Source: Kofleriaceae bacterium (GTDB lineage: Bacteria; Myxococcota_A; Polyangia; Haliangiales; Haliangiaceae). From it: DNA of 33,784 bases. The stretch's first letter is position 1, and the number at the start of each line of letters is the position of its first letter. Shown here piece by piece: positions 1 to 33,784 of the stretch. Location of the stretch: positions 1 through 33,784 of the forward strand of contig JABFXX010000436.1 in NCBI GenBank assembly GCA_013368795.1, written 5' to 3'. The notes under the pieces were generated by a model, which was not told the DNA's origin, did no database searches, and worked only from the letters and a program-made list of their open reading frames with translations. The position numbers and the translations under genes are program-made.

Positions 1-654
1 GGGATCTCCGACGACTTCGAGCTGTGCCACTCGCACGGCACGTTCTATTACGCTCGTCGCCCGGGTCGCGCGATCGTTCGATCCGATGACAGCTGGCATC
101 GCTCGATCCAGGAGGCGAGCGAGCGCGTGCGCGTGCTCGCAAAACGCGAGGAGGCTCCGGCCGCGCCTCCGCCGGATGTGTTCGAGCTGTGGCGGCAGGA
201 GCGGTTCGCGGACGTCCTGGCCGCGATCGAGGCGCGCGGTCTCGACGACCCCGACATGGCGGTGCTGTATGCCGCGGCCTGCGCGCAGTGCGGCCGCATC
301 GAGGACGCCGAGCGCGCGTGCGAGCGGCTGATCGCCGAAAGCGCGGTTCCGGCTGCGGGGCACTTCATTCTCGCGCTGTGCTGCGAAGGCGCGGGCGATG
401 TCCCCGGCGCCGTCGAGCATCAGCGTCTCGCGATCGGGCTCGATCCGAGCTTTGCGCTCGCGCACATGAGGCTCGGCGTGCTCGCGCGCCGCAGAAGCGA
501 TCGCGCGCTCGCAGCTCGCGAGCTCGCCGATGCCGCCGCGCTGCTCGAGGACGAGGACGAGCGCAGGCTGCTGCTGTTCGGCGGTGGGTTCCCGCGCGAT
601 GCGCTGATCGCGCTGTGTCGCAGCGAGCTCGCGAACGTGGAGCGAACGTCGTGA
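1..654 (+). CDS. cheR: CheR-type chemoreceptor methyltransferase, C-terminal part with TPRs (5' truncated by window)
   Basis: The reading frame is open from the first base, so the gene begins upstream and only its 3' end is seen. The first residues ([17 protein letters not shown]) match the end of the CheR SAM-dependent methyltransferase domain. CheR methylates glutamates on chemoreceptors. After an Ala/Pro-rich linker, helical repeats from about residue 60 of the visible part look like tetratricopeptide repeats (for example [20 protein letters not shown] and the stretch around [14 protein letters not shown]), as in CheR-TPR proteins. The stop overlaps the GTG start of cheW by 4 nt, so the two are probably translationally coupled. 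The catalytic core lies outside the window, so activity cannot be judged. CheR is supported by both the domain end and the neighbours. Confidence 0.85.
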
Positions 655-1133
655 AGGCGCACGAGCTCAAAGGCGCGTTCGACTCGGCGTTTGCCCGCGC
701 GCCCGAGGAGGAGTCCGGCGCGACCGTGCGCCTGCTCGCGATCCGGATCGGCGGCGAGGCGCACGCGCTGAGGCTCGCCGAGATCGCGGGCGTGTTCGTC
801 GATCGCACGATCACACCGGTACCGTCGCGGAGTCCGGCGCTGCTCGGAATCGCCGGCGTGCGAGGCGCCGTCGTGCCGGTGTTCGATCTCGGCGCGCTCG
901 TTGGCTACGAGGGTGCCGCGCCGCGCGTGCGCTGGCTCGTCATCGCGGCACGCGAGCGCGTCGGGTTCGCATTCGACGCGTTCGAGGGCCACCTCGCGGT
1001 TGCCGCGACCGCGATCGTCCGCGCGAGAGAGGGCAGCTCGCACGTCCGCGAGGTCGCGCGGTCCGGCGATCAGCTTCGACCCATCGTTCTGCTCGAGTCC
1101 GTGATCGCGGCGCTCGGGCGCAAGGAGGCATGA
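651..1133 (+). CDS. cheW: CheW-like coupling protein
   Basis: This 160-aa protein has the two-part beta-barrel pattern of CheW. An [17 protein letters not shown] strand pair is followed by an [19 protein letters not shown] segment and [10 protein letters not shown], the usual CheW core. CheW links a chemoreceptor to the P5 domain of CheA in the cytoplasmic array. I chose the GTG at 651 because it overlaps the cheR stop (GTGA) and puts the domain at the expected distance from the N-terminus. A longer open frame extends upstream but reads through cheR out of frame. The N-terminal 25 residues are more variable than in minimal CheW proteins. Position between cheR and the receptor gene supports the call. 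Confidence 0.85.
1123..1128 (+). promoter_or_regulatory. Ribosome binding site that decides the MCP start
   Basis: AGGAGG lies inside the last codons of cheW. It is only 1 nt from the ATG at 1130 but 7 nt from the ATG at 1136, so it favours 1136 as the true receptor start. Confidence 0.6.
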
Positions 1134-1135
1134 GT

Positions 1136-2605
1136 ATGTTCGGCAGATGGACCTTCGGACGAAAGGTGGGGGCGGGCTTCGCCGTCGCCGCGCTCGCTCT
1201 GCTCGTCATCGCGATCACCGGGTACCAGAGCGCGCGCTCGCTGCTCGCGAACAACGCACTTGTCCAGCACACGGAAGCGGTGCGCGTCGAGACCGCCAAG
1301 CTCCTCGCCGCGGTGGTCGATGCCGAGACCGGCCAGCGTGGCTTCGTGATCACGGGGCGAGAGGAGTTCCTCGAACCCTACAATCAGGCGCTCGGCACGG
1401 TCGATCGCGCGTATCTCGAGCTGCGCCGGCTGACCGCCGATAACCCCGAGCAGCAGCGCCGACTCGACCTGCTGAAGCCCCAGATCGACACCAAGCTTGA
1501 CGAGCTGAAGCGCGTGATCGCGGAGCGTCGGACGTCGCTCGAGGCCGCGGCGTCGCGCATTGCTGCCGGCGAAGGCAAGGTCGCGATGGAGTCGGTGCGC
1601 CGGATCGTCAAGGAGATGGACGACGACGAGGCGAGGCTCCTGGCGGTCAGGGAAGCGGCCGCCGAGGACAGCCAGGAGATCACGAAGGGCGTGATCCTCT
1701 GGGGCAGCATCGCGGCGCTCGTGCTGACGATCCTGATCGGCTGGATCATCACGAGCTCGCTCTCGAAGCAGATCGGCGCGGCCGTCCGCAACATGCAGAG
1801 CAGCTCCGCGGAGCTCCAGGCCGCGGCGAATCAGCAGGCGAGCAGCGCGACCGAGCAGGCGACCGCGATGACCCAGATCGCGACGACGATCCGCGAGCTG
1901 CTCACGACATCACATCAGATCGCGGAGAGCGCGCAGCGCGTGTCTCAGATCGCCGGTGAGACCGCGGGCAACGCGCGCGGCGGGACCGCGACCGTCGCCA
2001 AGGGAAGCGAGTCGGTCGCGACCGTCCGCAAGCAGGTCGATCAGATCGTCGCGCACATGGCGGATCTCAGCAGGAAGGCGCAACAGGTCGGCGTCGTGCT
2101 CGACATCGTCTCCGAGCTCGCCGAGCAGACGAACATCCTCGCGATCAACGCGACGATCGAGGCGGCGGGGGCGGGCGAGGCAGGGCGCCGGTTCGGCGTC
2201 GTCGCCGACGAGATCCGCAAGCTCGCCGATCGCGTCGGCACGTCGACGAAGGAGATCCGCGAGATGGTCGAAGGTGTGCGCAGCGCGGTCAACACGACGG
2301 TGATGGCAACCGAGGCGGGCAGCAAGGCGGTCGACGCGAGCGCGGTCCAGGTTGCGGAGATGGCCTCATCGTTCAAGCAGATCGCGTCGCTCGTCGTGAC
2401 GACGACGGATGCGGCGCGAGAGATCGAACTGTCGACGAAGCAGCAGGCGACGGCGGTCGAGCAGGTCAACGTCGCGATCTCCGACATCGCGCAGGCGAGC
2501 AAGGAGACCGAGGCGAGCACGACGCAGACCCTGATGACGGCGGCGCAGCTCGCGTCGCTGTCGCGCGACATCCTCAAGCTCGTACAATCCGACACGACAG
2601 CGTGA
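1136..2605 (+). CDS. Methyl-accepting chemotaxis protein with CHASE3-like periplasmic domain
   Basis: This is a transmembrane chemoreceptor of about 489 aa. A first membrane helix spans roughly residues 12-30 and a second roughly 185-206. Between them is a helical periplasmic region containing [17 protein letters not shown] and a paired-helix pattern typical of CHASE3 sensors. The cytoplasmic part is a long methyl-accepting coiled coil whose tip ([20 protein letters not shown]) is the CheW/CheA-binding hairpin. The tip reads GAGEAGRRF where many receptors have RAGEQGRGF. No separate HAMP is obvious; the second helix runs almost directly into the signalling helices. ATG 1136 is preferred over 1130 by Shine-Dalgarno spacing. 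Gene order makes it the cognate receptor of this cluster. Ligand unknown. Confidence 0.9.
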
Positions 2606-3313
2606 ATGGCGGCTGATCCGTACAAGTACTTCCGGATCGAGGCGGCCGAGCTCGTCGAGGGACTCGGCAAGGGAATCCTCGACCTCGAGAAGACCGGCAG
2701 CGCCGAGACCGTCGGCCGTCTCCTGCGCCTCGCGCACACGCTGAAGGGAGCGGCGAGGGTCGTGCGCCAGCCCCAGATCGCGGACCACGCGCACGCGATC
2801 GAGGATCAGCTCGCGCCGTATCGCGAGCGCGGGCAGCCGGTGCCTGCGGACGTGATCGCGCGGCTGCTCGCGCTCGTCGATGCGATCGGGGATGGTGTCA
2901 CGGCGCTCACCGAGCCGGCATCCGCGGCGGCGCCGGCGAGTGCGCCCGTCGAGGAGCTCGCCCGCGGCGTGCGTGCGGACTCGCACGACCTCGACACCCT
3001 GCTCGATGCCGCGGTCGAGGCGAACGCGCGGCTCGGCGCGCTCGCGGCGACGTCGCGAGACCTCGAGGTGGCACGGCGGCTCGCCGAGTCGCTGCTCGAC
3101 CGGCTCCAGTCCGACGAGCGGCGAGACCTCGCGGAGCAGCTTCGCGATCAGCTCGCCGGCACCGAGCGTCGGCTGCGCACCGATCTCGAACACGCGACAC
3201 GCGAGCTCGACGAGGTTCGCGCCGCCGCCGAGCAGCTGCGGCTCGTCCCCGCGGCCTCGCTGTTCACGTCGCTCGAGCGGACCGCTCGCGATGTCGCGCA
3301 GTCGCTCGGCTAG
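2606..3313 (+). CDS. cheA: CheA histidine kinase, N-terminal part (Hpt and dimer region), ends at an in-frame TAG
   Basis: The first 235 codons encode the phosphotransfer (P1/Hpt) domain with the phospho-acceptor histidine at residue 44 in RLAHTLKGAARVV. A linker and a helical region like the CheA dimerisation hairpin follow, ending RDVAQSLG. The frame then meets TAG at 3311-3313, and the remainder of CheA continues in the same frame immediately afterwards. CheA autophosphorylates in trans on the Hpt histidine and passes phosphate to receiver domains. The break falls between P3 and the ATP-binding P4 domain, where related proteins carry a Lys, Arg or Gln codon. I read this as one gene with a single-base nonsense change, a sequencing error, or a genuine split. 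ATG 2606 directly follows the MCP stop, and no clear ribosome site precedes it. Confidence 0.85.
   Translation: MAADPYKYFRIEAAELVEGLGKGILDLEKTGSAETVGRLLRLAHTLKGAARVVRQPQIADHAHAIEDQLAPYRERGQPVPADVIARLLALVDAIGDGVTALTEPASAAAPASAPVEELARGVRADSHDLDTLLDAAVEANARLGALAATSRDLEVARRLAESLLDRLQSDERRDLAEQLRDQLAGTERRLRTDLEHATRELDEVRAAAEQLRLVPAASLFTSLERTARDVAQSLG
3311..3313 (+). other. In-frame amber codon interrupting cheA
   Basis: TAG stands at codon 236 of the cheA frame, between ...AQSLG and KVAFAAHGG.... The frame upstream and downstream is the same and both sides are well-conserved CheA sequence, so there is no indel. One base change (AAG or CAG to TAG) would explain it. Confidence 0.9.
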
Positions 3314-3361
3314 AAGGTCGCGTTCGCGGCGCACGGCGGCGACGTCCGCCTCGATGCATCC

Positions 3362-4600
3362 GTGCTCGCGACCGTGCAGGGCGCACTCGTGCAGCTGGTG
3401 CGGAATGCGGTCGCCCACGGCGTCGAGCTGCCGGCCGAGCGTCGCGCCGCGGGCAAGCCCGAGGAGGCGAGGGTCGAGCTCGAGGTCGCGAGGCGTGGAC
3501 GCAGCGTCAGCTTCTCGTGTCGCGACGACGGCCGCGGTATCGACGTCGAGGCGGTGCGCCGCCTCGCGGTGCAGCGCGGTCTCGCCGGCGCGGCCGCATC
3601 AGCCGACGAGCTCACGCGCGTCCTGCTCGGCGGCGGCATCTCGACCTCGCCGCAGGTCACGCGCGTCTCCGGTCGCGGCGTCGGTCTCGACGTCGTGCGC
3701 GAGGCGAGCGAGCGGCTCGGTGGCGAAGTGAGGGTCCACACCGACGCCGGTCGAGGCACGCGGTTCGAGCTCGTCGTGCCCGCGACGCTCTCGTCGATCG
3801 AGGCGATCGCGATCGACGTCGGCGGCAGCGTCGCTCGCGTGCCGCTCGACGCGGTGCGCACCACGCGGCGGATCACCGAGGGCGACATCGCGCGCACCGC
3901 GCACGGCGAGACGATCGAGGTCGACGGCGCGCTGATCCCGCTGCTCAGGCTGCATCCGGTCCTGCGCGCGGCACACTCGGAGGAGCGAGCCGCGTGGGCG
4001 GCGATTGTCGTCGAGGCCGGTGGTGTGCGCGCCGCCGTCGCAGGCGACCGCATCGCCGGCACGTCGACGATCGTCGTCCGGCCCATCCCGCACGTCGCCG
4101 ACGTCGATCCGATCGTCGCGGGCGCCGTGCTCGACGCGAACGGAGCCGCGCACGTCGTGCTCGATCCCGATCAGCTCGTCGCGGCCGCGCTGCGCCAGGG
4201 CCCTGTGGCACCTCGCCCCACGCCGGCGCGCCGCCCGGTGCTCGTGATCGACGACTCGTTGACGACGCGCATGCTCGAGCAGAGCATCCTCGAGTCGGCC
4301 GGCTACGAGGTCGATACGGCGATCTCGGGCGAGCAGGCGCTCGGACTCGTGCGCGACAAGAAGTACGCGCTGATCTTGTGTGACGTCGAGATGCCCGGCA
4401 TCGATGGCTTCACGTTCATCGAGCGGATCCGCGCCGACCCGGCGCTCCGCGATATCCCGGCGATCCTCGTGACGTCGCGAGCAAGCGCCGAGGACATCGC
4501 GCGCGGCGAACAGGTCGGCGCGCAAGGCTACATCGTCAAGAACCAGTTCGATCAGACTGATCTGCTCGCGCGCATCGCTCGCCTCACAGGAGTCCGATGA
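3362..4600 (+). CDS. cheA: CheA histidine kinase, C-terminal part (ATPase, CheW-like, receiver)
   Basis: This is the continuation of cheA in the same frame after the TAG at 3311. It carries the N box (LVRNAVAHG), G1 (CRDDGRGID) and G2 (GRGVGLDVV) of the GHKL ATPase. A CheW-like P5 domain follows (SSIEAIAIDVGGSVARVPL), then a C-terminal receiver domain with acceptor Asp in CDVEMPG and the conserved Lys in YIVKNQ. It is therefore a hybrid CheA-REC, as in FrzE-like kinases. The only restart codon near the stop is GTG 3362. It lacks a clear ribosome site and would omit the first strands of the ATPase fold, so independent translation would probably give a defective kinase. The gene end overlaps cheB by 4 nt. 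Confidence 0.85.
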   Translation: MLATVQGALVQLVRNAVAHGVELPAERRAAGKPEEARVELEVARRGRSVSFSCRDDGRGIDVEAVRRLAVQRGLAGAAASADELTRVLLGGGISTSPQVTRVSGRGVGLDVVREASERLGGEVRVHTDAGRGTRFELVVPATLSSIEAIAIDVGGSVARVPLDAVRTTRRITEGDIARTAHGETIEVDGALIPLLRLHPVLRAAHSEERAAWAAIVVEAGGVRAAVAGDRIAGTSTIVVRPIPHVADVDPIVAGAVLDANGAAHVVLDPDQLVAAALRQGPVAPRPTPARRPVLVIDDSLTTRMLEQSILESAGYEVDTAISGEQALGLVRDKKYALILCDVEMPGIDGFTFIERIRADPALRDIPAILVTSRASAEDIARGEQVGAQGYIVKNQFDQTDLLARIARLTGVR

Positions 4601-5637
4601 CCAGGATCCGCGTGCTTGTCGTCGAAGATTCACTGACCGTACGCCGGCAGCTCTGCGACATCCTTGCCGCCGATCCGGGTCTCGAGGTCGTCGGCGAGGC
4701 CGAGGATGGCAAGCGCGCCATCGAGCTGTGCGCGACCCTGCGTCCCGATGTCATCTCGATGGACATGATGATGCCGGTGATGTCGGGCCTTGCGGCGACC
4801 GAGTACATCATGGCGCACCAGCCGGTGCCGATCCTCGTCGTGTCGTCGTCGTTCAACCGCGGCGAGCTGTTCAAGACGTACGACGCGCTCGCCGCAGGTG
4901 CGGTCGACGTGATCGATAAACCGCGCGGCGACGAGGAGCCCGGCGTGTGGGAGCGCCGATACCTGACGACGGTCAAGCTCGTGTCGCGCATCCGCGTGAT
5001 CACGCACCCACGCGCGAAGCTGCGGCCGCGGCCCGACACACCGACCGTGCGGCCGCCGATTCCGGCGCCGGCCGTTCGCGACCTGCTCGCGATCGGCGCC
5101 TCGACGGGTGGCCCGGGTGCCGTCGTGTCGATCCTCCGGTCGCTGCCGCGCCGCCTCAGGACGCCGATCTTGCTCGTCGTGCACTTGAACGAGGCGTTCG
5201 GCGCGGCGTTCGCGGAATGGCTCGGCAATCAGAGCCCGCACCCCGTCGCGTTCGCGCGCGACGGCGAGGTCCCGGGGCCTGGCGTGGCGATGGCGCCGCC
5301 CGGCTGGCACCTCGTGCTCGAGCAGGGCAGGTTTCGCCTGACGAAGGGCCCCGAGCGGCACTCGTGCCGGCCGTCGGTCGACGTGCTGTTCGAGTCGATC
5401 GCGCGCGAGGTCGGGCCAGGCGCGGTCGCGTGTCTGCTGACGGGCATGGGTCGCGACGGTGCCGCCGGCCTGCTCGCGATCCGCAACGCCGGCGGGTTCA
5501 CGATCGCGCAGGACGAGGCAACCAGCGTCGTGTTCGGCATGCCACGCGAGGCGGTCGCGCTCGATGCCGCGACGAAGGTGCTGCCGCTTCCCGATATCGG
5601 TCCGTTTCTCGGGACCCTGCTGGAGCGGTCCGCATGA
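4597..5637 (+). CDS. cheB: CheB receptor methylesterase (receiver plus esterase)
   Basis: This 346-aa protein has the full CheB layout. A receiver domain carries acceptor Asp56 (SMDMMMP) and Lys108 (VIDKPR), a Pro/Arg-rich linker spans about residues 138-160, and a methylesterase domain follows. The catalytic serine is Ser169 in GASTGGP, the histidine is His196 in VVHLNE, and the aspartate is Asp287 in TGMGRDG. CheB removes methyl groups added by CheR and so resets receptor sensitivity. AGGAG lies 4 nt before ATG 4597, and the start overlaps the cheA stop (ATGA). All key residues are present, so this enzyme looks intact even though cheA just upstream is interrupted. Confidence 0.93.
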   Translation: MTRIRVLVVEDSLTVRRQLCDILAADPGLEVVGEAEDGKRAIELCATLRPDVISMDMMMPVMSGLAATEYIMAHQPVPILVVSSSFNRGELFKTYDALAAGAVDVIDKPRGDEEPGVWERRYLTTVKLVSRIRVITHPRAKLRPRPDTPTVRPPIPAPAVRDLLAIGASTGGPGAVVSILRSLPRRLRTPILLVVHLNEAFGAAFAEWLGNQSPHPVAFARDGEVPGPGVAMAPPGWHLVLEQGRFRLTKGPERHSCRPSVDVLFESIAREVGPGAVACLLTGMGRDGAAGLLAIRNAGGFTIAQDEATSVVFGMPREAVALDAATKVLPLPDIGPFLGTLLERSA

Positions 5638-7541
5638 GCGAGACCGCGCTGATCATCGACGACAGCCTCACGGTCCGCATGGACCTCGCGGAGGCATTCG
5701 AGTCGGCGGGCTTCGCGGTCGTGCTGTGCGCATCGGCCGAGGCGGCGCGCGATGCATTCCGGACGACGTGTGCGGCCGTCATCGTCCTCGACGTCGTGCT
5801 CCCCGATGGCGACGGCATCTCGCTGCTCCCCGAGATCCGCGCGTCCACAGCGTGCGCGAGTGCGGTCGTGCTCATGCTGTCGAGCGAGGCCGAGGTTCGC
5901 GATCGCGTCCGAGCGATGCAGACCGGCGCCGACGAGTACGTCGGCAAACCGTACGATCGGTCCTATGTCGTCGCGAAGGCGCGAGAGCTGCTGCGCGCGC
6001 GAGGGACGCCGCAGACGAAGTCCGCGACGGTGCTCGTCATCGATGACAGCATCACGTTCCGCGAGCGCCTGCGCGAGGCACTCGAGGGCGATGGCTATGC
6101 GGTCGCGACCGCTGCGAGCGGCGAGGAGGGCCTGCAGGTCGCGGCGAGCAGGCGACCGAACGCGATCGTCGTCGACGGCGAGCTTCCCGGCATCGACGGC
6201 GCGACCGTGATCCGCCGCATCCGGCTCGACGGCGCGTTGCGTGGCACGCCCTGCGTGCTGCTCACCGCGGCGCGCGAGAGCGATGCCGAGCTGCGCGCAC
6301 TCGATGCAGGCGCGGACGCGTTCATCCGCAAGGACGAGGAGCTCGGGCTCGTGCTCGCGCGCCTCGCGGCAGTGATGCGAGATGCCGGCGGCGGCGAGCA
6401 ACAGGCGGCGAGCCTGCTCGGGCCGCACAAGGTGCTCGCGATCGACGACGATCCGGATCACGTGAATGCGGTCGCCGCTGCGCTTCGCGACGAGGGCCTC
6501 GACGTCGCGATCGCGCGCTCGGGCGAGGACGCGCTCGAGGTGCTCGCCGTGCAGGCGATGGACTGCGTCCTCCTCGACGACGACATGCCGGGCCTCGGTG
6601 GGCTCGAGACCTGCCGATCGATCAAGTCTGCGCCAGTCGTCCGCGACACGCCGGTGATCGTCATGCTCTCGCGTGCCGAGCGCAGCGTCGACTTCCTCGG
6701 CGCTGGCGCAGACGACTGCATCGCGAAGGCCGCCGAGCTCTCGCTCGTCAAGGCACACGTCCGGGCGCAGATCCGGCGCAAGCAGCAGAACGACGAGACC
6801 CGGCGCATCCGGGAGCAGCGGCTGCGCGGCGAGCTCGCCGAGGCCCGCGCCGCGCTCGCCGAGGAGCTGCAGCGCAAGAACGCCGAGCTCGAGGCGTTCA
6901 CGTCGTCGGTGTCCCACGATCTGCGCGCGCCGCTGCGCTCGATCGATAGCTTCAGCCGGATGCTCGAGGAGGACTACGGCGAGCGCCTCGACAACACCGC
7001 GCGCAACTACATCCAGCGCGTGCGCGGCGCGACGAAGCGGATGGGCGAGCTGATCGAGGATCTCCTGAAGCTCGCGCGGGTGAGCGCCGTCGAGCTGCGC
7101 AAGCAGCCGGTCGACGTCAGCACGGAGGCTCGATCGGTCCTCGGTCAACTGCGCGACCGCGAGCCGGGGCGCGCCGTCGAGGTGCGCATCGCGGATGGGC
7201 TCGTCGTCGACGCAGACCGCGGGCTGTTTCGCACGATGCTCGAGAACCTCCTCTCGAACGCGTGGAAGTACACCGCACGAACGGACCACGCGGTCATCGA
7301 GGTCGGGGCGACCGACGAGAGCGGCGAGCGCGTGATCTTCGTGCGCGACAACGGCGCCGGGTTCGACGCCGCCCAGGCCGGCAAGCTGTTCCGGCCATTC
7401 CAGCGCCTGCACGCGGCGAGCGAGTTCGAAGGCACGGGGATCGGGCTCGCGACGGTGCTCCGGATCGTCACCCGACACGGCGGGCGCGTGTGGGCGGAAG
7501 GCTCGGTCGGCGCAGGTGCGACGGTCTACTTCCGCCTCTAG
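5634..7541 (+). CDS. Triple-receiver hybrid sensor histidine kinase
   Basis: The 635-aa protein has three receiver domains in a row. Their acceptors are Asp53 in VLDVVLP, Asp181 in VVDGELPG and Asp315 in LLDDDMPG. A coiled-coil linker (about 380-420), a HisKA domain with His428 in SVSHDLRAPL, and a C-terminal ATPase follow. The ATPase has an N box (LENLLSNAWKYT), G1 (VRDNGAGFD), F box (FRPFQRLH) and G2 (GTGIGLATV). No membrane segment is seen, so it is cytoplasmic. I chose ATG 5634, which overlaps the cheB stop and has GGAG 9-12 nt upstream; the longer open frame upstream is a shadow of cheB. It is probably the downstream kinase of the chemosensory cluster, taking phosphate from CheA on its receivers. 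That link is inferred from position. Confidence 0.9.
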   Translation: MSETALIIDDSLTVRMDLAEAFESAGFAVVLCASAEAARDAFRTTCAAVIVLDVVLPDGDGISLLPEIRASTACASAVVLMLSSEAEVRDRVRAMQTGADEYVGKPYDRSYVVAKARELLRARGTPQTKSATVLVIDDSITFRERLREALEGDGYAVATAASGEEGLQVAASRRPNAIVVDGELPGIDGATVIRRIRLDGALRGTPCVLLTAARESDAELRALDAGADAFIRKDEELGLVLARLAAVMRDAGGGEQQAASLLGPHKVLAIDDDPDHVNAVAAALRDEGLDVAIARSGEDALEVLAVQAMDCVLLDDDMPGLGGLETCRSIKSAPVVRDTPVIVMLSRAERSVDFLGAGADDCIAKAAELSLVKAHVRAQIRRKQQNDETRRIREQRLRGELAEARAALAEELQRKNAELEAFTSSVSHDLRAPLRSIDSFSRMLEEDYGERLDNTARNYIQRVRGATKRMGELIEDLLKLARVSAVELRKQPVDVSTEARSVLGQLRDREPGRAVEVRIADGLVVDADRGLFRTMLENLLSNAWKYTARTDHAVIEVGATDESGERVIFVRDNGAGFDAAQAGKLFRPFQRLHAASEFEGTGIGLATVLRIVTRHGGRVWAEGSVGAGATVYFRL

Positions 7542-8365
7542 TGGCAGCGCTCGCGCGTGAAGAAGGTCGTGCCGCCGCGGAAGATCAGCGTGCTGCCGTC
7601 GGATGTGAGGTCCGCGTCGCTGCCGCCGTCGTCGACCACCGCGGCGGTGCCGCCGTCGAACGGATCGCTCGTGCTCGCGCGCGTCCGCCGCACGATGCCG
7701 GCTGCGTTGTAGTACAGCTCGAGCCCGTCGGGACTCACCGACGGGTACGCGGCGTGATCGAGCGAGAACCGCTGGATGTTGCCGAACGGGGCGGCACGGC
7801 TCGTGCGCTTCGCTGCCGCGAACGACACGTTGTCATCGAAGTAGAGCGTCAGGCCATCCGGAGAAATGTCGAGGCCGTTGATCGCCGTGCTTTCGAGTCC
7901 CGGGACCATCACCGGCGTGAGGAACGCGACCGCTCGGTTGGCGCGCTCGGATTGATACGCACGCGCCGCACCCGAGCGATTCGATTTGAACACGACGACA
8001 AGCCCGTCCTCGGTCAGCGACGCATCGGTCTCGTCGAACGTCGTGTTGAACTGGGTGATGGCCGTCTCGTTCGCGAACGGGGTCGACGCCTGCGCGTCAT
8101 CCCTCGTCGCGATGAACAGGTCGTAATCGCCGTTGGGCTTGTCGACGAAGATGAGCTCGCGCTTGTCGGCGCTCAGCGTCGGGTCGAATCCGGTGACACC
8201 CGTGATCTGCACGCGTGGCTCGAAGCACAGGCCGGTGCCGCCGTCGGCATCCGAGCCGGTCGAGCCGTCTCGCGCGACGACCGGCTCCAGGCCGAACACG
8301 CGGTCGCAGCCGCCGAGCAAGGCGACGAATCCGAGGACCCGGCAGATCGATGACGGCGCCTCCAT
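7538..8365 (-). CDS. PD40/WD40-like beta-propeller lipoprotein
   Basis: The 275-aa product has a lipoprotein signal ending in LLGGC, with the acylated cysteine at residue 20. An Asp/Gly-rich linker follows, then repeats resembling the TolB/PD40 blade: DPTLSADKRELIFVD, DASLTEDGLVVVFKS, GLDISPDGLTLYFDD, YPSVSPDGLELYYN and DADLTSDGSTLIFRG. Five blade cores are visible. The residues right after the cysteine (CDRVFGLEPV) recall a motif I associate with myxobacterial lipoproteins. It is probably anchored in the cell envelope; partner and function are unknown. Its stop codon interlocks with that of the histidine kinase gene in a shared CTAG. Only 32 bp separate its start from the divergent YciI-like gene. 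Confidence 0.75.
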   Translation of the reverse strand: MEAPSSICRVLGFVALLGGCDRVFGLEPVVARDGSTGSDADGGTGLCFEPRVQITGVTGFDPTLSADKRELIFVDKPNGDYDLFIATRDDAQASTPFANETAITQFNTTFDETDASLTEDGLVVVFKSNRSGAARAYQSERANRAVAFLTPVMVPGLESTAINGLDISPDGLTLYFDDNVSFAAAKRTSRAAPFGNIQRFSLDHAAYPSVSPDGLELYYNAAGIVRRTRASTSDPFDGGTAAVVDDGGSDADLTSDGSTLIFRGGTTFFTRERCH

Positions 8366-8397
8366 CCCGCGCCGGGTAGTATCTCACGTGCGGCGCC

Positions 8398-8739
8398 ATG
8401 TTCGTCATCGAGCTCGTTTACACGGCTGACCTCTCTCATATCGACGCGGCGATGAAGGCTCACGTCGCGTTTTTGAACAAGCATTACGCCGCCGGCACGT
8501 TCCTCGTGTCGGGGCGCAAGATCCCGCGCGACGGCGGCATCATCCTCGCCGCGGGCTCGGATCGGGACGCGATCGAGGCGATCGTGCAAGAAGATCCGTT
8601 CGTCTCGCGCGGGCTCGCGACGTACCGGATCATCGCGTTTCGCGCGAGCCAGCGCGCCGACGACATCGGCGAGCGGATCGATCGCATCGACGGGCCTACG
8701 GGCGGAGGCGGCGGAGGTCGTCGAGCTCGATCGGGATGA
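8398..8739 (+). CDS. YciI-like family protein
   Basis: This 113-aa protein matches the YciI fold. It has an N-terminal FVIELVYTADLSHIDAAM strand-helix, the conserved His in AHVAFLNKHYAAG, and GRKIPRDGGIILA followed by a DAIEAIVQEDPFV helix. YciI relatives are small ferredoxin-like proteins, sometimes fused to other domains, with no settled reaction in most cases. The last 15 residues are Gly/Arg-rich and are encoded where this gene overlaps the 3' end of the convergent LMF-like gene by 44 nt. A TAGTAT hexamer at 8377-8382 could be a -10 element, which would leave a very short leader. No ribosome site is visible before ATG 8398. Confidence 0.75.
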   Translation: MFVIELVYTADLSHIDAAMKAHVAFLNKHYAAGTFLVSGRKIPRDGGIILAAGSDRDAIEAIVQEDPFVSRGLATYRIIAFRASQRADDIGERIDRIDGPTGGGGGGRRARSG

Positions 8740-10123
8740 CGTAAGTGCCGAGCAACTCGCGCCGCCACCACGCACCGGTCTTCCGGCGCGTCGCGAGATC
8801 GGTGAAGTGATAGTCGTAGAGCAGCGCGCGCACGTACCTCGGTGCCTTGCCGCCGAACGGGTCGTGCTCGAACAGCGCGAGCACGTCGGGCGAACCCTCG
8901 AGCACGCGCAAGAGGAAGTGGAAGAACCACGGCGGCGCGGGGCCGAGCGCGGCGAACCACATCTGCCAGTCGACGCGCGGCATGTGGGGCTGGGCCCATT
9001 GCGGCGGTCGGTCCAGATCGCCTGGCTTGTAGCGGAACCCGTACTCCTGCCAGTCGACGGCGTCGTTCGAACCCTCGATCACGATCTCGGGGCGCTCGGT
9101 CGTCATCACCGCGAACAGGCCGTACGGGTTGATCGAGTAGAGCGGCGCGACCGCGGCCTGCAGCTTCGCGATTGGCTCGGGCGTGCGGGCGCGCTGGAAC
9201 AAGCGCGAGGCCAGCGTCGCTCCGGAGACCGCGACGATCGGCACGGCGGCACCGAGCGACAGCACGCGATGCCACCACGGCGGCTTCGTCGCGAGGCGTG
9301 CCGCGCGCGTGCGCGGTCTCTCGTCGAGGAGCCACAGGTTGTCGGCGACCGTCAGCAGGTTGAAGAAGCCATAGTTGCCGGTCACGCCGATCGCGACCTG
9401 CAGTCCGGACAGCAGGGCGAATGCGGCGCGGCGAAGCCGGCGCGGTGCGAACGCGAGCCATGGCACGACGAGCTCGACGCCGAGCGTCGCGTACGTCATC
9501 AGGTGCTGGAGCCGCCGCGGCAGCTGATGCGAGTACCAGCCCGGCGGTGTTGGCAGCGGCTGGGTCTCGAAGTGGTAGGCCATCGCCTCGCCGTTGCGCC
9601 ACGTCTTGTCGCGCGACGCGAGCTTCGCGTGGCCCGACTCGAACTGCAGCCGGAACGCGAGCCAGCGCATCAGCGCCTTCGCAGAGGTCGGCGGTCGCTT
9701 GCCTCGGCGCGACGGCGCGACGACGATCGCGTGGAGTCCGTTCTCGAGCAGCAGGACGTCCCACTGGAACGACAGGAAGTCGCGGCCCGTCGAGACGAAC
9801 GACAGGTAGAGCGCCCACAGCGCGGCTGCGGTCGTGCGCGGCGCGATGCGGAGCGCGAGCATGACGCCGCCGATCTGGCCGGCCCGGCACGCGCGCACGA
9901 GCGTCGCGTCGGACGCGTCGATCCAGAACAGCGACGGCACGTAGCGCAGGCGTTCGCTCGGCCGCAGGCTCGGGCGAACCGCGTCGAGGAAGCCGGCGAT
10001 CGGCCGGATGCCCCGCTTGCCGTAGAGCCCCTTCACCTGCTTGCCGAGCGAGCGGAACGCGACGACGTAGATGCCGCCGAGCGCGGCGAAGAACAGCTTG
10101 TTGACGAGCGTCGACTTCCTCAC
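8696..10123 (-). CDS. Lipase maturation factor (LMF1)-like membrane protein
   Basis: The 475-aa protein has several hydrophobic helices in its N-terminal two thirds and a soluble C-terminal part. It resembles the LMF1/LMF2 family, as in DFLSFQWDVLLLENGL, the FRLQFESGHAKLAS region, GVTGNYGFFNLLT and the C-terminal INPYGLFAVMTTERPEIVIEGSNDAVDWQEY. In animals LMF1 helps lipases fold in the ER; the role of bacterial members is not established. I chose GTG 10123 because it overlaps the hydrolase stop (GTGA) and begins a plausible membrane protein (VRKSTLVNKLFFAALGG). The open frame continues far upstream, but that part is a shadow of other genes. It is the last gene of the operon that starts at 13422. 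Confidence 0.8.
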   Translation of the reverse strand: MRKSTLVNKLFFAALGGIYVVAFRSLGKQVKGLYGKRGIRPIAGFLDAVRPSLRPSERLRYVPSLFWIDASDATLVRACRAGQIGGVMLALRIAPRTTAAALWALYLSFVSTGRDFLSFQWDVLLLENGLHAIVVAPSRRGKRPPTSAKALMRWLAFRLQFESGHAKLASRDKTWRNGEAMAYHFETQPLPTPPGWYSHQLPRRLQHLMTYATLGVELVVPWLAFAPRRLRRAAFALLSGLQVAIGVTGNYGFFNLLTVADNLWLLDERPRTRAARLATKPPWWHRVLSLGAAVPIVAVSGATLASRLFQRARTPEPIAKLQAAVAPLYSINPYGLFAVMTTERPEIVIEGSNDAVDWQEYGFRYKPGDLDRPPQWAQPHMPRVDWQMWFAALGPAPPWFFHFLLRVLEGSPDVLALFEHDPFGGKAPRYVRALLYDYHFTDLATRRKTGAWWRRELLGTYVIPIELDDLRRLRP

Positions 10124-10806
10124 GGGCGTCCCGCGGGTTGTTCGCGCGCCGCGGCCGTCGGCAGCTGGCGGCGGAACCACTCCGTCGCGACCGACGTGAC
10201 CTCGGCCAGCGCGCCGGGTTCCTCGAACAGGTGGGTGGCGTTGGGAACGACGTGGAGCGCGGTCGGTGCGGTCATCTGTTGCATCGCGCGGCGATTGAGC
10301 TCGAGCACCTCGGTGTCCGCGCCGCCGACGATGAGCAGCGTCGGGCAGCGAACCTGCCGGAGCGCGGTGCCTGCGAGATCGGGGCGACCACCGCGCGACA
10401 CGACGGCATCGACGCGGGCTGTCGTCGCCGCGACCAGCGCGGCCGCGGCTCCGGTGCTCGCCCCGAACAGACCGATCGAGAGCGAGCCGAGCTGCGGATC
10501 GTGCGCGACCTGGTCGACCGCATGGCCGAGCCGTTCCGCGAGGAGTCGAATGTCGAAGCGGAGGTGTCGGGTGAACCGCTCGAGCCGCTCCTCCTCGGCG
10601 GTCAACAGGTCGAACAGCAGCGTTGCGAAGCCGGCGCCGACGAGCGCGGATGCGACGGCACGGTTGCGAGGGCTCGCACGGCTCGATCCGCTGCCGTGTG
10701 CGAACACGATGATGCCGCGCGGCGACGATGGAAGCGTCAGGTCGCCTTCGAGGTCGACCGGTCCCGCCCTCAAGAGGACGTGCATCGGAGTGAATCCTTG
10801 CTGCAT
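10120..10806 (-). CDS. Alpha/beta hydrolase (dienelactone-hydrolase-like)
   Basis: This 228-aa cytoplasmic protein shows the alpha/beta hydrolase signature. The nucleophile elbow is GASTG (Ser117), the acid is Asp164 in GGADTEV and the catalytic histidine is His192 in NATHLFEE. An oxyanion-type FAHGSGSSR loop follows strand 3. No signal peptide is seen. Genes of this type often sit next to, or are fused to, the phosphoribosyltransferase found just upstream here, so the two probably act together; the substrate is unknown. A GAGGTGA stretch overlapping the upstream stop serves as ribosome site for ATG 10806, and the gap to that stop is 3 nt. The end overlaps the LMF-like gene by 4 nt. Confidence 0.85.
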   Translation of the reverse strand: MQQGFTPMHVLLRAGPVDLEGDLTLPSSPRGIIVFAHGSGSSRASPRNRAVASALVGAGFATLLFDLLTAEEERLERFTRHLRFDIRLLAERLGHAVDQVAHDPQLGSLSIGLFGASTGAAAALVAATTARVDAVVSRGGRPDLAGTALRQVRCPTLLIVGGADTEVLELNRRAMQQMTAPTALHVVPNATHLFEEPGALAEVTSVATEWFRRQLPTAAAREQPAGRP

Positions 10807-10809
10807 GGC

Positions 10810-11535
10810 TCACCTCATCGGCGCGTGCACCTGTTCGGCGCGCATCGGGACGGCGGGATGCTCGAGGGCTGCCCGCTCGAGCAGTGCCCGGACCTCCTCG
10901 TCGCTTGTCTGCGTGAAGTCCTCGTACCACTGGCCGACGGCGTACATGCGCGGCGGCGTGACGAGGCAGATGACCTCGTCGGCGCGCTGCGCGAGCGCAC
11001 CGCAGGTCTCGCGCGGCGCCACCGGCACGGCGACGACGATCGTCTCCGGCGAGCGCGTGCGAACCGCATCGACGGCGGCGGCCATCGACGCGCCCGTCGC
11101 GAGGCCGTCGTCGACGAGGAGCGTGATCTTGCCCGACGCATCGAGAGGCGGCCGACCGGCGCGGAACGTTCGCTCGCGGCGTTCGAGCTCGAGCCGCTCG
11201 CGGGCCTCGACGCTGGCAACCTCCTCCGGGTGGACGCCGACCGCGTCGATGACGCGCTGCTCGAGGATCCGAATTCCTCCCGAGGCAATCGCGCCCATCG
11301 CGAGCTCTTCGTGGCCCGGAACGCCGAGCTTGCGCACGACGAGCACGTCGAGCGGTACCTCGAGGAGCGCGCTCATCTCGTAGGCGACGGGTACCCCGCC
11401 GCGCGGAAGTCCGAGGACGATGACGTCGTCCCGTCCGCGGTACTCGATCAGCTGTTCCGCTAGCTGTTTGCCGGCATCGCGCCGGTCCAAAAACGGGACC
11501 CTCATACGCATAATGACGTGCATCACGGAGGCCAA
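10810..11535 (-). CDS. Phosphoribosyltransferase-family protein (paralogue 1, intact PRPP loop)
   Basis: The protein is a type I phosphoribosyltransferase with the PRPP-binding loop LLVDDGLATGAS near residues 139-150. Further conserved elements are LGLPRGGVPVAYE and VVRKLGVPGHEELAMGAI. A C-terminal part ending in EDFTQTSDEEVRALLERA is typical of the stress-associated family found beside alpha/beta hydrolases and erythromycin esterases. The acceptor base is unknown. The TTG at 11535 has GAGGA 9 nt upstream, overlapping the permease stop. ATG 11523 or ATG 11505 (MRVPFLDRRDAG, closest to usual family starts) are alternatives without a good ribosome site. It is the second gene of a four-gene operon. 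Confidence 0.85.
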   Translation of the reverse strand: MASVMHVIMRMRVPFLDRRDAGKQLAEQLIEYRGRDDVIVLGLPRGGVPVAYEMSALLEVPLDVLVVRKLGVPGHEELAMGAIASGGIRILEQRVIDAVGVHPEEVASVEARERLELERRERTFRAGRPPLDASGKITLLVDDGLATGASMAAAVDAVRTRSPETIVVAVPVAPRETCGALAQRADEVICLVTPPRMYAVGQWYEDFTQTSDEEVRALLERAALEHPAVPMRAEQVHAPMR

Positions 11536-11547
11536 CGCGAGCGTTCC

Positions 11548-13422
11548 TCAGGCGGCCACTCGGTATGGCGTCGTCACGAGGACGAGGCGATCGGGCGGAT
11601 TCGCGAGCAGGTATGCGCGCAGCATGCGCCCGCGGTTGTTGTGCAGCAGTCGCTCGTACCAGTGGCCGATCTCGAGCTCGGGGATGATCACGGCGATGTT
11701 GCGATCGGGATACTCGCTGCCGAGGTCGCGAAGCAGCTCGACGATCGGCGTGAAGAACTGGCGATACGGCGAGCTGACGACAACGAGCTTCGGCGTGACG
11801 CCCGCGGCATCGGGCGACCTGCACGCGATCATGCGGTCCCAGACGTCCGCGAGACCGCCCGGCCGTTCGGAATCGGTCGTGATCTGGACCGCGTACACGA
11901 CGTCGGAGAGCTCGAGCGCGAGCTCCAGCGCGCGTCGCGTGCCCCGATTCCAGGCGTCCGCGACGACGACCGCGACGGGGGAAGCCAGATGTTCGCGCGC
12001 CATCGGCTGCTCCGTCGCGACCGCTTCGGAGATGCGCTCGTTGTAGCCGCGGATCCGCCACAGCAGGAGAGACACGAGCGGCACCACGACGATCACGAGC
12101 CACGCACCTTCGGTGAACTTCGAGATCGCGACAATGACGAGCGTGATTCCCGTCGCGGTCGCGCCCGTCGCATTCATCACCGTCGACTTGCGAGCATGCT
12201 TGCCGCCGACGCGTCGCCAGTGCGCGACCATCCCGGCCTGGGACATCGTGAATGCGAGCAGCGCGCCGATCGCGAACAGCGGGATCAGCCGGTCGGTGAT
12301 GCCGCCGAACGCGACGAGCAGCGCGGCGGACAGGATGGCGAGCAGCACGATGCCGCGCGTGAACACCAGGCGACGCCCACGCTCGGCGAATGTCGCGGGA
12401 AGGTGATGTTCCAGCGCGAGCAGCCGGCACACGCGCGGAAAGTCGGCGAAGCTCGTGTTCGCGGATAGCGACAGGATGCACAGCACCGACGCGAGCGCGA
12501 CGTAATAGAACGCGCTATGACCGAACACCGCCGCGGTCAGCATCGACAGGACGCTCTGGTATCCGGCCTTGCCCGGCTCGGTCGCCGCGATGTCGTATGC
12601 GCGGCACAGGTAGCCGATGCCGATCAGCAGCACGATCAACATGCCGACGATCGCGACGAGCGTTCGCCGGGCGCGCCTGATCCTCGGGTCGCGAAACACG
12701 GGCACGGCATCCGCCACCGCCTCGACGCCTGTCATCGCGGTCGTGCCGTTCGCGAATGCGCGAATGATCAGCCACGCGCTCACGGCTTCGACGGCATGCT
12801 TCGGCGCCGGCGGCGCCACGACCGCCGTCGGGTGCCCACCGCTCGCGATCGCTCGCGCGACGCCGACGACGATCACGAGCCCGAGCGACACGACGAACAC
12901 GGCGGTCGGAACCGCGAACACCGCCGCCGATTGGCGGATGCCGCGCAGGTTGACGAGCGTGAGCAAGGCAAGCAGCACGAGGCAGAGTGTGAGCGTGTGC
13001 GCCTGCAGCGACGGGATCGCCGAGACGACCGCGCCGACTCCTGCGGAGATGGCAATTGCGACATTGAGGATGTAGTCGATCGCCAGCGCCGCACCGGCGA
13101 CGACGCCGACCTTCGGGCCGAGGTTTTCCCGTGCGACGGTGAACGAGCCACCTCCGCCGGGGTACGCGGCGATCGTCTGCCGATACGACATCGCGACGGC
13201 GGCGAGGATCACGGAGATCACGGCGATGATCGGAAGCAGATAGAGCGGCGCGATCGCGCCGAGTGGGATGAGCATCGTCAGCGCCGCCTCGGGGCCGTAC
13301 GAGGCAGACGCGAGGGCGTCGAGCCCGAGAAAGGGCACGCCGGTGACCGCGGTGACCTGCTCGTGGCCCTCTTCGCGGGTCGAGAGCCGGCGTCCCAGAA
13401 TCCCGTCGAGGACGCGCTGCAT
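11548..13422 (-). CDS. KimA-like APC-superfamily permease, probable K+ transporter
   Basis: This is a membrane protein of about 624 aa with around 12 hydrophobic helices and a soluble C-terminal domain. It resembles Bacillus KimA (YdaO) along its length, in ASASYGPEAALTM, SYRQTIAAYPGGGGSFTVA, ALAIDYILNVAIAISAG, FANGTTAMTGVEAVADAVP and SANTSFADFPR. The C-terminal part has a universal-stress-like start (SPVAVVVADAWNRGTRRAL) and an end (WYERLLHNNRGRML, LVTTPYR) close to KimA. KimA imports potassium with protons, so K+ is the likely substrate, though amino acids cannot be excluded. I chose ATG 13422 (MQRVLDGILGRRLS) because the 43 residues before it do not fit the family. It heads the operon with the phosphoribosyltransferase. 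Confidence 0.8.
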   Translation of the reverse strand: MQRVLDGILGRRLSTREEGHEQVTAVTGVPFLGLDALASASYGPEAALTMLIPLGAIAPLYLLPIIAVISVILAAVAMSYRQTIAAYPGGGGSFTVARENLGPKVGVVAGAALAIDYILNVAIAISAGVGAVVSAIPSLQAHTLTLCLVLLALLTLVNLRGIRQSAAVFAVPTAVFVVSLGLVIVVGVARAIASGGHPTAVVAPPAPKHAVEAVSAWLIIRAFANGTTAMTGVEAVADAVPVFRDPRIRRARRTLVAIVGMLIVLLIGIGYLCRAYDIAATEPGKAGYQSVLSMLTAAVFGHSAFYYVALASVLCILSLSANTSFADFPRVCRLLALEHHLPATFAERGRRLVFTRGIVLLAILSAALLVAFGGITDRLIPLFAIGALLAFTMSQAGMVAHWRRVGGKHARKSTVMNATGATATGITLVIVAISKFTEGAWLVIVVVPLVSLLLWRIRGYNERISEAVATEQPMAREHLASPVAVVVADAWNRGTRRALELALELSDVVYAVQITTDSERPGGLADVWDRMIACRSPDAAGVTPKLVVVSSPYRQFFTPIVELLRDLGSEYPDRNIAVIIPELEIGHWYERLLHNNRGRMLRAYLLANPPDRLVLVTTPYRVAA

Positions 13423-13505
13423 CGCGCTCACGATCGTGCGAGCTGCACGAAGGGCGCCAGGGGCGACGGCGCGGCTGCGGCACGTCGGTTGCTCCTTCGA
13501 TCGAC
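13423..13505. promoter_or_regulatory. Divergent intergenic region with a CACGATCGTG palindrome
   Basis: These 83 bp separate the permease operon from the esterase-family gene and must hold both promoters. A perfect 10-bp palindrome, CACGATCGTG, lies at 13429-13438, seven bases upstream of the permease ATG. GCTC and GAGC extend it imperfectly on either side. CGATCG is frequent in this DNA, so an operator role is only a possibility. Confidence 0.3.
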
Positions 13506-14846
13506 ATGGCCAGCGAATCCATTCTCGCTCAAGCGATCGCCGAGCAAGCAACGCCGATGATCGGAGCTCAGAGCGATTTCGACCTGTTGCTCGATCGCAT
13601 TGGCGACGCGCGCATCGTGATGCTCGGAGAAGCCACCCACGGCACTCACGACTTCTACCGGATCCGCGCAGAGCTCACGAAACGTCTCATCAACGAGAAG
13701 GGGTTCGCGGCGATCGCAGCCGAGGCCGACTGGCCCGACGCGTACCGGATCAACCGCTTCATCCGTGGGATGGGCCGCGACGTCGATGCCATCGAGTCGC
13801 TCGCCGATTTCGAGAGGTTTCCGCAGTGGATGTGGCGCAATGCGGACGTCCTCGATCTCGTCGGCTGGCTTCGCAGTCACAACGACGAGATCGATGACCC
13901 GTCGCTGCGGGTCGGCTTTTACGGCCTCGACCTCTACTCGCTGCACGCGTCGATGCACTCGGTGCTCTCGTATCTCCAGTCGCGCGATCCGGCACTGGCC
14001 GCCGAGGCGAGCCGGCGCTACGCGTGCTTCGATCGGTACGACGAGCCGCAGCTCTACGGCGAGGCGGTGTCGTCGGGCCTCACGGCCGATTGCGAGGAGG
14101 AGGCGGTCGCCCAGCTCGTCGAGCTGCTGAAGCGCCGCAGCGAGCTGCTACACCGCGACGGCGTGGTGGCCGAAGACGCGCAGTTCGAGGCCGAGCAGAA
14201 CGCGCGCGTCGTCGCGAGGGCAGAGGAGTACTACCGGATGATGTACTTCCGCGGCGTGTCGACGTGGAACCTGCGCGACACGCACATGGCGGACACGCTC
14301 GATGCGCTGTCGGCTCACCTCGAGAGGATGGGCCGCGCCGGCAAGATCATCGTGTGGGCTCACAACTCGCACGTCGGCGATTCCGAGGCGATGGCCCATC
14401 GCGCCGAGCGCGCGGAGATCACCGTCGGGCACCTGACCCGCCAGCGCCACCCGGGAGACACGATCCTCGTCGGGTTCACGACGTTCAATGGCACCGTCAC
14501 CGCGGCGTCGGACTGGGGAGGCGCCGGAGAGCGCAAGATGGTGAGGCCCGCCCTCGCGAACAGCTACGAGACGCTGTTCCACCGCACCGGCGTGCCGAGC
14601 TTCATGCTCCTGATGTCGGACCTCGGCGAGCTGACCGGCGCGCTGCACGAGCCTCGCCTCCAGCGCGCGATCGGTGTCGTCTACCGGCCGCAGACCGAAC
14701 GCTGGAGTCACTACTTCGACGTCCGGATCGCGGACCAACTCGATGCGGTGATCCACGTCGACCACACCCGCGCACTCGAACCGCTCGAGCGGACCGCACT
14801 GTGGGATCGCGGCGAGCTGCCGGAGACGTACCCGACCGGCTTCTAG
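13506..14846 (+). CDS. Erythromycin-esterase-family hydrolase
   Basis: This 446-aa protein belongs to the EreA/EreB-like family. It has MLGEATHGTHDFYRIRAELT, where His45 and Glu42 correspond to the catalytic His/Glu pair. IAAEADWPDAYRIN carries the next conserved Glu, and IIVWAHNSHVGD the distal histidine pair. True Ere enzymes open macrolide lactones, but most chromosomal members are uncharacterised and often lie next to phosphoribosyltransferases, as here, so I do not claim macrolide resistance. No signal peptide is seen. ATG 13506 starts the conserved frame without an obvious ribosome site. The stop interlocks with that of the flavoprotein gene in CTAG. Confidence 0.85.
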   Translation: MASESILAQAIAEQATPMIGAQSDFDLLLDRIGDARIVMLGEATHGTHDFYRIRAELTKRLINEKGFAAIAAEADWPDAYRINRFIRGMGRDVDAIESLADFERFPQWMWRNADVLDLVGWLRSHNDEIDDPSLRVGFYGLDLYSLHASMHSVLSYLQSRDPALAAEASRRYACFDRYDEPQLYGEAVSSGLTADCEEEAVAQLVELLKRRSELLHRDGVVAEDAQFEAEQNARVVARAEEYYRMMYFRGVSTWNLRDTHMADTLDALSAHLERMGRAGKIIVWAHNSHVGDSEAMAHRAERAEITVGHLTRQRHPGDTILVGFTTFNGTVTAASDWGGAGERKMVRPALANSYETLFHRTGVPSFMLLMSDLGELTGALHEPRLQRAIGVVYRPQTERWSHYFDVRIADQLDAVIHVDHTRALEPLERTALWDRGELPETYPTGF

Positions 14847-15760
14847 TGCGTGGGTAACACGAGCGTGCGGTGTGCCGAGATGCCGGCGCGCGTGCCGTCG
14901 GCCACCGCGAGCGCGACCGCAGGCATCATCGCGCCGACGTCGCCGCACGCGAACACGCCGGGCACCGTGGTCTCCTTCAGCATCGGATCGACCTTGTAGA
15001 TCGGGCCCATCGGACCCTGCTCGAGCTCGCAGCCGAGCTGCGCCGCGAACGGCTCGGCGATGCGCGTCTTCGGCTGGACGAACAGGCCTCCGACCTCGAG
15101 CGTGCGGCCGCCGTCGAGCTCGACGGTGACACGGTCCTTGCCGCCGTCGCGGACGCGAACGACCGGCGTGCGCTCGATCGCGATGTGCCGCCGCGCGAGC
15201 TGCGCTGACTGCTCGGCATCGGGCTCGAACGCGCCGTTCAGGAGCAGCGTCATCGCGCCGTCGGTGGTCCACTCCGACACGAGCAGCGCCTGGTGAAGCG
15301 ACATCTCGGAGCTCGCGAGCACGGCCAGCGGCGCGCGTGCCCGCTCGTAGCCGTCGCAATACGGGCAGTGGTAGACGCCGCGGCCCCAGAGCTCGGCGAC
15401 GCCGGGGACGCCCGGTAGATCGTCGACGACGCCGGTCGCGAGGATCACGCGCCGCGCGCGCAGCTCGCCGGAATCGGTCCGGACGACGAACGCGTCGAGC
15501 TTGCCGCGGATCTCGGTCGCGTACGCCTCGCGTAGCTCGACCGTCGAGTACGCGCGGACGTTCGCGCGGCCGGCCTCGGCGATCGCATCCGGTGATCCTC
15601 CGTCGAACCCGAGGAAGCCGTGCGAGTGCGCGGCGAAGCGGTTGCGACGCTTTCCTGCGTCGAGGACGACGACCGAGCGACGTGCGCGACCGAGCTGAAG
15701 TGCGGCGGCGAGGCCGGCGTAGCTGCCGCCGACGATGACGACATCGTGAGACTCATGCAT
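14843..15760 (-). CDS. Thioredoxin-reductase-like FAD/NAD(P)H oxidoreductase
   Basis: The 305-aa protein has the FAD dinucleotide motif VVIVGGSYAGLAAAL at residues 7-20. The redox pair Cys132-Pro-Tyr-Cys135 is in YHCPYCDGYE, and the C-terminal FAD motif is ACGDVG. It matches the short thioredoxin reductase-like family often annotated as NAD(P)/FAD oxidoreductase. No thioredoxin gene is adjacent, so the electron acceptor is unknown. ATG 15760 has AGGAGG 8 nt upstream and overlaps the end of the Rrf2 gene by 8 nt; the longer open frame above it is a shadow. Co-transcription with an Rrf2 regulator suggests redox or nitrosative control. Confidence 0.88.
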   Translation of the reverse strand: MHESHDVVIVGGSYAGLAAALQLGRARRSVVVLDAGKRRNRFAAHSHGFLGFDGGSPDAIAEAGRANVRAYSTVELREAYATEIRGKLDAFVVRTDSGELRARRVILATGVVDDLPGVPGVAELWGRGVYHCPYCDGYERARAPLAVLASSEMSLHQALLVSEWTTDGAMTLLLNGAFEPDAEQSAQLARRHIAIERTPVVRVRDGGKDRVTVELDGGRTLEVGGLFVQPKTRIAEPFAAQLGCELEQGPMGPIYKVDPMLKETTVPGVFACGDVGAMMPAVALAVADGTRAGISAHRTLVLPTH

Positions 15761-16208
15761 GGGATTGACCTCCTGAGTGCGCGTGTTCGCGAAACTTCTT
15801 GCGGCCGCCTTCGAGCAGATCGGCGACGGCGACGCTCTGCAGCGCCGACTCGAACACCTCGGTCGCCGCGTGAAGCGCGCCGGTGATCGTGCGGTTGACG
15901 GCCTGTTCGATCGGACATGCCGTGGCCTCGTCGCGATGGCCGATGCCGAACAGCGCGCTCGAACCGATCGCGCGGTGGACATCGCCGAGCGTGACCTGGG
16001 TGAGGTCGCGCACGATCGACCAGCCACCGCCGTGACCTTTCACCGAGCTGACGATGCCGGCTTCGCGCAGACCCGCGAGGGTGCGGCGCAGGACGACCGC
16101 ATTGACGCCCAGGCGAGGGCCGAGCTCCTCCGATGTCGCCGGTCCATCGTGCTCGCTCATGTGCAGCAGCACGTGGAGGGCCAGCGACAGTCGGTTGTCC
16201 GATCTCAT
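15753..16208 (-). CDS. Rrf2-family transcriptional regulator
   Basis: This 151-aa protein has the Rrf2 winged helix. ALHVLLHMSEHDG is followed by the recognition region TSEELGPRLGVNAVVLRRTL, and the wing GHGGGWSIVRD precedes LTQVTLGDVHRAI. Iron-sulphur members such as IscR and NsrR carry three clustered cysteines; here only one Cys (TACPIEQAV) is present in that region. It is therefore more like the YwnA/CymR type that does not bind a cluster through three cysteines. It overlaps the flavoprotein gene and probably controls it and itself: a 23-nt palindrome covers its own start codon. ATG 16208 gives the usual family length. Confidence 0.88.
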   Translation of the reverse strand: MRSDNRLSLALHVLLHMSEHDGPATSEELGPRLGVNAVVLRRTLAGLREAGIVSSVKGHGGGWSIVRDLTQVTLGDVHRAIGSSALFGIGHRDEATACPIEQAVNRTITGALHAATEVFESALQSVAVADLLEGGRKKFREHAHSGGQSHA

Positions 16209-16228
16209 GACACTTCAAAAGTGACATG
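16206..16228. promoter_or_regulatory. Putative operator palindrome over the Rrf2 start codon
   Basis: CATGACACTT and AAGTGACATG form an inverted repeat separated by CAA, with only one pair of opposing positions failing to match. It covers the Rrf2 ATG (16206-16208) and the 20 bases upstream. This is an A/T-rich patch in GC-rich DNA. The position suits autoregulation by the Rrf2 protein; binding is inferred. Confidence 0.6.
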
Positions 16229-16478
16229 AAACGACGTGCCGGCAAGCGGCCAAGTTCGCGAGGTCTCGTCCCCTTGTCGATTATTGAGCTTGCGCTCCCC
16301 ACTCACGGGCTCGAACATCGACCGTAGGCGCGTGTGTGCGCTGCACGGACTCCCGGTCACACCAGCGCAGAACTGTTCGGGATCCTCTCGGGTAGCTCAC
16401 CAAGAATGCCGGATCGAGAATGCGATTCTGGGTGTATTTGTGGTGTGGGGCGTTACGAGCGTTTCATGGAGGAGGACG
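16229..16478. other. Divergent intergenic region, Rrf2 gene to STAS-like gene
   Basis: About 250 bp without a convincing gene. The reading frame of the STAS-like gene is open through most of it, but the sequence there has no family resemblance. It should hold the promoters of both flanking genes. I could not identify a -35/-10 pair with confidence. Confidence 0.4.
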
Positions 16479-17249
16479 ATGACGGACAGGTTGGTGGCCA
16501 CGATCGAGCAGCGTCGTAGCGGTGCGCGGGTCGTCAAGCTCGCCGGTGTTCTCGACGAGCACAACGATCTCGGAGAGCTTGTCGAGAAGGTCGGCGCGGG
16601 ACCGGCGCTGATCAACCTCTCGGGCGTCGAGCGGATCAACTCGACGGGCGCGCGTGACTGGGTGACCTGGCTCGCGTCGCTCGAGTCGAAGGGCACGAAG
16701 CCGATGCTGATCGCGTGCTCGCCCGCGGTCGTCGCGCAGCTCAACGTCATCAAGAACTTTGCCGGCAACGCGCCGGTGAAGAGCTTCCAGGTCCCGTATC
16801 ACTGCTCGATCTGCGATCGAGACAAGCTCCTGCTCGTGAACGTCGCCGACATGATCGGCTCGCCCGGCCGCGCACCACAATGTTCGTGCGACGCCTGCGA
16901 CGGACCGATGAGGCACGTCGACGAGACCGGCACGTACTTCGCGTTCCTCGCGACGCTCAAGCCGCCCAAGCCGGAGACGAAGCACGACGCGACCGAGCTC
17001 GCGCGCGGCTCGAACAGTGCGGTCACGTCAGAGCACGTGAAGCGGATCAGCCAGCCGCAGTTCGTCGCGCGCAGTAGCCGCCCGTCGCTGTCGGCATACC
17101 AGCTGCCCGACGGTCAGCGCGCGAGCGAGCAGGACATCACGTTCTCGCGCCCGCGCGTCATGCCGGCGAACGAGCGCCCGTACCTGATCGCGATCACGCT
17201 TCTCCTGCTCTGCACCGTCGGCGTGCTCGTATTCCTCCTGCTCGGCTGA
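16479..17249 (+). CDS. STAS-like protein with cysteine cluster and C-terminal membrane anchor
   Basis: This 256-aa protein has three parts. Residues 4-105 resemble a STAS/anti-sigma-antagonist fold, with ARVVKLAGVLDEHND and a LINLSGVERINSTGARDW segment. Ser55 there sits where SpoIIAA-type proteins are phosphorylated. Residues 107-142 hold cysteines at 109, 112, 135, 137 and 140 (HCSIC ... CSCDAC), probably a zinc site. A polar linker leads to a single membrane helix at 234-255, with almost nothing after it, so it is a tail-anchored protein facing the cytoplasm. ATG 16479 has GGAGGA just upstream; the open frame extends further but without similarity. No anti-sigma kinase or sigma factor is adjacent. 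Function unknown; a membrane signalling adaptor is the best guess. Confidence 0.7.
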   Translation: MTDRLVATIEQRRSGARVVKLAGVLDEHNDLGELVEKVGAGPALINLSGVERINSTGARDWVTWLASLESKGTKPMLIACSPAVVAQLNVIKNFAGNAPVKSFQVPYHCSICDRDKLLLVNVADMIGSPGRAPQCSCDACDGPMRHVDETGTYFAFLATLKPPKPETKHDATELARGSNSAVTSEHVKRISQPQFVARSSRPSLSAYQLPDGQRASEQDITFSRPRVMPANERPYLIAITLLLLCTVGVLVFLLLG

Positions 17250-17302
17250 CCGTTTGCATCCTCTTCGATGAGCGGTTTTCGCTCCGTCGAAAGAGAACGC
17301 AC

Positions 17303-17821
17303 ATGCAACGGGTCACCCATCACAGCTACTCCGCCATCCGCCGCGAGCTCACGTTCGACGTCGCCTACGAGGCATTCACGCACGAGCTCGAGCGGTCGCT
17401 CGGCATCATGGACCTCAACGTCGCCGGGCGCATGGCCACACGTCCGCCGCAAGAGCTGCGCGACCACCTCCAGTCGTTCGCGGGCTCGTCGGGATTTGCG
17501 CTGTTTCAGAAGATCGATCACGGCGGCCTGCTCTCCGTGCTCGCTGGAGTCGATACGCGCGCCGCGACATACGTGTTCGGCAACGGGCTCATCGCGCTCG
17601 AGATGACGAAGGTCGATCCGCGTGCGGGCCTCTACGTCCCGCTGCGCATGTTCGTGCGCGCGCTCGGACCGCTCGAGATCGAGGTCACGTACGACGTGCC
17701 GTCGACGTTGCTCGATCAGCTCGCGTCGAGCGAGATCACGGCTGTCGCCGAGTCGCTCGATCGCAAGGTCGAGAGGATGGTCAGCGATGCAGTGAACCGC
17801 GCGAACCGGCTTGCCGCGTAG
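17303..17821 (+). CDS. DUF302-like protein
   Basis: The 172-aa protein has a DUF302-like core in its second half. GFALFQKIDHGGLL is followed by ATYVFGNGLIALEMTK, DPRAGLYVPLRMFV and VTYDVPSTLLDQL. The last third is helical (ITAVAESLDRKVERM). It has no signal peptide and no membrane helix. DUF302 proteins bind no known ligand that I can state. The gene lies 53 bp downstream of the STAS-like gene on the same strand, so both may share a transcript. A 5-bp hairpin with a T-rich loop (GAGCG-GTTTT-CGCTC) lies between them. ATG 17303 is preceded by a weak AAGAGA. Confidence 0.65.
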   Translation: MQRVTHHSYSAIRRELTFDVAYEAFTHELERSLGIMDLNVAGRMATRPPQELRDHLQSFAGSSGFALFQKIDHGGLLSVLAGVDTRAATYVFGNGLIALEMTKVDPRAGLYVPLRMFVRALGPLEIEVTYDVPSTLLDQLASSEITAVAESLDRKVERMVSDAVNRANRLAA

Positions 17822-17833
17822 AGGCCGCCGTCG

Positions 17834-18223
17834 TCAGAGAGCCTGAGACACGATCCAGTAGTGGCCGAACGGATCGACGAGACGACCATCGCGAAAGCCA
17901 TAGCCGTGATCGTCGATCGGGAAGACCACCTTCGCCCCGGCGCGCTGCATCTTCTCGCCGACCGCGTCAGCGTCGTCCACGGCGAGTGCGAGGAGCACGG
18001 GTGAGCCGCCGAGTGAAGTCGGCGCGACGTTGTGCCAGGCGCGCTTCTCCTCCGTGAGCGCGAACTTCAAATCACCGATCGCAAGCACAGCGAGGACGAC
18101 GTGACCGCTGTCGTCCGCGTGATGCTCGAGCACCTTCGCGCCGAAGGCTTCGGCGTAGAAGGAAATCGCACGTGCGGCGTCCGAAACGACGAGGCGGGGC
18201 GTGAGCGAGGAAATCTTGAACAT
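17834..18223 (-). CDS. VOC (glyoxalase/PhnB-like) family protein
   Basis: This 129-aa protein shows the two beta-alpha-beta-beta-beta units of the vicinal oxygen chelate fold. LTPRLVVSDAARAISFYAEAFGAKV opens the first, and ALAVDDADAVGEKMQRAGAKVVFPIDDHGYGFRDGRLVDPFGHYW forms the second. The end (DPFGHYWIVSQ) is typical of PhnB-like members. Metal ligands and substrate are not clear from sequence. It lies 46 bp downstream of the AraC-type gene, probably in the same transcript. Confidence 0.85.
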   Translation of the reverse strand: MFKISSLTPRLVVSDAARAISFYAEAFGAKVLEHHADDSGHVVLAVLAIGDLKFALTEEKRAWHNVAPTSLGGSPVLLALAVDDADAVGEKMQRAGAKVVFPIDDHGYGFRDGRLVDPFGHYWIVSQAL

Positions 18224-18269
18224 GCCCGCACCATGCGCCGCCGCGTCGGGGGCGGCTTGTAGAAATTTG

Positions 18270-19046
18270 TCACCCGGGCAAAGGCACGTGATTCGACGCG
18301 TCCACGCGGGGGCGATAGGCGGTCGGCGTCTCGCCGGTGAAGAGCGCGAACTCGTGGATGAGATGCGCCTGATCGGAGTAGCCGACCTGGGCGGCGATCG
18401 CCGCCCAATCGAACGCGCGATCCGCGGCGAGCACGCGCTGAAAGCGACGCACGCGTGCGAACCGCTTCGGCGCGAGACCCACGCGCTCTTCGAAGGTGCG
18501 AATGAATCGTCGCGGCGTCATCCCGAGACGCTCGACGACCGCGCCGACGCGCGCGCCTTCCTCGAGCGCGCCGACCGCGAATGCGATCGCCGGATCGATC
18601 GTGAACCGCTTCGCGTGAACGAGCAGCAGCCGCTCGAGTAGCGCGAGCCGCGCGTCCGGCGTCCTCTCTTCGAGGAGGCGCTCGCGGAACAGGCGTCCTT
18701 GCCGTCCCCACAGATCTTCGAGAGCCACGTGCAGCCCGCTCGTCTCCTTCGGATCGAAGAACGGGAACGCGCCGCCGGGCCGGAAGTTGACGCCGAGAAT
18801 CGCGCGCTGCTCTTCGGTATCGATCGAGAACGGCCGATCGTGCGCGCCCATGAAGGCTGCGCCCGCGACCCGATGAACGCGATCGTCGTACCAGCGAAGC
18901 TCGTCCTCGTGCAGGTTCACGAGCAGCTGCGCCGTGCCGCTCGGGAGGACGCGCTCGCGACCGTGCGCGAGCTCGCCGGTGAAGTACCAGAACGACTCGA
19001 CGAACGGCGCGAGCTTCGGCGCCGGACGGCGAACGATGAACGTCAC
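18270..19046 (-). CDS. AraC-family transcriptional regulator
   Basis: The 258-aa protein has an N-terminal sensor region of the type beginning PAPKLAPFVESFWYF, followed by VLPSGTAQLLVNL and AILGVNFRPGGAFPFF. The C-terminus holds the AraC pair of helix-turn-helix motifs, VGAVVERLGMTPRRFIRTF and WAAIAAQVGYSDQAHLIHEF, ending GETPTAYRPR. It probably regulates the downstream VOC gene; the inducer is unknown. The start is GTG 19046. No strong ribosome site is seen. Confidence 0.88.
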   Translation of the reverse strand: MTFIVRRPAPKLAPFVESFWYFTGELAHGRERVLPSGTAQLLVNLHEDELRWYDDRVHRVAGAAFMGAHDRPFSIDTEEQRAILGVNFRPGGAFPFFDPKETSGLHVALEDLWGRQGRLFRERLLEERTPDARLALLERLLLVHAKRFTIDPAIAFAVGALEEGARVGAVVERLGMTPRRFIRTFEERVGLAPKRFARVRRFQRVLAADRAFDWAAIAAQVGYSDQAHLIHEFALFTGETPTAYRPRVDASNHVPLPG

Positions 19047-19152
19047 GGCGAGAGCCTACCCCTCGTTCCTGCATCGGGCGAATCACCAATGCTCGCAGCG
19101 TAGCGACAGCTCGATGACATCGTAAATTCGCCTTGTCGCGTCGGGATCGATC

Positions 19153-19165
19153 CTCGATGATCGAG
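19153..19165. repeat. Short palindrome CTCGAT-G-ATCGAG before the TupA-like gene
   Basis: A perfect 6-bp inverted repeat with one central base ends two bases before ATG 19168. It could hinder ribosome access or bind a regulator, but similar CGAT runs are common here. Confidence 0.3.
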
Positions 19166-19167
19166 CC

Positions 19168-20058
19168 ATGTCGGGCATCGATCGTCGAGACCTCTTGAAG
19201 GCCGGAGCGCTCGCATCACTCGCCGCGGCGTGCTCGCCCGAGCCGGCAACGTCCGTTCCCGCGCCGACACCGGCGCCTGCCGAGCCCTCGGTCGTTCGCA
19301 TCGCGAGCGTCAAGACAGCCGTCGAGGGCGGCGTCCTGCCGGCGCTGATCGATCGCTTCACGAAGCGCACGGGCACGCCGGTGCGCCTGACGACCGGCAC
19401 TGCCGTCTACGACCATGCGCGCCAGGGCAAGGCCGACCTCGTGATCTCGCACTACGGTCACCACGACACCGAGCGCTTCGTGACCGAAGGCCTCGGCGAG
19501 TGGCCGCGGATGATCTTCGCGAACCAGATGGCGCTGTTCGGTCCGGCGTCGGATCCCGCGGGCGTGCGCGGTCTCGAGGATCTCGCGGAGGCGTTTCGCC
19601 GGATCGCGTCGACGCAAAGCCCGTACGTGCTGAACGATCAGAACGGCGTCCGCTACCTCACCGAGATCCTGTGGAACGCGATCGGCAGGCCGGAGCGCGG
19701 TGCGTGGTGGCTCGATCCAAAGCTCGCGAAGGACGCAGCGCTCGTCCATGCATCGGAGCGCGGCGCGTACGCGCTGTGGGGCCTCACCCCATTCCTGCGA
19801 CTCGGCGCGTATCGATCGCTCGAGCTCGAGCCGCTCGTCGTCGCCGATCCGATGCTGCAGCGAATGATGTGCTCGGTCGTCGTGAAGCCGGGCGGCGAGC
19901 GGCGCACCAACGTCGCCGGTGCGCTCGCGTTCCAGGCGGACTTGCTCTCGCCGGAGTCGCAAGCCGCGATTCGCGCGGTGCGTTATCCCGGCAAGCAGGC
20001 CGTCAGCTGGCTGCCTGCAGGCCGCCACAACTGCAGCGACCTGCTTCCGAAGGTCTAG
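19168..20058 (+). CDS. TupA-like (tungstate/molybdate-type) periplasmic binding lipoprotein
   Basis: This 296-aa protein begins with a twin-arginine signal (DRRDLLKAG, Arg6-Arg7) ending in a lipobox-like SLAAAC with Cys22. It is probably a Tat-exported lipoprotein. The mature part resembles the TupA family of substrate-binding proteins: VVRIASVKTAVEGGVLPALI, then LTTGTAVYDHARQGKADLVISHYG and GEWPRMIFANQMALFGPASDPAGVRG. TupA binds tungstate for an ABC importer. No permease or ATPase is nearby, so it is an orphan and may use a distant transporter or act as a sensor. The ligand is inferred from family resemblance only. Confidence 0.8.
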   Translation: MSGIDRRDLLKAGALASLAAACSPEPATSVPAPTPAPAEPSVVRIASVKTAVEGGVLPALIDRFTKRTGTPVRLTTGTAVYDHARQGKADLVISHYGHHDTERFVTEGLGEWPRMIFANQMALFGPASDPAGVRGLEDLAEAFRRIASTQSPYVLNDQNGVRYLTEILWNAIGRPERGAWWLDPKLAKDAALVHASERGAYALWGLTPFLRLGAYRSLELEPLVVADPMLQRMMCSVVVKPGGERRTNVAGALAFQADLLSPESQAAIRAVRYPGKQAVSWLPAGRHNCSDLLPKV

Positions 20059-20124
20059 CTCGGATAGGGCACGGGTAGCCGGGGGAACCGCCCTGACTTC
20101 GTCGGCGTATGATGGCGCAAGTAC

Positions 20125-20403
20125 ATGCGTAGAGACAGGCGCCCGCAAGTTCAGAGCGAAGAGCAAGAGCAGGAAGAGTCCGAGGCCCAGGAGTCGAGCT
20201 CGTCGACCTCGGTCCGCGGAGGCACGCTGCCCGCGGTACAGAGCAGCTTCGCGTCGAGCTCGACACCGACCGCGTCGGAGCGCGCGTACGGACTCGGCGC
20301 CAGCGCGTACACCGGTGGCGGCGGCATCCACTTCGAGAACGAGAGCCCCGAGCTCGAGAGCCACGAGTCGACGCACGTCGTCCAGCAGCGCCGCGGCCAC
20401 TAG
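20125..20403 (+). CDS. Small DUF4157-like (eCIS-core domain) protein
   Basis: This 92-aa protein starts with a highly charged segment rich in Glu, Gln and Ser. It ends with ERAYGLGASAYTGGGGIHF and SHESTHVVQQRRGH. The latter is the HExxH-VVQQ signature of DUF4157, a metallopeptidase-like domain found in large proteins linked to extracellular contractile injection systems. Here the protein stops four residues after VVQQ, and the earlier part of the domain is short and lacks the usual VRVHTD element. It may be a degenerate remnant or a stand-alone mini version. No injection-system gene is nearby. No clear ribosome site precedes ATG 20125. Confidence 0.6.
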   Translation: MRRDRRPQVQSEEQEQEESEAQESSSSTSVRGGTLPAVQSSFASSSTPTASERAYGLGASAYTGGGGIHFENESPELESHESTHVVQQRRGH

Positions 20404-20407
20404 TCAG

Positions 20408-20425
20408 CACCGACAAGAGTCGGTG
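20408..20425. terminator. Hairpin CACCGAC-AAGA-GTCGGTG
   Basis: A perfect 7-bp stem with a 4-base loop starts four bases after the stop of the DUF4157-like gene. No T-run follows, so it is a candidate terminator or 3'-end processing hairpin between two convergent genes. Confidence 0.5.
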
Positions 20426-20435
20426 TAGTCGCGTT

Positions 20436-20452
20436 CGCGCGGTTAACGCGCG
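20436..20452. terminator. Second hairpin CGCGCG-GTTAA-CGCGCG
   Basis: A 6-bp GC-only stem with a 5-base loop lies 10 bases beyond the first hairpin, before the 3' end of the convergent phosphoribosyltransferase gene. It lacks a T-tract. Confidence 0.4.
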
Positions 20453-20478
20453 TGCTCACCCGAACGGATCAGCCCGGT

Positions 20479-21150
20479 TCACGGAATGGTCGGAATCGTC
20501 GGCAGCGTCGGGCGCGAGTTCCAGGCCGCGATGCGCGCGCGGTTGAGCTCGACGATGATGTCGGAGTCGCCGAGCGGCTCGAGCTCGCGATACGCGAACG
20601 CGAGGCCGCGCGCGTCGGCCGGTGCGAGCACGACGATCTCGTCGGCGTAAGCGGCGAGGCTGGCATGCGCCGCCGGGTCGAGGACGGGCAGGGCGAGGAC
20701 GGTCGTCGCGCCGCGGGCGCGCAGGCTCGAGAGCGCGGCGCCGAGGACGCGCGGCGAGGCGCTGCCATCATCGACGAGGATCGCGGTCCGGCCGGCGATG
20801 TGCGGGAACGGACGCTGGCCGCGGAACAGCGCGATCTCGCGCTGGATCTCTGCGGTCTCGTGCGCGATCTCGCGGGTGACGTCGGCGGCGTGAACGCCCA
20901 GCTGGATCGTGCGAGGCAGCTCGATCAGCGGGCGGCAGCCCTCGACGTAGAGACCGACGCCGGTCTCGTGGACGATCAGGACATCGATGTCCGCGAACAG
21001 CGGGCCTGCCACCTGCGAGGCGACGGGGATACCGCCGCGTGCGAGTCCGAGGACGATCGCACCCGAACCCGCATGGTGGCGGAGCGCGGCCGCAAGATGC
21101 CGACCCGCGCTTGCTCGACTGGCAAACGGAAACATCAATACACCCGTCAT
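20479..21150 (-). CDS. Phosphoribosyltransferase-family protein with degenerate PRPP loop (paralogue 2)
   Basis: This 223-aa protein is a relative of the phosphoribosyltransferase at 10810-11535. It keeps the N-terminal AGRHLAAALRHHAG and VLGLARGGIPVASQ segments and the strand ILVDDG. The PRPP loop reads DDGSASPRV instead of DDGLATGAS, so the Thr-Gly that bind the phosphates are missing. The VVRKLGVPG element is replaced by IVHETGVGL. It may have lost transferase activity and could bind a nucleotide or act as a regulator. ATG 21150 is directly abutted by GAGGG (no spacer) inside a 5-bp hairpin (21150-21164); ATG 21135 is an alternative. The Pro/Thr-rich tail is unusual. Confidence 0.7.
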   Translation of the reverse strand: MTGVLMFPFASRASAGRHLAAALRHHAGSGAIVLGLARGGIPVASQVAGPLFADIDVLIVHETGVGLYVEGCRPLIELPRTIQLGVHAADVTREIAHETAEIQREIALFRGQRPFPHIAGRTAILVDDGSASPRVLGAALSSLRARGATTVLALPVLDPAAHASLAAYADEIVVLAPADARGLAFAYRELEPLGDSDIIVELNRARIAAWNSRPTLPTIPTIP

Positions 21151-21179
21151 CCCTCATACAGGGACGCAGGTGTCGATGC

Positions 21180-21199
21180 ACGAACTAATCGTAGTTCGT
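21180..21199. terminator. Hairpin ACGAACTA-ATCG-TAGTTCGT
   Basis: A perfect 8-bp stem with a 4-base loop lies in the 68-bp gap downstream of the GS-linker lipoprotein gene and upstream of the second phosphoribosyltransferase. It is AT-rich for this region. No T-run follows on either strand, so it may be a weak terminator or a processing site. Confidence 0.5.
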
Positions 21200-21218
21200 C
21201 GGGTAGCGGCGGGGGCGT

Positions 21219-22031
21219 TCAGTCGATCTTGACGATCGCGCCGCTCGTGATTGACAGGTTGTAGTGGTGAAGGTCGTCCAAGGTCAGAATCGCGGTATCG
21301 CTGCCATCGAAGGCGATCGACGCGACGACGTCGAACGTGCGTTGCACCGGCTCCGCACTCGCTCGCTTGCGCACCACGTTCACTGACAGATCGACGCTGC
21401 CGCTGATGGGAGCGCCCGGCGTCGCGCTGAAGATGACGTGGTTCAGGTTGTCCGCGATCGTGAGGTCGTAGTCACCCGTCTGGAGGTGGGTCGCGAACGC
21501 GACGTTGCCTTCACCGCCGATGCGCGGTGTTGCCAGTGTGAGGTCGCGAACGATCCATGCACCGGTGCGATCGATGCCGGCCATCGCGGTCGAGCCACCG
21601 AGGTCGCCGGTGATCGTCGGCTTGACGTGCGCGTGATTCTCGAGGCCGTCGCACGACGTGTAGAGGTCGAGATCGTCGCGGCAATACAGCTTGTACTCGA
21701 CCTGCAGACCGCCGCGCACGCCATCGACCAGGAGGTAGTCGGGGCCTTGCGACACCGTGAAGCCCGCCGGCATGCGGCCGTACGACATGTTGATCGAATC
21801 GACCATCGCCACGAGATCGCCGGCGGCGAGGTTCGCGCCGAGCGAGGTCGCGACGTCGTCGTAGTCGCGCGCGACATCGACCTCGCTGCCGCCGCCGCCG
21901 CCACCACTGCCACTACCGCTGCCGCTGCCGGATCCGGAGCCGCTGCCACCACCACCACCCGGTTGCGTCATGTCCGTGCCGTTGTCCGCACAGCCAGCGA
22001 GAGCGATCAAAGCAAAGAGAAGTTTCCGCAT
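21219..22031 (-). CDS. Lipoprotein with Gly-Ser linker, function unknown
   Basis: The 270-aa product has a lipoprotein signal, KLLFALIALAGC, with Cys14. Residues 25-49 are a Gly/Ser linker that would hold the folded part away from the membrane. Residues 50-270 contain alternating hydrophobic strands, as in GGLQVEYKLYCRDDLDL, TGDYDLTIADNLNHVIF and SVDLSVNVVRKR. Two cysteines in the strand region (YCRDDLDLYTSC) could form a disulfide. I do not recognise the family. The late segment FDVVASIAFDGSDTAILTLD suggests a beta-sandwich or barrel. It is probably at the cell surface or in the periplasm, and stands alone upstream of the hairpin at 21180. Confidence 0.7.
   Translation of the reverse strand: MRKLLFALIALAGCADNGTDMTQPGGGGGSGSGSGSGSGSGSGGGGGGSEVDVARDYDDVATSLGANLAAGDLVAMVDSINMSYGRMPAGFTVSQGPDYLLVDGVRGGLQVEYKLYCRDDLDLYTSCDGLENHAHVKPTITGDLGGSTAMAGIDRTGAWIVRDLTLATPRIGGEGNVAFATHLQTGDYDLTIADNLNHVIFSATPGAPISGSVDLSVNVVRKRASAEPVQRTFDVVASIAFDGSDTAILTLDDLHHYNLSITSGAIVKID
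21885..21959 (-). repeat. Low-complexity Gly/Ser codon tract
   Basis: Seventy-five bases encode a run of only Gly and Ser (residues 25-49 of the lipoprotein). Glycine and serine codons are mixed, so it is less slip-prone than a pure microsatellite but could vary in length between strains. Confidence 0.7.
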
Positions 22032-22347
22032 CGTAAGCCTCCGCCAGAGGGCATCAGCACGAAGCAGACCAGCGAACCGCGCATGGCTCGTCGCTGCGTG
22101 AAGCGTGGTTGGCTCGCGATCGTGCGCCGTGGTCTCGCCACGAGCGGCGAACTTTGCGCGAGCAGCACTGCGTTCCGATCACGGTGTCGCCGCCGCGCGC
22201 TCGGGATCCGTCGTACGTGATCTCACCAGTTGGTGCCGCGAGGCACGGATTGGAGATCGATATTAGGAAATCACTCAGTCGATTATTGCGCCCCACGCGC
22301 AGAAATAGGGAGTCGCTCGCTGAGCGCGTGTTAGACAGCGTGCTCAC
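22032..22347. other. Divergent intergenic region between two lipoprotein genes
   Basis: This 316-bp stretch holds no gene I can support. An open frame crosses it but has no family resemblance. Its right third (about 22250-22300) is richer in A/T than the surroundings (TATTAGGAAATCACTCAG, GATTATTG) and is the likely place for the promoter of the ConA-like gene at 22348. No clear -35/-10 pair was found. Confidence 0.4.
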
Positions 22348-23301
22348 ATGCAGCAAATCAAAGGGTGGCTGCTGATCGCACTGGTCAGCATGGTTCCGGC
22401 ATGCGCAGTTTCTGATGGGGATCAGGACGGCGCGCAGTACGCAGGTTCTGCATCGCCGGGTGACACGGGCTCCGATGATGGCGATGGCGGCGGCTCGGGC
22501 GAAATCGGAGCTCTGCCGGGCGAGACGAACGGTGGCAGCGAGGGGGCTGGCGGCACCGGCGCCGAGGGCGTGACGCTGACGACCGGCTGCCCGGCCTATC
22601 ACAACGACGTCTACTCGCCGTACATCGGCTACGGCGACGTCTCGACGGGAACGCCGGCTGTGTTGCCGTGGCGTGGTGTTGCCGGGACGTACCCCGACGC
22701 GGTCGAGGACTTCCGCGCATACAGCGCCGGCCAGCAGATCGAGTGCGGCGCCAACAAGAACGCGCGCGACTATCTCGACGTCACCGCGGGCTGCCTCAAG
22801 GCCGTGTCGAAGAACGGCAACGCGGCGGGCGAGATCCACGGCACGTCGGTGTCCGAGGGCTACTACCGTTCGCTCGCGCTTCCGTACGACAGCGAGCACG
22901 AGCGCGCGGCCGCGTGGACCGATCTCGGTGTCGAGTACAAGTTCTTCTACTCGCAATGGACCAGCAATGTCAGCGGTCCCGGATTCAAGATCTTCGCGCG
23001 CTATCTGAGCGAGTACGATCTCTATGTCGGATCGTGGCGCCAGGACGGTGTCGTGCAGATCCAGAAGAAGCAGTGCGGCGTCTACACGGTGCTCCAGCGC
23101 AACTCGCACTTCGGGCCGCCGGCGCCCAACATGTGGCACACGATCCGGTTCGAGGTGCAGGGCAACGAGCAGCGGCTGTACCTCGACGGTCAGCTGGCGA
23201 TGACCACGCACGACGATTCGATCAAGACCGGCACCGCCGGCATCCGCATCGACTCGGCCGAGAGCTCGCTGATCGATGACTGGAAGGTCTACGCGCCTTA
23301 G
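22348..23301 (+). CDS. Secreted lipoprotein with ConA/LamG-like (DUF1080-type) domain
   Basis: The 317-aa protein has a signal sequence ending near VSMVPAC (Cys19, an imperfect lipobox). An Asp/Gly/Ser-rich linker runs to about residue 75. The rest is a jelly-roll of the ConA-like type: GVEYKFFYSQWTSNVS, FKIFARYLSEYDLYVGSW, then WHTIRFEVQGNEQRLYLDG and the closing TGTAGIRIDSAESSLIDDW. This pattern is known from LamG and 3-keto-disaccharide hydrolase-like domains, which bind or cut sugars. Catalytic residues are not evident, so carbohydrate binding is more likely. Its stop interlocks (TTAG) with that of the TolC-like gene. The neighbouring polysaccharide genes support a role with a surface glycan. 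Confidence 0.7.
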   Translation: MQQIKGWLLIALVSMVPACAVSDGDQDGAQYAGSASPGDTGSDDGDGGGSGEIGALPGETNGGSEGAGGTGAEGVTLTTGCPAYHNDVYSPYIGYGDVSTGTPAVLPWRGVAGTYPDAVEDFRAYSAGQQIECGANKNARDYLDVTAGCLKAVSKNGNAAGEIHGTSVSEGYYRSLALPYDSEHERAAAWTDLGVEYKFFYSQWTSNVSGPGFKIFARYLSEYDLYVGSWRQDGVVQIQKKQCGVYTVLQRNSHFGPPAPNMWHTIRFEVQGNEQRLYLDGQLAMTTHDDSIKTGTAGIRIDSAESSLIDDWKVYAP

Positions 23302-24344
23302 CGCTCGTACTCGCCGACGAGCTCGCTCAGGGCCTGGACGTGGGCCTGCAGGTACGCGAGGTCGGCCTTCGCCTTGACCCAGTCGAACCAGACGGTCTGG
23401 CGGAACCGCACGCTGTCCTCGCTCGGGATGTTCGCGAGCGTCTGCAGCTGCTTGTCGAGATCGCCGACGAGGGCGGTCACCTGTACGACGCGCTTGGACT
23501 CGACCTCGAGCGTGGCGCGCAGCTGCTCGGCCGTGACGTCGCTGCCGAGCGGATCGCGTCCCGAGCGGACGTACTTCGCGCGGCCGGCGGCTGCGCGGTC
23601 GTTGCCGTTGCCGAGCCAGATCGCGCCGATGTTGATTCCGAGCTGGGCGACCGCGAAGTACTGGATGTCCGTGTTCGGGCCCTCGACGAACTTGTCGGCG
23701 CCGACGCGCACGTTGATGTCGTAAGCGCTCACCTTGCGGAGCTTGCCCTCGCGGCGCTCCATCTCGGCATCGGCGTTGCGGAACGCGGTGAGCCGTTCGT
23801 TGAGCGGAACCTGATCCGCCGGCGGCAGCATCGCAAGGTCGCGGCGGGCGGTCGCGGTGAGCGAGCGGAGGTCCTCCACGCGCATGCGCGTCGCGGTCGC
23901 CTCCTGTGCGGTCATCCGGCGCTGCTCGACCGCGGCGTTCGCGTCGGCGAGCATCTTCTCGGCTTCCTGCTGCGCGTCCTCGTAGACCTTGAGGCGGGCG
24001 GCGAGAGCGCGCGCGTTCGTCGCACCGCGCAGTCCGAGCAGCGCGTTGTGGCGCTTGCAGTCGGCGGCGGCGCGAGCCTTGTGCTGGATGCCGGCGTAGA
24101 TGTTCGTGATCGAGTAGCGAATGCCGGCGATCGCGCGGAGGTTGTCGGAATCGGTCGGGTTCACCGCGAACGATGGCTGCTCGATGTAGCCGAACTGACC
24201 GAACACCTCGGGGCCCAGCAGCGGCGCGGCGGTCGCGGAAGCAGAACCTTCGACAAAGTCGCAATAGCCGTCATCGATGGGCTCCGCGAGCGCGGTCGCA
24301 GGAGCCAGGGCGAGGACGGTAACGAGTGTGGCGCAACGGCTCAT
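23298..24344 (-). CDS. TolC-like outer-membrane export protein (probable)
   Basis: This protein of about 348 aa has a cleavable signal peptide ending ATALAEP. Two regions of long amphipathic helices (about residues 100-185 and 270-345) flank strand-rich segments, including VRVGADKFVEG and VAQLGINIGAIWLG. Two helix-pair and strand units in one chain is the TolC plan, though the protein is shorter than typical TolC (about 430-490 aa) and sequence similarity is weak. The membrane-anchored adaptor at 25245-26828 and the glycosyltransferase beyond it fit a trans-envelope export route. I chose ATG 24344; GTG 24353 is an alternative. It could instead be a periplasmic coiled-coil protein. Confidence 0.55.
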   Translation of the reverse strand: MSRCATLVTVLALAPATALAEPIDDGYCDFVEGSASATAAPLLGPEVFGQFGYIEQPSFAVNPTDSDNLRAIAGIRYSITNIYAGIQHKARAAADCKRHNALLGLRGATNARALAARLKVYEDAQQEAEKMLADANAAVEQRRMTAQEATATRMRVEDLRSLTATARRDLAMLPPADQVPLNERLTAFRNADAEMERREGKLRKVSAYDINVRVGADKFVEGPNTDIQYFAVAQLGINIGAIWLGNGNDRAAAGRAKYVRSGRDPLGSDVTAEQLRATLEVESKRVVQVTALVGDLDKQLQTLANIPSEDSVRFRQTVWFDWVKAKADLAYLQAHVQALSELVGEYER

Positions 24345-24456
24345 AGGGGTCACGCGTACGGGTTTTTACAGGACGCGTGCCACTTCTCCGGGAAACCAAC
24401 GAGCGCGATTCCACCACGGCGTGCCGCCTCACGCTCACCCGGTGAGAGAGGCGGGC

Positions 24457-25248
24457 ATGCTTGAAGGCGGCATCAGGAATGCTCGTCTCACTGGCGTGAA
24501 ATGGATCAGAACTGCATTGTTGTTGGCGATCACGGCGTCAGGCTGCGATAGCAGCGTTGGCGCTACCCCCCGCGCACGAGCGCCCAAGACACTGCGGCCA
24601 CCCGCGCACGTCGATCCCAGTCGGCGGCTCGAATGGGTGAAGAACGATGCGCTGTGTGTCACCAAGGGCAAGCTCGCCAGCGCACGCGTCGAAGTCCCCA
24701 CGTTCCGTGCGGTAGCGCTCGATCGCGGCGGCGATGGCGCGGCGGCGAAGTTCGTCGTCCACGGCGCCACCGCGACCGAGCGAGCGCTCGCCTCGGGGCA
24801 GGAGCGCCGGCAGATCGGCCTGAAGCTCCGCGCCGAGAATGGCTGCAACCTCGTGTACGTCATGTGGCGCCTCGATCCGAAGCCGAAGATCGACGTCTCG
24901 GTGAAGCGGAACGTCGGCCAGAAGACCTCGAAGGAGTGCGGCGCCGAGGGCTACACGAAGGTCAAGCCGACCTCGTCGCTCGGACCCGCAGACCTGCCGA
25001 CGCTCGACGACAACACCGAGCACGAGCTCCGCGCCGAGATCACCGGCGATGCGCTCGTCGCGTGGGTCGACGGTCGCGTCGCGTGGATGGGATCGCTGCC
25101 CGAAACGGCGCGCACGCTCGCCGGTCCGGCGGGCGTGCGTTCCGATAACCTCGATTTCGAGCTTCGCGGCCTCGCCGTCGATGTCGGCTCTCGCGCGGAT
25201 GTCGCTGCGAAGTGCCTGACCGGCGACGAGGCGACCGACTCGGACTAG
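24457..25248 (+). CDS. Lipoprotein with ConA/LamG-like fold (probable)
   Basis: This 263-aa protein has a signal sequence ending AITASGC (Cys30). The mature part carries strands such as KFVVHGATATERALAS, CNLVYVMWRLDP and the end segment LVAWVDGRVAWMGSL with GPAGVRSDNLDFELRGL. That end matches the LYLDG...GTAGIRIDSAES layout of the protein at 22348, so both probably share a ConA-like fold. ATG 24457 has GAGAGG at a good distance; GTG 24496 is a later alternative. The gene is divergent from the TolC-like gene and convergent with the adaptor gene, sharing a CTAG stop overlap with the latter. It probably binds a glycan at the envelope. No catalytic motif is seen. Confidence 0.65.
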   Translation: MLEGGIRNARLTGVKWIRTALLLAITASGCDSSVGATPRARAPKTLRPPAHVDPSRRLEWVKNDALCVTKGKLASARVEVPTFRAVALDRGGDGAAAKFVVHGATATERALASGQERRQIGLKLRAENGCNLVYVMWRLDPKPKIDVSVKRNVGQKTSKECGAEGYTKVKPTSSLGPADLPTLDDNTEHELRAEITGDALVAWVDGRVAWMGSLPETARTLAGPAGVRSDNLDFELRGLAVDVGSRADVAAKCLTGDEATDSD

Positions 25249-26828
25249 ATGCCGAGCGGGCGGCCGCCCGCGAACAGAACCTCGTTCTCCGCGGCGGCTG
25301 CATCGGTCATCTGCATCTCGATCATCCGGCCGCGCAGAATCGAGTCGCGGTTCGGGTGCTTGACCGAGACCTCGCCGGGCAGGATCTCGAGCACCTTGCC
25401 GACCTCACGGCAGAGCACCATCTCGAGGCGGCAGGCGTACAGCGCCGTGCCCTTCTCGATGTTGTCGAGGTTGGCGTACGGGACGAGCGCCACCGTCGCA
25501 TTGTCCGCCATCGCACGGAGGTAGGCCGACTGGGTCACGCCCTCGATGATCTTGTCCTGGCGCTCGAGCGACCCCTTGAGGCGCTCGCGATTACTCAGCT
25601 CGCGCGCGAGAGCGAGCTTGGACGACTCGTAGTCACGGGCGATCTTGAGGACGTCGTAGCTGAGCGCGGCGGTCGCGGTCTTGTCGGCGAGGATCGCGTC
25701 GAGCGCCTGGGTCTCCGTCCGGAGATCGGCCGCACGCTGATCGTATTCGACCTGGCGCTCGGCCAGCGACAGGTTGGCGGTCGAGATCTGCGCGAGCTGG
25801 TACTTGCCCGCGAGCATCGCGTTGCGATCGATCAGGTTTGCCGAGTAGTTCACGTCGTCGGTCTCGCCGGCGACCTTGGAGTAATCGGTGTTTGCGGTGC
25901 GGATCTGGCTGCGCGTTGCCGCCGCCGACTCGGCGAGCTCCTTGACGCGGTCGAGCGCGACGCGGCGCCCCTCGGCGTCCTTCTTGATCGCGCGGGCGAA
26001 CTGCATCTGGAAGTCCTGCTCGGCGCGGATCGAGCGCTCCGCTTCGCCCAGCTCGCCGACGAGCTTCGCGCGCTCGTTGAGGAGGCTGGCGAGCTCGCCC
26101 TGAAGGCCGACGACCTTTTCATCATTGGGCGAGAGCGCCACAGGCGTCACCCAGGTGTGGTTCAGGAAGTAGAACGCGGTCGTCGCGATGTAGCTGACGA
26201 GCACGACGACGATGAGCGTGAGGATGCCGAAACCGAACAGGCGGTAGGCTTTCACGACCAGCTGCTGCGCCTTCCTCGTGGTCGGGTGCGGCGTCAGGCC
26301 GAGATCCTCGAACTTGTTCCACTTACCGGGCGCGGGCTCGTCGGCCGCCGGCAGCTTGTCGAGCGGAATCGGATCGCGCGCGATCTCGAGCTTCGGCAGC
26401 GACTCCTTCTTCTTGGTCAGAGGAATCGGCTCGCCATCGAGGACCTTGAGCGACGGGTCGGTCAGCTTCTTCAGCGACGGGTCGGTCGCCGTCTTGAGGC
26501 TGGGGTCCGTCGGATACTTGGTCTTCGCGATCGCCGTCACGGTCGCTGGTGACACGAAGAGCTGTGCGCCGTCGATCTCCAGCCCGTTCTTGCCTGCGGG
26601 AAACGCCGGCACACCGAGCAGGGTGTTCGTGGAAACGCCGCTCGTCTTGGAAGATGGGATCTCGCCGGAGACCGCCGGGAGAGACGGCGATGCGAGCGCT
26701 GCCGCCTCTCCTTGCACAGACGCGCCGCGCGGATCGCTGGCGGTGGTGGACGAGCTTTCGCTCGAATCATCATGCGAATCGCCAGAAACCTTGACGACGC
26801 GAAGACTGGGGTCGAGTTGAGACGACAT
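25245..26828 (-). CDS. Membrane-anchored HlyD-like adaptor with long cytoplasmic N-terminus
   Basis: The 527-aa protein has about 195 residues of disordered, Ser/Pro/Lys-rich cytoplasmic sequence, one membrane helix (about 199-221) and a large periplasmic part. That part is mostly coiled coil (about 235-460), followed by a small domain with MVLCREVGKVLEILPGEVSV and RGRMIEMQM, like the barrel of HlyD/membrane-fusion proteins. Such adaptors bridge an inner-membrane transporter to a TolC-like channel; in alginate export Alg44 plays a comparable part beside its synthase. Three exact 8-residue repeats (TDPSLKxx) lie at residues 107-130, and a fourth DPSLR is near the N-terminus. The order of neighbours (synthase, adaptor, TolC-like) supports this role. 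Confidence 0.7.
   Translation of the reverse strand: MSSQLDPSLRVVKVSGDSHDDSSESSSTTASDPRGASVQGEAAALASPSLPAVSGEIPSSKTSGVSTNTLLGVPAFPAGKNGLEIDGAQLFVSPATVTAIAKTKYPTDPSLKTATDPSLKKLTDPSLKVLDGEPIPLTKKKESLPKLEIARDPIPLDKLPAADEPAPGKWNKFEDLGLTPHPTTRKAQQLVVKAYRLFGFGILTLIVVVLVSYIATTAFYFLNHTWVTPVALSPNDEKVVGLQGELASLLNERAKLVGELGEAERSIRAEQDFQMQFARAIKKDAEGRRVALDRVKELAESAAATRSQIRTANTDYSKVAGETDDVNYSANLIDRNAMLAGKYQLAQISTANLSLAERQVEYDQRAADLRTETQALDAILADKTATAALSYDVLKIARDYESSKLALARELSNRERLKGSLERQDKIIEGVTQSAYLRAMADNATVALVPYANLDNIEKGTALYACRLEMVLCREVGKVLEILPGEVSVKHPNRDSILRGRMIEMQMTDAAAAENEVLFAGGRPLGI
26439..26510 (-). repeat. Three tandem 24-nt units coding TDPSLK octapeptides
   Basis: Three consecutive 24-base units encode TDPSLKTA, TDPSLKKL and TDPSLKVL in the adaptor's cytoplasmic tail. 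Units two and three share long identical stretches. A related DPSLR occurs at residues 6-10. Confidence 0.85.
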
Positions 26829-26969
26829 TTGCGACGGACCAACTGCAAGGCATCCGCCATTTCGCTATGTGCTCAAATGAACGTGGCGCCGGTGCAAAGC
26901 CGCGCAGTGGGCGCTTTTTCGTAGTGGTCTCTTCTGAGGGCGGCATCGCTCTTGCTGCGGTGCTGAGAA
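26829..26969. promoter_or_regulatory. Divergent intergenic region, adaptor to glycosyltransferase
   Basis: These 141 bp separate the two key polysaccharide genes and should hold both promoters. A weak 4-bp hairpin (GCGC-AGTGG-GCGC) is followed by TTTTT at about 26904-26919. It could attenuate transcription into the glycosyltransferase, but the stem is too short to be confident. Confidence 0.3.
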
Positions 26970-28178
26970 GTGACCCTCGTCGTCTCATTATTCATCTTCA
27001 TCGTCTTCTTGAACCGCTACTTCTTCGGTCTCTATCTCCGCCTCACGCGCGGCAAGAAGGTAGATGACAAGCTGGAGGGCTACGAGCCGACGATCACGAT
27101 CGTCGTCCCGCTCTTTAATGAGGGCCGATCGATCTATGAAACGATCGCGAGCTTCTCGCGGCTCGACTATCCAAAAGAGAAGCTATCGATCACGATCGTC
27201 GACGACTGCTCGACCGACGATAGTTACGAGTGGGCCTGCAAGGGCGCGAAAGACTTCGCGAACGTCAAGGTCATCCAGAATCCCCACAACATGGGCAAGC
27301 GGCGCGGCATCAACCGCGCGGTGCGCGAGGCGACCTCGGAGATCATCGTCTCGGTCGACTCGGACGTCATCGTCTATCCGACGGCGCTCCGCGAGCTGGT
27401 CGCCCGGTTCACGCGGCCCGAGATCGCCGCGGTCGGTGGCCGGATCCACGTGTCGAATCCCAACGACAACTGGCTCACGAAGATGCAGACCATCAAGTAC
27501 TTCTACGGCCAGGAGTTCTTGAAGAACCTCGAGCGCTCGCTCGAGCAGGTGATGTGTCTGTCGGGCTGCCTCACCGCGTACAGGCGCTCGGTGCTGCTCG
27601 AGCTCGAGCCGATCCTCGAGAAGCGCAACATCCTCGGCGTACCGATCAAGTACGGCGAGGATCGCTACCTGACGCGGCAGATCGTCAAGGCCGGCTACAA
27701 GACGCGCATGACGATGGACGCGATGTGCTTCACGAAGGCGCCTCGCCGGCTTCGCGACTACTTCAACCAGCAGCTGCGCTGGAAGCGCTCGAACATCGTC
27801 GACTACGTGCTCGGTCTCAGCCACGCGTGGGCGCTGCACCCGCTGATCGCGATCCACTACCTCTCGCTCTGCCTGCTCCTCTTTGTCTATCCGTTCGTCA
27901 TCATCACGCACCTCGTCCAGCACGAGTTCTTCGAGCTAGCTGCAATCCACCTCCAGATCATCGCGCTGTTCGCGCTCATCTATCACTTCGCGCCGAGCAC
28001 GCGCCGGCTGCCACCGTGGCTGCGCGTGCATCCGGTCGCGTTCTTGCCGATGACCGTTCTCATGCCCGTCGCCTATCTGATCCTGACGCCGCTCGGCCTC
28101 CTGACGCTCGACACCTCGAGCTGGGAGACGCGCGGTCACGGACGTGTCGCTGGCGCGGCACCGCAAGGAGTAGCCTAG
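26970..28178 (+). CDS. Processive family-2 glycosyltransferase (polysaccharide synthase)
   Basis: This 402-aa membrane protein has an N-terminal helix (about 2-23), a GT-A domain and C-terminal helices (about 285-380). Key motifs are VDDCSTDD, the metal-binding DSD at 130-132, the catalytic GED region (YGEDRYLT, residues 229-236) and QQLRW at 267-271, the QxxRW motif of processive synthases such as NodC, HasA and cellulose synthase. CLSGCLTAYRRSVL also resembles NodC and HasA. It probably polymerises a beta-linked hexose or N-acetylhexosamine and extrudes it through the inner membrane. The sugar is inferred only. The start is GTG 26970: an in-frame TGA ends one codon before it and no other start lies near. 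It is followed directly by the WbqC gene. Confidence 0.9.
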   Translation: MTLVVSLFIFIVFLNRYFFGLYLRLTRGKKVDDKLEGYEPTITIVVPLFNEGRSIYETIASFSRLDYPKEKLSITIVDDCSTDDSYEWACKGAKDFANVKVIQNPHNMGKRRGINRAVREATSEIIVSVDSDVIVYPTALRELVARFTRPEIAAVGGRIHVSNPNDNWLTKMQTIKYFYGQEFLKNLERSLEQVMCLSGCLTAYRRSVLLELEPILEKRNILGVPIKYGEDRYLTRQIVKAGYKTRMTMDAMCFTKAPRRLRDYFNQQLRWKRSNIVDYVLGLSHAWALHPLIAIHYLSLCLLLFVYPFVIITHLVQHEFFELAAIHLQIIALFALIYHFAPSTRRLPPWLRVHPVAFLPMTVLMPVAYLILTPLGLLTLDTSSWETRGHGRVAGAAPQGVA

Positions 28179-28940
28179 ATGATCGTCGCAGCTCACCAAC
28201 CTCATTACCTGCCGTGGCTCGGATACCTCGATAAGGTCGCGAAGGCCGATGTGTTCGTCGTGATGGATGACCTGCAGTTCGAGGCGCAGAACTTCCAGAA
28301 TCGCCAGCGCCTCAAGCTGTCGGAGGGGCCGGGCTGGCTGACCGTGCCGCTCTTGCACGGCGGTCAGACGGAGCGCCTGATCGACAAGCGCATCGCCGCA
28401 TCGGAGAACCCCAAGCAGCACTGGCAGCACCGCCACTGGAACACGCTCCTCCTCAACTACGGCAAGGCGCCGTACTTCGCGCAGTACGCCGACGAGCTGA
28501 AGGACGTGTTCACGCGGCCGTGGTCGAGCCTCGTCGAGCTCGACCTCCACATGCTCGACCTCGCACTGAAGTGGCTCGACATCCACACGCCGATCATGAG
28601 GTCGTCGCAGATCGGCTTCTCCGGCTACAAGACCGACCGTCTGATCGACATGTGCAAGAAGCTCGGCGCGCGCTGTTACCTGACCGGTTCCGGCGGCTCG
28701 GCGGGCTACCTCGACTCGGAGAAGATGGGTCGCGCGGGTGTCGGCGTGATCTGGCAGCAGTTCACGCACCCGCTGTATCCGCAGCGCTTCGAGCGCCGGG
28801 GCTTCTCGTCGCATCTCGGCTTCCTCGATCTGCTGCTCAACTGCGGCCCGCAGAGCCGCGAGATCCTGTTCGGCGCGTCGCACCCGATGCACGTCATGCC
28901 GGCCGCGCCCGCTCCATTGCGCGCGATGGAGGCAGCATGA
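28179..28940 (+). CDS. WbqC-family protein
   Basis: This 253-aa soluble protein begins IVAAHQPHYLPWLGYLDKVA, followed by ADVFVVMDDLQFEAQNFQNRQRLK, the signature of the WbqC family. The middle has WLTVPLLHGG, and conserved GARCYLTGSGGSAGYLDSE and HPLYPQRF segments follow. WbqC genes occur in O-antigen and other surface-glycan clusters; the reaction is not firmly known but is linked to modification of sugars or glycan-attached amino groups. AAGGAG lies about 9 nt before ATG 28179, which follows the glycosyltransferase stop directly. The 3' end overlaps the deacetylase gene by 4 nt, so the three genes form an operon. Confidence 0.9.
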   Translation: MIVAAHQPHYLPWLGYLDKVAKADVFVVMDDLQFEAQNFQNRQRLKLSEGPGWLTVPLLHGGQTERLIDKRIAASENPKQHWQHRHWNTLLLNYGKAPYFAQYADELKDVFTRPWSSLVELDLHMLDLALKWLDIHTPIMRSSQIGFSGYKTDRLIDMCKKLGARCYLTGSGGSAGYLDSEKMGRAGVGVIWQQFTHPLYPQRFERRGFSSHLGFLDLLLNCGPQSREILFGASHPMHVMPAAPAPLRAMEAA

Positions 28941-29566
28941 ACCGCATCCTCAACGACAAGGGTGGCACCGTGCTCGCGTTCGGCGCGCACCCCGACGATA
29001 TCGAGATCGGTGCGGGCGGGTTGCTCGCGCGCCTCTCCGCCGAGGGTGCCGACGTGAACATGGCTGTCGTCAGCATGCCGAACAACGTCGAGACGCGACG
29101 CGCCGAAGCGAGGGCAGGTGCCGAGAAGATCGGCGCCGAGCTGATGATCCTGTTCGAGGACAAGCCGTGCCGCGTCGAGGACGTGCCGATGTACGAGCTC
29201 GTGCGGCGGTTCGATCAACTGATCGGCGACCTGCATCCCGACCTCGTCATCACGCACTCGGCGAACGACCTCCACTGGGATCACGGGCTCGTGCACAAGG
29301 CGACGGTGTCGGCGCTCCGCCGCACGCCGTGCGATCTGCTCGCATTCCTGTCGAGCCCGGAGATGAACGCACACGCGCGCTGCGTCGGCGAGTGCTTCGC
29401 GGACATCTCGACGACAATCGACGTCAAGATCGACGCGATCCGCTGCCACCAGTCTCAGATCGCGAAGATGGACATCGAGTCGTCGCGCGACCTCGCGCGC
29501 GCGATGGGCCGCATCAGCGGCTACGACTACGCCGAGGCCTATCAAGTCCTGCGCGTTCGCGTGTAA
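28937..29566 (+). CDS. PIG-L/LmbE-family deacetylase
   Basis: The 209-aa protein has the zinc motif AHPDDIEIG, with His18 and Asp21. The second histidine cluster is NDLHWDHGLVHKA, where His113, Asp115, His116 and His120 complete the usual site. PIG-L/LmbE enzymes remove N-acetyl groups from GlcNAc-containing molecules. Placement behind a NodC/HasA-like synthase and a WbqC protein suggests it acts on a nucleotide sugar, lipid-linked sugar or the polymer precursor. It has no signal peptide, so it works in the cytoplasm rather than on exported polymer. I chose ATG 28937, which overlaps the WbqC stop (ATGA). The longer open frame is a shadow of wbqC. It ends 3 nt from the convergent slipin gene. 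Confidence 0.9.
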   Translation: MNRILNDKGGTVLAFGAHPDDIEIGAGGLLARLSAEGADVNMAVVSMPNNVETRRAEARAGAEKIGAELMILFEDKPCRVEDVPMYELVRRFDQLIGDLHPDLVITHSANDLHWDHGLVHKATVSALRRTPCDLLAFLSSPEMNAHARCVGECFADISTTIDVKIDAIRCHQSQIAKMDIESSRDLARAMGRISGYDYAEAYQVLRVRV

Positions 29567-29569
29567 CGG

Positions 29570-30469
29570 TCAATGCCGGGTCGGCTGCGCCTGCTGATTC
29601 AGCTCGGCTGCCATGCCCGTGATGCCGGCGATGGTGCCCAGCTGCATCGACTCGACGGCGCTGCTCGGCACGAGCACGATCGTCGCGTTCTGCTTGAGGC
29701 CCTCGTACAGCATGTTCATCGCGCGAAGGTGCAGCGCGGTCGGATCGTTGGCGTAGGTCTTCGCGGCCTCGCCGAACTTCTCGGCGATCTGGCGCTCGGA
29801 GTCGCCGAGGATGACGCGCGCCTGGCGCTCGCGCTCTGCCTGCGCCTGCATCGACATCGCGTCCTGGAGACCAGCGGGGATGTTGATGTCGCGCACCTCG
29901 ACGGAGAGGACGCTGACGCCCCACGACTCGGTCTGCGCGTCGATGATCTGGCGGAGGTCGAGTGACATCCGCTGCCGGCCTTCGAGCATGTCGGCGAGCA
30001 GCGTCTTACCGATCACGTCGCGCAGTGCGGTCTGCGCGGCCCAGTTGATCGCGGCGCGGTAGTCGGCGACCGCGAGCGCCGCCTTCTCGGCATCGACGAC
30101 CTTCCAGAACAGGACGGCATCGACGTCGACGGGGACGGTGTCCTTGGTCAGCGTCTTCTCGGCCTTGAACGAAGACGTGATGACGCGGATGTCGATCCAG
30201 TACGGAATCGTGTCGACGATCGGCACGATACCGAACAGGCCCGCACCTCGGAGGCCGCGGAACTTGCCGAGCCTGAGGACGACGGCGCGCTCCCAGGCGG
30301 AGGCGACGCGGATCGCCCGCGCAACAAACCCGGCGATGACGATCGTGACGACGAACGTCGCAATACTTGCGGTCGGACCCACGGATCCGTAGACGCCGTA
30401 GGTCAGTGCGCTACCGGCGAGCGCGATCGCGATGAAGATGAGTGCCGGAAACGAGCTTCTTCGCTCCAT
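29570..30469 (-). CDS. Slipin (SPFH/stomatin-like membrane protein)
   Basis: This protein of about 299 aa has two N-terminal hydrophobic segments (about 8-27 and 35-55) and then the SPFH domain. RVASAWERAVVLRLGKFRGLRG is followed by FGIVPIVDTI and KDTVPVDVDAVLFWKVVDAEKAALAV. A charged helical region (MQAQAERERQARVILGDSERQIAEKF) continues the stomatin pattern, as does the closing NATIVLVPSSAVESM. Slipins form membrane microdomain scaffolds. The partner protease or NfeD gene that often sits beside slipins is absent. ATG 30469 is preferred, with GTG 30475 as alternative. A 24-nt imperfect palindrome lies 19 nt upstream. Confidence 0.9.
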   Translation of the reverse strand: MERRSSFPALIFIAIALAGSALTYGVYGSVGPTASIATFVVTIVIAGFVARAIRVASAWERAVVLRLGKFRGLRGAGLFGIVPIVDTIPYWIDIRVITSSFKAEKTLTKDTVPVDVDAVLFWKVVDAEKAALAVADYRAAINWAAQTALRDVIGKTLLADMLEGRQRMSLDLRQIIDAQTESWGVSVLSVEVRDINIPAGLQDAMSMQAQAERERQARVILGDSERQIAEKFGEAAKTYANDPTALHLRAMNMLYEGLKQNATIVLVPSSAVESMQLGTIAGITGMAAELNQQAQPTRH

Positions 30470-30487
30470 GATCACGTCGGCTGCATC

Positions 30488-30511
30488 GGCCGTTCCTATC
30501 GATAGACGGCC
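30488..30511. promoter_or_regulatory. Imperfect palindrome GGCCGT-TC-CTATC/GATAG-ACGGCC upstream of slipin
   Basis: Arms GGCCGT and ACGGCC flank a central perfect CTATCGATAG palindrome, with two extra bases on the left. It lies 19-42 nt upstream of the slipin ATG, where an operator or leader hairpin would act. Function is inferred only. Confidence 0.45.
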
Positions 30512-30660
30512 TCACGGAGCGGGCTCCCGGTCGTCGCACCGTCGCTGCGCGGCGTTCTCCGCTCCACGCTGTGCGGTGTGCGCCGCAGCACCAGGAACGC
30601 CATCGAAAGCCGCTCGGACTTCATCTGATCGCCGGCATATGAGATGCACCGGTCCCCCCC

Positions 30661-33096
30661 ATGTCACAGCGGGCTCCCGCGCTCACGTCCGGCTTCATCG
30701 CCGAGCTCGATGGCCTTCGCGGCATCGCGATCTTGATGGTCATGGTGCATCGGTTCTGGCCTCGCACAGGCATCGGCGTCGGCGCAGACGTCGCGGGTGC
30801 CGGCTGGATCGGCGTCGATCTGTTCTTCGTGATCAGCGGCTTCTTGATCACCGGCATCCTGCTCGACACCAAGGGCGAGCCCGGTTACTTCCGCAACTTC
30901 TACGCGCGGCGGATGCTGCGCATCTTCCCTCTCTATTACTTGTTCGTGGTCGGCGTGCTTCTCGCGTTCTCGGGCAACCCCGAGTTCCGCGACCACGCAG
31001 GCTCGCCGTTCTGGTACCTGTTCCACCTCGGCAACATCCCCGAGGGCATCCTCGGCAAGGACGTCCCGTACTTCCTCGCGCCGACGTGGTCGCTCGCGAT
31101 CGAGGAGCAGTTCTATCTGACGTTCCCGCTGCTCGTGTGGTTCCTGAACCGGCAGCGCCTGACGCTGCTCCTCGTCGGGATGATCGCGTTCGCGCCGGTG
31201 ATCCGGATGATCACGACGTTCGAGTTCCCCGAGCACGAGCGCGTGCAGTACCTGTTCACGCTCTGCCGCATCGACACGCTCGCGGTCGGCTGTCTGCTCG
31301 CGATCCTCGTCCGCTCGATCGACGTCGAGAAGTGGCGCGTGCCGCTCCAGTTCGCGGCGATGATGGCGCTGCCGAGCATCATCATCCTCGCGGTCGCGAG
31401 TGGCCTCGAGCGGACGAGCCCCTTCGATCGCGTGTTCGGCTACAGCATCGTCGCCGTCGGCTGCGCCTGCATCGTCGCGATCGTCGTGCTCTCGCGAGGC
31501 AGCAGGTCGCTGGCGCTCCTGCGATTGCCGCCGCTCCAGTACTTCGGCAAGCTCTGCTTCGGTCTCTATCTCCTGCATCGCCCCGCCGACACGCTCGTCA
31601 GGGCGGTCGCCGCGCGCGTCGGCATCCAGCGCGATCTGTGGCTGCTCGTGCCGAAGATCTGCGTCGCGCTCGCGCTCGCGACGATCTCCTGGCAGCTGTT
31701 CGAGAAGCGGTTCCTGCGGCTCAAGGACTGGTTCGTCACCGATCGCCATCCGAACGCCGCGGCCGCGACGACGCTGCCGGCGAAGGCGCCCACCGGCTTC
31801 ATCGGCAAGCTGTTGCGTACGATCGGTATCCTGAGCGTGCTCGTCGCGATGGGCTGCGATCCCGAGCCCGTCCCCGAGGACGCGCCGATGACGACCGGCT
31901 CTGGCTCGGATGGCGGGGCCCACGACGCGGCGCAGAGGGACGCCCAGACCGGTCCGTTCACGGGCCGCGTGCTCTACCCGGAGGGCTCGCGTCACTCGCC
32001 GATCACGCCGGACGTCGTCGCCAAGCTCCAGGCGATCGCGGCGTTCGGTTCCCAGAACGACCGCGTGTTCGCGAAGGTCGGCGACTCGATCACCGTCGAG
32101 GACGACTTCCTCAACTGCTTCGATGGCGGCACGATCGACCTCGCGGGCCGCGCCGACCTCTCCGCGACGGTCACGTATTTCATGGGCGGCAACGCAGCCG
32201 GCTCGTCGCCGTTCGCGCGTACGAGCTACGCCGCGAGGGGCGGCACGACGGCGGCCGATGTCATGAACGGTTCGCCGTCGCCACTCGTCAAGGAGCTGAC
32301 CGCGATCACGCCGCGCATCGAGGTGCTGATGTTCGGCACCAACGAGGATCGCTATGGCTGGTCGCTCGACGCGTTCGGCGAGCAGCTGTGGGACGTCGTC
32401 GACGCGAGCATCGCGCGCGGCGTGATCCCCGTGATGTCGACGATACCTGCAAACACCGGCTATCCCGCCGCCGACGCGCGCGTGCCGACGTTCAATCGCG
32501 TCGTCCGCGCGATCGCGCAGGGGCGCGGCGTTCCGCTCGTCGATCTCCATCGCGCGCTCGAGCCACTTCCGAACCGCGGCATCTCGAGCGATGGCATCCA
32601 CCCATCGATCGCGCCGAGCGGCGGCTGCATCCTGAACGCGACCGGCCTGCAGTACGGCTACAACATGCGCAACCTGCTGACGCTCGAGGTCCTCGCGCGG
32701 ACCCGAGACGCGCTCGCCGGGGTCGCCGCCGACGCGAGCGCGCCGCAGCAAACGGGCGAGGGCACGGCCAGCGATCCGTTCGTCGGCGGGCTGCCGTTCG
32801 TCGACCTGCGAGACACGCGCGCGGGCAGCAACGCGGCACCGCAGGGCTGCGGCGCGGCGACCGGCAACCAGGTCGCGTTCCGGATCACCGTGCCGGCTCC
32901 GACGACGATCGATGCGAACGTCATCGATCGTCCGGGCACCGATGTCGACGTCCGGGTGATCCAGAACGGCACCTGCCTCGCGACCGGCGACGCGAGCGCC
33001 ACCGCGGCCGTGGCGGCCGGCCACGTCGACATCGTCGTCGAGGCGCAGAGCGGCGCGACCGAGGGCGAGTTCCTGCTCGTCGTCGAGTCTCGCTAG
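30661..33096 (+). CDS. Acyltransferase-3 membrane protein fused to an SGNH-hydrolase domain
   Basis: The 811-aa protein begins with an acyltransferase-3 domain of about ten membrane helices (residues 12-370). It carries [19 protein letters not shown] with catalytic-type His30, then FFVISGFLI and [14 protein letters not shown]. Near residues 383-399 a short hydrophobic segment ends in LVAMGC, which looks like a lipobox (Cys399) and is followed by an acidic linker. An SGNH-hydrolase-like domain follows with VGDSI (Ser476), FGTNE (Asn561) and SDGIHPS (Asp644, His647). A C-terminal beta domain (about 700-811) closes it. AT3-SGNH proteins O-acetylate surface glycans, using an eleventh helix to place SGNH in the periplasm. 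Here that helix coincides with a lipobox. ATG 30661 has no ribosome site. Confidence 0.85.
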
Positions 33097-33784
33097 AGCT
33101 GCCACGTCGTCGTCGTGCAGCTCGCGGCGAACGCGTCATCGTGGCTGACGAGGACGAGCGCGCCAGGATACGCGACGAGCGCGGCCTCGAGCCGCTCGAT
33201 CGACGGCAGGTCGAGATGGTTCGTCGGCTCGTCGAGCACGAGCACCCACGCGTGCCGGCCGAGGCCGAGCGCGAGCGCGAGCTTGCGGGCCTCGCCCGGC
33301 GACGGCGACGCCGACGCGAGCAGCCGATCCGGATCGACGCCGAGCGCCGCGACGAGCGAGAACACGCGGCCTCGCTCGACCGGCGGCAACCGCCGGGCCT
33401 CGGCGAGCAGCTCGCGCGCGTCGTCGTCGGCGAGCTCCTGCGGCAGCATCAGGACGCGCTCGGCCGGCAGCGTGCTCGCCGCGAGCAGCGCGCGCAGAAG
33501 CGTCGTCTTGCCGGCGCCGTTGGCACCCGCGATCCGGATCCGATCGGCCGCGCCGACGGCGTACTTCGCGTTGCGCAGCACGATCGTGTCGCCGGCCTTC
33601 ACCTCGGGTGCGTCGAGCTCGAGCAGCCAGCGGCGCGGCGGACGCTCGTAGCCGACGAACACCGAGCGGCCGAGCTCCTTCACGATCGGCGCGTCGGGGA
33701 TCGCCGCCGCGGCGCGATCGGCTTCCCGGCGCGCGACCTCGACGCGGCGGCCGGCCCGCGCCTCGGCCCAGCCGACGAGCGTCG
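33093..33784 (-). CDS. ABC-F family ATPase, C-terminal nucleotide-binding domain (5' truncated by window)
   Basis: The gene runs off the right edge, so only the last 229 codons are visible. They hold the Walker A motif [13 protein letters not shown], a degenerate signature ([15 protein letters not shown]), Walker [14 protein letters not shown] and an H-loop LVLVSHDD. The DEPTNHLD text followed by [10 protein letters not shown] is characteristic of ABC-F proteins, which act on ribosomes rather than as transporters. The helical segment before it, at the edge ([21 protein letters not shown]), resembles the linker between the two ATP-binding domains. The protein ends soon after the H-loop with a short Thr-rich tail. 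The stop interlocks with that of the acyltransferase gene in CTAG. Whether it confers antibiotic resistance cannot be told. Confidence 0.88.

Follow-up and report, generated by a model that had tools for sequence, protein, structure and literature searches.

Tripartite export machines containing TolC have been described with ABC, RND or MFS engines (PMC8277102). For cellulose, a tripartite secretion system, XcsA–XcsB–TolC, has been proposed in Thermosynechococcus vulcanus (Maeda et al. 2018, via PMC12430437); there, the proposal is doubted on the grounds that its genes do not share an operon and that experimental validation is lacking. In rhizobia, the HlyD-like protein BgsB accompanies the mixed-linkage beta-glucan synthase BgsA and is thought to form an export channel (PMC9495663).

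We analyzed a 33,784-nucleotide stretch of DNA from a Kofleriaceae bacterium (the window), in which positions 22348-29566 contain all seven genes that the original prediction had placed within ~7 kb, each close to where it had been located (Table 1). Like XcsA–XcsB–TolC, this block combines a GT2 synthase with a HlyD-like adaptor and a TolC-like channel, without BcsB or BcsC. Unlike the Xcs system as described, with its scattered genes and a cellulose-type synthase bearing a PilZ domain, the block links its adaptor and a dedicated, reduced TolC-like protein to a PilZ-less hyaluronan/chitin-synthase-like GT2, and adds a ConA-like partner and tailoring genes. As in BgsA–BgsB, the synthase adjoins a protein with a HlyD-like domain; that system differs in being bicistronic, with no linked TolC and with a cellulose-synthase-like synthase under c-di-GMP control. 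In sequence, QxxRW motif and membrane layout, the GT2 resembles class I hyaluronan synthase and NodC. To our knowledge, neither of those systems has a dedicated HlyD/TolC pair. Judging from sequence and structural models, the block probably encodes a synthase-powered tripartite glycan exporter with its own reduced TolC.

Table 1. Genes of the block in the Kofleriaceae window, with assignments and their basis.
Gene	Position	Strand	Assignment	Basis
LamG1	22348-23301	+	Second ConA/LamG-like lipoprotein	Weak Pfam
TolC-like	23298-24353	-	Predicted reduced TolC-like outer-membrane factor, 351 aa	AlphaFold/Foldseek
Lip2	24496-25248	+	ConA-like lipoprotein with lipobox	Conserved family
Adaptor	25245-26828	-	Predicted HlyD/EmrA-like, membrane-anchored, periplasmic protein, 527 aa	AlphaFold/Foldseek
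GT2	26970-28178	+	Processive-type synthase, 402 aa, hyaluronan/chitin-synthase-like	Pfam
WbqC	28179-28940	+	WbqC family	PF08889 2.2e-64
PIG-L	28937-29566	+	PIG-L/LmbE-type de-N-acetylase	PF02585 2.2e-18

Codon-position GC directly supports five of the seven gene calls; the other two, Lip2 and PIG-L, are nested in longer open frames and are backed instead by conserved homologs. GT2, WbqC and PIG-L form a single tight operon, in which the WbqC start directly abuts the GT2 stop codon and WbqC and PIG-L share an ATGA overlap; the adaptor, TolC-like and lipoprotein genes adjoin it. Two further genes were considered and rejected as members, SPFH (29570-30475) and acyltransferase-GDSL (30432/30661-33096), both of which are absent beside the block in relatives.

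Convergent 4-bp overlaps with interlocking stops occur at 23298-23301 and 25245-25248, and the original prediction read these, together with the alternating strands, as a sign that the block is kept together. Both features are real here, but they are local to the present copy and a few relatives, and identical convergent overlaps at 14843-14846 and 33093-33096 join unrelated genes of the same window. Because Lip2 lies on the same strand as the adaptor and TolC-like genes in most relatives, the interlocking stops say nothing about the cohesion of the block, and we rejected them as a mark of a conserved unit. Synteny, unlike the stops, does speak for a cohesive block, which recurs at ~20 loci of the family with proteins 40-77% identical. 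Among 24 long-type GT2 copies in the order, the adaptor lies next to GT2 in 23, the single exception being a 3.3-kb contig, while WbqC does so in 22 and both adaptor and TolC-like genes are present in 18. GT2 and adaptor occur without a directly adjoining TolC-like gene in G003:C260, G010:C206 and a tandem copy in G003:C297.

Turning to the synthase, GT2 matches the Pfam families GT2 (1e-29) and Chitin_synth_2 (8e-20), with no Pfam match to a PilZ domain in the 402-aa protein. Its closest solved relative is hyaluronan synthase (8smm, E=4.5e-25), a similarity that extends into the transmembrane part; bacterial cellulose synthase follows at 2.9e-6. The nearest solved relatives are polymer-forming synthases, and the processive signature (DxD, catalytic D, QxxRW) is complete. 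The residues DD, DSD, ED and QQxRW are invariant in 23 homologs, bearing out the QxxRW motif originally noted, and hydropathy indicates one N-terminal and 3-4 C-terminal hydrophobic segments.

The AlphaFold model of the adaptor has a disordered, Pro-rich N-terminus followed by the three elements of HlyD/EmrA membrane fusion proteins: one N-terminal transmembrane helix (within 182-222), a very long helical hairpin and a C-terminal beta domain. Foldseek ranked EmrA first (4tko, 7.9e-6), with MacA also matched (3fpp, 7.7e-4); this structural resemblance is modest, with E 8e-6 and a low TM-score, and proteins with coiled coils draw spurious matches. No Pfam match was obtained for the adaptor, no HlyD-family match among its 23 homologs, and no meaningful relatives in PDB profile searches with its alignment.

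Whether the product of 23298-24353 is TolC-like had been set beforehand as a test of the original prediction, and structure prediction indeed gives a TolC-like fold. The AlphaFold monomer model (pLDDT 81.6) shows two beta-hairpins and a helical bundle, containing both helix/beta-hairpin/helix repeats of the TolC fold, and the N-terminus is signal-peptide-like. Foldseek gave 39 PDB matches at E<=1e-3, every one of them a TolC/OprM/CusC-type channel (best 9.2e-11); TM-scores against TolC are 0.30-0.42, and the predicted match is one of topology, not close geometry. Compared with TolC, OprM and CusC (~410-490 residues), the protein is smaller, at ~350 residues, and the helices preceding its first beta-hairpin are shortened; in predicted folds and tripartite logic it otherwise resembles these factors and their EmrA/MacA-type adaptors, and the block differs from their machines in having no ABC, RND or MFS pump. 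Pfam assigns no family to the 351-aa protein, and PDB profile searches with its alignment gave no meaningful relatives; OEP is the commonest weak Pfam match among its homologs, reaching E 0.0037-0.0078 in a few, under the gathering score. Alternatively, the coiled-coil protein could be a cofactor of the synthase or a regulator of chain length, with the 351-aa protein a periplasmic helical protein merely resembling TolC, as the want of Pfam families above cut-off, the moderate model confidence and the coiled-coil composition might suggest. However, only TolC-type channels match the 351-aa model below 1e-3, its strands and helices are correctly ordered, and OEP appears as a weak match in several homologs; we regard this as the least probable of the readings considered here.

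The pairing of these proteins extends beyond the family. Three genomes from other families or classes of the phylum have the colinear order GT2–adaptor–TolC–Lip2, and in two of these lineages the TolC-like protein and the ConA-like Lip2 domain are fused in one protein, with Lip2 as the C-terminal part. A Paraburkholderia plasmid carries the operon adaptor–TolC–UDP-sugar dehydrogenase–GT2, with profile support of 2.6e-27 for the adaptor and 1.3e-8 for the TolC-like protein; the latter was found solely as the neighbor of the adaptor match, a search of plasmids with the TolC-like protein having given no match. In a second module type, a diverged TolC-like protein and an adaptor lie beside a different GT2 of 590 aa. 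Phylum-wide profile searches found at least four genomes outside G000 among 284; these counts are lower bounds because 7-8 candidates were scored per genome. Across lineages, the core comprises four gene types, whereas WbqC and PIG-L, absent from other lineages that retain GT2–adaptor–TolC, are lineage-specific accessory tailoring genes. The conserved synthase, adaptor and TolC-like block that had been predicted is therefore kept in relatives, while the proposal of a seven-gene unit holds for this core and not for the family-specific WbqC and PIG-L or for LamG1, which was seen in two loci in all.

Adaptors of the HlyD/EmrA type usually work with ABC, RND or MFS transporters (PMC8277102), and the adaptor and TolC-like protein could accordingly provide the outer-membrane passage of an efflux pump or type 1 secretion ATPase that is not linked to the block, with GT2 a neighbor acting in lipid or O-antigen glycosylation. 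A partial ABC ATPase, recognized by Pfam at 33093-33782 in the window, is compatible with such a reading, but this gene was not found adjoining the block in relatives, and no recurring ABC, RND or MFS gene was seen in the gene lists of the subset of flanks scanned. Moreover, the GT2–adaptor pairing is kept across classes and phyla while all other neighbors differ, and the adaptor is also paired with the second GT2 type. We consider an unlinked pump highly improbable.

The original prediction also included two ConA/LamG-like proteins. Lip2 and LamG1 do share a domain (hhalign E=1.1e-5). LamG1 has weak Pfam matches (3keto-disac_hyd 0.006, LamG 0.018) and a second occurrence in one other genome, beside the TolC-like gene (56% identity; L038/L143). 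Lip2 gave no Pfam match, and its alignment found no meaningful relatives in PDB profile searches. Because Lip2 is the C-terminal domain of the TolC-like protein in two lineages, we read it as a companion of the channel, which by TolC topology would lie on the periplasmic side.

Among the tailoring proteins, PIG-L keeps its HPDD and HxDH residues unchanged across 11 homologs; its nearest solved structures are LmbE (2ixd, 4.6e-10) and a BshB-type enzyme (6p2t). It resembles GlcNAc-type deacetylases, including diacetylchitobiose deacetylase, and no signal peptide was seen. A literature search on WbqC function gave nothing useful. Deacetylation in the cytoplasm sits poorly with a polymer that is extruded while it is being made; a cytoplasmic deacetylase suits a soluble oligosaccharide better. 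GT2 might thus act like NodC, making short chito-oligosaccharides that are de-N-acetylated by PIG-L, decorated by WbqC and exported through the adaptor and TolC-like protein as an oligosaccharide or glycolipid signal, not a polymer. The Chitin_synth_2 match, the likeness of PIG-L to GlcNAc-type deacetylases and the presence of NodC among the plasmid proteins similar to GT2 (30% identity) are consistent with this, but neither an acyltransferase nor a transporter recurs in the block, other lineages retain GT2–adaptor–TolC without WbqC and PIG-L, and the closest solved relatives of GT2 are the polymer-forming hyaluronan synthases. A NodC-like role is therefore unlikely.

Under the preferred reading of a synthase-powered exporter, GT2 would stand in for the usual ABC, RND or MFS pump of a tripartite machine. 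By analogy with hyaluronan synthase, it would build the chain from sugar nucleotides on the cytoplasmic side and pass it through a membrane channel of its own. The HlyD/EmrA-like adaptor would dock on GT2, its long helical hairpin spanning the periplasm to reach a TolC-like trimer, shortened and dedicated to this system, which takes the chain across the outer membrane, while the ConA-like domain of Lip2 might bind the chain or steer it. WbqC and PIG-L may modify the product in this family; a GlcNAc-type precursor or oligosaccharide is the most plausible candidate.

The combination had been predicted to be new. The linked and conserved synthase/HlyD/TolC arrangement stands, but the route itself is not wholly new, having been proposed for cyanobacterial cellulose (XcsA–XcsB–TolC; PMC12430437), with a related precedent in BgsB (PMC9495663); a dedicated TolC in a linked block is what is added here. 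On balance, we favor a distinct class of tripartite exporter, found in Myxococcota and Betaproteobacteria, with a glycan synthase of at least two GT2 types as inner-membrane engine, its own reduced TolC lineage, a ConA-like partner that is sometimes fused, and interchangeable tailoring genes. To the idea of synthase-driven export, the block adds genetic linkage, a dedicated TolC, a lipoprotein–channel fusion and a betaproteobacterial plasmid copy, and the question of how such synthases move their product over the outer membrane becomes directly testable.

The seven genes predicted at 22348–29566, on contig 437 of a 9.8-Mb draft genome, are all real, with coordinates near those originally claimed. 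GT2 (the synthase), WbqC and PIG-L form one tight operon, in which WbqC begins immediately past the GT2 stop codon and overlaps PIG-L by 4 bases; to the left of GT2 lie the genes for the HlyD/EmrA-like adaptor, the ConA-like lipoprotein Lip2, the TolC-like protein and a second ConA-like lipoprotein, LamG1. Among the block proteins only GT2, WbqC and PIG-L have Pfam matches, with LamG1 giving faint ConA-type matches. The interlocking stops, previously read as a sign that the block is kept together, are a local feature found also between unrelated genes elsewhere in the window. Other plus-strand genes of the window encode a 92-aa protein matching an eCIS core domain (20125–20403; 8.8e-7) and an erythromycin-esterase family protein (13506–14846; strong match, 2.1e-122).

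A conserved neighbourhood was recovered in relatives, which by name are Myxococcales, Kofleriaceae and delta-proteobacterial metagenome bins. When the window genes were mapped on 20 loci, Lip2–TolC–adaptor divergent from GT2–WbqC–PIG-L was a repeated arrangement, and among GT2 copies with at least 69% identity, WbqC adjoins 22 of 24 and the adaptor 23 of 24, the one exception being a 3.3-kb contig. Because the block proteins have diverged to 40–77% identity across relatives, this common gene order does not merely reflect recency. Within the order, the TolC-like protein occurs in 17 of 35 genomes, and the adaptor or its short form in 26 of 35. LamG1 recurs at one other locus (L143), also laid out as LamG1(+)–TolC(-)–Lip2(+). 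The neighbouring SPFH and acyltransferase genes were rejected as members, not being conserved beside relatives' blocks. Also widespread, in most genomes of the family, is a short GT2–adaptor pair to which no TolC gene is linked; at such loci (L059, L061, L062, L063, L065, L066 and L068) GT2 is ~50–57% identical, the adaptor alongside has ~200–270 aa, and no TolC-like or WbqC gene was detected nearby. Two further loci, L082 (G003:C297) and L092 (G010:C426), carry block parts in tandem second copies; the TolC-like gene is not duplicated there, as though both copies used one channel.

The 23298–24353 product, a 351-aa protein modelled from 20 homologues (mean pLDDT 81.6), was predicted to be TolC-like. 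From N to C terminus the model comprises a helix, a beta-hairpin (49–58/70–81), a long helix (82–143), more helices, a second beta-hairpin (211–222/231–240) and helices, a predicted order of elements that is the TolC layout. Each of its 39 PDB matches with E<=0.001 is a channel of the TolC/OprM/CusC type (best 9.2e-11). The protein is ~60–140 residues shorter than the matched chains, and TM-scores of 0.30–0.42 indicate that the overall geometry is poorly fixed.

The 527-aa adaptor is modelled with a Pro-rich disordered N-terminus, one TM helix, a helical hairpin (first arm 93 residues) and a C-terminal beta domain; its best structural matches are EmrA (7.9e-6) and MacA (7.7e-4). The nearest solved relatives of GT2 are hyaluronan synthases (4.5e-25), with bacterial cellulose synthase at 2.9e-6, and no PilZ domain is present in GT2. 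PIG-L retains HPDD and HxDH. Lip2 bears a lipobox, and hhalign (1.1e-5) reveals a domain common to it and LamG1.

Elsewhere in the phylum, three loci from families or classes other than the window's (L118, L119 and L120) carry GT2–adaptor–TolC–Lip2 on a single strand, with neither WbqC nor PIG-L detected beside them. In two of these lineages the TolC-like protein and Lip2 domain are fused in one open frame, with TolC matches of E=8.6e-29 (L119) and 4.4e-28 (L120) and Lip2 matches of 3.6e-40 and 4.8e-31. Since both TolC termini face the periplasm, a Lip2 domain at the C-terminus would lie there too, flanking the channel. A heparinase II/III-type lyase lies upstream in L118, and a UDP-sugar dehydrogenase near the block in L120. 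In a more distant module (L069, L070 and L121), genes for a diverged TolC-like protein and an adaptor precede a GT2 of a different type (590 aa); L121 additionally has epimerase-type and aminotransferase genes.

Features located outside the window's own block
Feature	Locus and position	Strand	Remark
TolC–Lip2-type ConA-like domain fusion	L119:3500-5194	-	single polypeptide
TolC–Lip2-type ConA-like domain fusion	L120:7078-8922	+	single polypeptide
Adaptor, TolC-like, UDP-sugar dehydrogenase, GT2 run	L141:6800-12211 (NZ_AP023182.1, Paraburkholderia sp. PGU19 plasmid)	one strand	unannotated

Engines of tripartite systems have been reviewed as ABC, RND and MFS (PMC8277102). XcsA–XcsB–TolC is a proposed synthase–HlyD–TolC machine for cyanobacterial cellulose, without experimental validation and with parts not in one operon (PMC12430437), and a rhizobial mixed-linkage glucan synthase is accompanied by BgsB, which has an HlyD-like domain (PMC9495663). 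Given these precedents, the block is not the first of its kind; it adds to an already proposed, unproven kind a variant whose genetic linkage is much stronger than in the cyanobacterial case. No description of the block was found in the open-access literature searched.

We propose that GT2 would make and extrude a glycan and that the adaptor would couple it to a reduced TolC trimer, with Lip2 as a partner of the channel; YbjP–TolC structures, among the PDB matches of the TolC-like model, are a precedent for TolC lipoprotein partners. The probable role of WbqC and PIG-L is to modify a precursor or an oligosaccharide; that a cytoplasmic enzyme deacetylates the polymer itself is less likely if extrusion accompanies chain growth. 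Similarity to chitin and hyaluronan synthases, together with a GlcNAc-type deacetylase, tentatively suggests that the product in the window's family could be an amino-sugar glycan.

On the Paraburkholderia plasmid, the adaptor (profile E=2.6e-27) and TolC-like protein (profile 1.3e-8; sharing the N-terminal YC motif) accompany a GT2 with a Chitin_synth_2 match, and the dehydrogenase gene points to a uronic-acid-containing glycan. Across L118–L120, this plasmid and the 590-aa GT2 module, the association of synthase, adaptor and TolC has thus either persisted or been reassembled in several contexts, with changing tailoring genes. Paraburkholderia sp. PGU19 offers a possible cultivable test system.
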